Shown here: one piece after another, positions 1-64,000 of the stretch | Numbering within the stretch: position 1 is the first letter of the stretch | How the letters are laid out: the number at the start of each line of letters is the position of its first letter | DNA from: Pyrinomonadaceae bacterium | GTDB taxonomy: Bacteria; Acidobacteriota; Blastocatellia; Pyrinomonadales; Pyrinomonadaceae | Reading direction: 5' to 3' | Length of the DNA stretch: 64,000 bases | NCBI GenBank assembly: GCA_036277115.1 | Contig: DASUNM010000023.1 | Coordinates: 434,001 to 498,000 of the forward strand | Program-made: the position numbers and the translations under genes | The notes under the pieces: generated by a model | Database searches by the model: none | Told to the model about the DNA's origin: nothing | What the model saw: only the letters and a program-made list of their open reading frames with translations

Positions 1-2576
1 TTCGGTGTTCCCTTGGTGCTATTGTAAGAAAGGCTAAAGCTGGGCTTCTCCATCAAGAAGTTATTAAAGTCACTGGTTAATGGAGTTGCATTTGACGGAT
101 TACCCATTGCCAAGTGGACACTCGGCGGATAAGGGGCCGGCGCGCCAGCACCTACTACCGTAAACGTCCAGGTGTAATCCTCGAAGAGAGTGTCCGTGCC
201 CGCGCCACCATCATCCGAATCGGCATCATGAACCGCCGTCCCGGTGATTGTTACCGTGCACTGTTCCCCGAATTGGAAACTGACATTCGGAGTAACTGCG
301 TAGCTCTTAAGATCGGGGAAGTTGGCTTCAGTGGCGCTGGTATGCGCACCTGTCACGGTGCAGTTAATGGTCCACCAACCAGAGTCGACCGTCACCGGCT
401 CGCTAAAGTTGACCGTAATGGTCGCATCGTACGGGATCGTATTATCGTCAGACCCTGGATAGGTTCCAGACACCCACGGTCCCAACTCGACAATTGGCGC
501 AGTTCGGCGCGGATTCGGCGCTCCCGTTTGGAAGTCGCTCCCATTCTGATCGGAATCGAGCGCGCCGCCGTTCTTCCTGAATATCGCCGTAGTGTTACTC
601 GGCGCGGGAGCATTGGCGCTACCTTCACGGCAGGAAGCTGTCGCTCCGTAACCGACAAAATCCACAATGTCCGGATCCGTTCCCAAAGGACAACCCCCTG
701 CCAGCGTACCGGAATTGCTGACCAGAGCAATCTTTCCGGTCGTTGCCGACATGTTGATGCCGCCGGAAATGTTAGGCGTGGGTAACGGTGCGCCGGTCGC
801 CCCTCCCGAGGCGAGGGCGATCAGGTAGTACTCGCCCGGTCCAATTACTCCGCCAATCGGTTGTTTGTTGGTCCAGGACGTACCCGCCGCTGAAGCGTAT
901 TGCAGCGACCAACCGGTAACGCTAACTGTGTTCGCGGTTGGGTTGTACAGTTCGACATAGTCATTTTGGTATGTCGCTCCGCTGTTCCCACCTCCGCCGT
1001 ACACCTGACTTATCGTGATGTGATCTGCGATAAGAGGAAGCACGCTAAGCACGATGTTGGTGTTGAACGTTCGGCTTTGCGCATCAGTGACCGTTACCGG
1101 CAGCGACTTCATGCCGGTCGAATTGTTGACCGGGACCGTGGCAACGAAACTGAAGACGTTGCCGGATCCACCGAACGATTGACTTGACGAGCCTCCAATC
1201 TGTGAAAGATCCGCCGTCACCGTTATGCCTGTGCTGTCGGGGTTCTGAGCCCCAGCCACGTAAACAGTCAGAGTGCTCGCCCCCCCCTGGAGGACGCTGC
1301 TCGGGTTCGCCGTGCCGTAAGCCGAAAGACCCGTGCAGTTGTTCGTCGGTGACGAGCTATTGCGCGGATTCGGCTCGCCCGTTTCGAAATCATTGGCATT
1401 TTGGTTGGTGTCAAAACAACCACCGTTGCGTCTGAAGTTGGCAATCGTGTTGCTAAGACCGGGCGCAGGAGCGGCGCCTTCGAAACAATCCGTCGGGCCA
1501 TATCCGACGAGATCGACGATCCCGGCTGCGGCCGCGTTAGGACAGGCGGCCGTAATTTGGGTTGTGTTGTTGACGAGTGCGACTTTGGTTGAAGTGGAAC
1601 TCACCGCAATCGTTCCTGTCGCGTCTGGGGTTGGCAGCGCAGTCGTGCCGCCGGCACCCTGTGATTCTTGAATTAAGAAGTATTGACCAGGCTGGAGGGT
1701 GAAATTCGGCAGCGGAGTAACTTCCCACATGCCTGATGTGCTCACAAATGCCTGCACCGACCAACCATTCAGGTTAACCGGAGCACTGCTATGATTAATG
1801 AGTTCGATGTAGTCGTGCGTTAACGTGGCTCCGGTATTGCCGCCTCCGCCGTAGACCTGGCTAATGACGACGTCATTGGCTGGCGGTGTGGGTGTCGGGG
1901 TTGGGGTTGGCGTCGGAGTCGGTGTGGGCGTTGGCGTCGGTGTGCCGCCGCAGCTGGCTGAGTGAATTCCCAGGCCGGTGACGGTGTCGTTGGCAAACCC
2001 ATCCCACTCGATCGATGGATCGAATACGTCGGCTCCGTTGGGATCGCCTGCGCAAACAGTCGATTTGCGCCGGATTGTATTATCGGCAGTTGAAGTGAGA
2101 CCGCTTCCCCACTCGGCCCCGGGGTCGAATCCTACCTGACCGATCACGTCAATAATGGTCGTGCCTTTACGTAAAACGACAGCATCATCGCCGTTAAACC
2201 AGCCTGATCCATTTACCTGATCCGCCTGGGCGAGGATCGTCGCGTTCGCTGCACTCTGCGCCAGCACGAAAACATCGCCATCCGCTACCGTTCCAGTAAG
2301 ATTTATCGTTAATGGGGACGTGGTACTACCGTTGAAGAACATCTGCACGTTGTAGCTGTTCGTGCCGAGGTTTATCGCAGCACCGGTGCCGTTGTAGATC
2401 TCAAGTGCCTTATTATTCGAACTTCCTTCAATGTATTCGGAAAAAAATAGTTCTGAAGTTGCAGCATGCGAAGTTTGTGCGGGCCACGTTATATACGCGG
2501 TCGCGACGAGGGAAACAAAAGCGATTACGGTGAGGAGCGCACGGATTCCTTTTCCGTTTGGGCGATACTTATTCAT
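1..2576 (-). CDS. Secreted lamin-tail-domain protein with Ig-like domain (3' end outside window)
   Basis: An open frame runs leftward from an ATG at 2576 and is still open at base 1, so about 858 residues are visible and the C-terminus is missing. The N-terminus is a signal peptide (short basic start, then a hydrophobic stretch ending near SHA). Three lamin-tail-like domains follow, at about residues 30-200, 235-390 and 515-690; the second and third begin with the same [10 protein letters not shown] word. The first two are separated by a Thr-Pro repeat linker (about 210-230). A bacterial Ig-like (SbsA/Big_5-type) domain starts near 700. Lamin-tail domains of this kind occur in exported surface proteins and extracellular nucleases. 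No catalytic domain is visible here, so the function is open. It is divergent from the kinase gene at 2842. Confidence 0.85.
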
Positions 2577-2841
2577 AGGGCACCTTTCGATTATCTAAAT
2601 CTAAATACTTTCGTGTGGATACAGGAATACCGGAGGTCAGAAGACAAAGCCGGCAGGAACGAAGCGAATCTTTTACCAGCATTCACTACCGTGGTCAAGT
2701 TTTTACAACCTGGACTAAGTCGAGTTGCAGGACAAATAAGAGCCAATCCGCCTGCCCGTTACACGACGACACTTCATCGGTCAATGTTTTGTGTCCGATC
2801 GTCTTGCGCCATTTTCTTTTTGAGAGTTAAATACCGCCTCC
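2577..2841. promoter_or_regulatory. Divergent intergenic region between surface protein and kinase genes
   Basis: These 265 bases separate two divergent start codons and must contain both promoters. The segment is more AT-rich than the flanking genes. I see no clear consensus -35/-10 pair and no strong Shine-Dalgarno sequence before the kinase ATG at 2842. Confidence 0.4.
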
Positions 2842-5268
2842 ATGATCGGCCAAACCATCGGCAGCTTTAAAATTACGCATAAGATTGGCGCAGGCGGCCA
2901 GGGCACTGTTTACAAAGCGACCGACACCAAGCTCGGCCGCGCCGTCGTTATCAAAGTCCTGCCGGCGGAACTCACGGGCAAGGACACAAACCTCAAGCGT
3001 TTTGATCGTGAAGCGCGTCTCGCTTCTTCGCTCGATCACCCGAACATCTGCACAATTTTCGATCTCGGCGAGCAGGATGGAATGCATTACATCGTGATGC
3101 AGCACGTTGAAGGTCGCAACGTGCGCCAGCTTGTGAATGGCCGGCCGCTCGAATTAGACAGCGCGCTGCGGATTGCCGTTCAGGTGACCGATGCGCTGAC
3201 CGCAGCGCATGCGCGCGGCATCATCCATCGCGACATCAAATCCGGCAACGTGATGGTCACCGATGCGGGCCAGGTGAAGATTCTCGACTTCGGTTTAGCG
3301 AAGCTCCTCGACGAAAACGAACCCCAGGGTGGCGGGGTGGATCGGATTGAGTTAACTGAAGTCGGCGTGCCGTACGGCACTGCGACCTACGCCGCTCCGG
3401 AACAAGCGCGCGGCGATAAAGTCGATTCGCGCGCCGACGTTTTCTCGACCGGGGTCCTGCTTTACGAGATGCTGACCGGCACCTGGCCTTTCCGCGGGAA
3501 GACGACGGTGGAAGTCCGTTACGCCGTGATGAATGCCGCCGCCAAACCCCTGTCCGAAGCGCGCCCCGGGCCGCTGCCCGCGCAGCTTCAGCCGATTCTC
3601 GACAAGGCGATGGCTAAGGACCCGCGTGATCGTTATCAGAAGATTTCCGAACTGCGCGATGAGCTGCGAAAAGTTCTGCAGCAGGTTTCGTCAGGCGAGC
3701 AATTCGAAGTGGCGGCCGCGCCCGCGCGTCACATGGGCGGCTCGAGCGCCGTCTCGCGCGCCATGCGCTGGTTGAAAAGAATGGGAGGCGGCGAAGTGCA
3801 TACGAGCGCGCCGCAACTATCTTCCAAACCCGCCATCACGGAATCACCCGACGCTTCCCTCACGACCATTACTGAACGCGAAAAGAAAAGCCTGGCGGTG
3901 CTGCCGTTCAAAAACCTCAACAACGATCCGGCTTCAAGCTTTTACGAGTTCGCGCTGGCTGACGCCGTGATAACTGAACTGGCGCGGATTCGTTCGCTGG
4001 TGGTACGGCCGTCTTCAGTGATGTCGAAGTACCAGGGCCAACCCGTCGATCCGGCGGACGTCGGTCGCGAGCTGAACGTGGATGCAGTTCTATCGGCGGG
4101 TTTTATTCACATCGGCGAGCGCTTTCGCGTGACCGCACAACTGCTAGACGTGCGCAGTAGTGAAATCCTCTGGAGCGATAAGGTCGATGCTTCCGCGGAC
4201 GACGTGATCGCGGTACAGGACGAGATCACGCAACGCATCGTCGATGGGCTGCGGCTGGAACTCAGTCCCGACGAACAAGCCGGCCTCGAGAAAACCAGGA
4301 CGGTCAACGCTGAAGCCTACGACGAATTTTTGCGCGGACGCGATCGCTTTGCGCGCTTCATCTTTCGCACCGTGGCGGCGGAGGATTGTGATGCCGCGAT
4401 TAAGCACTTCACGCGGGCGACCGAGCTGGACCCTGAATTTGGTTTAGCTTATGACGGACTCGGCGCGGCGTACGTGAATCGGGTCTTTAAAGGCCTTGGG
4501 GGAGCCGCAGACTTTGAGAACGCTGAAGTTGCCTTCAACAGAGCACTGGCGATCGACCCGAACATTATCGAAGCGCGCATGCTGATGGTTTTCGTGCAGT
4601 TGTGGCGCGGGCAGAAAGCGAAAGCGCGTGAAGAAGTAGAGCGCATGCGCCGGCAGGCGCCCAACGAAGCCGTCGTGCATTTTGTGAAAGCAACACTGCA
4701 CCGTCTCGATGGTGAATACGACCGCGCGCTGCGTGCGTACGATCGCCTGGTGCGTCTGGATCCGGCGTCCTTTGTCGTCGTCAGCTACAACCGCGCGCTG
4801 ATCTTTCTTTACGAAGGCAAGTTTGAAGAGGCGCAGCGCGAACTCGATCGGGCGCGCTCAGTCGAGCCTAATAACCCCCTGCTGAACACGGTTCGCGCGC
4901 TGGCTTTGTATTACACAAAACGCCCGGCCGAAGCTGAGCAGATCCTCCGCGAAGTGCTGCAAGCGAATCCAAATCTTCACGGCGTCCGGCCAACGTTAGC
5001 CATGTGTTTGAGTCGCCAGGGAAAACATGAAGCAGCTCTGGCTGAGTTGACCGATTCTGTAATCCGCAATGCCTCAGTCGATCCCGATATCGCTTATGCG
5101 GTTGGTTCCGTTTACGCGCTCGAAGGAGATTCGGATCAGGCCTTAGGCTGGCTGCAACGTTCGATCGCCCTCGGCAATGGAAACAAACCTTGCTTTGAAG
5201 GCGACCCGAATTTGAAGAACGTGCGCGGCGACACGCGGTTTGGGGAATTGATGAAGAAGATCACCTAA
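2842..5268 (+). CDS. Cytoplasmic Ser/Thr protein kinase with TPR repeats
   Basis: Eukaryotic-like (Hanks-type) kinase of 808 residues. Residues 9-275 carry the glycine loop (GAGGQG, 16-21), the ATP-binding Lys38, the catalytic HRD with Asp131, the DFG with Asp149 and an APE-type motif, so it should be active. Residues about 345-480 form the FlgO/TolB-N-like domain (starting SLAVLPFKNL) common in bacterial kinases and adenylate cyclases. From about 490 to the end there are tandem TPRs, presumably for protein partners. No transmembrane helix is visible, unlike PASTA-type kinases, so it should be soluble. The zinc-ribbon membrane protein starts 11 bases downstream and is probably cotranscribed. 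The substrate is unknown. Confidence 0.9.
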   Translation: MIGQTIGSFKITHKIGAGGQGTVYKATDTKLGRAVVIKVLPAELTGKDTNLKRFDREARLASSLDHPNICTIFDLGEQDGMHYIVMQHVEGRNVRQLVNGRPLELDSALRIAVQVTDALTAAHARGIIHRDIKSGNVMVTDAGQVKILDFGLAKLLDENEPQGGGVDRIELTEVGVPYGTATYAAPEQARGDKVDSRADVFSTGVLLYEMLTGTWPFRGKTTVEVRYAVMNAAAKPLSEARPGPLPAQLQPILDKAMAKDPRDRYQKISELRDELRKVLQQVSSGEQFEVAAAPARHMGGSSAVSRAMRWLKRMGGGEVHTSAPQLSSKPAITESPDASLTTITEREKKSLAVLPFKNLNNDPASSFYEFALADAVITELARIRSLVVRPSSVMSKYQGQPVDPADVGRELNVDAVLSAGFIHIGERFRVTAQLLDVRSSEILWSDKVDASADDVIAVQDEITQRIVDGLRLELSPDEQAGLEKTRTVNAEAYDEFLRGRDRFARFIFRTVAAEDCDAAIKHFTRATELDPEFGLAYDGLGAAYVNRVFKGLGGAADFENAEVAFNRALAIDPNIIEARMLMVFVQLWRGQKAKAREEVERMRRQAPNEAVVHFVKATLHRLDGEYDRALRAYDRLVRLDPASFVVVSYNRALIFLYEGKFEEAQRELDRARSVEPNNPLLNTVRALALYYTKRPAEAEQILREVLQANPNLHGVRPTLAMCLSRQGKHEAALAELTDSVIRNASVDPDIAYAVGSVYALEGDSDQALGWLQRSIALGNGNKPCFEGDPNLKNVRGDTRFGELMKKIT

Positions 5269-5279
5269 CTGAACTCCTA

Positions 5280-6011
5280 ATGAAAAAGTGTCCGAAATGT
5301 AGTCGCACCTATGCCGATGACGGGTTCACGTTCTGTCTTGAGGATGGCGCGTTACTGTCCGCTCCCTACGATCCTGAAAAGAAGGAAGAACCTCCCAGTA
5401 CGATCCGGAGCGGCGGACCGCCTCCAACCGCAGTCCTCCCACGAACCGAAACGGGTGGGCGCGAAGCGCCGGCAACGGTGAAGCGCTCACCAATTCTGTC
5501 GCGCCGCGCTGAAACGGAACCAGAAAGCCCGCCAAGAGGGAGTCGGGTAAAGTACATCGTAATTGGTTTGGTCAGCCTGATAGTTATCGCGAGCGGACTC
5601 GGCTTTCTTGGGCTCTACCTGGCCGGCGGGTCAAGTTGTCCTAAGCTGGCAATTAGTTGTTCTTCAATCGACACCTCAACGTACTGCGAGCTGCGAGACG
5701 ATCAGTCTCACGCTTTCAATGACATTCAGGATAAGCCGATCAGCGAAGCGCTTTGTTCCCGCTCGGTAATTCTGCTGCAAGCCGCCGCCCCGCCCGCGGG
5801 AGTCACCAAGGTAAGTTGGTCTGTTTCGGCGGGCACGATCCGGTCTAATTCACCGTTGAGCCTCGATGATTCACAGGTCAGCATCGACACGTCGGGACTG
5901 GCGGGCAAAACCGTCGACGTTAAGGCCAACGTCACCAGCTCGTCCTGGTTTTGTTCACAGACGGTCTCGACCTCCTTTGTTGTGCCTGCGGGCTTTGCGC
6001 CGACTAAGTGA
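5280..6011 (+). CDS. Zinc-ribbon single-pass membrane protein
   Basis: A protein of 243 residues. The N-terminus has a CPKC pair followed by FCLEDG, a small metal-binding ribbon-like motif. A low-complexity Pro/Glu/Arg-rich linker leads to one transmembrane helix at about residues 90-117. The extracytoplasmic C-terminal domain has several cysteines (Cys near 121, 127, 134 and 160) that could form disulfides. I do not recognise the C-terminal domain. It starts 11 bases after the kinase stop, so it may be an operon partner or membrane substrate of the kinase; that link is inferred only from position. Confidence 0.75.
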   Translation: MKKCPKCSRTYADDGFTFCLEDGALLSAPYDPEKKEEPPSTIRSGGPPPTAVLPRTETGGREAPATVKRSPILSRRAETEPESPPRGSRVKYIVIGLVSLIVIASGLGFLGLYLAGGSSCPKLAISCSSIDTSTYCELRDDQSHAFNDIQDKPISEALCSRSVILLQAAAPPAGVTKVSWSVSAGTIRSNSPLSLDDSQVSIDTSGLAGKTVDVKANVTSSSWFCSQTVSTSFVVPAGFAPTK

Positions 6012-6518
6012 CTGAGACCTATCGAGTTCCGCTCTAGTTCTGCTATACTCCTCTCGGCTCGCCTTAGCCGGACATCCGGTTCGGCCAACGCACCGCAAAT
6101 AGTTTCAATTGCAGTGAATACGGTGAGCAGGGATTTTTGAGGCCGGCATTACGGCCATTTGCACGAACCGCAATCCAGGTTTCAGAGCGCGTCCTATTTG
6201 ATAACGCTTGGCTCCCTGGCCCAACGAAATTAAGGCTGCGGTTCGACGGAGTTTCCAGTTGAATCAACTCGAAGGCCGCCCGGCTCACCGAGTGGCACTG
6301 ATTGCAGCGCAGCCTGACTATCTGAGGCTGCCGAGTCCCGGCAAGGGACTCGCGAAAGCGCCTCAGAGCGCGAAAAATTCATTGCCGGCACTTTCTGCCG
6401 GCGATTTCCAATCACAAACCAAGCGAAAAACGCGCGTCCCGACGAATCGGGATTCGCAAACCGCACGCTGGACGCACGCGCCCCAAGGGGCGGCGCGCGC
6501 GCCGCAGAAAGAAAACCA
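6012..6518 (+). promoter_or_regulatory. Long structured leader region of the RNase E/G gene
   Basis: 507 bases without a supportable gene. The last 210 bases contain a run of hairpins: 6309-6315/6325-6331 (7 bp), 6332-6339/6345-6352 (8 bp), 6384-6390/6396-6402 (7 bp), 6436-6442/6447-6453 (6-7 bp) and a short one around 6479-6492. The start codon follows at 6519 behind a weak purine-rich site. In E. coli, RNase E controls its own mRNA through a structured 5' leader. A similar role here is an inference. Confidence 0.45.
6041..6049 (+). promoter_or_regulatory. Candidate extended -10 promoter for rne
   Basis: TGC followed by TATACT (6044-6049) matches an extended -10 element, and there is no good -35 upstream, as is typical of that class. 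It lies just after the previous stop codon (6011). If used, it would give the RNase E mRNA a leader of about 460 bases. Confidence 0.35.
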
Positions 6519-9152
6519 ATGTCAAGAGAGTTAATTGTTAGTGTCAACGGTCGCGAAAAGAAGATCGCGATCATCGAAAATGACCGCGTCACCGAGTTCT
6601 ACATCGAGCGCGGCGAAGAGAATCAGGGTATCGTCGGCAATCTTTACAAAGGACGCGTGATGCGCGTTCTGCCCGGCATGCAATCGGCGTTTGTCGATAT
6701 CGGCCTGGAGCGCGATGCATTCCTCTACGTGTCAGACTTCTTTGATGAAGAAGCCGAGTTCGAACGCATCGTCGTGGACACCGCAAAGAAAGGCGACGCC
6801 GCCGGAGCCGAGAAAGCTGCGGCCGAAAAGATTGCGCAGGCACGCATCGAGCGCGAGCATCACATCGAGTCAACCCATGAACGCGTTGATCCGCTGCGCG
6901 ACGCTGAAGCCGATATTGAAACCGAACCTGAATCTGAAGCAGTGGCCGAAGCCCCTGAAGAAGAAACCGAAGAGACCGGGGCTCGTCGTCGCGGCCGTCG
7001 CGGCGGACGTGGCCGGAAACGCGTAACGAAAGCGGAAGCCGAGCCTGCGCGTGAAGAACGAAGTCTAATCCCGCACGCGGTCGAGCCATACGATACGCCG
7101 TTCGTTTCGTCGGCTTCCTTTGAACGCGTGAGCGATGACGAAGGCCTCATTAATGGCGAGATGCTGAAAGACGCGCGGCTGCAAGAACGCATCATGGATG
7201 AAGTCCATGCCGCCGAATTCGATCTGGAAGATGTGCCGAGCGCGCCGGTGGGATCGCTCCTGGAAGACCTCCGTGAAAGCGGTGAATTTCAGCGGGTGGC
7301 GGACAGCGAAGATGCTGAAGTCGCCGCAGCACGGCCGCGAGCCATCGAAGAAGCTCATGTGCGCGATTTTGTCGACGAAGTAGTTGACGAAAGTTCGCGC
7401 GGCGCGGCCTTTCAACGAGTCAGCGACGACGAAGACGCGTCGGCCAATGTCGAACCAATCTCTGAACCTCCATCACCGCCGTCGAGCACGCGTTCGCGGC
7501 GAAAAACGGGCGTCATCAGCCGGTTCTTCAAATCAAAAAAGGTTGAAGAAACTTCAGACGAAGCCGGAACTGGTTCTGAGGATGCCGCGAGCGAAGAAAT
7601 AAACGCTGACGGGGGCGCCAGCCTTACAAGCGGGCGCGCGCACGAAGAGTTTGCAACCCGCCGTGGTGGAAGGCGGCGACGAAAGCCAAAGACGGCCAGC
7701 AGCGCGGAGACTGAGGAGACCAACGGCCAGGAAGTTGACGCCGACGTTGTCGAAGCCGAGGAAACTCTGCACGAGGAAGAGTCGCAACCAGTTGTCGCAG
7801 CCGAGCCTGAATCCGATGTGAACGAGACTGAGGAAGAATCTGGTCCTGCGGCGCGAACGGGTCGCCGCACCCCTCCGGCGCCGCGCGGCGGTCCCCGCCG
7901 CCGTCACCCGCGACACGAACGCAAGCAAGTCGCGATCAGTGAACTGCTTAAGGAAGGCCAGGAGATCCTCGTCCAGATCGCGAAAGAGCCGATCGCCAAG
8001 AAGGGCGCGCGCATCACTTCGCACATCGCCCTCCCCGGCCGCTTTTGCGTTTACATGCCGACGGTCGAACACCTCGGTGTCTCGCGCAAGATTGATTCCG
8101 ACACTGAACGTTCGCGCCTGCGAAAGCTAATCCAAAAAATTCACGCCGAAGAAGATGTGCCGTCAGGAGGGTTCATCGTCCGCACCGCCGGTGTGGGCGC
8201 GAAAGAGGACGAGCTGCGCGCGGATGCGCGTTACCTGATTCGCACTTGGCAGGACATGCGGCAGAAAGCCGAGAAGTCGAAAGCCCCGAACCTGGTCCAT
8301 CGCGATCTCGATCTGGTGCAGCGCATTTTGCGCGACCAGCTTTCCGAAGACTTCAGTGCGATTCGCATCGACAACGAAGAGGAATACGAGCGCGTTGTCG
8401 AATTTGTGAACCGTGTGCAGCCGAAGCTGGTCAAGCGCGTCAAGCTTTACACGCGCGATGAGCCGATTCTCGAAAATTTCGGGGTGCAGGCTGAGATCGA
8501 CAAAGCGATCAAGCCGCGCGTCTGGCTGAAGTCCGGGGGTTATCTCGTCATCAATCAGACTGAAGCTCTGGTTTCGATTGACGTAAACACGGGCAAGTTC
8601 GTGGGCCGTGGAGCGACGCGTTTGGAAGACACGATCACGCGCACGAACATGGAAGCAGTCGAAGAGATTGCGCGCCAGATTCGGTTGCGCGATCTGGGCG
8701 GCATCATCGTGCTCGATCTGATCGACATGGAAGAGCGTCGTAATCGGACGCGGGTCATGGCGGCTTTGCAGGACGCTTTGCGCCGGGACAAATCGCCCAC
8801 GAAAGTTCTTTCATTCAACGATTTCGGTTTGGTCATCATGACGCGCAAACGCGTCAAGCAATCACTCGAGCGCACCTTGTGCTCGCCGTGTTCGTATTGT
8901 CAGGGCGCGGGTTTGGTGAAATCGCCGCAGACGATCTGCTACGAGATTCTCGAACAGGCGCGGCGACTGTCGCGCGAAGGTGGGAGCGACGGTTCGCGCC
9001 AGGCCATGCTGCGCGTCAATCCGGAAGTAGCCCGTGCGCTGCGCGGCCCTGAACGGGACGTGTTGAACGAGATCGAGGACTATCTCGGCTCAGTCGATGT
9101 CACCAGCGATCCGCGCGTGCATCAGGAACAGTTCGATTTTGCTTTTGCGTGA
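6519..9152 (+). CDS. rne: Ribonuclease E/G with a large insertion in the S1 domain
   Basis: RNase E/G endoribonuclease of 877 residues, acting in RNA processing and decay. The S1 domain starts normally (NLYKGRVMRVLPGMQSAFVD, 41-60) but is interrupted at about residues 75-467 by an acidic and Arg-rich disordered segment, and resumes with KQVAISELLKEGQ. The catalytic core follows: Asp688 in SIDVNTG and the aspartates of LDLIDM (733, 736) match the magnesium-binding residues of E. coli RNase E. Cys788, Cys791 and Cys794 form a Zn-link-like motif. The insert contains a GRRGGRGRK-type basic tract and three copies of an F-[EQ]-R-V-[SA]-D motif (residues 201, 257, 298). There is no long C-terminal scaffold, so the insert may replace it. 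The family assignment is secure; the insert's role is inferred. Confidence 0.95.
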   Translation: MSRELIVSVNGREKKIAIIENDRVTEFYIERGEENQGIVGNLYKGRVMRVLPGMQSAFVDIGLERDAFLYVSDFFDEEAEFERIVVDTAKKGDAAGAEKAAAEKIAQARIEREHHIESTHERVDPLRDAEADIETEPESEAVAEAPEEETEETGARRRGRRGGRGRKRVTKAEAEPAREERSLIPHAVEPYDTPFVSSASFERVSDDEGLINGEMLKDARLQERIMDEVHAAEFDLEDVPSAPVGSLLEDLRESGEFQRVADSEDAEVAAARPRAIEEAHVRDFVDEVVDESSRGAAFQRVSDDEDASANVEPISEPPSPPSSTRSRRKTGVISRFFKSKKVEETSDEAGTGSEDAASEEINADGGASLTSGRAHEEFATRRGGRRRRKPKTASSAETEETNGQEVDADVVEAEETLHEEESQPVVAAEPESDVNETEEESGPAARTGRRTPPAPRGGPRRRHPRHERKQVAISELLKEGQEILVQIAKEPIAKKGARITSHIALPGRFCVYMPTVEHLGVSRKIDSDTERSRLRKLIQKIHAEEDVPSGGFIVRTAGVGAKEDELRADARYLIRTWQDMRQKAEKSKAPNLVHRDLDLVQRILRDQLSEDFSAIRIDNEEEYERVVEFVNRVQPKLVKRVKLYTRDEPILENFGVQAEIDKAIKPRVWLKSGGYLVINQTEALVSIDVNTGKFVGRGATRLEDTITRTNMEAVEEIARQIRLRDLGGIIVLDLIDMEERRNRTRVMAALQDALRRDKSPTKVLSFNDFGLVIMTRKRVKQSLERTLCSPCSYCQGAGLVKSPQTICYEILEQARRLSREGGSDGSRQAMLRVNPEVARALRGPERDVLNEIEDYLGSVDVTSDPRVHQEQFDFAFA

Positions 9153-9181
9153 TTTGGAGTGCGGCGGCTCGGCGCCGCTTT
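9153..9181 (+). repeat. Palindromic word after rne (possible weak terminator)
   Basis: A TTTGGAG-type word is followed by a hairpin with GCGGCG (9161-9166) and CGCCGC (9173-9178), then only TTT. It resembles the element at 30407-30483 in its flanking TTTGGAG and CCGCTTT words. It could help terminate rne transcription, but the U-tract is poor. Confidence 0.4.
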
Positions 9182-9480
9182 CCGCTCAGGCGAAGTGTTT
9201 TCCGGAGCTAACCAATAAAGCGCCGTCCCTAACGCTCGGGCACTGCCATGGCCCAGCCCCGCTTGCGGCTAACTAATCCTTTACAGAGTCCAACCCGCCT
9301 AGCTAAAATAATCGAAACGCAGATAGCCCCACCGGCGTTTTGACGGTTCCCCCGCAGAATCCCCTTTGTTTTTGACGCACCTGTGCGCCCGACTGCGAGT
9401 TGCGTAAATGGGTTCTCCTTTCTCAAACTTCTGTTCCGGCGCTGTCTCTCCAACGACTTCCAGGTACTCGGAAGGAAAAT
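9182..9480. other. Intergenic region upstream of the poly-HAMP kinase
   Basis: About 300 bases with no supportable gene. An in-frame TTG at 9400 could extend the kinase, but the ATG at 9481 has a good ribosome binding site. I see no convincing consensus promoter. Confidence 0.4.
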
Positions 9481-15293
<5,813 letters not shown>

Positions 15294-15297
<4 letters not shown>

Positions 15298-17498
15298 GTA
15301 ACTTCAAAGTGGGCGAACGTATCAACATCCTGATGGTGGACGACAGTTCCACCAATCTGCTGGCGCTGGAGGCTATCCTGCACTCGCCGGATCGAAACTT
15401 GATTCGTGCCAGTTCGGGTGAGGATGCGCTGCGTTATTTGCTGAGCAATGATGTGGCGGTGGTGCTGCTCGACGTTTACATGCCGGGGATCGACGGTCTG
15501 CAAACGGCCGAGCTGATTCGCGGCCGCGAAAAATCCCGCGACATTCCGATCATCTTTCTGACGGCGAACACGACCGGACACGCGCATCTGAGCCGCGGCT
15601 ACTCGCTCGGCGCAGTCGATTACATCGTTAAGCCGGTCGACCCGGCGATTCTGCGGTCAAAGGTCAATGTGTTTGTCGAGTTGTTCAAGAAGGCGCGTGA
15701 AGTAAAACGCCAGGCACAGCTTCTCGAGCAACAGAACAAAGAGATCAAGAATGCAAACCTCGAACGATTGCGGATGCTCATCGATCTGGGTCATGAACTT
15801 GCGGCTGAGCGCGAGCCTGTAGCCGTGCTGCAAAAATTCTGCCGTTCCGCGCAGCGCATCATTGAGGCCGAAGAAGTAACCGTCGCGATGCTTTCCGACG
15901 ATGAACGGACCACGCGGCACTTTTTCCGGTGCGACGGAAAGGGCAACATTCACGAAACGGGCGAACTTCCAAACATCATTGAGAAGGCGCTCGACCGTGT
16001 GGTTAACGAGCGGGTGCCGGTGCGCCTCGACGAGTCGAGCGACTTACTGTTTGAGGAGGACTCGGGTGCACATTCAGTGCGTTCGTTTTTAGGCGCCCCG
16101 ATAATTTCCGCCACGGCACTTCGCGGGTGGTTTTACCTGCTGAATAGTCGCATTGCCGACGAGTTTACCGAGGCCGACGAGCGTCTGGCCGCGACATTTG
16201 CCAACCACGTGGCCGTCGCTTACGAAAACGCGAGCCTCTACGCCGAATCGGAGAATCACGCAACCGAACTCCGCATGGAGATGGCCGTCAGAAAGCAGGC
16301 CGAGGAAGAACGCGCGCGGCTTCTGGTGCGCGAACAGGCGGCCCGTGAAGAAGCCGAAGCCGCAAACCGAAACAAGGATGAGTTTCTCGCGACGCTTTCT
16401 CACGAGTTGCGCACGCCCCTGACAGCGATTCTGGGTTGGAGCCATTTGATACGCACGAAAAAGTTGAACGACAGCGAGCTCACGCGCGCTCTTGATACGA
16501 TTGAGCGAAACGCACGCTCGCAATCGCAGTTGATCGACGACCTGCTCGACGTTTCGCGCATCATCACCGGCAAATTAAGCATCGATCGAGGCCGGGTCGA
16601 TGTTTCGAAAGTGATCGAGACCGCCCTGGATGCCATCCGTCCGCTGGCGGATGCGAAGGAGATCGAGTTTACCAATGCCGCTCCCGCGACGGACATCGCC
16701 ATCCTCGGCGATCCGAACCGGCTGCAGCAAATCTTTTGGAATTTGTTTAGCAATGCCGTGAAGTTTACGCCGCGGGGCGGACGAGTAAGCATCAAGACGG
16801 CCATTTACGATTCGCGCGTGAGCGTTTCCGTTACCGACACCGGCATCGGAATCAGACCCGAATTTGCCCCATTTATTTTCGATCGATTTCGGCAGGCGGA
16901 CGGCTCAACCACGCGCGAACACGGCGGACTCGGCCTGGGACTGGCTATCGTGCGCCACCTCGTTGACCTTCACGCTGGCGAAGTTGAAGTCACCAGCGAG
17001 GGCCCCAATCGCGGATCAACTTTTACCGTGACGATTCCGCTGGCCCTCAATAACGTTCTCGTCGAGAGCGACACCAAGCTTTACGAAACTGCCGGCAATT
17101 GTGTTTTCAATGCCCACCTGTTGGACGGCGTAAAAGTTCTGGTGGTAGACGATGAACCCGACTCGCGCGACTTGTTGATGACGATTCTGACGAGCTGCGG
17201 AAGCGATGTGCGCTGCAGCGATTCAGCGGCAACGGCGATGCTGGAATTCAACGAGTGGAATCCGGATTTGCTCGTCAGCGACATCGGGATGCCTATCGAA
17301 GATGGCTACAGTCTAATTCGAAGGGTCCGGAAGCTAACGTCGCATCACGCGCGCATTCCCGCCGTCGCCTTAACCGCGTATGCGACAGATGAAGATCGCT
17401 CGCAAGCTCTTTTGGCCGGGTTCCAGATGCATGTCCCCAAGCCGATTGAGCCGGAAAGCTTTGTCACCTCAATCGCCTCAGTACTTGGACGAAAGTGA
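15294..17498 (+). CDS. Receiver-GAF-histidine kinase-receiver hybrid protein
   Basis: The GTG at 15294 overlaps the preceding stop codon as GTGA, which indicates translational coupling; GAAGGA lies just upstream. The 734-residue protein has an N-terminal receiver domain (about 8-125, Asp60), a coiled coil, a GAF domain (about 165-320), a dimerisation/phosphoacceptor domain with His370 in SHELRTPL, an ATPase domain (about 475-595) and a C-terminal receiver (about 615-732, Asp663). No membrane segment is visible. Starting with a receiver suggests it accepts phosphate, probably from the poly-HAMP kinase, and then signals on, giving a cytoplasmic multistep phosphorelay. No DNA-binding output domain or separate phosphotransfer protein is encoded nearby, so the final target is elsewhere. 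Confidence 0.92.
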
Positions 17499-17576
17499 AA
17501 GGTTGAGCTCGAGCAGCGCAATGCGGAAGAAACTGACTTCTTCTTCCTAGCTCCGGTCTCCGCGTCTATTATCCTA

Positions 17577-17604
17577 CTCACCGCTCACCGCTCACTGCTC
17601 ACTG
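17577..17604. repeat. Heptamer tandem repeat at the 3' end of the GNAT gene
   Basis: Four head-to-tail 7-base units, CTCACCG twice then CTCACTG twice. Read on the minus strand, the repeat encodes the last residues and stop codon of the GNAT protein (stop at 17585-17587). Confidence 0.8.
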
Positions 17605-18160
17605 ATTCCACTTCGTACTTCTCAGTTTTGAACGGCCGAAACCCGCGTTTCAAATAATTAGGTAACGCGGCGGGATCATCCAGCGTGCAGGTGTGCAGCC
17701 ACACTCGGTTCGCGCCGTCCGCCCAGGCCTGTTGCGTCGCCGACGTCAACAGATGCTTGCCGAGTCCGCGACCGAGGAATTGCGGAAGCAATCCAAAGTA
17801 AGCCACCTCAGTTGAGCCGTCTTCACATTTTCTCAGTTCAAAATATCCCGCCCGCTCTTTGTCGTAAGTCATCACCCATACGGAAATCTCGGATTGCGCC
17901 AGGTGCGCGCGAATATCGTCGTCGGTCCACGGCAGACGATCAATCCAGTGATAGTTTCGGCCGACTTCCACGTAAAGCCAGCGAAACAACTCGATGGGAC
18001 AGTCCTGCTGCAGCTCGATGCTGATTAACGGATCTTCGAGCTTTGCCGCTAGCAGTTCAGACGGATCGCGCATCTCGAGGTACGTGCGCGTAACTTCGGT
18101 GGTGGCCTTGAGGCCAGTACCATCCGCGTGAGCGGATGGGTCATACGATCGATCTACCAT
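17585..18160 (-). CDS. GNAT family N-acetyltransferase
   Basis: A protein of 191 residues with the GNAT fold. The acetyl-CoA loop is QFLGRGLGKHLL (about residues 127-138), followed by the typical WLHTCTLDDPAALPNYLKRG segment near the C-terminus. These enzymes transfer acetyl from acetyl-CoA to an amine; the substrate cannot be told from sequence. The ATG at 18160 is the only good start for the full domain, because no alternative start codon lies before the conserved TRTYLEMRD region. The first 16 or so residues are encoded by a palindromic repeat (18115-18139), and the last few by the heptamer repeat. There is no clear ribosome binding site. It is convergent with the hybrid kinase and downstream of xerD on the same strand. 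Confidence 0.85.
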   Translation of the reverse strand: MVDRSYDPSAHADGTGLKATTEVTRTYLEMRDPSELLAAKLEDPLISIELQQDCPIELFRWLYVEVGRNYHWIDRLPWTDDDIRAHLAQSEISVWVMTYDKERAGYFELRKCEDGSTEVAYFGLLPQFLGRGLGKHLLTSATQQAWADGANRVWLHTCTLDDPAALPNYLKRGFRPFKTEKYEVESVSSER

Positions 18161-18206
18161 GTTTGATTGACTCTTTGCTCCATCCCCTCACGGGGATGGT
18201 ACTGAC
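18115..18206. repeat. REPIN-like inverted pair of small palindromes
   Basis: Left hairpin: CCATCCGC (18120-18127) with GCGGATGG (18132-18139). Right hairpin: CCATCCCC (18180-18187) with GGGGATGG (18192-18199). Both are bordered by AGTAC in inverted orientation, so the two halves are mirror copies. The stems differ by a compensated G-C to C-G swap. The pair spans the start of the GNAT gene. Confidence 0.75.
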
Positions 18207-18215
18207 TTCACATCT

Positions 18216-19130
18216 TCACTTAGTCTTGGTTCCACCCGCAGCACGCGCCCGCGGATGGAACCGATCGTACGCCTTGCGCATGTGCAAGTCGGTGATATGG
18301 GTGTAGATCTCAGTCGTTGAAATATCGCTATGGCCGAGCAATGCCTGCACTGACCGCGAGTCCGCGCCGTGCTGCATCAGGTGCGTCCCAAAGCTGTGCC
18401 GCAGAGTGTGCGGCGAGATGTCGGGCACCTCTGCTGTCGCCGCGTGGGTCTTGATGATGCTCCATGCTAATTGGCGCGTCAGTGCGCGGCCGCGATTCAG
18501 AAACAAAATCGGATTGTTGCTGCCCAAGCGATCGCGTACAGCGATGTATCGCTGTAGCCAATGCACGGCGCTTTTGCCAATCGGGATGCGGCGCTGTTTG
18601 CTTCCCTTCCCGTGACACGTGACGATCGCGCCATCCAAATCGACATCCGCGACGCGCAGTCCGCACATTTCCGAAACGCGCAAGCCGGCTGCGTACATCA
18701 CCTCGAGCATCGCTCGATCGCGCACGCCCACGTCGATTTTGATGTCGGGCGCGCGCAGCAAACGCTCCATCTCTTCTTCAGTCAGGAACTTCGGCAGGTG
18801 TGAGCTGCGTTGCGGGGTGTGAATGTCTTCTGTGGGATCGCGTTGCACGTGCCGATCCAGCATCAGGAAACGAAAGAAGCCGCGGGCCGCGCTGACCGCA
18901 CGGGCGATCGACGACGGCGCCAGGCCTTCCCGCGACATTGACGCAATCCACTCGCGCAGATCTTTCCGTTCGAGCTGTTCAATTCGCTTTCGTTTGGTGT
19001 CAGCCCAGGTCTTCAGCCGGCTAATGTCGCGGGCATAATTCTGGAGAGTGTTGCGTGAGAGACCTTTCTCGACCTGGATATAGGTAAGAAATTCGCGCCC
19101 GAGATCGCGCGTGACAGAGTTCTCCGCCAT
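18216..19130 (-). CDS. xerD: Tyrosine recombinase, XerC/XerD type
   Basis: 304 residues from the ATG at 19130; a GTG at 19148 in the same frame would add six residues. It has the N-terminal SAM-like core-binding domain (about 5-95) and the catalytic domain. The full active site is present: Arg151, Lys175, His241, Arg244, His267 and the nucleophile Tyr276. The length is normal for Xer recombinases, which resolve chromosome dimers at dif together with FtsK. No integrase-type arm-binding domain, att site or phage genes are nearby, so a housekeeping Xer role is more likely than a mobile-element integrase. XerC and XerD cannot be separated with certainty. Confidence 0.9.
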   Translation of the reverse strand: MAENSVTRDLGREFLTYIQVEKGLSRNTLQNYARDISRLKTWADTKRKRIEQLERKDLREWIASMSREGLAPSSIARAVSAARGFFRFLMLDRHVQRDPTEDIHTPQRSSHLPKFLTEEEMERLLRAPDIKIDVGVRDRAMLEVMYAAGLRVSEMCGLRVADVDLDGAIVTCHGKGSKQRRIPIGKSAVHWLQRYIAVRDRLGSNNPILFLNRGRALTRQLAWSIIKTHAATAEVPDISPHTLRHSFGTHLMQHGADSRSVQALLGHSDISTTEIYTHITDLHMRKAYDRFHPRARAAGGTKTK

Positions 19131-19189
19131 CGGGCGCGATGTTAGCACAGGTAAGAGAGTTGCTGATCCTTTCGGATTAGTGCGGCGTC

Positions 19190-19248
19190 AGAGTACCAAC
19201 TTCAGTTGGGCACTTCCGAAACAAAACCCCGACTAAAGTCGGTACTCT
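19190..19248. repeat. REPIN-like inverted pair, second word family
   Basis: Two mirror arms begin AGAGTACC outward: left 19190-19210, right 19228-19248. Each contains its own hairpin: CCAACT/AGTTGG on the left (19196-19209) and CCGACT/AGTCGG on the right (19229-19242), with a compensated A-T to G-C change. It lies between the start of xerD and the end of the next gene. Confidence 0.75.
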
Positions 19249-19259
19249 AACAAGCGCCG

Positions 19260-20276
19260 TTACGGCTTGGGCGCGGGTTTGTATTTGTCGATCAACTGCT
19301 GCATCCCGGTGGTCGAATTGTTGTGCCGGTATTTGTAGTAGTTCTCGAGATCCTGAAGATACTGTTGCCGCACCTGCGCCAACGCCGCGTTTCCTTCCGA
19401 CAGCGCGATCGCGTGAGCGTACGCATCGATCACCGTGTCGAGCAGCGCTTCGACTTTTTTCAGTTGTGCGTCTTTGGGCGCGCCCGCCGCCATCGATTGA
19501 TAGGTCTTCGCTGCCGCCTGGTACTCGTCGTTCAGCAACGCTGCGATCATTACAAAGTTGAAGGGATCGGACGGCGCGATCTGAGACGCCTTTACGTATT
19601 GCGCCTTGGCTTCCGCTGAAGAGCCCTTAATCATATAAAGCAGACCCAGTGACTGGTGCAGCGAGGGCACAGTGGTCGCTTTGAATCGCTGCCAGCTGGC
19701 CTCGTCAAAGTCCGCCGGCTTCTTGTTGGCATCGGCCAACGCGATCGCTTGCGTACCATAGCGAATTGATTGATCGATAAACTTTGTATTTTGCTTTTTC
19801 GCCTGCTCAGTGCCGATAGATACCAGCTCAACCAAGACTTCTATCGCTTCCGGATGGCGCGTCAGGAAATCTGAACCTTTAGTGAATGCCTGGTCGAGCT
19901 GATTCGCGTCGGCCAAAGCATCGACAACCACCGGCATAACCGTTGTTTCATCGGCCGGAGTGCTGAACATAGTTTGAAGCTGTTGCGCCAGCGTCAGCTT
20001 CTGGGCCGGATCTTTCACTTCCCGAATTTTATTGGCGAGCTCCAGTACGACCTGATCGCGGATCGCGGTCTTCGGGTACTTCTTTATCAGTTCAGCCGCA
20101 GCCGCGAGTTTTGCGGCTGGGTCAGGTGCTGCGGTTATCTTGTCGACCAGCTTTCCCTCATCCGGGGCCAGCTTGGGTTGCTGAGGGGTTGGGCTTGGTG
20201 TCGGGGTTTGCGCGAACGTCACGACGTTAATAAACGCGACGAGCGCGATCGCCAGAATGAATGCTTTTCTCTTCAT
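19260..20276 (-). CDS. Secreted helical-repeat (TPR-like) protein of unknown function
   Basis: The ATG at 20276 is preceded by AAAGGTG at proper spacing; an upstream in-frame start at 20291 would add five residues. The 338-residue product has a signal peptide (MKRKAFILAIALVAFINVVTFA, cleaved near FAQ) followed by a Thr/Pro-rich linker. The rest is alpha-helical with Ala-rich helices and TPR-like features (for example LGLLYMIKGSSAEAKAQY). It has no recognisable enzyme motif and is probably a periplasmic scaffold. It is downstream of nadE, 39 bases away on the same strand, and may be read with it. The family is unknown to me. Confidence 0.75.
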   Translation of the reverse strand: MKRKAFILAIALVAFINVVTFAQTPTPSPTPQQPKLAPDEGKLVDKITAAPDPAAKLAAAAELIKKYPKTAIRDQVVLELANKIREVKDPAQKLTLAQQLQTMFSTPADETTVMPVVVDALADANQLDQAFTKGSDFLTRHPEAIEVLVELVSIGTEQAKKQNTKFIDQSIRYGTQAIALADANKKPADFDEASWQRFKATTVPSLHQSLGLLYMIKGSSAEAKAQYVKASQIAPSDPFNFVMIAALLNDEYQAAAKTYQSMAAGAPKDAQLKKVEALLDTVIDAYAHAIALSEGNAALAQVRQQYLQDLENYYKYRHNNSTTGMQQLIDKYKPAPKP

Positions 20277-20315
20277 GATGTCACCTTTCAATTCTGTTTA
20301 TTATGACTAATCCGG

Positions 20316-22055
20316 TTAGGCTTGCCCAACCACACCGGCGCACCACGATCTTTGGTCACGGCGATAACGATGGCTGATCGGCCGGCGGCGTCCGATGCCA
20401 ATCGCGTTTCGCGAAATGATAAGTGTGGGTGGCAACTGCCGCCGCTTAAACTCGTTGGCCGGCGATTCGACACGATTGAGAATGTCGTAAACCAGCGCAG
20501 GCTCGTGACCGGCGGCCACGATCTCTTCCGGCGATTGTTTCTGCTCGAAATAAAGCTTCAGCACCGGGTCGAGTTTGTCGTACGGCGGCAAAGACTGATC
20601 GTCAAATTGGCCCGGCGCCAGCTCGGCTGACGGCCGCTTGTTAATAATTGATTCAGGAATGATTTCGCGTTCGCGATTGTATAGCCGCGCCAGCTCGTAA
20701 ACTTCCGTCTTAAGCACGTCGCCCAGCACCGCGAGGCCGCCATTAGTGTCGCCATACAGCGTGCAGTAACCGAGGGCCAGCTCAGACTTGTTGCCGGTCG
20801 AAAGCAACAGCCGGCCTTCGGCATTCGACATTGTCATCAGAATATTTCCACGCAGACGCGACTGCAGATTCTCGACGGCAATCTCGAGCGCGCGGTCGGT
20901 TGTCTTGCCGGCTTCCGGCAGGTCAAGCTCGTTCCGCAATGCGTCAAACGCGTCGTTGATCGGCCGTTCGATTACTGTCATTCCGAGCCGTCGCGAAAGT
21001 TCAACTGAATCGTCAATGCTTGAGCGAGAACTGTAGGGTGATGGCATCATCACGGCCAGCACGTTTTCCGGCCCGATCGCTTCACACGCGAGCGCGGCAA
21101 CCAGAGTCGAATCAATGCCGCCCGACAGCCCGAATACCGCCTTGCTGAAGCCATTCTTGCTCGCGTAATCGCGAATCCCGAGCACCAGCGCCTGACGCAC
21201 GGTGTCGGTGTCATCGCCCGACAGGCAACGCGCATCGGGAACGCCGCACTCAAGCTCGACCGTCTCAACGAATTCTTCGAACGGCGGCGCCTGCAGGACG
21301 ATTCGGCCTTCCGCATCGGAAATTATGCTGGCGCCGTCGAAGATGATTCCGTCATTCGCGCCGATCAGGTTTACAAAGACAATCGGGACGCGTGCAGTCT
21401 TCGCGCGATGCGAAACCATGTCGCAACGCACGCGCATCTTGCCTTTATTGAAGGGCGACGCGTTGATCGAAACCAGAAGGTTCGCGCCCATCTCAATGAG
21501 CTCTTGCGCCGGATCGTTTTGATAGAGCCGCTCCTTCCAGAACGTCTTGTCATTCCAAAAGTCTTCGCAGACGGCAATGCCGACTTTGGTCGCGTCGGAA
21601 CCCCGACCTGTCGGGTTCGCGGGCGAGCAAACATCGAGGTCCAGATCAAAGAGACGCCGTTCACGCGCAGGTTCGAAATAACGCGGATCGTCGAAGACGT
21701 CGTACTCCGGCAAAAGCGTTTTGTCGGCGAAACCGATCAACTTCCGATCGCGAATCACCGCGGCCGAGTTGAATAGCCGGCGGCCCGTCGGCTGGTCGCT
21801 CGGACGGACTGTACCGACGATCGCCGTAATGCCATCCGTCGCTTCAATGATTTTGGTCAGGGGATCGAGCGCATGCCGAACGACGTCCGGATCGAGAAAC
21901 CAATCAAACGACGTGTAACCCTGGATTGTTACTTCAGGAAAGACGACGAGATCGGATCGATCCTTCTTTGCCCGTTTAATCGCGTTGAGGATTCGCCCGA
22001 CGTTTCCTTCGCAATCTCCGTTGGTCGTATTGATCTGGCCGATGGTGACGCGCAT
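20316..22055 (-). CDS. nadE: Glutamine-dependent NAD+ synthetase
   Basis: 579 residues, the two-domain form. The N-terminal nitrilase-like glutaminase domain carries the Glu-Lys-Cys triad (Glu41 in FPEVTIQGY, the Lys of KTLLPEYD, the Cys of AVCEDFW) and releases ammonia from glutamine. The C-terminal synthetase domain starts near residue 270 and has the ATP pyrophosphatase loop SGGIDS; it amidates deamido-NAD to NAD in the last step of NAD synthesis. The length matches the family. The start ATG at 22055 precedes the typical VTIGQIN. The last dozen residues beyond ISHRYR look unconserved. No other NAD genes are adjacent. Confidence 0.93.
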   Translation of the reverse strand: MRVTIGQINTTNGDCEGNVGRILNAIKRAKKDRSDLVVFPEVTIQGYTSFDWFLDPDVVRHALDPLTKIIEATDGITAIVGTVRPSDQPTGRRLFNSAAVIRDRKLIGFADKTLLPEYDVFDDPRYFEPARERRLFDLDLDVCSPANPTGRGSDATKVGIAVCEDFWNDKTFWKERLYQNDPAQELIEMGANLLVSINASPFNKGKMRVRCDMVSHRAKTARVPIVFVNLIGANDGIIFDGASIISDAEGRIVLQAPPFEEFVETVELECGVPDARCLSGDDTDTVRQALVLGIRDYASKNGFSKAVFGLSGGIDSTLVAALACEAIGPENVLAVMMPSPYSSRSSIDDSVELSRRLGMTVIERPINDAFDALRNELDLPEAGKTTDRALEIAVENLQSRLRGNILMTMSNAEGRLLLSTGNKSELALGYCTLYGDTNGGLAVLGDVLKTEVYELARLYNREREIIPESIINKRPSAELAPGQFDDQSLPPYDKLDPVLKLYFEQKQSPEEIVAAGHEPALVYDILNRVESPANEFKRRQLPPTLIISRNAIGIGRRRPISHRYRRDQRSWCAGVVGQA

Positions 22056-22150
22056 TTATGAAAGGATTTTACACTTTGCGGGCCATCGAGGCACGGAGAC
22101 CCATTTTATAGGTAGTGTCTGATTCCGGCTTTGCCGGGTGGGGAGCTTTT

Positions 22151-22756
22151 TTACTCAGGTGCGTACAACCGTCGGTTGTAAAACGGTGCGAAGGCCGCGA
22201 TCAATGCCGCTTCGAAGCTCATCGAGCGAGTAATCAAGTCGCGCGACAACACGCCCCATGCGCCTTGTTTGCTTCGCACATCGCGCACACCGGCAAAGTC
22301 GTCGATCACGATTCCTAATTCACGCTTCCCCTCTATTACGTCCTTAACGATCGCGTCCGGCACTTCGATCGACGGCGACATCCCAAAGCTGCCGCGCTCG
22401 CCATCAGTCGCGTACGCCCATCCACGCAGAAACGTGTGCCACTCGCCTTCGACCGAGATTGAATGGAACCCACCTTCAAGACCGACGTACAGATCCACCT
22501 CGAGCCTCTGCTGCACCAGTTGGTCGCGCACCGCCAACGCGCGTTGGCGCGCGCCACTCATCAACTCCCAATCCGTGAGCGGCATGGCCGGAGCGTCCGT
22601 TTTCACCGGCCGCGCCACGACGCTCGCGTCGCGCCATCCGCTGTCGATTTCGGCGATGCGCGCGATGCTGGCGCGCACGGCCATAATCTTCGCCGCCCGG
22701 TCTGAACCAAGCGCGATTCTTTCAATTCTTGTTCGTGGCGATTGTCGAGTTGACAT
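22151..22756 (-). CDS. yjjX: Inosine/xanthosine triphosphatase (YjjX/DUF84 family)
   Basis: 201 residues from the ATG at 22756 (a TTG directly before it is also in frame). The sequence has the family pattern: an N-terminal ALGSDRAAKIMAVR loop, a central GLEGGF word and the C-terminal LSRDLITR...EAALIAAFAPF helix. Members hydrolyse ITP and XTP formed by purine deamination, cleaning the nucleotide pool. It is divergent from the LeuA-like gene, with 46 bases between the start codons. Downstream, 22125-22140 forms a small CCGGC/GCCGG hairpin with no T-run on this strand. Confidence 0.8.
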   Translation of the reverse strand: MSTRQSPRTRIERIALGSDRAAKIMAVRASIARIAEIDSGWRDASVVARPVKTDAPAMPLTDWELMSGARQRALAVRDQLVQQRLEVDLYVGLEGGFHSISVEGEWHTFLRGWAYATDGERGSFGMSPSIEVPDAIVKDVIEGKRELGIVIDDFAGVRDVRSKQGAWGVLSRDLITRSMSFEAALIAAFAPFYNRRLYAPE

Positions 22757-22802
22757 CAACTTCGCGCGTTGTTGTAATCGAATGCCGTTGAGAGTTCAAC
22801 CT

Positions 22803-24017
22803 ATGTCGGTCTCAGAATTAATCTACGACTGGAACACGATCGAGCCGCAACTGCAAAAGCCGGGGCGTCACATTGGCTTTGATGATGAAACGTTGCGCGA
22901 CGGATTGCAGTCGCCGTCCGTGTGCGAACCGCCGGTCGAAAAGAAGATCGAGCTGCTGCATTTGATGGATGCCCTGGGCATCGACACGGCGGACATCGGC
23001 CTGCCGGGCGCGGGCGGAACTCATGCGGCCGGCGTTGAAGCCATGGCGCGCGAAATTGTTGATAAGAAGCTGAAGATTCGACCCAACTGCGCCGCCCGCA
23101 CGCACCGTAATGACATCATTCCCATTGCCGAAATTTCTCAGCGCGCGGGCATTGCGATCGAGGCGTGCACATTTATCGGCTCATCACCGATTCGGTTTTA
23201 CGCTGAAGAGTGGACGTTGGACAAGCTTTTGAAGTTGACGGAAGAGGCCGTGACCCTCGCGGTCAGCGAAGGGTTGCCGGTGATGTTCGTCACCGAAGAC
23301 ACGACCCGGGCGGATCCGGAAACGATTCGCGCGCTTTACACGACGGCAATTCGCTGCGGCGCGCGCGCCGTCTGCGTCTGCGACACAGTCGGTCACGCCA
23401 CACCCGACGGCGCCCGCGAAGTCGTGAAGTTTGTGCGCGGAATCATCGATGAACAGGGTGAGAAGATTCGGCTGGACTGGCACGGCCATCAGGATCGCGG
23501 CCTCGGCGTAATCAATACCATCGCGGCAATTCAAGGCGGCGCCGATCAAGTCCACGGTTCGGCACTCGGCATGGGCGAACGCGTCGGCAACACGCCGATG
23601 GATCAGCTGCTCGTGAATCTGAAGCTAATGGGCTGGATCAATAACGACCTTACGCGCCTGCGCGAATACTGCGACAAGGCGGCGGAAGCGTGCCAGTGGA
23701 CGGTGCCGTTGAACTATCCGGTATTTGGCAAGGATGCATTTCGCACGGCGACGGGCGTCCACGCTGCGGCCGTGATTAAGAGTTACCGGAAAGGCGACAC
23801 CGAACTCGCCGATCTGATTTACTCAGGTGTGCCGGCGGGACTGTTCGGACTCAAGCAAGTCATCGAAGTTGGCCCCATGAGCGGCAAATCCAATGTCGTG
23901 TACTGGCTGGAAAGTCGTGGCTTAGAAGCCAGCGACGATCGCGTCAATCGAATCTACGAACACGCCAAGGGTGCTTCTTCGGTCTTAAGCGAAGAGGAAC
24001 TGAACGCGCTCGTATAA
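22803..24017 (+). CDS. LeuA-like (HMGL family) acyltransferase/aldolase, short form
   Basis: 404 residues from the ATG at 22803. This is a DRE-TIM metallolyase: the N-terminal DETLRDGLQ word supplies the catalytic Arg-Asp pair and metal ligand, and the second metal site reads WHGHQDRGLG. The LGMGERVGN loop is the family signature. It is shorter than 2-isopropylmalate synthase (about 500 residues) and lacks the C-terminal leucine-binding regulatory domain. The usual HxHND motif is HGHQD here. It could be an isopropylmalate, homocitrate or citramalate synthase, or an HMG-CoA-lyase-like enzyme. No leucine or lysine genes are adjacent, so the substrate is undecided. A strong terminator follows the stop. 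Confidence 0.8.
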   Translation: MSVSELIYDWNTIEPQLQKPGRHIGFDDETLRDGLQSPSVCEPPVEKKIELLHLMDALGIDTADIGLPGAGGTHAAGVEAMAREIVDKKLKIRPNCAARTHRNDIIPIAEISQRAGIAIEACTFIGSSPIRFYAEEWTLDKLLKLTEEAVTLAVSEGLPVMFVTEDTTRADPETIRALYTTAIRCGARAVCVCDTVGHATPDGAREVVKFVRGIIDEQGEKIRLDWHGHQDRGLGVINTIAAIQGGADQVHGSALGMGERVGNTPMDQLLVNLKLMGWINNDLTRLREYCDKAAEACQWTVPLNYPVFGKDAFRTATGVHAAAVIKSYRKGDTELADLIYSGVPAGLFGLKQVIEVGPMSGKSNVVYWLESRGLEASDDRVNRIYEHAKGASSVLSEEELNALV

Positions 24018-24019
24018 AA

Positions 24020-24044
24020 AAAGCGCGGGTCCCGCCCGCGCTTT
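24020..24044. terminator. Bidirectional rho-independent terminator
   Basis: A perfect 10-bp stem, AAAGCGCGGG (24020-24029) with CCCGCGCTTT (24035-24044), and a five-base loop. An A-run on the left and T-run on the right let it serve both the LeuA-like gene and the convergent gene at 24073. Confidence 0.88.
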
Positions 24045-24072
24045 AATCCTTACCTGAACTCCTCGTCGAAAA

Positions 24073-25107
24073 CTAGTTAATCGGAATTGTGATCGTCGCC
24101 GACCCTGGCTTACCAGGCGGGAAACGTTTCTGTCGCGCGATGCGCAAGGCATTTGCGTCGCCGCCCGATGCCGCGGTAACTCGACCGTTCTCGTCATAGG
24201 TTACCTGGACCGTGACTCTTTTGTTCGATGCCGGCGGTGCTGGGTTCCCAGGCTGAGCAGCAGCAGAGGTCCCTTTGGCTGCCGATTCCTGTTCGAGTCT
24301 CGCGCGTTCTCGCAGCCGCGCCTCGCGCTGACGCCGCGCAAGCTCTGCGGCTTCGGTATCCGTTGAAGACTCAGTAGCCGGTGCGACTTCCAATTGAGTC
24401 TCGTCCGGTGTGGGAGTTTCCACGGGTGTTGGAGTCGTGACGGTCGCGGTGGTCGGTTCGCTTGCCTTTCGAGCAGCCTGCTGGCGTGTGTACAACGCCC
24501 AAGGGATACCTACACCCGCGATCAGTAAAAAGACGGCGGTGACAATCAGGGCCGGATGCCACCGGCGGCGGGTGAATGCGTTGTGGTCTGTGCCTGAAAG
24601 CAAAACTCCGAAAGCCTTCACATCGTCAGGCGAATCAGTCGAATTCTTTTTCGACGGTTGCGCCTTGACGGGCAGCGGAGCTGAAACCGACTCAACAGCT
24701 GCGGGGGGTGCCGTTTTAGGAACTTCCGTGAAAGTGGGTGCCGGTGGTGCCGTTTTCGGAGTCTGCTTCAGACTGGCTGCCGACGGCTGCGGAGGAACGA
24801 TGCCTTCATCCATTCGCCGCAGACCTTCGAGCACCACAGAAGTCCAGGGTTGATTGATCGAATGTTCCGGAGCATCGAACTCAGCACTGAAGGTGAACGA
24901 CGCGGTGGACTGCGTTAACGCGAAGTGGACCGCGTCGACGCCGCGCAGATCACCGAAACTCGCGTGAATGACGGCGCCTGACTTAAGGTAGAAGTAACCC
25001 TCACCGACGGAATAGGTCACTTTCAGCCGACCAGTTTTTCGCTGGTTGCAAAAGAATTCGATTAGTTCGGCGAGCGAAAGGTCGCTAAGTTCTCCGGTGA
25101 GTGACAT
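24073..25107 (-). CDS. DUF4388-domain membrane protein with TonB-like C-terminus
   Basis: 344 residues; the ATG at 25107 is preceded by AGGGAAA. The N-terminal 105 residues match the DUF4388 (PATAN) pattern (LTGELSDLSLAELIEFF...KTGRL), a cytoplasmic domain often linked to two-component and gliding or surface signalling. A Pro-rich linker leads to one transmembrane helix at about 183-205. The extracytoplasmic part has a charged Arg/Glu coil (about 240-275) and ends in a short beta segment (VTVQVTYDENGRVTAASGG) like the TonB C-terminal domain but truncated. This topology puts a signalling domain inside and a TonB-like tail in the periplasm. It is downstream of another TonB-C gene. Confidence 0.8.
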   Translation of the reverse strand: MSLTGELSDLSLAELIEFFCNQRKTGRLKVTYSVGEGYFYLKSGAVIHASFGDLRGVDAVHFALTQSTASFTFSAEFDAPEHSINQPWTSVVLEGLRRMDEGIVPPQPSAASLKQTPKTAPPAPTFTEVPKTAPPAAVESVSAPLPVKAQPSKKNSTDSPDDVKAFGVLLSGTDHNAFTRRRWHPALIVTAVFLLIAGVGIPWALYTRQQAARKASEPTTATVTTPTPVETPTPDETQLEVAPATESSTDTEAAELARRQREARLRERARLEQESAAKGTSAAAQPGNPAPPASNKRVTVQVTYDENGRVTAASGGDANALRIARQKRFPPGKPGSATITIPIN

Positions 25108-25149
25108 TTTATTTCCCTGGGGCGCGAGTAGCGAAATGAAGGCCCAATG

Positions 25150-26244
25150 CTAGTTAGCCAACTTGAAGTTGTAGACGATTTTGCCGGTGACTTTCACCGG
25201 CTGTCCCGATAACTTGGTAGGTGTAAACCTTGCCCGTTGGGCCGCCTGGACCGCGCTGTCGCGGAGAGCCGCGGGGCCCGAAATGACTTTCGCCGACAAA
25301 ACTTTTCCGTTCTCGTCGATTACCACTTCTACGTCCACTGTACCCTCGACTCTTGCTCGGCGGGCGTTATCCGGGTAAACCGGCGGCGGCAGACTCAACG
25401 CCGCGCCGTTCAGCACACCACGCGAAACAGTTGTCCGCGGAGCCGGCGACGGCGGCGGCGGGGCGCTGTCGACGGGAACCTTCTGATTGGTGGTGAACGA
25501 TAGGGTCCGCACATCGGCGAACATGGGCGAACCATACTGTCCCGTAAGGGTGACCGGCGAACGACGGCTGAATTGAAGTGGCGCCAGTGTTTGCTGCGGC
25601 GACGGCTTAGGATTTGTATTGGCGCCATTTGTCGCTCCGGTGACCGGAGTCTTGACGGACGCTGAAGTGTTTGCGGGCTGCAGCAAGTTCGTCATTCTCG
25701 CGTCCAAATAGTACGAGATGGTTCGATAAGTAACTTCGACCGGTTCGAAAGCGACCGTGCCGTTCTCAACCACCGCCACTGAAGTCGTCATCTTCGTCCA
25801 ATTGCCAAGAGAGTCGTAGTCGTATTTGTAAGTCTCTTTACTGACCATCGAGCCATCGGATGCCATCAAGGTCATCTCACTGATATTGCCCTTATCGTCG
25901 TACTTGTAGACTTCACGGCCGGTAGGAGCAGCCCCAGCAACTGGAAAGTACTGATTTACCGTTTTCACGCCCTTGAGATCGTATTCAGCGGCTTCCAACA
26001 AAACACGCTTGCCGTTTTCAATCAGCTTTCCTTCGGTCGTGCTGACTTTGGTTACTTCTGTGCGAATGCGTCTTACTGGTCCCAGTAAGCCATCGCGTGT
26101 GCGATCGTTTTCGTTCGCGGCGGAGGTCGGCTGCGGTTGATACCCGCTTCCTTTCGCCGTCATCGGACTTTGCGCTGCGACCACGAGAGCGTGGGTGGTT
26201 AGTAAGAACGTTAGAAAGAGAATTCTGCCGAATTTGATGGTCAT
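25150..26244 (-). CDS. Secreted TonB C-terminal-domain protein
   Basis: 364 residues from the ATG at 26244, chosen because GCAGGAG lies 9 bases upstream; an in-frame start at 26286 would add 14 residues. A signal peptide ends near VVAAQS. The middle has tyrosine-rich repeats of YKYDDKGN type resembling YD/RHS repeats. The C-terminal 80 residues are a TonB-C domain (VYPDNARRARVEGTVDVEVV...). It has a cleavable signal rather than the membrane anchor of classical TonB, so it is probably an envelope protein rather than an energy transducer. The flanking genes are dacB upstream and the DUF4388 gene downstream on the same strand. Confidence 0.82.
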   Translation of the reverse strand: MTIKFGRILFLTFLLTTHALVVAAQSPMTAKGSGYQPQPTSAANENDRTRDGLLGPVRRIRTEVTKVSTTEGKLIENGKRVLLEAAEYDLKGVKTVNQYFPVAGAAPTGREVYKYDDKGNISEMTLMASDGSMVSKETYKYDYDSLGNWTKMTTSVAVVENGTVAFEPVEVTYRTISYYLDARMTNLLQPANTSASVKTPVTGATNGANTNPKPSPQQTLAPLQFSRRSPVTLTGQYGSPMFADVRTLSFTTNQKVPVDSAPPPPSPAPRTTVSRGVLNGAALSLPPPVYPDNARRARVEGTVDVEVVIDENGKVLSAKVISGPAALRDSAVQAAQRARFTPTKLSGQPVKVTGKIVYNFKLAN

Positions 26245-26383
26245 TGGTGTGTGCTCCTGCGAGAAGCGAGGAGGGGGTAAGGGCAAGTGAACGTCCGAGA
26301 AGACGCTCCGAAGGCAATATTACTGTGTTAAAGCGAGTTTGTCCATAGGCAACAATGGCTGCCAGTTCCCGCAAAAGCCATTA

Positions 26384-27979
26384 TTAAGGGGCTTTTGGCG
26401 TTCCCGCCCTCTGGGACCGGGCTATCCGGCGGACAATTTCATCCAAAACCTGACCTGGATGGCCACGTCCCGCGGCGTCGTTACAGATGATCGAGAAAGC
26501 GAGTTCTTCGCCTCCATCCACCGTAATGTAGCCCGACAGGGCATGCGTGTAAGTCAGATACCCCGTCTTGGCTGAGACTCTTCCGCCCAGCGTTTGCAGG
26601 CGACCTCTTAACGTCCCATCGCGACCTGCAACCGGCAAAGAATTGCGGAAGGCGGGTGCGGCTGAAGACCGCGCGATAGCGATTAACAACCCAACGGCAC
26701 TTTCCGGGGTTATGAGATCCAGGCGCGACAATCCTGACCCGTCATGAATCGCGAGGTCACGAACTGCGACGCCGTGGTCGCTCAACCATTTCTTAACCAC
26801 CGCCGCCCCGGCCGCATCGTCGCCGCGCGTCGCATGTCTGCGCGGATCAGGATCAGGCACGGTCGAGCCGCGCTCTTTCCCGAGCGTGCGGAGAAGCAAT
26901 TCCGCGAAAAGGTTGTTGCTCTCTTTATTTGTCACACGAACGATTTCAGCTAGCGGCGCGCTCTCGGCGTTGGCAAGCTCGACCGCCGTTCGTGGATCGA
27001 ATCGATCAGCTTCAGCGACGCGAAAATCACGAGAACGCGCATCACCCTCAACCTGGATCCCGCGCGCGGTCAACAATCGCTTGAAGATCGTGGCGGCATG
27101 TAACGCCGGATCGTGGACCGAAAGAAACGCTGAGAATGAACGGCCGCTGGCGGGAAACTCTCCCCAAACCTGCAATTCGTTGCTCGACAAGCCGCGCTGA
27201 ATGCCGATTGAAGTTATCGCGTCGCGCGCGCCCGTCGTGGTGTTGTTTGTCAGCCGCACATACTTATCGTCCGGGTTCACCACTACGCTTGCCGCCGAAC
27301 CGCCTTTGTTAGCGGGAGCGATTGTGACTTCGACGCTGTTTTCATCGATCGTCAACGCGCTGGGTTCCGCGCCGTAATACCACTGGAGATCATTCCACTG
27401 CCAACCGACGGCATAATTCTCAGCGCGAAAATAGCTCTCGTCCCCGATGACACCGCCGCGCACACGACGCAGACCGCGTTCGTAAAGTTGATCGACCAGC
27501 GCCGGCAAGCCGCCTTTCGCTTTTGAATCAAAATCGGGCGCGCCGCGGCCATACAACGTCAAATCGCCATCGACTACACCATTCGCATCCATTGGCCGCA
27601 CGGAGTAGACCGAGGTGCGCCAGCGATAGTCCGCGCCGAGCACGTCGAGCGCCACCGCTGTGGTAAAAATCTTCATGTTCGAAGCCGGCGTGAACCGTCG
27701 GTCGCCATCGCGCGAACTTAATACGCGACCATCCCTTGTTGACGCGATGAACACACCCCAGCGCGCTTGCGCTGAATCGCTTTCCTCAATAATGCGTTCG
27801 ATTTCCTTTGTGAGGACGGAATCTGACGTTGAGACGGACGTGTTGCTTGCGGAGCCGCTTATTGCTGGTTCCGTTTTGGCAGGTTGCGGGTCGTTCGACG
27901 CCCTGGTCGCCAGCAGCCAGCCGCCGATCAGTACGGCAGTCGCCGTCAGCATCACCAGAAAACGTCGAGCGCTAATCAT
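26384..27979 (-). CDS. dacB: D-alanyl-D-alanine carboxypeptidase/endopeptidase (PBP4, S13 family)
   Basis: 531 residues from the ATG at 27979 (a TTG two codons upstream is also possible). An N-terminal hydrophobic segment (about 8-25) acts as signal or anchor. The three penicillin-binding motifs are present: SxxK (Ser100-Lys103 in ASNMK), SxN (ESNN) and KTG (SAKTGYL). The long region between the first two motifs is the insertion typical of class C PBP4 enzymes. It trims or cleaves peptidoglycan cross-links in the periplasm. The length fits the family. It lies 33 bases after the glycosyltransferase start-side neighbour's stop and may form an envelope-related unit with the genes on both sides. 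Confidence 0.92.
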   Translation of the reverse strand: MISARRFLVMLTATAVLIGGWLLATRASNDPQPAKTEPAISGSASNTSVSTSDSVLTKEIERIIEESDSAQARWGVFIASTRDGRVLSSRDGDRRFTPASNMKIFTTAVALDVLGADYRWRTSVYSVRPMDANGVVDGDLTLYGRGAPDFDSKAKGGLPALVDQLYERGLRRVRGGVIGDESYFRAENYAVGWQWNDLQWYYGAEPSALTIDENSVEVTIAPANKGGSAASVVVNPDDKYVRLTNNTTTGARDAITSIGIQRGLSSNELQVWGEFPASGRSFSAFLSVHDPALHAATIFKRLLTARGIQVEGDARSRDFRVAEADRFDPRTAVELANAESAPLAEIVRVTNKESNNLFAELLLRTLGKERGSTVPDPDPRRHATRGDDAAGAAVVKKWLSDHGVAVRDLAIHDGSGLSRLDLITPESAVGLLIAIARSSAAPAFRNSLPVAGRDGTLRGRLQTLGGRVSAKTGYLTYTHALSGYITVDGGEELAFSIICNDAAGRGHPGQVLDEIVRRIARSQRAGTPKAP

Positions 27980-28011
27980 TCTCAAATAAATTCGAAAAGG
28001 CTGCGGTTACT

Positions 28012-29043
28012 TTAACTGGCGAACAAGGTCGCCATGCGGCCCGCGGAAAACAGTTCGCGCGTTGCCCCGTAAACTTCCTCGACGCCGATCGTGTGCACCC
28101 CTGAGCTGAAAATGAGGCGTTCCGCCGTCGCCAGGGGAATGTAAGCATGCCGCGTCGTTCTGCCGATCAAAACCACGATGGGAGCGCCGACCGCCGCCGC
28201 AATATGGACCGGCCCCGTATCATTCGAAACAAAAACAGCCAAGCGCGACTGGGCGGCAGCTAGTTCCCCAATGGAAAGCTTTTCGAGGAAAACACTGGTC
28301 GATGGAAATTGACGCCGCATGTCCTGAGCCACCGCGCGCTCTTCCGGCCCAATAAAGACGAGCGGCCGCACACCATCGTTTCGGATTAGAAAATCGGCCA
28401 GCCCGGCCCATCGATCGAGCGGCCAGGCTCTGCTTGGATGGCCCGCGCCGGGAAACAGTCCCACCAATGGCGTCCCCGATTCGGCCTTCGCTTTCCGCAG
28501 TAAGGTATCGATTGCAGCATAGTCCTGGGACCGCGGTTTGATTTTCGGAATGCGCGGCGTATCCGTGATTCCGAGCGGCTTCAGCACGTCCAAATATCGA
28601 TCGACCAGGTGCTGATCCGGATCGTTGCGATCGATGGGTGGCTTCGGCTTGAAATTCGCGAGAAAGTCCCATGACCGCCCCGGCCGCCGTGCGAACAGCC
28701 GCTTCGACGCGCCGGAAAGAAATCCCATTAAGTTAGTTTCGGAAAAGCTGTGGAGGTCGATGACAAAGTCGAATTGTCGCCGGCGCACATCACCCACGAC
28801 CTGAAAGATGCGCAAGATCGAAAGCGGCTTGAAGCCATCGCGCAGCGCCACGCGATCGACGGTGATGATTTCATCGGCATAGCCCGACAGCTCAACGATC
28901 TCTGAGCTGGGCTTGCCGGCTGCAACGGTAATTCGCGCCTCGGGAAAACGTGTGCGGATGGCACTCAACGCCGGCAGGCTCATGACGACGTCGCCGAGCT
29001 GGCCGAAATCAATGACTAGAATGCTGCGAGGATTGAAACTCAT
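28012..29043 (-). CDS. Glycosyltransferase family 9 (heptosyltransferase-like)
   Basis: 343 residues with the GT9 two-lobed pattern: the N-terminal ILVIDFGQLGDVVMSLPAL motif, the central GLFPGAGHPSRAWP phosphate-binding word and the C-terminal SNDTGPVHIAAAVGAP motif. GT9 enzymes transfer heptose or a related sugar to the inner core of lipopolysaccharide on the cytoplasmic face of the inner membrane. The substrate cannot be fixed from the sequence; a heptosyltransferase II (WaaF-like) role is plausible. It has no membrane segment. It is the promoter-proximal gene of the leftward run toward dacB, and its upstream spacer is rich in repeats. Confidence 0.88.
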   Translation of the reverse strand: MSFNPRSILVIDFGQLGDVVMSLPALSAIRTRFPEARITVAAGKPSSEIVELSGYADEIITVDRVALRDGFKPLSILRIFQVVGDVRRRQFDFVIDLHSFSETNLMGFLSGASKRLFARRPGRSWDFLANFKPKPPIDRNDPDQHLVDRYLDVLKPLGITDTPRIPKIKPRSQDYAAIDTLLRKAKAESGTPLVGLFPGAGHPSRAWPLDRWAGLADFLIRNDGVRPLVFIGPEERAVAQDMRRQFPSTSVFLEKLSIGELAAAQSRLAVFVSNDTGPVHIAAAVGAPIVVLIGRTTRHAYIPLATAERLIFSSGVHTIGVEEVYGATRELFSAGRMATLFAS

Positions 29044-29423
29044 GAACGCACTTCAGATTACGGTCGTAAAACTTGATGACTCGCAAGGCTGAGGATTCTA
29101 GCATCCTGAAGGTTTTCCACGGTAAGCACGCCCGAAGCCGTATCAACATCGTAGGTCCTACTGTGTCTTTCCGTCTTAGACCCTTTGCGAAAATCAACCT
29201 GTTCTCAAAAAAGATAGTTTCACGCCAGGAGGCAAAGTCGCAAAGGATCGCACAGGGCTGACCACGAGACCCACCAACACATCGGCGTTTGCCGCTGCAA
29301 ATCGATCTGCTAATCTTGTCCAGAAATGGGTGCGCTTCTAAGATACGCACGCGTCCCGCGTGCTTCTTGCTCTTGCCAAACCAACAAGCATGCCAGAGGC
29401 ATGCGTACCGGGGGCTCGCTGCG
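29044..29423. other. Repeat-rich divergent intergenic region
   Basis: 380 bases between the GT9 and CDF start codons. It holds a long-range inverted repeat, CCTTTGCGA (29182-29190) with TCGCAAAGG (29238-29246), and the inverted palindrome pair at 29344-29409. A possible upstream extension of the CDF frame through this region has no support. Confidence 0.55.
29344..29409. repeat. REPIN-like inverted pair, third word family
   Basis: Left hairpin GCACGCG (29347-29353)/CGCGTGC (29357-29363); right hairpin GCATGCC (29388-29394)/GGCATGC (29398-29404). Outer flanks are TACGC and inner flanks are GCTTCTTG or GCTTGTTG when each half is read inward, so the two are inverted copies with compensated stem changes. 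It ends 14 bases before the CDF start. Confidence 0.75.
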
Positions 29424-30377
29424 GTGACTGCTCATCACCATCATCACGCTGATCATGCGCATCGTCATGGCCGCGCGCAGACAAGCCGCCGGCGACTCGC
29501 CTCGGTGACGCTGCTCACGGCGGTGTACATGGTCGCTGAAGCGGTGGGTGGCTGGTGGACCGGTTCGCTCGCTTTGATGGCCGACGCAGGCCACATGCTT
29601 GCCGACGTCGCGGCGCTGTCGCTTGCGTTGATGGCCGTGTGGTTTGGCTCGCGTCCGGCGACGCCCGTAAAGACTTTTGGATATCACCGGCTTGAAATTC
29701 TTGCGGCACTCATCAATGGCGTCGTCCTGATTCTCATTGCGCTGTTCATTTTTTACGAAGCCTACCTGCGGTGGTTTGCGCCGACCCCGGTGCAGAGCGG
29801 AGTGATGACTGCGGTCGCGGCCGGCGGCCTCGCGATCAATCTGATCTGCGCGCGGCTGCTGCATAGCGAACGTCACGATGATTTGAACATGCGGGGCGCC
29901 TGGCTCCACATCATGAGCGACGCGCTGGGTTCAGTCGGCGCAATTGTCGCCGGTGTGATCATTACTCTGTCAGGGTGGTACGCGGCGGATGCGCTCATCG
30001 GCATGCTGATTGGGCTGCTCATCGTGTGGAGTTCGTGGCACTTGATCCGCGAAGCCACGAATATCCTGCTGGAAGGAACGCCCGCGCACATTAGTCTCGC
30101 CGCTGTCGAAGACGCGATCCTGGAAACGGACGGAGTCTCAGACGTTCACGATCTGCACATCTGGACCATAACTTCCGGTCGCGAGGCGTTGAGTGCCCAT
30201 GTCATTCACGCCGAGGCGATTTCACAGCCGGTGCTGTTAAAAGAGCTGCGGACCAAACTACACGATCGTTTCGGCGTCGATCACTTAACGTTGCAGATGG
30301 AAACGCCCGACTTCGAAGACGACACCTTTCACTTCTGTCACGCCGGCACCGCCTGCTTTAGATCGGAACGAGAGTGA
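29424..30377 (+). CDS. Cation diffusion facilitator (CzcD/ZitB-type Zn/Cd/Co exporter)
   Basis: The GTG at 29424 gives 317 residues, the usual CDF length; frames reaching further upstream run through repeat DNA. The N-terminus is a His-rich metal-binding stretch (HHHHHADHAHRHG). Six transmembrane helices follow, with HMLAD in TM2 and HIMSDALG in TM5 supplying the His/Asp zinc site typical of zinc-type CDF proteins. The C-terminal cytoplasmic domain (about 225-300) has the DVHDLHIWTI dimer motif. It exports Zn2+ (possibly Cd2+ or Co2+) by proton antiport across the inner membrane. No metalloregulator gene is adjacent. Confidence 0.92.
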   Translation: MTAHHHHHADHAHRHGRAQTSRRRLASVTLLTAVYMVAEAVGGWWTGSLALMADAGHMLADVAALSLALMAVWFGSRPATPVKTFGYHRLEILAALINGVVLILIALFIFYEAYLRWFAPTPVQSGVMTAVAAGGLAINLICARLLHSERHDDLNMRGAWLHIMSDALGSVGAIVAGVIITLSGWYAADALIGMLIGLLIVWSSWHLIREATNILLEGTPAHISLAAVEDAILETDGVSDVHDLHIWTITSGREALSAHVIHAEAISQPVLLKELRTKLHDRFGVDHLTLQMETPDFEDDTFHFCHAGTACFRSERE

Positions 30378-30406
30378 AAAGTCCCGCGAGCGGAGCGAGC
30401 TTTGGA

Positions 30407-30483
30407 GCGCGGTGGCAAGCACCGGGGTCCCCACCGCGGCGGCCGCGCTGGCGTGGTCGGGGCGCGACACCGCTTTGGAATTT
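30407..30483. repeat. GC-rich palindromic element between CDF and larA genes
   Basis: It begins TTTGGAGCGCGGTGG and ends GACACCGCTTTGG, so the ends can pair, and inner GC-rich palindromes fill the loop. It shares the TTTGGAG and CCGCTTT border words with the element at 9153-9181. It fills much of the 169-base gap before larA. Confidence 0.45.
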
Positions 30484-30546
30484 ATGCGTCGGCCATAGGA
30501 ACTGAAAGCGCCGTCGTCGCTTCGCTCTGCCGGCGCACTCCAAATT

Positions 30547-31824
30547 ATGCCCACCATTGAATTCGGTTACGGCCGCAATGCAATCAGCTTCGACTACGAC
30601 CCGGCGCGATTCGAGGTTCTCGCTCCCAAGGTTCACGCTGCGCCACTGACTGACGGCGAGATCGGCGACGCAATCGACAATCCGATTGACTCACCACCGC
30701 TCGCGGAACTAATCGACGCCGGCGACACGGTGCTAATTGTCGCGTCCGATGCCACGCGCGCCACCGGCAGCGCCCAGATAATCAATCTGCTCGTTCGGCG
30801 TCTGATTCAATTCGGAGTTTTCCCTTCCGATATCGCGGTCATTTTCGCCACCGGGATTCACCGGGCGGTGCGCGACCACGAGAAGGCCGAGTTGCTAACG
30901 CCTTTCATTGCGCAGCGCATCCGCACGATCCATCACGACGCCCAGGATCACAGGAACCTCGTTCAAATCGGATTGACGGACCACGGAACGCCTATCGAAG
31001 TGAATAGCGCACTGAAGGAGTTCTCGAAAGTGATCCTCACCGGCGCGGTTGGGTTTCACTACTTCGCGGGATTTACTGGCGGCCGCAAATCCATCTGTCC
31101 CGGCCTCGCGTCGGCGCGCACAATCGAAGCGACGCACATGCTGGCGTTGGACTTTGAACGCGGTGGGCGCCGGGCCGGGGTCGGCTCGGGTTTGTTGAAA
31201 GGCAATGCGGTGAGCGAGGAATGCGAGCGAGTCGCGGCCCTGATCAATCCAGCCTTTCTCGTTAACACCATCGTTGATGAGCGCGGCCGGCCCGAGCAAG
31301 TCTTCGCGGGAGATTGGCGAACCGCGCACGAGCGCGCGTGCGAGGCTTACACGGCGACTCACTCGCAAACGATTGCCGAGAAGCGTGATTTAGTTATCGT
31401 CAGTTGCGGCGGCGCGCCTTACGACATCAACATGATTCAGGCGCACAAAGCCCTCGACATGGCTGCCCACGCGTGCGTTGATGGCGGCACGATAGTCTTG
31501 CTGGCGGAATGTAGCGATGGATTGGGCCGGCCGGACTTTCTGAAATGGTTTGAAGCTGAAGATTCGCGCGCGCTGGAGACGCGTCTGCGCGAGCACTACG
31601 AAGTAAACGGCCAGACCGCCTGGGCTTTGCTGACGAAGACGGAACGCTTTCGCATTCATATCGTCACGGAGCTGCCGGAACCAGACGTGCGACGCATGCG
31701 CATGGTTCCCGCATCATCGATCGAGTCAGTTCTGGCTGAGATTCCCCAAACCGCGACGGGTTACCTCATGCCGCGCGGCGCTGCGCTGTTGCCGCTGGCG
31801 AATCAATCAGTGGAAAAACCTTGA
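30547..31824 (+). CDS. larA: LarA-type nickel-pincer racemase/epimerase
   Basis: 425 residues with the LarA domain over the whole length. The residues of the Lactobacillus enzyme that bind or act with the nickel-pincer nucleotide are present with a constant offset: His105 (TGIHR), His171 (GFHYF), Lys181 (GGRKS) and His197 (EATHM). LarA enzymes racemise lactate or epimerise other 2-hydroxyacids using the cofactor made by LarB, LarC and LarE. None of those genes is in the window, and family members act on many hydroxyacids, so lactate is only one candidate. No clear Shine-Dalgarno precedes the ATG. Confidence 0.88.
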   Translation: MPTIEFGYGRNAISFDYDPARFEVLAPKVHAAPLTDGEIGDAIDNPIDSPPLAELIDAGDTVLIVASDATRATGSAQIINLLVRRLIQFGVFPSDIAVIFATGIHRAVRDHEKAELLTPFIAQRIRTIHHDAQDHRNLVQIGLTDHGTPIEVNSALKEFSKVILTGAVGFHYFAGFTGGRKSICPGLASARTIEATHMLALDFERGGRRAGVGSGLLKGNAVSEECERVAALINPAFLVNTIVDERGRPEQVFAGDWRTAHERACEAYTATHSQTIAEKRDLVIVSCGGAPYDINMIQAHKALDMAAHACVDGGTIVLLAECSDGLGRPDFLKWFEAEDSRALETRLREHYEVNGQTAWALLTKTERFRIHIVTELPEPDVRRMRMVPASSIESVLAEIPQTATGYLMPRGAALLPLANQSVEKP

Positions 31825-31893
31825 TGAAGTTACCCGCAAAGAGGGAGAATGCGCGAAACCTCGGGCGTGAACGCAATTTGAAAGGAGCATTTG

Positions 31894-32580
31894 ATGAAAA
31901 CTCTTTGCCTGCTTCCACTGCTCTCGATGCTGGTTCTTCCGTTTCAGAATCCGCCAACGCCGCCGCCGGACGGAAGCCCGATCGCGGTGCTCAGTTTCAA
32001 ATGGTCCAGGAGCCGACAGGCTGGCGCGTCGGGCTCTGACAAGCCAGTTCCATCACGGGCGGTAACTTCAAGCGACAAGAATCTTGAACGCAATGCGCGC
32101 GCTAACGATCCCGCCGGCAAGCGCGATCCAAACGCGGACACGCTCGATGCCCGAGGGCAGGCATTGGAAGCGATCACCCAATCGGCACAGAAGAAAGAGA
32201 AAACGATTGACGGCTTTACTTATTACGTCAAACTCCATAACACCGGCAAGCAAACGGTGGACGTCGTTTTCTGGGAATATCAATTCATCGATGGGAGCAA
32301 TCCCGGTAACGTCACGCGGCGCCAGTTTCTTTGCGGGGCCAAGATCAAACCTGGCAAAGACAAAGAGCTACAGGCTTTTGAAATGTCGGGCCCGGGAGAG
32401 ACGGTAAGCGCTGCAAGTTCGGCAACTTCGCTTCAAGAAAAGGTGATCATCAATCGGTTAGAGTTCGACGATGGGAAAAGCTGGATGCGCAAGGATTGGA
32501 ATGCCAACGAAATAAAAGCGGCCTATCAACGAGCGATGGCCACACCGTGGTCACCCAACGAGATGTGCCGGGCGCTTTGA
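31894..32580 (+). CDS. Secreted protein of unknown function
   Basis: 228 residues from the ATG at 31894, with AAAGGAG 7 bases upstream. A short signal peptide (MKTLCLLPLLSMLVLPFQ) is followed by a Pro-rich stretch and a charged linker. The remaining domain (about 95-200) is beta-rich, with a YYVKLHNTGKQTVDVVFW segment like those of Ig-like or FxLD-type envelope proteins. It lies 69 bases after larA on the same strand but the content gives no functional link. I do not recognise the family. Confidence 0.75.
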   Translation: MKTLCLLPLLSMLVLPFQNPPTPPPDGSPIAVLSFKWSRSRQAGASGSDKPVPSRAVTSSDKNLERNARANDPAGKRDPNADTLDARGQALEAITQSAQKKEKTIDGFTYYVKLHNTGKQTVDVVFWEYQFIDGSNPGNVTRRQFLCGAKIKPGKDKELQAFEMSGPGETVSAASSATSLQEKVIINRLEFDDGKSWMRKDWNANEIKAAYQRAMATPWSPNEMCRAL

Positions 32581-32620
32581 TTAAGCCCGAAGTCACGCCC
32601 TTCCGAACATCAATCCTGGG

Positions 32621-33205
32621 TTACGGAATCGGTTTGAGCACTATTCGCCGTTCGCGATTGCCCATCTGCAAGACGATTGGATTGTTCAGCTGGATCGGAT
32701 GTTCTTCGCCATCGATGCTGATGACGAAGTTCGCCGGCGCCTGCCTTTCACCTTCGCTTGATGAGGTTGATTCGCCCGGTTTCGCGATATCGCCGGTTCG
32801 CGTCAGCAGGTTTGTCGCCACTATTCGCCAAGTGGAAGGTGAGCAACGGAGACGCAATCCAGGCGCGTCTGTCGCGGCCGATTCGCCCACTGCCAACGCA
32901 TCAACTTTGAACAGCCCTTCGCCGCAGCGCACGCCTGCCGAATCGTAGAACGTCGCCCACCCCGTCAAGTAAGTGTAGAAAACGCCGCCAACGTTCTTTA
33001 CGACCAGTCTGATATTTGTGACCGGCGAGTCATCTGCGCCGTTGAGCACCTGCGTCGTCAGGATTGCTTCAATCGCAGGAGTGCCGCCAGTGTCCGTAGC
33101 GGTCGCTGGTTGGTTTAGAGCCACGCGCGATTCGGCTTGCTGCGCAGCGACCGGGATTGAAATGACCAAAACGAGGGTCAGCAATAAGAGTTTTGATTTG
33201 CGCAC
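32621..33205 (-). CDS. Secreted protein of unknown function
   Basis: 194 residues from the GTG at 33205, chosen because AAGGAG sits 6 bases upstream; an in-frame GTG at 33220 overlaps that ribosome binding site. The signal peptide is VRKSKLLLLTLVLVISIPVAA. The mature part contains an IRLVVKNVGGVFYTYLTGWATFYD segment, a beta-sandwich-like pattern, and two cysteines that may pair (near 94 and 119). It faces the secreted gene at 31894 convergently, 40 bases apart. No enzyme motif is visible. Confidence 0.75.
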   Translation of the reverse strand: MRKSKLLLLTLVLVISIPVAAQQAESRVALNQPATATDTGGTPAIEAILTTQVLNGADDSPVTNIRLVVKNVGGVFYTYLTGWATFYDSAGVRCGEGLFKVDALAVGESAATDAPGLRLRCSPSTWRIVATNLLTRTGDIAKPGESTSSSEGERQAPANFVISIDGEEHPIQLNNPIVLQMGNRERRIVLKPIP

Positions 33206-33228
33206 GTAGATCTCCTTCACGATTGTGT

Positions 33229-33298
33229 CGCCCGCTTCGCGGGCTGAGACTTGGTCTTGGCAATCCAGGGTTGTCGCGCTTCGCGCTTACCCCGGGAT
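33229..33298. repeat. Pair of GCTTCGC hairpins between two same-strand genes
   Basis: First hairpin GCCCGC/GCGGGC (33230-33244); second GCGC/GCGC (33276-33286) inside a larger imperfect stem (33263-33298). Both contain the shared word GTCGC[CC]GCTTCGCG in direct orientation. It may act as an attenuator or 3' end of the lipoprotein mRNA. Confidence 0.5.
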
Positions 33299-33329
33299 AC
33301 CTTCTTTCACACCTTCGGCGTGCTAAAGC

Positions 33330-33935
33330 CTAAAACCGTGCGAGGGCTTTCTGCGCGAGCGTCTTCGATTTCTCCAACTTGGTTTTAATGTCACTTGCGC
33401 CGCCCACGCTGATGCGCAGGATCACGTCCTTCTTGAGCACATACAGGGCGCCGGCCATTCCGCTGGCCTCCCAATAGGCGTCATCGCCAACGCCGGAAAT
33501 CTTTTCCGGGGGCAATTGCTTGTCTTCGGGTTTCTTTGTGTCCCCAGCCTCGGCGTTCGTGCTCCGCCAAAACTCTTTCACAGACTTTCCGCGTTCTTTT
33601 GGAGTCGTGACGTTGAGAACCACCGAATTCGTGATTGTCGGCAGTTGGTAGTAGCACTGCGCAATGAAATACGCGCCATATTCACGCTCGGACGGAAAAG
33701 TAGTTTGCAAAGCCTCGCTTTGCACGGCCTTCAGCTCATCGCTCGTGAGCAACGCGCAGGGATCGATTCTGGATTTTAGCGCGATTGGCGATGGGGTCGC
33801 GGTAGGCGCTGAGCTGCTCGGGCTCGGCGTCGCCGAACCGGGCGGACTGGCAGCATGCGGATCCGACGACTGGCAGCCGGCCAGGGCCGCGGTGAACACC
33901 GACAGCGCAAAGGCGATTGAGAAGATTCGGGTCAC
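33330..33935 (-). CDS. Lipoprotein with DUF3558-like features
   Basis: 201 residues from a GTG at 33935. The N-terminus is a lipoprotein signal with lipobox AALAGC (Cys21), followed by a long Ser/Pro/Thr linker to about residue 52. The folded part starts DPCALLTSDELKAV, a pattern shared with DUF3558-type lipoproteins, and carries a GVGDDAYWE turn. It should be anchored in an envelope membrane with the domain in the periplasm or outside. The function is unknown. It lies 33 bases downstream of the diguanylate cyclase gene on the same strand. Confidence 0.8.
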   Translation of the reverse strand: MTRIFSIAFALSVFTAALAGCQSSDPHAASPPGSATPSPSSSAPTATPSPIALKSRIDPCALLTSDELKAVQSEALQTTFPSEREYGAYFIAQCYYQLPTITNSVVLNVTTPKERGKSVKEFWRSTNAEAGDTKKPEDKQLPPEKISGVGDDAYWEASGMAGALYVLKKDVILRISVGGASDIKTKLEKSKTLAQKALARF

Positions 33936-33968
33936 AATCGCTCATTGTATACGAATAGTATTCTCGAT

Positions 33969-34994
33969 TCAGCGTCGCGGGCGGACTAACTTCCTGGGGG
34001 GCTTGGTGCCGGGCGTGTATGCGCACACGCGATTGCGGCCGCTTCGTTTCGCACGGTAGAGGGCGGAATCTGCTTTTTCAACCAACTGGATTGGGTCGCT
34101 GGCATCGTTCGGGAACGCCGCCACCCCAATGCTGATCGTCATCCGGTGGGTTCGCGGTTCCTCGGTGCTGCCGCGACGGACCGCGGGAAATTCGTGTTGT
34201 TCGATGGCCTCGCGCACGCGCTCAGCCGCGACCATGCCCTGCGCGTAATCAGCGTCGAGCAGGAAAGCCGCGAACTCTTCACCCCCAAACCGCGCTCCGA
34301 CATCCCCCGCGCGCAGTGAGCTCTTGATCACTGTTCCCATTTCTTCCAGCGTCTCGCTGCCGGCCAAATGGCCGTAGGTGTCGTTCACTTCTTTGAAGTG
34401 ATCGAGATCCATCATCAGCACGCAGAACGGTTTGTTGTCAGCTTCGGCGCGCGCAGCTTCGCGACGCAACTCAGAAAAGAATGATTTGCTGGTGAGCAGT
34501 CCGGTTAGATCGTCGTGAACCAGCAGGCGATGAATCTGTTGCTGAAATTCTCGATCGATTTCGTCGAGCATTTCAAATCGAATCAGGTGATCGCCGATGA
34601 CGAATTTGTCGCCGTCTTCGAGAAAGGCTTCTTCAATCGGCTTGCCGTTGAGCAAGGTGCCGTTCGTCGATCCGAGATCAATCAAGCGATAGCGAGCCTG
34701 GCCGGTCGTCTCGTCATGTTCAGTCCGGATGCGCGCGTGTAACCGGGAAGCCTGAGAATCGTTGATGCGCACATCGGCGTCGAGCGCGCGACCCAGCGTC
34801 ACTTCGGTTCGCTCCAACGGAATCGGCACCGCCAGTAACTCGCCCCGCATGAACACCAGCGCGGGCCGGCGGTTGGCGTGCGAGTCGCCAAGCTTGCCGC
34901 TTTGCGTGGTGCTCAATTCGGTAAGTCCGGAATTGGGTTCGCTATTGGTTTCCATCGGTGGGCGGCTCAGTCGGGCCGCGTTCTTAGGCTTCAT
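33969..34994 (-). CDS. FHA-domain diguanylate cyclase (GGDEF)
   Basis: 341 residues. A Ser/Asn-rich N-terminus precedes an FHA domain (about 62-138) with GRALDADVRIND, the SRLHARI motif and LGSTNGTLLNG, which recognises phosphothreonine peptides. The GGDEF domain (about 165-325) has the active signature GGEEF and makes cyclic di-GMP from two GTP. No RxxD inhibitory site is obvious ahead of the signature. There is no transmembrane region. The FHA domain ties it to Ser/Thr kinase signalling, and a Hanks-type kinase is encoded at 2842 in this window; that partnership is only an inference. It is divergent from ribA. Confidence 0.92.
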   Translation of the reverse strand: MKPKNAARLSRPPMETNSEPNSGLTELSTTQSGKLGDSHANRRPALVFMRGELLAVPIPLERTEVTLGRALDADVRINDSQASRLHARIRTEHDETTGQARYRLIDLGSTNGTLLNGKPIEEAFLEDGDKFVIGDHLIRFEMLDEIDREFQQQIHRLLVHDDLTGLLTSKSFFSELRREAARAEADNKPFCVLMMDLDHFKEVNDTYGHLAGSETLEEMGTVIKSSLRAGDVGARFGGEEFAAFLLDADYAQGMVAAERVREAIEQHEFPAVRRGSTEEPRTHRMTISIGVAAFPNDASDPIQLVEKADSALYRAKRSGRNRVCAYTPGTKPPRKLVRPRR

Positions 34995-35075
34995 ACGCGC
35001 CTCAGGTATCTTATCGCGCCGGTTCGTCGCGCAGCAATAGTTTGATTTGCACTAAATGCTGAGGAAAATCCCGCC

Positions 35076-35105
35076 TTGTCGGTCAGCAACGGGCGACACT
35101 ATAAT
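35076..35105 (+). promoter_or_regulatory. Candidate sigma70-type promoter for ribA
   Basis: TTGTCG (35076-35081) and a perfect TATAAT (35100-35105) with an 18-base spacer. Transcription would start near 35112, about 50 bases before the ribA ATG. No FMN riboswitch is visible in the remaining leader. Confidence 0.6.
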
Positions 35106-35161
35106 TCAAGCCAGAGATTTGAGATCAACCTGAGGTGGGCCACTGAGGCTCAAAGCTATCA

Positions 35162-35824
35162 ATGGGATGCAACGTAACCCCTGTCGCAGTTGAACCGCTG
35201 GTTTGTCCGAACGCTCCGCCGGACCTGTCAGTCGAGCGCGTCGCCGTCGCGAACCTCCCGACTGATTGGGGCGAGTTCAACATCGCCGGCTATCGGTCGA
35301 AAACCAGCAGCGAAGAATATGTCGTCATCTTCAAAGGCGAGCTGCGGCCTGATGTTCCGGCGCTGGTGAGAATTCACTCGCAGTGTCTGACGGGCGACGT
35401 ATTTGGATCGACGAAATGCGATTGCGGGCCACAACTGCACACCACCCTGCAAATGATCCAGGAAGAAGGGCGCGGCGCGCTCGTTTACCAGCAGCAGGAA
35501 GGCCGGGGCATCGGCATCATCAACAAGATTCGCGCGTACGAACTCCAGGACAAAGGCGCCGACACCGTGGAAGCTAACGAGCGGCTCGGTCTGGCCGTCG
35601 ATTCGCGCGAGTATCGTCAGTGCGCCGAAGTCTTGTTCGATCTCGGCTTGTGCAAAGTGCGCGTGCTTTCAAACAATCCGGGGAAACTGAAGGCTTTGGA
35701 GGACGCCGGCATGGAGATTGTTGAGCGCGTAGCGATCGAAATCCCGGCGACGGATCGCGCGACGGCGTATCTGAGAACAAAGAAAGAGAAGATGGGCCAC
35801 CTGCTGGAGCTGAAACCTCGCTAG
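35162..35824 (+). CDS. ribA: GTP cyclohydrolase II
   Basis: 220 residues, a stand-alone RibA without the DHBP synthase domain of RibBA fusions. The zinc ligands are Cys75, Cys86 and Cys88 in the [15 protein letters not shown] signature, and the catalytic region [10 protein letters not shown] follows. The enzyme opens GTP to the pyrimidine precursor of riboflavin with release of formate and pyrophosphate. The first 30 residues are a short N-terminal extension. No other rib gene is adjacent. It is convergent with the VWFA gene, 5 bases between the stops. Confidence 0.95.
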
Positions 35825-35829
35825 GTCCT

Positions 35830-37593
35830 TCACAGCGCCGGGACCTTTATCCACTGCACGGCGCTGCCAGTCTTTCCACTTCGCGTATCTCGCAAACCGA
35901 CCCGCACCTGATACAGTCCCGCGGGCAGCCACGCTTGAAAGCGATAGACCGCAGGCTCCTGCAACTCCGACGCACTTGCCGCTGAGACGCGCAGACGCCC
36001 GACAAAGCTATTCTTGGGCTTTCCTTTATCGTCATAAAAGATGCCGCCGATATCGACGTCAGCGGCCGGCTTGCCGTCGAACAAATCAAACGCCAACCCC
36101 CGGCGATCGATCTCAACGGTGGCGAGAACTCGCGTGCCCACGCCCGGCATCGGCGCCAGGCTGACCATCAACGCCGCTTTTAGTTCCCGCTGCTCGATCG
36201 GCGCGTCAATCACGACGCGCATGTCATTCTCGCGCTCAGTGATGCCCTTGTCGGCCTTTCCTTTCACAGAAAGCATCGGCAATGGCGTGGTGCGGAAATA
36301 GCCACGACGCATGCGCGCGGTGAGTTCCGGCCGGCCTTTCACCCGGATTTTGACGTCTTTGAAGCCGCGTCCCTTTTGATCATCGGTCAGCGGCCGCCAG
36401 GCAAGAATGTAATAGGTCGAATTCTCGTCCAGCACTTGCCTGACCCACTCAGCCATCGGGCGATTCGTATTGCGGAAGGCCTCGCCGCCAGTGTCCCGGG
36501 CCAGTGCGTTTAATCCATCCTGTGAGGCTGCGATGTCGCCCATCGTGGCGCCCATCGTTAGTCCTTCCGAATCGATGGGCCGATCATTCAATACATCAAG
36601 CGCTTCCGTGACGAGCCCGCGAGCGTCCAGCGTGTAAATCACAACGCCCGCCCGTCCGGCCGCGTCGGTGATCTTCTTGATTCGATCTTTTGATCCCGTC
36701 TGCGGATCGTTCAGGTAGAAGCCGTCCGAAATCAGGAACATCAATTTCCGTCCCGGGAGTTGCGCGGCTGTGCGCATCAACCCTTCGAGCATCATGAGGG
36801 TATTCTTGGTGTCCGGCGCCGTGTTCATCGTAATCTGGCGCGCGCGTTGAATAACCAGGTTACGTGCAGCCTGGGCGTCAACAAAGCAGATGACTCCACC
36901 CTGTGGATCTCTGATACAGTTTTGCTTCAACATCTCGGCCACGTAATAACTGATGGCGCTTTCGTCGCCCTCTTGAATTTTCGACGCCTGGAATTCGGAC
37001 ATCGGAGGCTTTTCCATGTCGAGCTTTGCGTTGGCGCGATAGTTCAGGCGTGCTACCGCCGCCTGTAAGACCGTCCGGTCGTCAGTGAACTGTTGCAAAA
37101 AACCGATTTGGCCGCTCGAAGACGTAATCGCGACCTGATCCCTGGGAAGCATGCCCTGGTTCACAAAATTCAGCAGTGATTTGCGCGTATGCACAATGCT
37201 GGTCGGTGACAGGTGCAGGTCATCCACGAAAAACATCACCGTGCGCTGGCGGGCGGACATGGCGGCGGGATTATCAGCGATGGATGGATCTGCGTCTCTG
37301 CCGCGCTCGGTATTGTAAAAAGCGACTCGCTCAAAAAAGGAAATGTCCTGCGGCTTCCCATCGATGACTAGCTCGAAATCGCTCGCGGTTAGCCCGTCAA
37401 CGAAGCGCCCTTTCTTGTCGAACACCGTGACGTCTGTCTGCACCAACTCAGTGTTGACGCGGATGACGTCGTCCTGAGACGGCGACTGCGTACTCGACGG
37501 CTTTGACTGATTGAGGCCAACGATGGGAAACAAGACCGCTGCGCTCATAACTGATAGAGCAAAAGCGGCGCGGTAAATCTTTCGAAAAGTCAT
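35830..37593 (-). CDS. VWFA-related secreted protein (acidobacterial type)
   Basis: 587 residues. A signal peptide (about 1-28) is followed by the segment VNTELVQTDVTVFDKKGRFV and then GLTASDFELVIDGKPQDI, the signature of the acidobacterial VWFA-related family. The VWA domain (about 115-330) starts TVMFFVDDLHLSP, a MIDAS-like variant that lacks the full DxSxS motif. The C-terminal part (about 390-587) is beta-rich. Such proteins are presumed extracellular or periplasmic adhesion or scaffold factors. It starts 9 bases after the stop of the upstream TPR gene, so they are cotranscribed. The biochemical role is unknown. Confidence 0.88.
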   Translation of the reverse strand: MTFRKIYRAAFALSVMSAAVLFPIVGLNQSKPSSTQSPSQDDVIRVNTELVQTDVTVFDKKGRFVDGLTASDFELVIDGKPQDISFFERVAFYNTERGRDADPSIADNPAAMSARQRTVMFFVDDLHLSPTSIVHTRKSLLNFVNQGMLPRDQVAITSSSGQIGFLQQFTDDRTVLQAAVARLNYRANAKLDMEKPPMSEFQASKIQEGDESAISYYVAEMLKQNCIRDPQGGVICFVDAQAARNLVIQRARQITMNTAPDTKNTLMMLEGLMRTAAQLPGRKLMFLISDGFYLNDPQTGSKDRIKKITDAAGRAGVVIYTLDARGLVTEALDVLNDRPIDSEGLTMGATMGDIAASQDGLNALARDTGGEAFRNTNRPMAEWVRQVLDENSTYYILAWRPLTDDQKGRGFKDVKIRVKGRPELTARMRRGYFRTTPLPMLSVKGKADKGITERENDMRVVIDAPIEQRELKAALMVSLAPMPGVGTRVLATVEIDRRGLAFDLFDGKPAADVDIGGIFYDDKGKPKNSFVGRLRVSAASASELQEPAVYRFQAWLPAGLYQVRVGLRDTRSGKTGSAVQWIKVPAL

Positions 37594-37602
37594 AGTGTTC
37601 TT

Positions 37603-38649
37603 CTAACTTTTGGTGCGAAGGTCTTTAATGGTGTTCTTGATTTGGTCGGCGTCTTTCGCCTTCGGCTCAAGCTGCAGATATTTTTCCAGGTGATCCGCGG
37701 CGTCCTTGTTACGCTTGGCGCTGATGTAAAGCCCGCCGAGATATTTGTGCGCGAGCGGCAGGGACTCGCCACCGTTGGCAAGCGTCAACTCCATCTCTTT
37801 CTGCGCTTCGTCGTACTTCCGGATCCTTATCAGCGTCAGCCCGAGATAGTAATGAGGATTCGGGCCCGGCATTTTCAGCACGAGCGATTGACGCAGGGCA
37901 GATTCGGCTTCGGCGAGTCGCAGATTCGCCTCGTCGGTTTTCTTTTCACCCTGCAACGCCAGGCTAATGTTGTAGAGCGCAATTCCCAGATTCAGATGCG
38001 CTGAAGCATCTTCTTTCTTCAGCTTGACCAGGGCACTGTACGTTTCGGCCGCGCGCTGCATCTGGTTAAGCAGCAAATACTGCCGTCCAAGTTCCGTCAG
38101 TGCCTGGGGAAAATCCGGATAAAGCTTCACCGCATTTGATAAAAACTCAACGGCTTTCTTGCCGTCCCCTTTAGCCACGGCATCCATGCCTTTGGTGTAG
38201 GCGTCACGTGCAGGCGATGGAATTCTCGCCAGTGCCGCGGTGTCGGCTTTGCTCTTGAGATGGATGGGGACGGTGGTGTTCCGCATACCACCTTCGAAGA
38301 ACACGGCCTCGCGCGCATTCTCGTAATCCTTGCCACCCTCAACAATGACCGTATAGGAACCGGATTTCAGTCCCGTGAAACGGAATACTCCATCCTGATC
38401 GGTTTGGGTTGTTTTCCTATCTTCATTGCCTTCCAGAGTAACTCGAAAACGCTGGTCAGCCGGACGCCCTTCAGTAAAATAGACGCGGCCCTGAATCACA
38501 CTACTTCCGGAACTCTCGGGCAGTCCGCGCGTGCTGCCGACGCCGCCGGGTACTTGTGCCCGCACCGCGATGCAGACGTTGAGTAAAATCAGGATGCAAA
38601 GTAGAGGCTTATGAAAATTCGCACGAACGACGGATAGAGGGAAACGCAT
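37603..38649 (-). CDS. Secreted carboxypeptidase-regulatory-like/TPR protein
   Basis: 348 residues; AAAGGAG lies 9 bases before the ATG. A signal peptide ends near VRAQ. Residues about 48-130 form a carboxypeptidase-regulatory-like beta-sandwich (IQGRVYFTEGRPADQRFRV ... GSYTVIVEGG). Residues about 145-340 are TPRs (for example ALTELGRQYLLLNQMQRAAE and HYYLGLTLIRIRKYDEAQK). It is a paralogue of the upstream gene (38773-39852), with the same domain order and matching words, so the pair arose by tandem duplication. It probably acts as a periplasmic assembly scaffold with the VWFA protein. Confidence 0.85.
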   Translation of the reverse strand: MRFPLSVVRANFHKPLLCILILLNVCIAVRAQVPGGVGSTRGLPESSGSSVIQGRVYFTEGRPADQRFRVTLEGNEDRKTTQTDQDGVFRFTGLKSGSYTVIVEGGKDYENAREAVFFEGGMRNTTVPIHLKSKADTAALARIPSPARDAYTKGMDAVAKGDGKKAVEFLSNAVKLYPDFPQALTELGRQYLLLNQMQRAAETYSALVKLKKEDASAHLNLGIALYNISLALQGEKKTDEANLRLAEAESALRQSLVLKMPGPNPHYYLGLTLIRIRKYDEAQKEMELTLANGGESLPLAHKYLGGLYISAKRNKDAADHLEKYLQLEPKAKDADQIKNTIKDLRTKS

Positions 38650-38772
38650 TTCCAGAAACTCCTTTATTACCTCGCGAAATTGTCGGGGACGTATCTGAGG
38701 AGAACCGGACGTATTCTAGCAGCACCCAGCCAACGGCGAAAATTAATGGGGTAGTTTGACGGACTGCCGCAA

Positions 38773-39852
38773 TCAACCCGCGGCCCGCCCGGGCTTGCTG
38801 CGCAGTTCGCGGATAGTGGCCGCCACGCGGGCAGCATCCGGCGCCTTCGGTTCAATTTGCAAATACTTTTCCAGCGCGTCCGCCGCGCGTTTGTAATCCT
38901 GCTTTCGCCAGTAAATCCCGCCCAGATAGTAATGCACGAGCCCAAGATTTTGCCCGCCTACCGCAATGGCACGCAGCATTTCTTTTTCGGCCTCCTCATA
39001 GCTGTGCATATTAACCAATGCGATTCCCAGATACATGTGGGCCGTGGGCGACGATTCCTTCTGACGCAGCGCCGCGCGCAACTGCGTCACGGCTTCCTGA
39101 AAATCCTGTTTGTTGAGCAGCGCAATGCCGTAGTTCAGCAGCGGCGTGAAGTTGTTGGGAGTCAGGGCCACCGCCATCCGCAGTGCTTCCACGGCGCGGT
39201 CCGGCTTGCCCACTCTCAAGTACTGGACGCCCAATTCATTCAGCGCCTGCGGGAAGTGTGGATGCTGGCCGACTGCCGTAGTCAGCAGGTCGATCGCGCG
39301 TTGACTGTCGCCTTTTCGGACCGCCTCCAGCGCGCGCTCGTAAAGTGCCTTCGCCTGAGAAGGCACCACCGCCATGCTCGCATCGAGGACGCCCGCCCTG
39401 CGCGTGGCATTTAGAGACTTTGGTTGCAGATGGATCGTAACGGTGTAGACGCGCGGCACCGTCGGCATAACCATGCGGCGGGTGCGCGCTTCGCTGTCGA
39501 TGTAGACACTCTCGCGGTAAGTCTCGAATTCGTTGTTGCCCTCAACGATGACGGTATAGTTACCGGGCGAAAGTCCGCCAAAGGAAAACTCGCCCTTGGT
39601 ATCGGCGAGAATGGTCAGGTCGCCGGCATTCATGTTTTCAAGCCGAACCCTCGGGCGGGAATCTGCCGAGCGTCCCGACGGATAATAGATTCGTCCCTGA
39701 ATGGTATGACGGCCGTTCGTGCCGACTGTTTCGGTGCCTCCGCCGCTCTGGGCGCAGACAGACACGAAGCCCATCAAAAACAACGCGCCGCCCATGCTAA
39801 GGCGCACGATGCGAAAACTGCATGCGTGAATCCAGTTCGTTGGCGAAAACAT
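38773..39852 (-). CDS. Secreted carboxypeptidase-regulatory-like/TPR protein (paralogue)
   Basis: 359 residues; AAGGAGGTG upstream of the ATG is the strongest ribosome binding site in this cluster. The signal peptide ends near SVCAQ. A beta-sandwich (about 50-135; IQGRIYYPSGRSADSRPRV ... GNYTVIVEGN) precedes TPRs at about 165-345. It matches its downstream neighbour in order and motifs, including the closing segment ALEKYLQIEPKAPDA versus HLEKYLQLEPKAKDA. It lies 173 bases downstream of the receptor gene, past a likely terminator, so it may be partly uncoupled from receptor expression. Confidence 0.85.
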   Translation of the reverse strand: MFSPTNWIHACSFRIVRLSMGGALFLMGFVSVCAQSGGGTETVGTNGRHTIQGRIYYPSGRSADSRPRVRLENMNAGDLTILADTKGEFSFGGLSPGNYTVIVEGNNEFETYRESVYIDSEARTRRMVMPTVPRVYTVTIHLQPKSLNATRRAGVLDASMAVVPSQAKALYERALEAVRKGDSQRAIDLLTTAVGQHPHFPQALNELGVQYLRVGKPDRAVEALRMAVALTPNNFTPLLNYGIALLNKQDFQEAVTQLRAALRQKESSPTAHMYLGIALVNMHSYEEAEKEMLRAIAVGGQNLGLVHYYLGGIYWRKQDYKRAADALEKYLQIEPKAPDAARVAATIRELRSKPGRAAG

Positions 39853-39935
39853 GTCCGCACCTCCTTAAAGGCGACCGCGGTCAAGTATCAGGCAGGATCT
39901 TGCGTCAGGGTGGAAACGGGAACCGAAAATAAAGA

Positions 39936-40010
39936 CGGGAGAAGCACGACTGGCGCGCCTCTCCCGGAAAAACTTGTCGCGCGCCGGAAGTCCGAAGAAC
40001 TCCCGGCGCG
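39936..40010 (-). terminator. Hairpins after the TonB-dependent receptor gene
   Basis: On the minus transcript a strong hairpin (40003-40010 with 39980-39987) is followed by a second (39960-39966 with 39936-39942) and then a T-rich stretch (TCTTTATTTT). It lies just downstream of the receptor stop at 40026 and probably terminates or attenuates reading into the TPR genes. Confidence 0.6.
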
Positions 40011-40025
40011 TGAAAGTGAACGTTC

Positions 40026-43000
40026 TTAGAAACTGAACTTAACGCCGAGACGCAAGTTCGACGGGAACTGGAAGATCGTGCCCGTACCAAAGAACGGATT
40101 CGGAACCGGCGCGATGCCCGGAGCGCCACTGTTGATCAGGAACGTCTCGTCCAGGCGGATAGCCTTTTGAGTATTGAAGACGTTGAACCAATCAAGCTGC
40201 AAGCGCAACTGGCGATTTTCGCCGAACTGAATCGGGTGATAGACGCCGATATCCAGGTTGGTCGTAAACGGCGTGCGGTTCGAGCCGATTGCGCTGTCTT
40301 TGCCCGCATTGCCGGCTGGCAGCGCTGAGTTGTCCGGAACGATGGCCGTACCGCGCGGCACGCACGAGAGGCCCGGAATGCAGAAGCCTTCGTTGTCGCC
40401 ATAGAGCGGGTGCGGAACCAACGCGTTGAACGGAATACCCGACTGCGCACGGAACGATGCACTAAACATCGTCTTGAAAGGCGCGCGCCAGCTGCCATCC
40501 AGTTTGAACTGGTGCGGCCGGTCATTCGGAAGACGTCCGTACAGACCATTCAGCAAGCTGACCAGGTCGAACAACGAAGTGATGTTCGGGTCAGCCTGGC
40601 CGTTGTCGTTACGGAACAGACCTTCGTAGTTACCGATCAGGCTCGAGTAGGTGTAAGAAGCGATGAACTGATAATTGTTCGAGAAACGCTTGTTAGCACT
40701 GAACTCGAGTGCGCGATAGTACCGGCGGGCGCGGCCGAACGAGCCGAAGCCAAGATCAACGGCCAGGCGGTCGGTCAGGCTTTCGCCGGGGTTGAAGATG
40801 AAGTAGTTCGTACCATCGTCAAATGAGCCGTCCTCGATGACCGATCCCTGCGCGCGGTAAATACCACGGGCGCCGATCGCGAAGTCACGAGCAACTTCGA
40901 ACTCGATACCGCCGGCCACTTCATGAACCGACTGCGGCTTCAGGTCGAAATCTGCCGGTGTCGGGTGGTTGCCGAGGTTGCCGAGAAACGCCAGCACGGT
41001 TGAACCGGCCGGGGCGTTAAGACGACTGGCGTTCAGGTTATAGTCACTCTGAATGTCGCCACCTGACGCACGCACATTGATATCGAGCGGAATCGGTGAC
41101 TCAACGAAGCGAGCGTAGTTGATGAACAGCTTGCCTTTGCCCTTGCCAGTGAAATCCCAGATCAGACCCACACGTGGCTGCAGGGTGTCCTTGAAGTTGT
41201 TCAGCTTGATGTAGTCAGCATCGCCAATTGAATAGGCTTGCTGCATGTCCCAACGCAGACCAAAGTTGAACTGCACATTCGGGCTGATCTTGAAGTCATC
41301 CTGAATGTAGAAGCCCTGAGTATCGGTCTTGATTTTCTCGCCCAGGGTGTTGAGACCAAAGCTGCGGGCGCGCACCACATCGAGCAACAGAACGGGATTC
41401 ACCGGAGTGGCCGACACCGCGCCAAGCACGGCGGAAGTCACACCAGCAGGTCCCTGACCGGCTGCAATGATCTGGTTGAAGTTGTCCACGCGCGACTGAC
41501 TCGGACAGGTAATTGTCGTTGTCGAGGTGCGGGCGCAAATCGCGAAGCGGTTCTCAACGCGGTACGGAAGGGCAGGAATGCCCGCCGCGTTCGCACCGGT
41601 GAAGAGCCGGTCTGCTCCGGTCTGGTTCGTGTGAATGCCATATTGGTTACGGGTGTATTCAAATCCGTACTTGATCGTATGGCGTCCATAGATGTTCGTG
41701 AATCTCGCTGCCGCTTCCCAACGGTTGCGATCCTGCTGAGACTCGAGACCGCCGGTACCGAAGCCAGTACGAACGAAGTTGCGCTGGACCGTACCACCGC
41801 TTCCTTCGACATATGCCTGGCGCAGGCCGCCCGCCGTCACCACAGTCGTTTCCGTTACCGGCAACACTGCTCCATTGCGCAAAACTGAAAAACGGTCAGT
41901 GGTCGCCGTTTCGTCGAACTCCGGCAGCGTGTTGGCGCGCTGGAGGTGCAGTCCAAACGAGAACTCGCCAATCCACGTCGGCGTGATGTTTGAGTTCAGG
42001 CGGAATGCGTAGTTCGAGCCACCGGTTTCAACGGTGCCGCGGAAACTTTGTGGGTTAGCACCAAAACCGCTCAAACCGAACACGAAGCCCTCGGCCTTTG
42101 TGTGGTCAGCAAACGTCGAAAAAGTGAACACGTTCGACTGATTGATGGCCCAGGTCAGCTTGCCGGAATAGAACGGCGTAGTGATCTTGTTGCTGTCTTC
42201 GACGAACAACGTTTGGCCCAGGAAAAAGTTCTTGCGCTGTTGCGGGTTGAACGCTCCGAAGAACCACAGCTTGTCTTTGATAATCGGGCCGCCGATGTCA
42301 AAGCCGGCGTCAATTTCGGAGAACCCGTTCGGCGCCGCGCCGGTGAACGGGAAGTTCGCAGTTTCGCGCACCAGACCTTTGGTCGTGAAATAAGCGAACG
42401 CGTCGCCGGTGAATCGGTTGCCACCACTCTTGGTGATGACGTTAAAGATACCGCCGGTAGAGTGTCCATACTCAGCGCCGTAGGCACCGGTCTTGATTTC
42501 GACTTCCTGCACGAACTCGAAGGGAAGGTTCGCGCCCGATCCGCCGAACGCGGGGTCGGTGGTCGTCACGCCGTCGAGAATGTAGTTGTTCTCAGGGCCG
42601 GAGGAACCGGCAACCGAAGGATCACGGTCACGTCCCGAGGCGTCACGAAGACCCGAACGTGAAACGCTCGGTGCAATCGTGTAAAGCGACTGGACGGTGC
42701 GTTGAGTCGGGAAGTTCGAGAACTGATCGCTCGAAACGTTTGTGCCGGTAGTATTGTTGGAGGTATCGACCGCCGCGCCCGATGTGTCGGTTACGGTAAC
42801 CGTACCGCTCACGCCGGCGAGCTGGAGTTGAACGTCAGCCGTGGCAGTCCTGCCGAGGTTGACCTCCACGTCGCCCTTACTAAATTCCGCGAAGCCTTTG
42901 CCCGCAGCGTTTGCGTCAACCTTCACCTCGTATTTTCCAGGCGGCAGGTTGAGAACGCGAAAGCTGCCGTTGTCATCTGACACGGCCGACTGCGCGTTGA

Positions 43001-43163
43001 TCAGGTTCGGGCTCGTCACGTTCACCGTAACGCCCGGCACTGCATTACCCTGAGGGTCGGTGACGGTGCCTTCGATCGAACCTGTCGTTTGTGTCTGTGC
43101 CATGGCGCCGACTGCAAACAGCGACAGGCACATCGCAAAAACGAACATTAAAACTTTTCTCAT
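40026..43163 (-). CDS. Oar-like TonB-dependent outer membrane receptor
   Basis: 1045 residues; AAAGGAAAC precedes the ATG. The signal peptide ends at AMAQ. Residues about 28-110 are a carboxypeptidase-regulatory-like domain (SIEGTVTDPQGNAVPGVTV), the plug domain follows (about 125-250; NNYILDGVTTTDP ... GGIFNVITKSGGN) and the rest is the beta-barrel ending in LGVKFSF, with a terminal Phe as barrel assembly expects. Oar-like receptors are abundant in Acidobacteria and take up large substrates or export matrix proteins. The substrate is unknown. The gene heads a leftward cluster with two TPR scaffold proteins and a VWFA protein. A perfect 18-bp palindrome sits in its leader (43185-43202). Confidence 0.93.
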   Translation of the reverse strand: MRKVLMFVFAMCLSLFAVGAMAQTQTTGSIEGTVTDPQGNAVPGVTVNVTSPNLINAQSAVSDDNGSFRVLNLPPGKYEVKVDANAAGKGFAEFSKGDVEVNLGRTATADVQLQLAGVSGTVTVTDTSGAAVDTSNNTTGTNVSSDQFSNFPTQRTVQSLYTIAPSVSRSGLRDASGRDRDPSVAGSSGPENNYILDGVTTTDPAFGGSGANLPFEFVQEVEIKTGAYGAEYGHSTGGIFNVITKSGGNRFTGDAFAYFTTKGLVRETANFPFTGAAPNGFSEIDAGFDIGGPIIKDKLWFFGAFNPQQRKNFFLGQTLFVEDSNKITTPFYSGKLTWAINQSNVFTFSTFADHTKAEGFVFGLSGFGANPQSFRGTVETGGSNYAFRLNSNITPTWIGEFSFGLHLQRANTLPEFDETATTDRFSVLRNGAVLPVTETTVVTAGGLRQAYVEGSGGTVQRNFVRTGFGTGGLESQQDRNRWEAAARFTNIYGRHTIKYGFEYTRNQYGIHTNQTGADRLFTGANAAGIPALPYRVENRFAICARTSTTTITCPSQSRVDNFNQIIAAGQGPAGVTSAVLGAVSATPVNPVLLLDVVRARSFGLNTLGEKIKTDTQGFYIQDDFKISPNVQFNFGLRWDMQQAYSIGDADYIKLNNFKDTLQPRVGLIWDFTGKGKGKLFINYARFVESPIPLDINVRASGGDIQSDYNLNASRLNAPAGSTVLAFLGNLGNHPTPADFDLKPQSVHEVAGGIEFEVARDFAIGARGIYRAQGSVIEDGSFDDGTNYFIFNPGESLTDRLAVDLGFGSFGRARRYYRALEFSANKRFSNNYQFIASYTYSSLIGNYEGLFRNDNGQADPNITSLFDLVSLLNGLYGRLPNDRPHQFKLDGSWRAPFKTMFSASFRAQSGIPFNALVPHPLYGDNEGFCIPGLSCVPRGTAIVPDNSALPAGNAGKDSAIGSNRTPFTTNLDIGVYHPIQFGENRQLRLQLDWFNVFNTQKAIRLDETFLINSGAPGIAPVPNPFFGTGTIFQFPSNLRLGVKFSF

Positions 43164-43533
43164 CGTTTGTTTCCTTTCTTGAGTGTCCCGATTAATCGGG
43201 ACTTCTAGTTAACTGAATTCAAATGCACTGGCCAACCTCTTTCGAATGGGTCAGCCTAATAATTCCTGTGGTTCTGGCGGGGTCTCGGCGTTTTAACGTT
43301 GGAACTGAAATAATCTGCATCCGGACTTTCCGCAAAAGGATAGATTCCGCAGCCTTTTAAGCAATGACGATGCCATACGCCAAGGCCCGGAACAGCCTGT
43401 AAAAATCGCTGATTTGCGTGAATTTACAAGCCTTGTAAATCCGAAATTTCGGTTTTAGTCCGAAATTCGGGAAAACTGCGGGGACGGCGCTTCCCGCCGT
43501 GGGGAGGGCCGGGAATTCCGGCATGACGGGCGT
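43164..43533. other. Divergent intergenic region between receptor and HD genes
   Basis: 370 bases containing both promoters. The GTCCCGA/TCGGGAC palindrome (43185-43202) lies 22 bases upstream of the receptor ATG. The rest is AT-richer than its surroundings, with no repeat or coding signal that I can support and no clear consensus promoter. Confidence 0.5.
43185..43202. repeat. 18-bp perfect palindrome in the receptor leader
   Basis: GTCCCGA, four-base TTAA centre, TCGGGAC. In RNA it makes a 7-bp hairpin just ahead of the ribosome binding site. The same stem with a CGAA loop occurs in the rne leader at 6436-6453. Confidence 0.65.
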
Positions 43534-44886
43534 GTGGTAGACTGCCCCATCCCTGAGTCCCTTGGCGAACCCTTGTCCCAGAGAATCTATCGCGATCCGG
43601 TTCACAACATCATACCTCTGCGTGCCGACACGTTAGAGGGTCATCTGATGATCCGTTTGATCGACGCGCCTGAGTTTCAAAGGCTGCGCCGCATCAAGCA
43701 ACTGGGTCTCGGACTGTACACGTACCAGGGGGCCGAACACTCGCGGTTCACTCACAGCCTTGGAGCGCTGCACTTGATGACGCGGATTCTCGATCGCCTG
43801 GGCGAGAGTTATCCGATCGCGGCAGAGGATCGACTCGCGGTGCGCGCCGCCGCTCTGCTTCATGATGTCGGGCACGCGCCCTTCTCGCACGCGATGGAAA
43901 AGACGTTGGGCATCCATCATGAGGATCTGACGATCGCGGCGATCACTTCGGAAGAAACAGTAGTCAATCAGACTTTGAGTTCCCATTCAGCGGAACTGCC
44001 GCAACGCGTCGCTTCGGTCGTGAGGGGAGACTTCAAGCCGGCTGCTTTAGCGCAACTTGTCTCGTCGCAGCTGGACGTCGATCGGATGGACTATCTGTTG
44101 CGCGATTCGCTGATGACCGGGGCCAAGTACGGTCTCTACGATCTTGAATGGATTATCAATGCGCTGCAGATCGATGGGCCAGGTGATCGTGTCTACGTTG
44201 CCGCGCGCGGTGTTTACGCAGTCGAGGAATATTTGCAGGCGCGCTATTACATGTTTCGCCAGGTGTACTTTCATCGCACACTGCGTTCCGCGGAAGCCGT
44301 GTTGAGATCCGCGCTGCGCCGGGCCCTGGAACTTGTCGCCGATGGCGCACCCGTCTGGTGCGCACCCGAAGCCTCCTTTGCGAAAGTACTTCAACGCCAG
44401 CCTCTGACGATCGGTGAATACCTGCAAATTGATGACTCAGACGTCATCTTTCATCTCAAGCAATGGCAACGCGAAGCTGATCCCGTGCTCAGCGACCTAA
44501 GCCGCAGATTTGTCGAACGGAAGCTTTTCAAAGCGATCGATCTCGACATGCCTGAAGATGAACGCTCGGGTTTCATCGAAGCGGCGCGCGACGTGGTGGT
44601 GCGCGCAGGGTTCGCCGCGGATTACTACTTCATCGAAGACCGTGCGACTGACGTGCCTTACTACGGCTACTACACGGGCGAAGGCGCTGAAGAGCGCGCG
44701 CGGATTTACGTTGAAGATGGTTACGCTCATCCCAAGATTCGCGAGATCAGCGAAATCAGCGAGGCAGTGCGCGGACTTCGCCGCGGGTACGAACTGCATC
44801 GCGTCTGTTTCCCCTCGGAAGTAAAAGACGAAGTTTACCGGCTGTATCACGGAACGGCAGCGATCGATGCGAAGCAAAAGAATTAA
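43534..44886 (+). CDS. HD-domain phosphohydrolase (COG1078-type)
   Basis: 450 residues from a GTG at 43534; a TTG at 43573 just before SQRIYRDPVHN is an equally good start, since homologues usually begin near there and no ribosome binding site decides. The HD domain carries HSRFTHSLGALHLM and LLHDVGHAPFSH (about residues 108-119), whose His and Asp residues bind the metals. The family includes SAMHD1-like dNTP triphosphohydrolases and phosphodiesterases. The C-terminal half (about 250-440) is the usual helical extension. It overlaps the next gene by 20 bases, so they are likely coupled. The substrate is unproven. Confidence 0.85.
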   Translation: MVDCPIPESLGEPLSQRIYRDPVHNIIPLRADTLEGHLMIRLIDAPEFQRLRRIKQLGLGLYTYQGAEHSRFTHSLGALHLMTRILDRLGESYPIAAEDRLAVRAAALLHDVGHAPFSHAMEKTLGIHHEDLTIAAITSEETVVNQTLSSHSAELPQRVASVVRGDFKPAALAQLVSSQLDVDRMDYLLRDSLMTGAKYGLYDLEWIINALQIDGPGDRVYVAARGVYAVEEYLQARYYMFRQVYFHRTLRSAEAVLRSALRRALELVADGAPVWCAPEASFAKVLQRQPLTIGEYLQIDDSDVIFHLKQWQREADPVLSDLSRRFVERKLFKAIDLDMPEDERSGFIEAARDVVVRAGFAADYYFIEDRATDVPYYGYYTGEGAEERARIYVEDGYAHPKIREISEISEAVRGLRRGYELHRVCFPSEVKDEVYRLYHGTAAIDAKQKN

Positions 44887-45775
44887 TAGTCCCACCTGGA
44901 AACATCTCGCCGTCGCTACGTTTCTCGCCTGCTCGATCTGTCCGGCCATCAACGCGCAAGTCAACGCGCGCCCGATCGAGATCGCCGTTATTGGTTTCGG
45001 CGACAGTCAAACGGCGAGAAAAGTAACCGAGCAGATCAGTGAATCATTCCGCGCAAACCAATTTCGGATCATCGACAGTGATCGGGCGAGAGCCGCGGCG
45101 ATCGGTGTCGGCTACCAGGGCTCTTTGAACCTGACTCTTGAAGATGCGCGCAACCTGGCCTCGGCCATTGGTTGCGACTACTTCATCACCGGCGACGCGC
45201 AAACTCTGCGGCGATCGCCTTCGACTTCTCCTGTCTACTTTGAGTCGTACGCTTCGCTGTTTTTGGTCAGCGCACGCACCGGCAAACTGGTCTTCTGGGA
45301 ACGCCAGGAATTTCGCCGGCCCATTGCAAATGAAGCCGAGCGGACACTGCTGAACGCGCTATCTGCGGCTACTACGCTGGGGCGATATCAGAGCACAATT
45401 CACCGAATTGCTGAGGAAGAACGCAATTTCCGCGCGACAGCCTTCGACCGGAGCGCTCCCGTTATCGACTTGATGCCGGATGCTGAAACCCCCAATGGCG
45501 TCCGCGCGCCGCGTCCATTTCGCCGGCCCAAACCTCCCTATCCCGACGCGGCCGCACACGATCGGGTCGAAGCTACGGTCGATGTGCTTGTGGACATCGA
45601 CGCCCACGGCAAGGTGGGCCAGATCGAGATCGCGCGTTGGGCAGGTTATGGATTGGACGAGTCGGTAATCAACACGGTCAAGCAGTTAGATTTTTTTCCG
45701 GCGATGCGTGACGGTGTCGCGATTCCAATGCGCGTGCTGTTGCGTTACAACTTCCGCAAGCCACCTCTGCAATAA
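44867..45775 (+). CDS. Secreted TonB C-terminal-domain protein
   Basis: 302 residues from an ATG inside the end of the HD gene (20-base overlap). The signal peptide ends near INAQ. Residues about 38-150 form an alpha/beta domain like the FlgO/TolB-N fold (IEIAVIGFGDSQTARKV ... GCDYFITGDAQTL). The C-terminal 85 residues are a TonB-C domain (PPYPDAAAHDRVEATVDVLV). It has no membrane anchor beyond the cleaved signal, so it is not a classical TonB. A periplasmic or envelope role is likely. Cotranslation with an HD phosphohydrolase is unusual and unexplained. Confidence 0.8.
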   Translation: MRSKRINSPTWKHLAVATFLACSICPAINAQVNARPIEIAVIGFGDSQTARKVTEQISESFRANQFRIIDSDRARAAAIGVGYQGSLNLTLEDARNLASAIGCDYFITGDAQTLRRSPSTSPVYFESYASLFLVSARTGKLVFWERQEFRRPIANEAERTLLNALSAATTLGRYQSTIHRIAEEERNFRATAFDRSAPVIDLMPDAETPNGVRAPRPFRRPKPPYPDAAAHDRVEATVDVLVDIDAHGKVGQIEIARWAGYGLDESVINTVKQLDFFPAMRDGVAIPMRVLLRYNFRKPPLQ

Positions 45776-45850
45776 CGCATTCTCCAGACTGAAGTCTATG
45801 GTACCGCTGCGTGTTATCATCACGCGTCACGCGGCAGCGTGAACCAATCA

Positions 45851-47089
45851 ATGCTCTATCTGTCGCAAGTCCTGGGTCGACCTATCATCGATCTCGAAGG
45901 CGAGCGTGTCGCCACGCTCAAGGACGTAATCGTGCGTCTGGGCCAGGACGACCATCCGCCGGTTGCAGGCTTTGTCGCGCGCTATCGCCGGCGCGACTTC
46001 TTTCTCTCGCGTTGGCGGATTTCGGACTTCGGCGAGCATGGCGTAAAGCTCGATTCAGACATTCTCGATCTGCGACCGTTCATGCGACGCGAGGGCGAAG
46101 TGCTGCTCGCACGCGATGTGTTAGACAAACAATTGATCGATGTGGACGGCAAACGAGTCGTGCGCGTTAACGACGTGCAAATCATTCCCGCTGCGAACGA
46201 GTGGCGCGTAACGGGCGCGGACGTAAGCCTCGCCGGACTCTGGCGGCGGCTCGCTCCTTCATTCATGCGCCGCGGAAATCCGGTTGAAGTCATCGACTGG
46301 GCCGACGTTGGCTATCTCGCCACGGACGCCGCAACTGTTCAGTTGAAATCTTCGCGCGGCAAATTAACGCGCCTGCATCCGGTTGAAATTGCGCGCCTGG
46401 CGGCTGCCTTCTCGTATCAACAAGGCGCGGAAATCGTCGAATCGCTCGATGACGAAACGGCCGCTGAGACCCTCGAAGAAATGGCAGCCGAGCGTCAGGC
46501 TCAGATCATCGGCGACATGGATGAAGAGCGCGCGGCGGACATTCTTGAACACATGTCGCCCGACGAAGCGGCGGACGTTTTGGGCGATTTGCCGGAAGCC
46601 AAAGCGGAAGATCTTCTGCACCGCATGGACGACGAAGAACAGTCCGAGGTCGCTGAACTGTTGCCTTACGAAGACGACACGGCCGGCGGATTGATGACGA
46701 CTGAGTTCGTCACTTTGCCGCGCGCCTTGACGGTCGGCGAAGCGCTCGCGCGCCTGCGCGAAATGGCTGAAACGCCAAACATGATCTATTACCTGTACGT
46801 CGTCGAGCACGAAGAGTCATGGAAATTGGTCGGTGTAATCGCGCTGCGAAGTTTGATACTGGCGAGAACGTCAGCGCCGCTCGAGCAAGTGATGAGAACA
46901 GATTTGCAGGTGGCGCATCCTGATGACAACGCTGATGAGGTCGCGCACAAAATTGCCGAATACAACCTGCTGGCGCTGCCGGTGCTGGACGAAACCGGTG
47001 ACATACTCGGCATTGTTACCGTCGATGACGCGATTGAGCATCTCCTGCCGCGTGACTGGCGCGAACGCGTGCCGCGATTGCTTGGCTAG
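45851..47089 (+). CDS. PRC-barrel/MgtE-N/CBS protein (cytoplasmic Mg2+ sensor-like)
   Basis: 412 residues from the ATG at 45851 (a GTG at 45839 is also in frame; no clear ribosome binding site decides). The N-terminal 165 residues contain two PRC-barrel-like segments (LGRPIIDLEGERVATLKD and a second around RVVRVNDVQII). Residues about 172-280 are the MgtE N-terminal helical superhelix (repeated EEMAAERQAQIIGDM-type helices), and about 281-410 are two CBS domains. The transmembrane channel of MgtE is absent. In MgtE, the N and CBS parts sense cytoplasmic Mg2+ and gate the pore. The next gene is an Nramp-like transporter, so it may gate or tune that protein. Confidence 0.85.
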   Translation: MLYLSQVLGRPIIDLEGERVATLKDVIVRLGQDDHPPVAGFVARYRRRDFFLSRWRISDFGEHGVKLDSDILDLRPFMRREGEVLLARDVLDKQLIDVDGKRVVRVNDVQIIPAANEWRVTGADVSLAGLWRRLAPSFMRRGNPVEVIDWADVGYLATDAATVQLKSSRGKLTRLHPVEIARLAAAFSYQQGAEIVESLDDETAAETLEEMAAERQAQIIGDMDEERAADILEHMSPDEAADVLGDLPEAKAEDLLHRMDDEEQSEVAELLPYEDDTAGGLMTTEFVTLPRALTVGEALARLREMAETPNMIYYLYVVEHEESWKLVGVIALRSLILARTSAPLEQVMRTDLQVAHPDDNADEVAHKIAEYNLLALPVLDETGDILGIVTVDDAIEHLLPRDWRERVPRLLG

Positions 47090-47210
47090 TCAGAACCACT
47101 TGCGTTAGCGCGGTCCCCACGCGGGCATCCGCGCGGGGTGCAGGTGGCGGGTGGATGAACAGTTGAAACCTTGCTAGCAGAAATCAACCAAATGACTGAG
47201 GACCCTCCGA

Positions 47211-48524
47211 GTGCCAGAACTACCAACCAACGTCCGAGCTGCAGGTCGCGGCATCCTGCGGCGTGGCGCTCAAGGTGTGCGGCGCACGGTAGCACGCCGG
47301 CCACGGCTATTTCTCTATCTCTCGGTTCTCGGCCCAGGGCTCATCACCGCGAACGCCGGCAATGATGCTGGCGGCATTGCGACCTTTGCGTCAGTCGGCG
47401 CCGATCACGGTTACAAGCTTCTCTGGCTACTCATTCCGCTGACCATCAGTCTGGGAATGGTTCAGGAAATGTGCGCGCGCATGGGCGCGGTGACCGGAAA
47501 AGGTCTCGCTGATTTGATCCGCGAGCGCTTTGGCGTGCGCTGGACGGCGTTGGTGATGCTCGCGCTCTTGATCGCAAACGGCGGCGTTACCGTTTCCGAG
47601 TTCGTTGGCATCGCAGCGGCGATGGAACTGTTTGGCGTGGCGCGATACATCTCGGTTCCGATTGCTGCAATAGTGATTTGGTGGCTGGTGGTGCGCGGAA
47701 ACTATCAGCGTGTTGAGCGAGTCTTTCTCGCGATGACGCTTGTTTTCCTCGGGTACGTCGTGTCGGCCTTTCTCGCGCGTCCGTCGTGGGGGACTGTCGC
47801 GCGCGAAATGGTTCGTCCGTCAATTGAGGTTACGCCGCTCTATTTGTTCACGCTGGTCGCGATCATCGGCACCACGATTTCGCCCTACATGCAGGTTTTC
47901 ATTCAATCCTCAGTCGTAGAGAAACGCGTGCGGCCAGAGAACTATGCGTTGACGAAAGCTGACGTCTGGGGCGGAACGATTTTCGCGATTCTGATCGTCT
48001 TTTTCATCGTGGTTTCGACTGCGGCAACGCTGCACGTCCGCGGTGAACATGTTGATTCCGCCGCCCAAGCCGCACGCGCGTTACGACCATTCGCGGGTGC
48101 CTACGCCGAACTCCTGTTTGGAATTGGATTGTTCGGGGCGTCAATGCTGGCAGCCGGAGTTGTTCCTTTGGCCACCGCTTACTCGATCACCGAAGCGTTT
48201 GGGTTTGAGAAAGGTCTCTCGAACAGTTTCCGGGAAGCGCCGATCTTCCTCGGTGTGTTCACCTTTCTGGTAGCTCTAGGTGCGCTCATCGCGATGATGC
48301 CGGGCTTGCCCATCATTTCCGTGCTCCTGGTGACCCAGGTTATCAATGGCGTGCTGCTGCCGGTGATCCTTTTCGCCCTCCTGCGCCTGGTCAACGACCG
48401 CGAATTGATGGGAAGCTATGTTAACCGTCCGCTGTACAACGTCGGCGCTTGGGCCACCGCTCTGATCGTTTCGGCCTCGTCGTTACTTCTGATTGGCATC
48501 ACAATCTTCCGCTGGTTAACCTGA
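47211..48524 (+). CDS. Nramp-family divalent metal transporter, divergent motif
   Basis: 437 residues from a GTG at 47211 with GAGGA upstream. About eleven transmembrane helices in the LeuT-like Nramp pattern. The TM1 word normally DPGN reads NAGNDAGG here (about 48-55), and the TM6 word normally MPH reads SPYMQVF (about 224-230). Both positions bind the metal in manganese/iron Nramps, and loss of the Met ligand is known from Nramp relatives that move Mg2+ or other ions. With the MgtE-type sensor gene directly upstream, Mg2+ transport is a reasonable inference, but Mn2+ cannot be excluded. It acts in the inner membrane. Confidence 0.85.
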   Translation: MPELPTNVRAAGRGILRRGAQGVRRTVARRPRLFLYLSVLGPGLITANAGNDAGGIATFASVGADHGYKLLWLLIPLTISLGMVQEMCARMGAVTGKGLADLIRERFGVRWTALVMLALLIANGGVTVSEFVGIAAAMELFGVARYISVPIAAIVIWWLVVRGNYQRVERVFLAMTLVFLGYVVSAFLARPSWGTVAREMVRPSIEVTPLYLFTLVAIIGTTISPYMQVFIQSSVVEKRVRPENYALTKADVWGGTIFAILIVFFIVVSTAATLHVRGEHVDSAAQAARALRPFAGAYAELLFGIGLFGASMLAAGVVPLATAYSITEAFGFEKGLSNSFREAPIFLGVFTFLVALGALIAMMPGLPIISVLLVTQVINGVLLPVILFALLRLVNDRELMGSYVNRPLYNVGAWATALIVSASSLLLIGITIFRWLT

Positions 48525-48625
48525 AAACAGCCGGAACATGAGACTTATCCTCTCGCCAACTCATTGATTTGATGGTAAAAGTACACACGCTCCATCGCAG
48601 ATTCGCTACGACTAGCACACCTTAA

Positions 48626-50053
48626 ATGGCTACTTCGCGAAAGAAGAGCGACATCCTTCTTTACCTGGTTGTGACCGCAGTTTTTGGTCTCGCCACGTTC
48701 TTATTCTGGAAGTTCTCCGGGAACCACATCGAGGGCCAGCCTGCCTTTGAGGGTTGGTGGAGGATTCCCTGGCTGGTGCTGCTCTCCGGCCTCGGCTACG
48801 CAAGTATTCGCGTTATTAATGCGCTGCTGTTCGATTTCGCTTTCCGCCTGCGGCAGGGTTATGAGGCGCCGACTCTAGTTCGTAATATCTTCACCCTCGT
48901 CGCCTTCGTCATTCTCTTCGTCGTCATTTTCAGCAAGTTGTACCAGGAAGTTAACCTGGGAGCGCTCTTCACGACCTCGGCGATCTTCGGCGTCATCATT
49001 GGTCTCGCTTTACAGGACACGCTCGGGAACTTTTTCGCCGGCATCTCACTTCATGCTGATCGTCCTTTTCAAGTGGGTGATGTAGTTGTGCTGGGCCAGC
49101 AACAGCTGACCGGCGTAGTAGAAGGCATCACCTGGCGCGCTATAAAGATTCGAACGTTCCAGAATCATATTGTCCTGGTGAGCAATAGCAGCGCGGCCAA
49201 AGAGTCGATCGAAGTCTGCCCACGTGAAAACCTGAACGCGCGACTAGTGTTCTTCAATACGCTGTACACGGATTCGCCCGCCAAGACAATTCACATTGTG
49301 CGCGAAGCGATCCGTGAAGCCGAAAATGTTTCTGTAAGAATCACTCCGATCGTCAGAATAAGAAACCTCGGAGACAACGGCATCGACTACGAAGTCAAAT
49401 ACTGGCTGGAAGATTACGCGAAGTATAACGACACGGACGCACTTGTCCGGCAATTGATCTGGTACGCACTGCGTCGCGCGAACATAACCTTTGCCTTCCC
49501 CACCCGCACGCTGCACGTCGAAAGACGAGGTCCGACGCCGCTGGCGACCGGACCGCAGAAAGAAGTTATCGAGAGACTCTCAGCCGTCGATATCTTCGCG
49601 CCGCTCTCAAGTGAAGAGACTGCGAAACTTGCCGGCGGAGCTATGCGCCACGTCTTTGCCCAGGGCGAACTCGTCATTCGCGCCGGAGACCAGGGCTCGT
49701 CGATGTTCGTGGTTCATAGCGGCCGGGTGCAGGTGCAGATTTCCGATGGCGGTAAGCAGAGGCCGGTGGCCGTCCTGAGCGAAGGTGCATTCTTCGGCGA
49801 AATGGCGCTTTTCACGGGGGAGCCGAGAACCGCTAACGTCGTCGCGCTTGAAGAAACCGAAGTGCTCGAAATCGGTCACGACGCTATGAAGCATCTCTTT
49901 GAAACAAACCCAGATTTGGCTGAGTCCATTAGCTGGACTATCGCTGAACGCAGGGCGGGGTTGGAAGCCAGTTCCCAACAGGCCAGCGCCGCGGCTCAAG
50001 CCGAATCTGCCGGCCTCCTCCATTCGATCAAACGCTTTTTCGGCCTCCGGTAA
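48626..50053 (+). CDS. MscS-type channel with cyclic-nucleotide-binding domain
   Basis: 475 residues. Four hydrophobic segments (about 9-28, 46-68, 86-104 and 111-130) precede the MscS signature: pore helix LFTTSAIFGVIIGLALQDTLGNFFAG (given here by its start and end, 114-139) and the beta domain with PFQVGDVVVL. A cyclic-nucleotide-binding domain occupies about 325-450, with the phosphate-binding cassette FFGEMALFTGEPRTA. Channels of this bCNG class respond to cyclic nucleotides and often only weakly to tension. It is 101 bases after the Nramp-like gene on the same strand. Confidence 0.9.
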   Translation: MATSRKKSDILLYLVVTAVFGLATFLFWKFSGNHIEGQPAFEGWWRIPWLVLLSGLGYASIRVINALLFDFAFRLRQGYEAPTLVRNIFTLVAFVILFVVIFSKLYQEVNLGALFTTSAIFGVIIGLALQDTLGNFFAGISLHADRPFQVGDVVVLGQQQLTGVVEGITWRAIKIRTFQNHIVLVSNSSAAKESIEVCPRENLNARLVFFNTLYTDSPAKTIHIVREAIREAENVSVRITPIVRIRNLGDNGIDYEVKYWLEDYAKYNDTDALVRQLIWYALRRANITFAFPTRTLHVERRGPTPLATGPQKEVIERLSAVDIFAPLSSEETAKLAGGAMRHVFAQGELVIRAGDQGSSMFVVHSGRVQVQISDGGKQRPVAVLSEGAFFGEMALFTGEPRTANVVALEETEVLEIGHDAMKHLFETNPDLAESISWTIAERRAGLEASSQQASAAAQAESAGLLHSIKRFFGLR

Positions 50054-50121
50054 ACTCAACCCCTTCTTGTGAGCACACGATTGTCTATTCAAACAGAGGG
50101 GAAATTGCGGCTTGGGCAGAC

Positions 50122-50150
50122 TTGACAGCTAAAGACTCAGATATTATTAT
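50122..50150 (+). promoter_or_regulatory. Strong sigma70-type promoter for hsp20 block
   Basis: Perfect TTGACA (50122-50127), 17-base spacer, TATTAT (50145-50150). Transcription would start near 50157, about 80 bases before the hsp20 ATG. No CIRCE inverted repeat is visible next to it. Confidence 0.75.
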
Positions 50151-50235
50151 CCCTTCGTGCTCAGGCAATTGTGTCCGCTGATTTAAGGGCCTGAAAGCAC
50201 GGAATTCACCGTTTTTGCAGGAGGTTTGTTACATC

Positions 50236-50736
50236 ATGACCATCACTCGCTACGATCCATTTCGCGATTTACGAAATCTTCAAGAGGAAGTTAACCGGCT
50301 CTTCACCGGGAATGTAGGCCGCACCTTCGACGATGAAGGCATCGCGCGTGGCCAATGGAGCCCGAGCGTTGATATTTACGAGAACAAAGAGCAAATCGTG
50401 CTCGAGGCTGAGTTGCCCGGCATGAACCGTGAGGATTTTGACCTGACGGTCGAAAGTAATGTGATCACGCTTCGCGGTGAGCGGCGCTTCGAGAAGAAGG
50501 AAGACACAGACAATTATCACCGCGTTGAGCGCGCCTACGGCAGCTTCACGCGCTCGTTCACTTTGCCGAACACTGTTTCAGGCGAGGGCGCATCCGCCGA
50601 TTATCGAAATGGCGTGCTCCGCGTGACTTTGCCGAAGCGCGAAGAAACGAAGGCGCGCCGGATTGAGGTGAAGGGCGAAGGCGCCTCAAGGACGATCGAA
50701 GCTAAGTCTGACAAGTCTTCGGCTGCCCAGGCGTAA
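50236..50736 (+). CDS. Hsp20/alpha-crystallin small heat-shock protein
   Basis: 166 residues from the ATG at 50236, behind AGGAGG at 12 bases. The N-terminus (YDPFRDLRNLQEEVNRLF) is typical of bacterial Hsp20. The alpha-crystallin domain spans about 40-145 (SPSVDIYENKEQIVLEAELP ... GVLRVTLPK), including the conserved A-x-x-x-N-G-V-L/I motif. It holds unfolding proteins in the cytoplasm in an ATP-independent way and hands them to Hsp70/ClpB. The C-terminal IxI motif is weak (RRIEVKG). It is followed 103 bases later by clpB, a functional partner. Confidence 0.95.
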   Translation: MTITRYDPFRDLRNLQEEVNRLFTGNVGRTFDDEGIARGQWSPSVDIYENKEQIVLEAELPGMNREDFDLTVESNVITLRGERRFEKKEDTDNYHRVERAYGSFTRSFTLPNTVSGEGASADYRNGVLRVTLPKREETKARRIEVKGEGASRTIEAKSDKSSAAQA

Positions 50737-50839
50737 GTTCGTTTAGATTAGTACTGACGGGGCGCTGGCGGTATCGTCAGTTGCCCCGTTTGCTTTCAGC
50801 ATCGTCAGAATTGATAAAATCAGTCACCAGAGTTTCACT

Positions 50840-53434
50840 ATGCGCTTAGACAAATTCACCCTTCGCGGGCAGGAAGTGATTCAATCGGCCATTGAACTGG
50901 CTGAACGAACTCAGAACCAGCAGGTTGAACCTGAACATATGCTTTGTGCGATGCTCGATCAGCCCGAGGGCATCGTGCGTCCGCTGCTCGGCAAAATCGG
51001 CGCGAACATTCAGGTTGTTAAGAATGATTGCGAAGCGGCGGTGGGGCGCTTTCCTCGCGTTCAGGGCGGACAGCAATACTTCTCTTCCCGTTTAAGCCAG
51101 GTTTTCACGGCCGCCCAAAAACAAGCCGATGAGATGAAGGACGAGTACGTTTCGACCGAACATCTGCTTTTGGCGATTGCGGATGAGAAGACCGGCGACG
51201 CCGGCAAGATTCTCCGCCAGCATGGTGTTAATCGCGATGACTTGCTCAAGGTGATCGAGCAAACACGCGGCGGCACGCGCATCACCGATCAAAATGCCGA
51301 GGCTAATTACCAGGCATTGGCGAAATACGCGCGCGATCTGACTGACCTGGCGCGACAAGGAAAGCTTGATCCGGTCATCGGACGTGACGATGAAATTCGA
51401 CGCACGATCCAGGTGCTTTCCCGCCGGACAAAGAACAACCCCGTGCTCATCGGTGAGCCCGGCGTCGGCAAAACTGCGATCGTGGAAGGCCTGGCACAAC
51501 GAATAGTTTCAGGCGACGTGCCGGAAACGCTCCGCAACAAGCGGCTGGTCGGTCTGGATCTCGGATCCATGCTGGCCGGCGCTAAGTACCGCGGTGAGTT
51601 TGAAGATCGCTTGAAGGCGGTCTTAAAGGAAATCGAAACGGCGCAGGGTCAGATCATTCTGTTCATCGATGAGCTGCACACTCTCGTCGGCGCGGGCGCT
51701 GCCGAAGGCGCAATCGACGCTTCCAATATGTTGAAGCCGGCCTTGGCGCGAGGAGAGTTGCGCTGCGTGGGCGCGACCACGCTCAACGAATACAAGAAGT
51801 ACATTGAAAAGGACGCCGCGCTCGAGCGCCGCTTCCAGCAGGTTTATGTCGGGGAACCGACAGTCGAAGACACGATTGCAATTCTGCGCGGCTTGAAAGA
51901 ACGCTACGAAGTTCATCACGGCGTCCGCATCAAGGATACGGCGATTGTGGCGGCGGCGACGCTTTCGAATCGCTATATCACCGATCGTTTTCTGCCCGAC
52001 AAAGCGATTGACTTGATCGACGAAGCCGCTTCGCGGCTGCGCATTGAGATCGATTCGCTGCCCCAGGAGATCGATCAGCTTGAACGCGAAATCATGCAGC
52101 TCGAGATCGAGCGGCAGGCACTACAGCGCGAAGAAGACGACCGCTCAAAAGCGCGTCTGCGCGAGATTGAACAACGCATCGCCGACCTGAAGGAAAAATC
52201 TTCGGGCATGAAAGCCAAATGGCAGTCGGAGAAAGCCATCATCGAGCACATCCGCGGCGCCAAAGCGGAACTCGAACAGCTCAAGTTGCAGTTGGATCAG
52301 GCGCGGAACGCCGGCGACCTGGGGCGTGCCTCTGAGATTCAATACGGCCAAATCCCCGAACTGCAGCAGAAACTTGAAGCCGAGCAAGCCAAACTCGGGA
52401 CACTGCAATTGGACGGCGTCACTCTGAAAGAAGAAGTTGACGAAGAGGATGTTGCCGAGGTCGTCGCAAAATGGACCGGCGTGCCGGTTACAAAGATGCT
52501 CGAAGGCGAGATGCACAAGCTTCTGGGAATGGAAGAGCGCCTTCGTCAGCGCGTGATTGGCCAGGACGAAGCACTACAAGCGGTTGCCAATGCTGTGCGA
52601 CGCGCCCGCGCGGGTTTGCAGGATCCGAATCGGCCGGTCGGCTCGTTCATCTTTCTGGGACCGACGGGCGTCGGCAAAACGGAAACGGCGCGCGCCCTCG
52701 CTGAGTTTCTTTTTGACGATGAGCGCTCGATGGTGCGCCTCGACATGTCTGAGTACATGGAGAAGCACGCGGTGGCGCGAATGATCGGCGCGCCGCCGGG
52801 GTATGTCGGATACGAGGAAGGCGGTCAACTTACGGAAGCCGTTCGTCGGCGGCCTTACGCCGTGATTCTTTTTGACGAGATCGAAAAGGCGCATGCGGAC
52901 GTATTCAATGTCTTGCTTCAGATTCTGGATGACGGTCGATTGACGGACTCAAAAGGCCGAACGGTTGATTTCAAGAACACCGTTCTGATCATGACTTCGA
53001 ATCTGGGCTCGCGTGAGATTCAAGAGGTAAGCGACGACGAGAAGCAGGTGCGTGAGGCGGTGACGCAGGTTCTACAGGATCACTTCAAACCTGAGTTCTT
53101 GAATCGAATTGACGACATAGTGATCTTTCATCGGTTGTCGCGCGACCAGATCAGTCAAATTGTGGACGTTCAACTTGAACGACTGCGACAGATGTTGCAC
53201 GAACGTAACATTTCGATCGTGCTCGACAATTCGGCGAAGGAGTTGCTGGCGCGCGAAGGATACGATCCGAGTTATGGTGCGCGGCCGCTGAAACGCGCGA
53301 TTCAGACGCTGATCCAGAACCCGCTGGCCATGAAACTCTTACAGGGAGACATCCAGCCGGGCCAAACGGTGACAGTGTCAGCGCAGGATGGTGAACTGGT
53401 CTTTCATACGAACACGGCTGCCGCCGCGGCATAA
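50840..53434 (+). CDS. clpB: ClpB disaggregase
   Basis: 864 residues, full length for ClpB. N-domain about 1-145, AAA+ domain 1 with Walker A Lys211 (GEPGVGKT), the long coiled-coil M-domain about 400-525, and AAA+ domain 2 with Walker A Lys613 (GPTGVGKT). Sensor and arginine-finger regions look intact. The ClpP-docking [LI]-G-[FL] loop is absent after [10 protein letters not shown], as expected for a disaggregase that does not feed ClpP. It works with DnaK to dissolve aggregates. It is expressed with hsp20 upstream; the next Clp gene is 183 bases downstream. Confidence 0.97.
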
Positions 53435-53474
53435 TGTCGCCCACGGACGACGGCTTTGTGAGAAACTGACGATG

Positions 53475-53540
53475 GCAAGCGAATTGCTTGCTGTTTGGCG
53501 GGAATATTCCTGTTGCACTGAAACGCAACGGCGAATATTC
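53475..53540. promoter_or_regulatory. Three dyad-symmetric sites between clpB and clpA/C-like genes
   Basis: GCAAGC-5-GCTTGC (53475-53491), GGAATATTCC (53501-53510) and GAATATTC (53533-53540). The two GAATATTC centres are 31 bases apart, close to three helical turns. The layout suits a dimeric repressor or activator acting on the downstream gene; the protein is unknown. Confidence 0.4.
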
Positions 53541-53617
53541 TCTCGGCATCAAACAATGCTTCAATTGTGCGGCGCGATTGAAGCATACGGGGATCGGAAA
53601 CGAGGAATTTCGAGCAC

Positions 53618-55906
53618 ATGGTTGATCTCGGGGCATACAAAGATAAATTCGGCGATAGCGGTCAGCGAGTGCTCGAAAAGGCGCTGGGCGAATCGAGACG
53701 TCGCGACCAAAACTACATAACCGTAGAACACATCATTCACGCACTCGCGAAGGAAGAGTCGGAACTTTTTAACTCAACTATTCGGAGCCTCGCCGTGGAT
53801 CCCGACGCGGTCACCGGCGCAATCGATCGCCGTCTTGATAACGCGCGCCAACACGTGGGAAAAGGATTCCGGATCGCGCCTGACACGACAGACCTTTTCA
53901 AGCGCGCGATGGAGCGGGCTCGCTCGCGCGGTCGCAAGACAATCGAATCGACAGACATCTTTGACGTACTGTCTAAGGACGACAGTCTTTTGGTAGAAGT
54001 CCTGCGCGGCCTGGGCGCCACACCCGACCTGGTTGTCGAGCGCATCAAAACTAACGTTGATGAGCGTGAGCGTCAGGAAGAACAATACCGGAAGAAGTTT
54101 GAGCTGCCCGCATATTTGAAACACTTCGGCGTGTCGCTCAATCGCATGGCGCGCCAGGATAAAATTGCGCCGACCATCGGGCGCGAAAGAGAAATTCAGC
54201 AAATCATCGAGATTCTTTGTCACCGTGAACGGGCGAACTCGCCGATGCTGGTCGGTGAGCCCGGCGTAGGCAAGACTGCAGTGATCGAAGGCCTGGCCCG
54301 GATGATTGAACTCGAACCCGAGAGAGTTCCCGCGCGCTTGCGTAACTCGCACGTAGTGCAATTGCAGATGGGCGGCATTGTGGCCGGCACCATGCTGCGG
54401 GGCATGTTCGAAGAGCGCATCAAAGGCATCATCGACGAAGTCAAAGAACGCGACAATCTGATCCTGTTCATCGACGAAGCGCACACGATCATCGGCGCCG
54501 GCGCCGCCCTCGGCACGTCTTCGGACGCCGCGAACATGTTCAAGTCGTCATTGGCAAAGGGCGAACTCCGGATCATCGGCGCGACTACGTTGACGGAGTA
54601 CAAGGAGTACATCGCGGAAGACGAGGCGCTGGCGCGACGCTTCCGTCTGGTGAAAGTAGACGAGCCTTCGATCGTTGAGACACGCGAAATTCTGCTCGGC
54701 GTCCGGCCTCGTCTGGAAAGAAACTACTCAGTTCAAATTTCCGACGAAGCGATCAACACGGCCCTCGAAATGGCGCCGAAGTACATCCGGAATCTGCATC
54801 TACCGGACAAAGCGATCGGCTGGCTCGACACTGCTGCGGTTAAAGTTGAAATCAACGAACCGCACACAATGGTCGTAAAGCCCGAGCATGTGATCGACGT
54901 GATTTCGCAGGAGTCGCGGATTCCGCGCGACATGATCTTTCGCGACACGAGTGATCGGTTCGCGTTGATCGAAGCGCAGCTGGCGCAGCGAGTCATTGGC
55001 CAAAAGGACGCTATCAAAGCTGTCGCGCAGCGCCTGCGTTTGAACAAAGGACCGCTGAAAGAATCGCATTACAAACCTGACGGCGTGTTGCTGTTCCTCG
55101 GTCCGACCGGTGTCGGCAAAACAGAATTGGCCAAAGCCGTCGCCGAATTCATGTTCGGTGATGAGCAGAAGATGATTCGCCTCGACATGTCGGAATACAG
55201 CGACGGCACCATCGGCATCGAGAAACTGATCGGCATGCCGCGCGGCATTGTGGGTTCAGAGCGCGGCGGAATTCTGACTGAGCAATTGCGCGAGAATCCA
55301 TATACGGTGCTGCTGCTCGACGAAGTCGAGAAAGCCAATCCGTACCTGATGAATCTGTTCCTGCAAGCTTTCGACGAAGGCTGGCTGACGGACGGTCGTG
55401 GTCGTCGCGTTTACTTATCTGACGCCATCGTGATCATGACCTCGAACCTCGGCTCAGATAGTTTCAAGAAGTTCGAAAAGCCCCTCGGCTTTGGCACCAA
55501 GACCAGCAACGACTTTCGTCAGGTAAAGAAAGATGTGATGAAAGCTGCCGAGGCGCGCTTCTCGCCTGAGTTCCGCAATCGCATCGACGAGATTATTGTC
55601 TTCTCGCCGTTGACGATGGACGAGGTGAAGCAGATCGCGCAACTCTATCTCGACAAGACGCGCCGCCAGATGAAACGGCAGGGCAAGTTATTCGAGGTCA
55701 CGGAAGCGGCGGTAGAGCACGTCACGGAAAAAGGCTACAGCACGCAATACGGCGCGCGTTTCCTGAAGCGTTACATCGACGAACGCGTTAAGCTGCCGAT
55801 TACAAACATGTGGAAGCAGTCGTCGCGATTCGTCGTCGATGTCGAGGACGGTGAAATCATCGCGCGCGCTGAAGACGGTTCGGTCGTTCAATCAAATGGC
55901 GACTAG
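53618..55906 (+). CDS. ClpA/ClpC-like AAA+ unfoldase with ClpP-binding loop
   Basis: 762 residues. A Clp N-domain (about 5-150) precedes AAA+ domain 1 (Walker A Lys219, GEPGVGKT) and domain 2 (Walker A Lys501, GPTGVGKT). It has no long M-domain, like ClpA. In domain 2 the sequence KPLGFG places Leu-Gly-Phe at residues 623-625, where ClpA, ClpC and ClpX have the tripeptide that docks on ClpP. So it probably unfolds substrates for the ClpP protease. No clpP, clpS or McsB gene is in the window. It follows clpB with its own small intergenic region and ends at a strong terminator. Confidence 0.88.
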   Translation: MVDLGAYKDKFGDSGQRVLEKALGESRRRDQNYITVEHIIHALAKEESELFNSTIRSLAVDPDAVTGAIDRRLDNARQHVGKGFRIAPDTTDLFKRAMERARSRGRKTIESTDIFDVLSKDDSLLVEVLRGLGATPDLVVERIKTNVDERERQEEQYRKKFELPAYLKHFGVSLNRMARQDKIAPTIGREREIQQIIEILCHRERANSPMLVGEPGVGKTAVIEGLARMIELEPERVPARLRNSHVVQLQMGGIVAGTMLRGMFEERIKGIIDEVKERDNLILFIDEAHTIIGAGAALGTSSDAANMFKSSLAKGELRIIGATTLTEYKEYIAEDEALARRFRLVKVDEPSIVETREILLGVRPRLERNYSVQISDEAINTALEMAPKYIRNLHLPDKAIGWLDTAAVKVEINEPHTMVVKPEHVIDVISQESRIPRDMIFRDTSDRFALIEAQLAQRVIGQKDAIKAVAQRLRLNKGPLKESHYKPDGVLLFLGPTGVGKTELAKAVAEFMFGDEQKMIRLDMSEYSDGTIGIEKLIGMPRGIVGSERGGILTEQLRENPYTVLLLDEVEKANPYLMNLFLQAFDEGWLTDGRGRRVYLSDAIVIMTSNLGSDSFKKFEKPLGFGTKTSNDFRQVKKDVMKAAEARFSPEFRNRIDEIIVFSPLTMDEVKQIAQLYLDKTRRQMKRQGKLFEVTEAAVEHVTEKGYSTQYGARFLKRYIDERVKLPITNMWKQSSRFVVDVEDGEIIARAEDGSVVQSNGD

Positions 55907-55931
55907 GCCTTCCTGAAAACGTAAAGAAAAG

Positions 55932-55962
55932 AGAGCCTCAACCCTGGTGTTGAGGCTCTTTT
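55932..55962 (+). terminator. Rho-independent terminator after the Clp block
   Basis: Perfect 11-bp stem AGAGCCTCAAC (55932-55942) with GTTGAGGCTCT (55949-55959), loop CCTGGT, then a T-run (TTTTCATTTT). It closes the heat-shock block. Confidence 0.92.
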
Positions 55963-56015
55963 CATTTTGTGCTGTAATCCCCCGAATCAGACTGATGGGA
56001 CCAACTTCACACTTC

Positions 56016-56822
56016 ATGTCTTACCGAAAAGTTACCGTCGCCCTATTAGCAATCCTCGTTTCCGTCACTTCGTGTCTGGCGCAATCCGACGCTGCAGTTA
56101 AGACCAGCGACGAGAAAGCCGAGCAGGTTGTTCAGAAAGCTATTAAAGCCATCGGCGGCGACGCTTACTTGAACGTTAAAACGGTCATTGGGCGGGGCTT
56201 CTACACGACATACCACGACGGTGTTTCGGGTGTGCCGCTCCGCTTCGTCGATTACATCGCGTATCCCGATCGCGAGCGGACCGAATTCATCGGCGAAGGA
56301 AACCGAATTATTCAGACCAATTATCAGAACGAGGGATGGATGTTCGATGCGGCCGGGAAATCCTTGAAAGACCAGACCGCGAAACAGGTCGAAGACTTTC
56401 GCAATGCCATGCGCACGAGCATGGAGAACCTTTTGCGCGGCTGGTGGCGCAAAGAAGGCGCTACGTTGAGCTACGTCGGCCGTCGTGAAGCTAGTTTGGG
56501 TCGCCGTAACGAAGCCGTGAAGCTGACTTATCCGGATGGCTTTTGGATCGAATACGAGTTTGCGGCCGCCGAGGGCACACCAGCGAAAGCCATTTACAAG
56601 CGCCAACAGAAAAATCCTGACACCGACGAAATGTTCGAAACAACCGAGGAGGATCGGTTTTTTAAACCGGTCGCGGTCGCCGGCGTGAGCGCGCCGTTCG
56701 TGATCGATCATTTTCGCAACGGCGTGCAAACCAGTCGCATCAATTACGAAACCATCGAATTCAACAAGCCACTGGCTGATTCATTGTTCGCAAAACCGGC
56801 GAACATCAAGGCAGTCAAATAG
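56016..56822 (+). CDS. Probable lipoprotein, LolA/LolB-like envelope protein
   Basis: 268 residues from the ATG at 56016; ATGs at 55995 and in-frame starts upstream are possible but the first run into the terminator hairpin. The signal reads MSYRKVTVALLAILVSVTSC with lipobox VTSC, or cleavage after LAQ. The mature part begins with a KAIGGDAYLNVKTVIGRGFY segment seen in acidobacterial outer-membrane-lipoprotein-sorting-like proteins and has a beta-rich core. No enzyme motif is visible. Its role is probably in envelope lipid or lipoprotein handling, at low certainty. Confidence 0.75.
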   Translation: MSYRKVTVALLAILVSVTSCLAQSDAAVKTSDEKAEQVVQKAIKAIGGDAYLNVKTVIGRGFYTTYHDGVSGVPLRFVDYIAYPDRERTEFIGEGNRIIQTNYQNEGWMFDAAGKSLKDQTAKQVEDFRNAMRTSMENLLRGWWRKEGATLSYVGRREASLGRRNEAVKLTYPDGFWIEYEFAAAEGTPAKAIYKRQQKNPDTDEMFETTEEDRFFKPVAVAGVSAPFVIDHFRNGVQTSRINYETIEFNKPLADSLFAKPANIKAVK

Positions 56823-56886
56823 CAGTTCGTAATCTCACCCGCGCTTCTCGTTCAGCGAGGAACGCAATTCAAAAAGGAGACTACCA

Positions 56887-57318
56887 ATGCCCCGAACGAA
56901 TTGGCTTCGGATGATCATCGGCATTCTGATCGCCGCGCTCATCATGTTTTTCAGCGACGGGTTCTTTCATGAGCGCCTCGTCGTCGCCGATTGGACAGCG
57001 GTTTATACCGCGCTCGGCAGTCGCCCCCCTGTACATAGCACGTCTAACCTTTTGTACTTCTTCATCTTTGAGCTGGGGCGCGGGATTTTGGCGATGTCGC
57101 TCTACGTGATGTTGCGAGTGTGTTGGAAACCCGGTCCGGCGGCCGCGGCGCTGGCAGGCATCGTTATGTGGATTGCTTTTTCAGTTACCGGCCCGGCGCA
57201 GTTCATTCCGCTCGGGTTCTTTTCGCATGCCTTGTGGCTGAAGGTCGCTACATTTCATCTGGTCACGTCAATCATTGCAACGATCGCGGGGGCGGCGGTT
57301 TATAAAGAGGGTAAGTGA
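56887..57318 (+). CDS. Small four-helix membrane protein of unknown function
   Basis: 143 residues; AAAAGGAG precedes the ATG at 8 bases. Four hydrophobic helices at about 8-23, 55-80, 88-110 and 118-138 span the inner membrane. No charged catalytic motif is visible, and I do not recognise the family beyond a general DUF-type membrane protein. Its TGA (57316-57318) abuts the stop of the convergent regulator (57319-57321), forming TGATCA with no space for a terminator, so the two transcripts must overlap. Confidence 0.8.
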   Translation: MPRTNWLRMIIGILIAALIMFFSDGFFHERLVVADWTAVYTALGSRPPVHSTSNLLYFFIFELGRGILAMSLYVMLRVCWKPGPAAAALAGIVMWIAFSVTGPAQFIPLGFFSHALWLKVATFHLVTSIIATIAGAAVYKEGK

Positions 57319-59250
57319 TCAGTTATTCGGTTCGCGTTCGTCGAGGAGCCGGCCAATAGTTCCCACCAGCTTATCGACGGCTTCGGTCTTTCGCAGAAAA
57401 GCGTCAACGCCGGCACGCCAGGCTTCTTTTTCGACATCGTCAGCTGAGACCATGATGATTGGCAAGGTGCGTCGGTGGACGATGCTGCGAACCCTCAGGA
57501 TAAGCTCAAGTCCGCTCAACCCGGGCAGATTGTTATCGACAATCAGCACGTCACACCGCGCACTCGTCTTTAAGATTTCCCACGCTGCCAGCCCGTCCGA
57601 GCACGACTGGACATGGAATCCACCGTTAGACAGCCTTTCGTTTACGCGTCGCGCCAGGGGTCTGTTGTCTTCGACGTGCAGGATCGCTAGCTGATCGGGA
57701 TCAATCTCGGGCTCCGCGGTGGCAGTTCTTTGTTTAGTCCGCGCGGGTTGCGAAAACAAATGCCGTCGCCGCTTTCGCACCGCCGTACGGTGCCCGATCA
57801 GATCCTTGTGCCGGTTGTTGAGCAGCGACACGAGACTCTGGTGATGTTTGAAGCCCAGCATTTGCGAGGCTTTCGTTACGGAACCGGATGCTTCGCGAAG
57901 CGAGCGTTCGATCAGGTTTCTTTCGATTTTCTTGATTTCCCGGCGCAGGGAAAATCCCTCCCAAGAATCGGGCTTCGGCATAAAACTCCCGCCGGGTTTC
58001 TCCACCAGCAACGCGGCAATCACTTTACGCGCGCAGGAAATCAGGCGCTTGTGCGTCGCCGGATCCTGAGAATGCTCGAGCAACTCTACGGCCGACTGGT
58101 AGATCTCCACGAGCTGCCTGACTCCCGTTTGACTGCCAAGTTCCTCGACAATCGTCAGGTGCGCGCGACCTGAACCTTCGCGGTCGCCGACTGTTTCCGC
58201 AACAACGATCGCTCGTTGTAGCAGCAACGCGGCGCGCGCCTCGTTCCCCGTGCGGGCCGCGATAATTCCCTGGGTCGTAAGCGCCTCAGCCAGGACCGCC
58301 TGTTGTCCGCCCTTCTCGAGGACTCTGACGGCGGCCTTGATCGTCCGCTCGGCGCTCTTCAGGTTACCTTCGGCGAGAAGAGTACGCGCACGCGTCTCAT
58401 CAACCTGCGCGGCGGTTCCAACGTCCTTCAGTTGCAGAAACAGATCGCGAGCACGATCCAGATGGTAGTGCGCGTCCTGATACCGCCCGATGGTGAAGTA
58501 AAGAAAGCCGAGATTGTTTTCGACACGAGCGAGATGGCGCGTGTTTCCTGCTTCTTCAAAATGAATACCGGCAGCAGCGTATTCGATGAGAGCGCGATCG
58601 ATATAATCCTCGCGGTTTTCAGGCACGGCGAGTCGCCGGAAAATCATTCCGTAATGGTTATGAAAACTTCCTTTTAAAGCGGCGTCTAAACTTTGTTCTA
58701 CGAGAGGAGCGGCCATCTCAGAGTACCGAATCGCCTCCTGAAGCCTTTGAGCGTAAATCTCAACCAGTCCAGCACGAATTAGCAGTATCGCTTTTAAATC
58801 GGAATCGTTGCTGCCTACCATCCTTAGCGCATCGTCGAGTGTAACCCGGGCCTCGTCGTACGCACCTTCGCGCCAATAACACAATGCAAGCTCACCACGG
58901 GATTCAGCCACGCGCTCGGTCAAGCCCTGCGCTTGAAAAATATCTGTGCTCCGCGTGATGAGGTTCTTCGCGGTCTCTTGGCTTGCCGGAGTTTGGTCTG
59001 CTCCACCTAGACAGCTTGCTAACGCGCCAATTCTGAGTAGAACTTCCGCTTTCCGATCTTCGTCAAGCCCCAGCACTCTCGGCGGCTCGTTGCGATCGGG
59101 CCAGAATGCGATGAGAGCTTCATAAGCTTCTTCGTATTCCCCAGCCTTTTCGAGCCGTTTGGCCACGCGGCAGGCAAGGTCAGCGGTTTCATTAAGTGAA
59201 AACTCGCTATTATCGCCTCGGAGCGGAGTTAGCTGCGACGTTAAGTTCAT
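57319..59250 (-). CDS. TPR-Fis-type HTH-receiver regulator
   Basis: 643 residues from the ATG at 59250; an ATG at 59271 would add seven residues, and AAAGG before the inner one favours it. Residues about 15-415 are TPR-like helices (for example LARVENNLGFLYFTIGRYQD). About 440-500 is a Fis-type helix-turn-helix (IERNLIERSLREASGSVTKA then SQMLGFKHHQSLVSLLNNRH), followed by a basic tract. The C-terminal receiver (about 530-640) has the phosphoacceptor in VLIVDNNLPG. Having the receiver at the end and no AAA+ domain is unusual. TPR-HTH regulators often bind peptides or partner proteins. It is divergent, 153 bases away, from the small exported peptide gene. Confidence 0.85.
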   Translation of the reverse strand: MNLTSQLTPLRGDNSEFSLNETADLACRVAKRLEKAGEYEEAYEALIAFWPDRNEPPRVLGLDEDRKAEVLLRIGALASCLGGADQTPASQETAKNLITRSTDIFQAQGLTERVAESRGELALCYWREGAYDEARVTLDDALRMVGSNDSDLKAILLIRAGLVEIYAQRLQEAIRYSEMAAPLVEQSLDAALKGSFHNHYGMIFRRLAVPENREDYIDRALIEYAAAGIHFEEAGNTRHLARVENNLGFLYFTIGRYQDAHYHLDRARDLFLQLKDVGTAAQVDETRARTLLAEGNLKSAERTIKAAVRVLEKGGQQAVLAEALTTQGIIAARTGNEARAALLLQRAIVVAETVGDREGSGRAHLTIVEELGSQTGVRQLVEIYQSAVELLEHSQDPATHKRLISCARKVIAALLVEKPGGSFMPKPDSWEGFSLRREIKKIERNLIERSLREASGSVTKASQMLGFKHHQSLVSLLNNRHKDLIGHRTAVRKRRRHLFSQPARTKQRTATAEPEIDPDQLAILHVEDNRPLARRVNERLSNGGFHVQSCSDGLAAWEILKTSARCDVLIVDNNLPGLSGLELILRVRSIVHRRTLPIIMVSADDVEKEAWRAGVDAFLRKTEAVDKLVGTIGRLLDEREPNN

Positions 59251-59403
59251 GTGAGGTGGGCCTTTGTCCATGAATGATAAAATCGTGGCGCTGCGAAGGA
59301 TCTGCGCGGATTGCTGATCTCATAAGCCTTACTCAAACGGCTGAAACGCTTCGCATTGTTGTTCAACTTCGCAAAGTCAGTCAACGACCTAAGGAGAAAC
59401 GAA

Positions 59404-59649
59404 ATGACATATCTGAGAAAACTATCTCTCTCTTTGACCTTCATCTGTGTTTTGTCGGCGGCCGCTTTCGCCGGAGAAACCGGGACACCTCCGTGCGCCC
59501 CGGGTGAAACGCTCTCGCCACCGTGCCCCGGTCAGTCCGTAAATGAACCTTCGTCCCTTCCCGGAGAGACTTTGTCTCCACCGGCTGCGCCCGTGGTCGA
59601 TATAACCGACCTCACGGAAGCTGTGATGTGGGCGCTGTCACTGTTCTAA
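59404..59649 (+). CDS. Small exported Pro-rich peptide with PGETLSPP repeats
   Basis: 81 residues, real by its perfect AAGGAG ribosome binding site (59391-59396) and clear export signal. The signal peptide (1-23) ends in AFA before GETGTPP. The mature 58 residues contain CAPGETLSPPC (31-41) and a second PGETLSPP (53-60), two cysteines (31 and 41) that could form a small loop, and an acidic/hydrophobic tail DITDLTEAVMWALSLF. I know no function. Its place, divergent from a TPR-HTH-receiver regulator, suggests a secreted signal or modulator; this is an inference. A 10-bp hairpin follows the stop codon. Confidence 0.8.
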   Translation: MTYLRKLSLSLTFICVLSAAAFAGETGTPPCAPGETLSPPCPGQSVNEPSSLPGETLSPPAAPVVDITDLTEAVMWALSLF

Positions 59650-59662
59650 CCTGGGTCCCTCG

Positions 59663-59695
59663 CCGTTAGCGTTTGTTCCCCGCTTACGCTAACGG
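59663..59695 (+). terminator. Hairpin 3' of the small peptide gene
   Basis: CCGTTAGCGT (59663-59672) pairs perfectly with ACGCTAACGG (59686-59695) around a 13-base loop, starting 14 bases after the stop. There is no T-run, so it may stabilise the mRNA end rather than terminate by itself. Confidence 0.5.
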
Positions 59696-59942
59696 TTCGA
59701 AATCTAAACCAATCCCTCGATTGCCACTGATGCTCACTGGCGACGCGTCGGTAGTCTGTCTCACGTACTTGGTTCTGTCTGATAGCCATATCTGGGCAAC
59801 AGCAAAAGCGGAGGCAGAATAATCCCAGGTTCAAGTTAACGCAACTTAATGGCAGGGAATTTCAGGCAAGTGATTGGCCGGCAGTGGATTACCGGCTGTC
59901 GCAATTTTCGGCGCAGCGTTTCTGAGGCTATTCCGACCGGTC

Positions 59943-61115
59943 TTAAGCTGAAGCCGAGCGACTGAACAGGTGCTCCTCTGTTTGCTCAGAGTGAAGTTGG
60001 GAGGTTTGTCGTTCAGGTGGTGACTGCCCAGCCATTCGCGCGAACAACTCTTCGTAGCGGTCCACGACGTAATCCCAGTCGTACTTCTGTTGCACACGCG
60101 TCTGCGCCCGGTTGCGGTATGCGTGAACCAGCGAGCCGTCGCGCAACACGCGCTGCAACTTCTCGGTTAAATCCGTCTCGTCCGTGTACGGAATTCCAGC
60201 GTCGCCAATCGCTTCCATGTTTTCTGGCGCCGCCAGCGTGAGCACGCAATTGCCAAAGCCCATCGCCTCCAACAACGCGGGGTGGGTCCCTCCGACTTCA
60301 GTCGCGTGCACGTAGCAGTAGGCGTTTTGCTGCAAAGTACGGTAGTCGCGGCCGAACACAAACCCGGTGAAAAGTATCCGTTTGTCGCCGCGCGCGCGGC
60401 GCTTCAGCTCTGCTATGTATTGATGAGCGTAAGGCGCGTCACCGACGATTAGAAGCTTGTGCGCCGTCCGCACGCGCTTGAACGCTTCGATCACGAGATG
60501 GGCGTTATTCTCAGGCTCCAGTCGCGAAACATACAGTACGTAACGGTTTGGTTCGACTCGCCAACGACGGACGAGCGGATCGGGCCGTCTTTCTACGTCG
60601 GCGCCGTATGCAATCATCGTTGAGTCCACGCCGTAACGCGTCCGGTAATAGTCCTGAATCACGCGCGCGTCCGTCACTGTCTCGTTCGGCAAAATCGTCG
60701 CGAGTCGTTCCGCCAGCAGATAGTACGTGCGTCCAATGAAGTTCCACTTCTTCCGCTTGTGCTCAAGGCCGTCCACATTGATCGCCACCGGCGTTCGCGT
60801 CCATCGCAGAATGGGAGTGAATGGCGCATTCGCGGCATTACAAATCAGCGCCGCGTCGTAACGTTGCGGCGCCGCATGAAGCGCCGAAAGAAACGTGTGC
60901 ACAACGGTATCCAGATACTTGTGATGGATCGTCGGCAGGACCCGCAGCCGCACGCCCTGGAATTCGAGTTGGCGTGGACTGGTGTAGTGCGATCGGCAAT
61001 AAACCGTCACCTCATGCCCGCGCGCGACGAGGCGCGTGGAGAGGTGCTCAGCAAACGTTTCGAACCCGCCGTAGCTGGCCGGAATTCCACGCGTTCCGAG
61101 AATCGCAAGACGCAT
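59943..61115 (-). CDS. Glycosyltransferase (GT4 type with DUF1972 N-domain)
   Basis: 390 residues. The N-terminal lobe matches DUF1972, which occurs in rhamnosyl- and related glycosyltransferases: LGTRGIPASYGGFETFAEHL. The C-terminal GT-B lobe has YVSRLEPENNAHLVIEAF and the nucleotide-sugar motif ATEVGGTHPALLEAMGFG with its conserved glutamate. It builds extracellular polysaccharide or O-antigen on the cytoplasmic side. The donor sugar is not predictable. It is 108 bases downstream of a second GT4 gene on the same strand and may form an exopolysaccharide pair with it. The last 25 residues are unconserved. Confidence 0.9.
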   Translation of the reverse strand: MRLAILGTRGIPASYGGFETFAEHLSTRLVARGHEVTVYCRSHYTSPRQLEFQGVRLRVLPTIHHKYLDTVVHTFLSALHAAPQRYDAALICNAANAPFTPILRWTRTPVAINVDGLEHKRKKWNFIGRTYYLLAERLATILPNETVTDARVIQDYYRTRYGVDSTMIAYGADVERRPDPLVRRWRVEPNRYVLYVSRLEPENNAHLVIEAFKRVRTAHKLLIVGDAPYAHQYIAELKRRARGDKRILFTGFVFGRDYRTLQQNAYCYVHATEVGGTHPALLEAMGFGNCVLTLAAPENMEAIGDAGIPYTDETDLTEKLQRVLRDGSLVHAYRNRAQTRVQQKYDWDYVVDRYEELFARMAGQSPPERQTSQLHSEQTEEHLFSRSASA

Positions 61116-61223
61116 AAATTAGATCAGGGCGAGTGCTACATCAAATCACAGAAGGGGCAAGCAAGTCGAGAAAAAATCCTTACTCGTCGCCATTCATTGA
61201 TGCCACTCCGGGGGCAAGCCGCA

Positions 61224-62348
61224 TTACCTCTTTGATTGACCGCGCTCATAAGCTTCCAAAGTCAGTCGCGCGGTTTGTTGCCAACTAAATCGCTTCGCCC
61301 TTTCGATGCCTTTGACGCGTAAATCATCGCGGCGGCCTGGGTTTTCAATCAGGCTTCTCAGCGCATCTGCGATGGCGGTTTCATCGAAGGGATCGACTAA
61401 CAGCGCGGCATCGCCCGCCACTTCCGGCAAGCTCGTGCGATTACCCGCCAGCACGGGCGTGCCGCACTGCATTGCTTCGAGAACCGGCAAGCCAAAGCCT
61501 TCGAAATAGGACGGATAAGCAAAACATAAGGCGCCGCTGAAGAGCTCCGGGAGATTCGGCTCTGCCACATAGCCAATGAAGCGAATGTCATGCGCGCCGG
61601 CGCTCATTTCAGCCGCGCGCATCGTTTCGCCTTCCAGCCAGCCCCGCTTGCCAGCGATAACTAGTTGCGGCATCGCGAGATTCTGTCGCTGCTTCCACAG
61701 AGACGAATACGCGTTGATGAGCCGAACCAAATTCTTGCGTGGCTGGATCGATCCCAGGGCCAAAATGTAATCGCGCTCAATCGCGTGAGTCGCTCGAATC
61801 CGTCCCAGATTTGTTTCATTCGTCACCGGTCGGAAGTGAGCGGGCGCCGCCGCCGGCGTAACCGCTACGCGGTCAGGATCAATAGCGTAAGTTTCGATTA
61901 CATCACGGCGAGAAAATTCCGACAGCGTGAGAATCTGTGCCGCGTTGCGCGCGGTTCGTCGAACCGTCAGGCGGAGTTGCGTCCGACTGCGACGATTAAA
62001 AGTTTCCGGCAGGTGCTCAAAAGACAAATCGTGAATCGTCGCGACCACGGCGCAGGGCGCAAGGGGCGGCGCGGTATATTGCACGTGAAGCACATCTACG
62101 GGGTTTCGCCGCAGCTCCGCTGAAAGGATTAGAGGAATCCGCACGAGCGGCGTGTGCGGCAGCGTGCGTTTTACCTCGAAGTTAGCCCAGCGGTTCTTGA
62201 ACCGATCGGCCGCTGACTGTTTTGTAACGTAGAGCGTGTATTGATTGGCTTGATCGATTTCGGCGAGGGCTTCGATCAAATTGACGGCGTAGGTTTCATT
62301 GCCGGCGAGCTGGGCTCCGACGGAATGCGCGTCAATAGCGATGTGCAC
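61224..62348 (-). CDS. Glycosyltransferase family 4
   Basis: 374 residues from the GTG at 62348, just before HIAIDAHSVGAQLAGNETY, which is where GT4 proteins of this type begin. A GTG at 62399 extends the frame by 17 residues into the palindromic spacer and is less likely; no ribosome binding site decides. GT-B fold: ILALGSIQPRKNLVRLINAY (acceptor/donor lobe junction) and the donor motif PSYFEGFGLPVLEAMQCGTP with the EX7E glutamates. It is a mannosyltransferase-like enzyme for surface polysaccharide. It lies downstream of rplS on the same strand. Confidence 0.88.
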   Translation of the reverse strand: MHIAIDAHSVGAQLAGNETYAVNLIEALAEIDQANQYTLYVTKQSAADRFKNRWANFEVKRTLPHTPLVRIPLILSAELRRNPVDVLHVQYTAPPLAPCAVVATIHDLSFEHLPETFNRRSRTQLRLTVRRTARNAAQILTLSEFSRRDVIETYAIDPDRVAVTPAAAPAHFRPVTNETNLGRIRATHAIERDYILALGSIQPRKNLVRLINAYSSLWKQRQNLAMPQLVIAGKRGWLEGETMRAAEMSAGAHDIRFIGYVAEPNLPELFSGALCFAYPSYFEGFGLPVLEAMQCGTPVLAGNRTSLPEVAGDAALLVDPFDETAIADALRSLIENPGRRDDLRVKGIERAKRFSWQQTARLTLEAYERGQSKR

Positions 62349-62388
62349 GATGGTTCGTGTCGGAAGCCCGACGTGGAGGGAGGGTTGT

Positions 62389-62419
62389 TGAGATCTCACA
62401 TCTCAAATTTGAGATCTCA
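62389..62419. repeat. Nested GAGATCTC palindromes before the GT4 gene
   Basis: TGAGATCTCA occurs at 62389-62398 and 62410-62419, and ATCTCAAATTTGAGAT (62400-62415) is a perfect 16-bp palindrome overlapping the second. The cluster lies between rplS and the GT4 start. Confidence 0.7.
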
Positions 62420-62455
62420 TAAAGTGGCCCTTGCTTGCGCGCGGGCTTCCGTCAC

Positions 62456-62869
62456 CTATTCCTTGCCTTCAGCCGCCGCGCCGCCGCCACCAACGGTAGC
62501 GGCTTCGGCGACCGCGGTCTGACGCGTGTCGCGTTCACGAATACGAGCTGCCTTGCCGCGGAGATTTCGCAGATAGTAAAGCTTGGCGCGACGCACGTGA
62601 CCCCTTTTCACCACATCGATGTGATCGATGATCGTGGCGTGCAAGGGAAAGATTCTTTCGACACCCACGCCAAAGCTGGTCTTACGCACGGTGATCGTCT
62701 CGCGCGCGCCACCATGCTTACGCGCAATGCAAACGCCTTCAAAAGCCTGCAAGCGTTCTTTCGTTTCTGATTCTTTGATCCGAACGTGAACTCGGACCGT
62801 ATCGCCCGGCTGAAAATCCGGAATGTTAGTTCGTAGCTGTGTATTCTCGATTGTATCTAAGCGGTTCAT
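62456..62869 (-). CDS. rplS: 50S ribosomal protein L19
   Basis: 137 residues from the ATG at 62869, with TTGGAG upstream. The core follows the family closely ([59 protein letters not shown]). It sits at the 30S-50S interface of the ribosome. The C-terminus carries an extra Ala/Gly-rich tail of about 20 residues, making it longer than the usual 115. It is in the conserved order rimM-trmD-rplS. Confidence 0.97.
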
Positions 62870-62897
62870 GATTAACTCCAAACAAATGCTGTGCTTT

Positions 62898-62984
62898 GTA
62901 CTTAGTGCTTTGTGCTTCGATCTCTCCAGGGACGTATCGTACCGGCCCTGCCGGTCAAAGAACTAAGCACAAAGTACTAAGTAC
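62898..62984. repeat. Long inverted repeat between trmD and rplS
   Basis: Arms of 20 bases with one mismatch (62898-62917 and 62965-62984) enclose an inner hairpin ACCGGC/GCCGGT (62941-62955). The right arm includes the trmD stop codon. In the mRNA it would fold into a large stem separating the two genes. Confidence 0.75.
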
Positions 62985-63681
62985 CTTCCTTTAAAAGATC
63001 CGGGCGATTGCGTTTCGTCTTGTCTCGCGCGGCTTCCTGACGCCAACGCTCGATCTCAGCATGATGGCCGGTCAACAAAACTTCCGGTGCGTGCATGCCT
63101 TCGAAGTCCGGCGGCCGCGTGTAATGCGGATAGTCGAGCAGGCCATCCGAAAACGACTCAGTCGTAGCCGACGTTTCGCTTCCCAAGGCGCCGGGTATCA
63201 ATCGAACGACCGCATCGACCACGACCAGCGCGGCCGGCTCTCCGCCGGACAAGACGTAATCGCCAATCGAAACTTCATCGGTGACAAGCGCGTCCGCGAC
63301 GCGTTCATCGACGCCTTCATAGCGCCCGCAAATTAAAACCAGTTGCTCTGATTTTGCGAATTCGGTCGCGGTGGACTGCGTAAACTGCTTGCCCTGCGGT
63401 GAGAGCAGCACTACGCGTTTTCCCCCCGGCACATCTGCGCGTCGTCGGGCACCGGTCAACGATTCAACGGCTGCAAAGATCGGTTCCGGCTTTAGCACCA
63501 TGCCGTCGCCGCCGCCGAATGGCCGGTCGTCAACAACCTTGTGCTTGTCCGTGGTCCACGACCTGAGGTCGTGCGCCTTAATTTCAACTAAGCTCGCCGC
63601 CCTGGCGCGGCGAATAATTCCGTACTCGAACACTTCGCGAAAGTAATCCGGGAAGATCGTGATGATATCGACGCGAAGCAT
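62977..63681 (-). CDS. trmD: tRNA (guanine-37-N1)-methyltransferase
   Basis: 234 residues, the normal TrmD length. Knotted SPOUT-fold enzyme with the AdoMet-binding motifs [14 protein letters not shown] and [11 protein letters not shown], and the N-terminal [11 protein letters not shown] start. It methylates G37 next to the anticodon of tRNAs reading CNN codons, which prevents +1 frameshifts. It lies between rimM and rplS, as in most bacteria. The stop codon is within the inverted repeat. Confidence 0.97.
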
Positions 63682-63682
63682 G

Positions 63683-63745
63683 ACGATTGAATCATTGAAT
63701 CATTTCTTCATTGACTCAATGGATCAATGAATCATTGGGTCAGTT
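63683..63745. repeat. AT-rich repeated word between rimM and trmD
   Basis: The word GAATCATT occurs three times in direct orientation with variants of its complement (AATGGATC, AATGAATC) in about 60 bases, giving many weak hairpins. No coding or promoter signal is visible. Confidence 0.5.
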
Positions 63746-64000
63746 CTAAAGTTCCAGAAGGCCCTCCGGAGGATCAATCCGAACCAGCTTCTTCTCTTTG
63801 TCAATCTCGACGACGATGTCGCTGGCCATCGGAATCAATCGGTCCCGACCAGTGTGATCAACCACCTTCAGAATCTCGACGCCTCCGGTTCGCATCACCC
63901 CGGCAATTTCGCCGACGAGCTCGCCGCCAATTGTTTCTACGCGACAGCCAATCAACTCCCATTCGTAGAAGCTGTCTTCCGGCAGTTCGATGCGTTCTTC
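63746..64000 (-). CDS. rimM: Ribosome maturation factor RimM (5' end outside window)
   Basis: The C-terminal 84 residues are visible and the frame is open to base 64000. The sequence LPEDSFYEWELIGCRVET matches the PRC-barrel half of RimM, and the end IDKEKKLVRIDPPEGLLEL is typical. RimM helps assemble the head of the 30S subunit. Placement ahead of trmD and rplS confirms it. Confidence 0.92.
   Translation of the reverse strand, partial: EERIELPEDSFYEWELIGCRVETIGGELVGEIAGVMRTGGVEILKVVDHTGRDRLIPMASDIVVEIDKEKKLVRIDPPEGLLEL

Follow-up and report, generated by a model that had tools for sequence, protein, structure and literature searches.

The window analyzed here, by which we mean the whole 64,000-nucleotide stretch (C23:434001-498000), comes from the 4.85-Mb genome of a soil bacterium of the Acidobacteriota. 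It holds a divergent pair made up of a regulator gene, referred to below as the receptor, and a gene for a small propeptide with a predicted export signal. The receptor gene (57319..59271, minus strand) encodes 650 aa when read from its first ATG; the second ATG, at 59250, is the start position in homologues and is likely the true receptor start. Counted from this second ATG the two start codons are 153 bp apart (132 bp from the first), and the 153-base spacing given in the initial annotation agrees with the homologue-supported start.

Three domains were located in the receptor, all on the minus strand: a TPR superhelix (residues 26-424; 58000..59196), which we propose as the peptide-binding input, a Fis-type (HTH_8) DNA-binding domain (residues 442-494; 57790..57948) and a receiver (REC) domain (residues 528-646; 57334..57690). 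Pfam matched TPR_12 (E 5e-12), Response_reg (E 3e-16) and, weakly, HTH_8 (E 0.013) in this protein; among 57 aligned homologues TPR_12 was present in all 57 and HTH_8 was matched in 46. The AlphaFold2 (AF2) model likewise consists of a TPR superhelix, an HTH and a REC domain, with a mean pLDDT of 92 and values above 90 over most of the TPR region, and contains no signal sequence or membrane segment. The receiver is intact and its fold matches the REC domain of ArlR (Z 21.6, rmsd 1.1). It is found in only 25 of the 57 aligned homologues and, being absent from more than half of the receptor family, is not the common input. Two consecutive genes for Clp/Hsp100-type ATPases (864 and 762 aa; window positions 50840-55906) lie a few kb from the pair.

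The propeptide gene (59404..59649 from ATG to stop, stop included; plus strand) encodes 81 aa. Its ATG is preceded by TAAGGAGA, with the Shine-Dalgarno sequence AAGGAG at 59391..59396. A Sec-type signal sequence, MTYLRKLSLSLTFICVLSAAAFA (59404..59472), was called heuristically from the sequence and the conserved anatomy. Directly after the likely signal-peptidase site comes a first copy of a short word, GETGTPP (59473..59493), followed by two copies of GETLSPP (59503..59523 and 59563..59583) and by a hydrophobic C-terminal tail, ITDLTEAVMWALSLF (59602..59646), that is conserved in character; all of these features are on the plus strand. The two PGETLSPP copies are identical as protein and differ in 6 of their 8 codons.

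Reading frames, Pfam and AF2 thus confirm the divergent TPR/Fis-HTH/receiver regulator and the 81-residue peptide, with its predicted export, of the initial annotation. Both of the PGETLSPP words reported there are present, but GETGTPP has to be added as a third, and PGETLSPP is merely the form that a variable word takes in this genus; GIIHTEK, GDIHIGK and GQVECPG are words of other paralogues. The possible two-cysteine loop did not hold up as a core feature: apart from the genus, only a few distant classes have the cysteines, and most relatives do not, which places the loop outside the core system.

Across the family, propeptides of about 50-110 aa share one order of parts: signal sequence, cleavage-like site, word, often a proline run, often the word again, and a hydrophobic tail (for example VTEIALSLLQSVLSLF). 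The n-h-c signal anatomy and an AxA site are clear in nearly all of them by the same heuristic call. The word is about 7 residues long, with the consensus G-x-[IMT]-x-x-[PGD]-x, and its G stands right behind the likely cleavage site.

Pairing of peptide and receptor genes

The pair in the window is one copy of a lineage-wide family found in metagenome-assembled genomes labelled Pyrinomonadaceae, Blastocatellia or Acidobacteria group 4. Relatives of the TPR-HTH part were detected in 31 genomes of 24 genera among 60 related genomes searched and, when 297 genomes of the phylum were searched, strong TPR-profile matches were confined to the Pyrinomonadaceae-type family. Within this family, 60 of 119 genomes carry receptors, with up to eight or more paralogues per genome whose words differ.

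Pairing was scored on 87 distinct regulators with a genuine start codon and 300 bp or more of upstream sequence. The filter accepted a divergent frame of 45-110 aa with a signal-sequence-like start at a distance of no more than 350 bp; its strict form also asked for a hydrophobic tail and a cleavage-like site. Of the 87 regulators, 80 are faced by a gene for such a small peptide, or 73 under the strict filter, against 9.4% (strict, 0.8%) for dinucleotide-shuffled upstream regions and 5/49 (strict, 0/49) for further long genes taken from these loci. Similarly, the peptide stands beside the receptor in 24/28 members of a second receptor collection and in 31/38 receptors from new genomes, the seven without it all belonging to one size class (475-483 aa). 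The divergent starts are mostly 70-175 bp apart.

The initial annotation had proposed searching acidobacterial genomes for peptide homologues beside TPR-HTH-REC-type genes, and had named homologues mostly without the regulator as evidence against its reading. The opposite was found: 78 of the 79 peptide-profile matches (E <= 1e-5) stand divergent to a TPR receptor. The sole orphan (L289:3094-3318), with GDIxSPG words, adjoins a REC/HD-GYP-like protein and no TPR receptor. At five loci (L144, L143, L299, L300, L303) two or three different peptides in tandem face one receptor, and such arrays are a likely route to new signal variants. In several genera (L185, L188, L193, L195, L197, L198) one receptor-peptide pair has a conserved location, with a TatA-like/upstream block on one side and a SurA-like gene on the other, and yet its word differs between genera.

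The word is often present in 2-5 copies per peptide, as in peptides with GDIGVG four times, GDLGTD five times or GNITVS-type words five times. Compared with shuffled sequence, 30 of 82 peptides contain a significant internal repeat at p < 0.05, and 25 at p < 0.01; the other 52 are without an exact repeat by this test. Over 29 repeated words, 102 codon differences were counted at 219 identical repeat residues, where free codon choice would give 136. Identical residues with differing codons indicate that the protein word was held while the DNA drifted. Moreover, copies within one peptide are more alike than those of different paralogues, both in one clade of seven peptides (p 0.0001), where a peptide's own copies agree at 35 of 42, against 25.7 with the copies of sister peptides, and in the genus (p 0.03). 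By analogy, the family peptides resemble multi-copy pheromone precursors, and Phr propeptides with duplicated pheromones have been described (PMC11343458).

Covariation of the word with the TPR domain

Coupling between word and receptor was analyzed in 82 peptide-receptor pairs. Word distance follows TPR distance when the HTH is held constant (partial r 0.37) but hardly follows HTH distance when the TPR is held constant (0.10). At the level of residues, receptor position 212 on a concave helix A (R212 here; codon 58636..58638, minus strand) covaries with word residue 2: when word residue 2 is D or E, position 212 is K or R in 49 of 52 pairs, and otherwise in 6 of 30 ([[49,3],[6,24]], Fisher 4e-12). 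A tree built without the tested columns shows 16 changes in each trait, and of its independent branch pairs 7-9 agree with this association and none oppose it (sign test p ~0.008). Where an acidic residue 2 meets a basic 212, words with E always have R there, and words with D have either K or R (p 2e-7; 6-7 independent pairs for, 0 against). A second site, position 130, is also on a concave helix A (L130 here; codon 58882..58884, minus strand) and covaries with word residue 6. When this residue is P, position 130 is non-aromatic in 44 of 44 pairs (p 7e-14), and with other residues it is often Y, W or F. On independent branches the score is 4-5 to 0 (p 0.125), which is not significant alone.

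An unbiased scan of 1872 site pairs ranked word residue 2 with position 212 second and word residue 6 with position 130 third. The top pair, word residue 3 with position 61, probably reflects lineage, T at word residue 3 being largely a feature of this genus. The top ten word-linked sites are all on concave helices. Over all sites, word-linked positions showed no significant enrichment in concave versus convex helices (p 0.21).

Predictions were fixed beforehand and then tried on 38 receptors from unused genomes. Position 212 was basic with 9 of 9 acidic words and with 2 of 19 others ([[9,0],[2,17]], p 8e-6). Both exceptions have GN words and a K212 with D/E213 directly behind it, a combination that had also occurred in the first set. 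The association of word residue 6 with position 130 was weaker out of sample (p 0.09). In the pooled set of 110 pairs, E goes with R in 29/31, D with K (18) or R (11) in 30, and Q with E at 212 in 5/6, while I, V or W go with K or R in 0/31. The covariation shows that word and TPR are co-adapted, and is silent on where the two meet.

These results bear on whether the two genes are simply inherited together, so that the statistics reflect shared descent. The pairs do duplicate and diverge as units, and simple distance correlations partly reflect that. However, the independent-branch pairs all point in one direction (7-9 to 0), and the chemistry is complementary and was upheld in new genomes. 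Genomic hitch-hiking is thus already disfavoured, and we give it hardly any credence.

The TPR model, with pLDDT mostly above 95, has RapF-PhrF among its top structural matches, over nearly its whole length (Z 30.5, 360 residues), as well as the Rap of phage phi3T with its pheromone (Z 30.5), RapJ with CSF (29.3) and NprR (28.6), and there is a weak sequence-profile match to NprR (E 7e-6). Scores for APPBP2 and APC/C subunits are similar to those for Rap, and the fold is therefore no proof by itself. In RapF, Arg2 of PhrF forms a salt bridge to the conserved Asp194 in TPR3, and the strictly conserved Asn227 in TPR4 holds the peptide backbone (PMC3601957). In our family, the partner of word residue 2, position 212, is on one concave helix and the invariant N253 (codon 58513..58515, minus strand) is on the next; N253 was kept in 28/28 new-genome pairs. 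It falls near RapF residue 226 when interpolated from the ends of the structural alignment, and is on this interpolation a candidate equivalent of RapF N227. An hhalign comparison of the TPR profile with the Rap of phage phi105 (probability 45%) was discarded, its register being apparently one repeat off.

Outputs, control region and proposed mechanism

Five outputs were found behind the one TPR input: HTH, HTH-REC, sigma-54 AAA+-HTH, HisKA-HATPase-REC and GGDEF-EAL. In a scan of 73 receptors, Sigma54_activat was present in 14 of the 16 long ones, nearly all with HTH_8; the remaining two are one GGDEF-EAL and one HisKA-HATPase-REC protein. Each long receptor still faces its own peptide. A constant input combined with exchangeable outputs argues for the TPR and its peptide as the sensing unit.

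The control region shared by the two genes lies between their start codons (59251..59403). In homologous regions a palindrome, TGCAA-N5/6-TTGCA, stands some 40 bp upstream of many receptor starts; in this genus it is degenerate. At 9 or more of 10 matches it occurs in 25 of 82 control regions, where 1.0 would be expected, and it is a candidate operator for autoregulation. The palindrome came to light in a scan for -24/-12 sigma-54 promoters before the peptide genes of AAA+ receptors, which itself gave no enrichment of good sites. In the most distant receptor class (upstream in L084-L086 and L149) a different palindrome, GATAC-N-GTATC, takes its place, and operator and HTH may have diverged together there. 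Cargo genes near the pairs were considered and rejected, the recurring neighbours being only orthologous backgrounds.

A surface or antimicrobial peptide would account for part of this picture: the small gene would be the product, the regulator would only control it, and the TPR would read some other ligand. The peptide is indeed proline-rich and predicted to be exported, with a hydrophobic tail and, in this genus, two cysteines, and simple regulation would suit two divergent genes that share a palindrome. Such a product nevertheless leaves unexplained why the word covaries with single TPR residues, why the word is tracked more closely by the TPR than by the HTH, and why the same kind of partner is found at kinase and GGDEF-EAL receptors. 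Furthermore, no maturation or immunity genes recur near the pairs. We consider this explanation very unlikely.

The reading that we regard as probable is that of a paralogous, RRNPP-like peptide-receptor cassette, in which the exported word returns, binds the TPR of its own receptor and switches the output. The small gene would give a propeptide exported by Sec, and cleavage after AxA would expose the word of about 7 residues, here GETxSPP. Periplasmic or extracellular proteases might then release one to five copies, and the word could re-enter the cytoplasm, for example through an oligopeptide ABC transporter; two SBP_bac_5 peptide-binding transport proteins are encoded in the genome, which makes peptide import possible. 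There it would bind as an extended chain, inside the concave groove that the TPR superhelix of its own receptor forms, with word residue 2 contacting position 212, residue 6 near position 130 and the invariant N253 gripping the backbone. Binding would switch the output, here the Fis-type HTH with its receiver, which would probably also act on the 153-bp control region and hence on its own propeptide gene. Covariation and the structural model point strongly to the word as the TPR ligand; proteolysis, re-import, autoregulation, use in cell-cell or self-sensing and the regulated targets are suggested more faintly. The suggestion of a group-specific peptide-signalling pair of the RRNPP kind in the initial annotation is thus supported by the 78/79 pairing, the repeated covariation and the Rap/NprR-like fold.

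The main rival shares recognition with this best reading and dispenses with import: the receptor would read unexported or unprocessed precursor in the cytoplasm and so sense, within a single cell, the state of Sec or of the envelope. The lack of a signal sequence or membrane segment in the receptor model suits such an export monitor, and since the word is already in the precursor the covariation fits equally. On the other hand, the many paralogues with differing words per genome, the repeats kept alike and the several outputs exceed the needs of a general stress sensor. We hold the export monitor to be unlikely.

Relation to known systems and other family members

The closest counterparts of the returning-word cassette are the Rap-Phr systems (RapF-PhrF, phi3T, phi105). 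Common to both are a short propeptide exported by Sec, next to a TPR receptor in the cytoplasm (predicted here), a full-length TPR fold match (Z 28-30.5), several pheromone copies in one propeptide, and the apparent mirroring of PhrF Arg2-Asp194 and Asn227 by word residue 2-R212 and N253, although the charge of the residue pair is reversed here. In contrast to Rap-Phr, the genes are divergent, and the word is at the mature N-terminus and is followed by a proline-rich linker and a hydrophobic tail. Rap is a phosphatase or anti-activator, whereas the outputs here are DNA-binding, AAA+, kinase or c-di-GMP domains; and known RRNPP systems were surveyed in Firmicutes, whereas this one is from Acidobacteriota. 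As proposed here, NprR-NprX and PlcR-PapR use a TPR domain to read a peptide and to control a DNA-binding domain; theirs is an N-terminal Xre-type HTH (HTH_3), while ours is a Fis-type HTH_8 at the C-terminal end, accompanied in some receptors by REC or AAA+. The long receptors share Sigma54_activat and HTH_8 with NtrC-type sigma-54 activators but have as input a TPR with a partner peptide and not a phosphorylated REC, and no clear -24/-12 promoter was seen before the peptide genes of these sigma-54-type receptors.

RRNPP membership was judged by a five-part signature (PMC10075063). The propeptide, at 81 aa, is within the range of 10-100 aa, the receptor contains peptide-binding-type TPRs, and the receptor and propeptide genes are directly adjacent, here divergent. 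Export by Sec with cleavage by signal peptidase I, another part of the signature, is predicted here from the heuristic signal calls. The receptor itself, at 650 aa, is longer than the 250-500 aa of the signature (about 450-530 aa in the REC-less sister class), and it has a C-terminal HTH_8 in place of the HTH_3 of the RNPP transcription-factor branch (PlcR, NprR, Rgg, ComR, PrgX). Because receptor length and HTH type depart from the signature, strict membership is not claimed, and the best reading is that the system works like RRNPP. Somewhat beyond this, we lean towards an independent radiation of intracellular peptide-pheromone TPR receptors in a Gram-negative phylum, with five outputs and with specificity set by a residue code that can be read from word and groove.

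A search of papers available without subscription found none linking RRNPP with Acidobacteria or describing these peptides. Acidobacteriota are abundant soil bacteria that are difficult to grow, and their communication is little understood. From the data one can predict particular 7-residue peptides, the receptor that goes with each and the residues governing specificity, so that the claim is open to test using synthetic peptides and a single purified domain. If the peptides do cross the Gram-negative envelope both ways, this would be notable in itself, and swapping the module into kinase and c-di-GMP outputs would give new orthogonal peptide sensors.

The genome under study encodes further members of the family, among them a second close pair on contig C2 and a distant pair on C27. 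On C2 the receptor (C2:151353-153280; the L035, L002 pair) is broken by stops or a frameshift. Its peptide gene (C2:153413-153679) is intact, with the words GQIPSGQ, GETSGPP and GQTSTPP, and is possibly a signal without its own receptor. Two family receptors are without an adjoining peptide (C24:78812-80734 and C27:910007-911491; L031, L032); both keep R212 and N253 and could listen to peptides from other loci. Finally, a winged-helix-type N-terminus is fused to the same type of TPR at L033:2166-6895 (C27:938-943 kb); this gene faces a 698-aa exported polysaccharide-lyase-like protein ending in PGESIGPPPTSPKP, after which a small cysteine-rich exported peptide is encoded.
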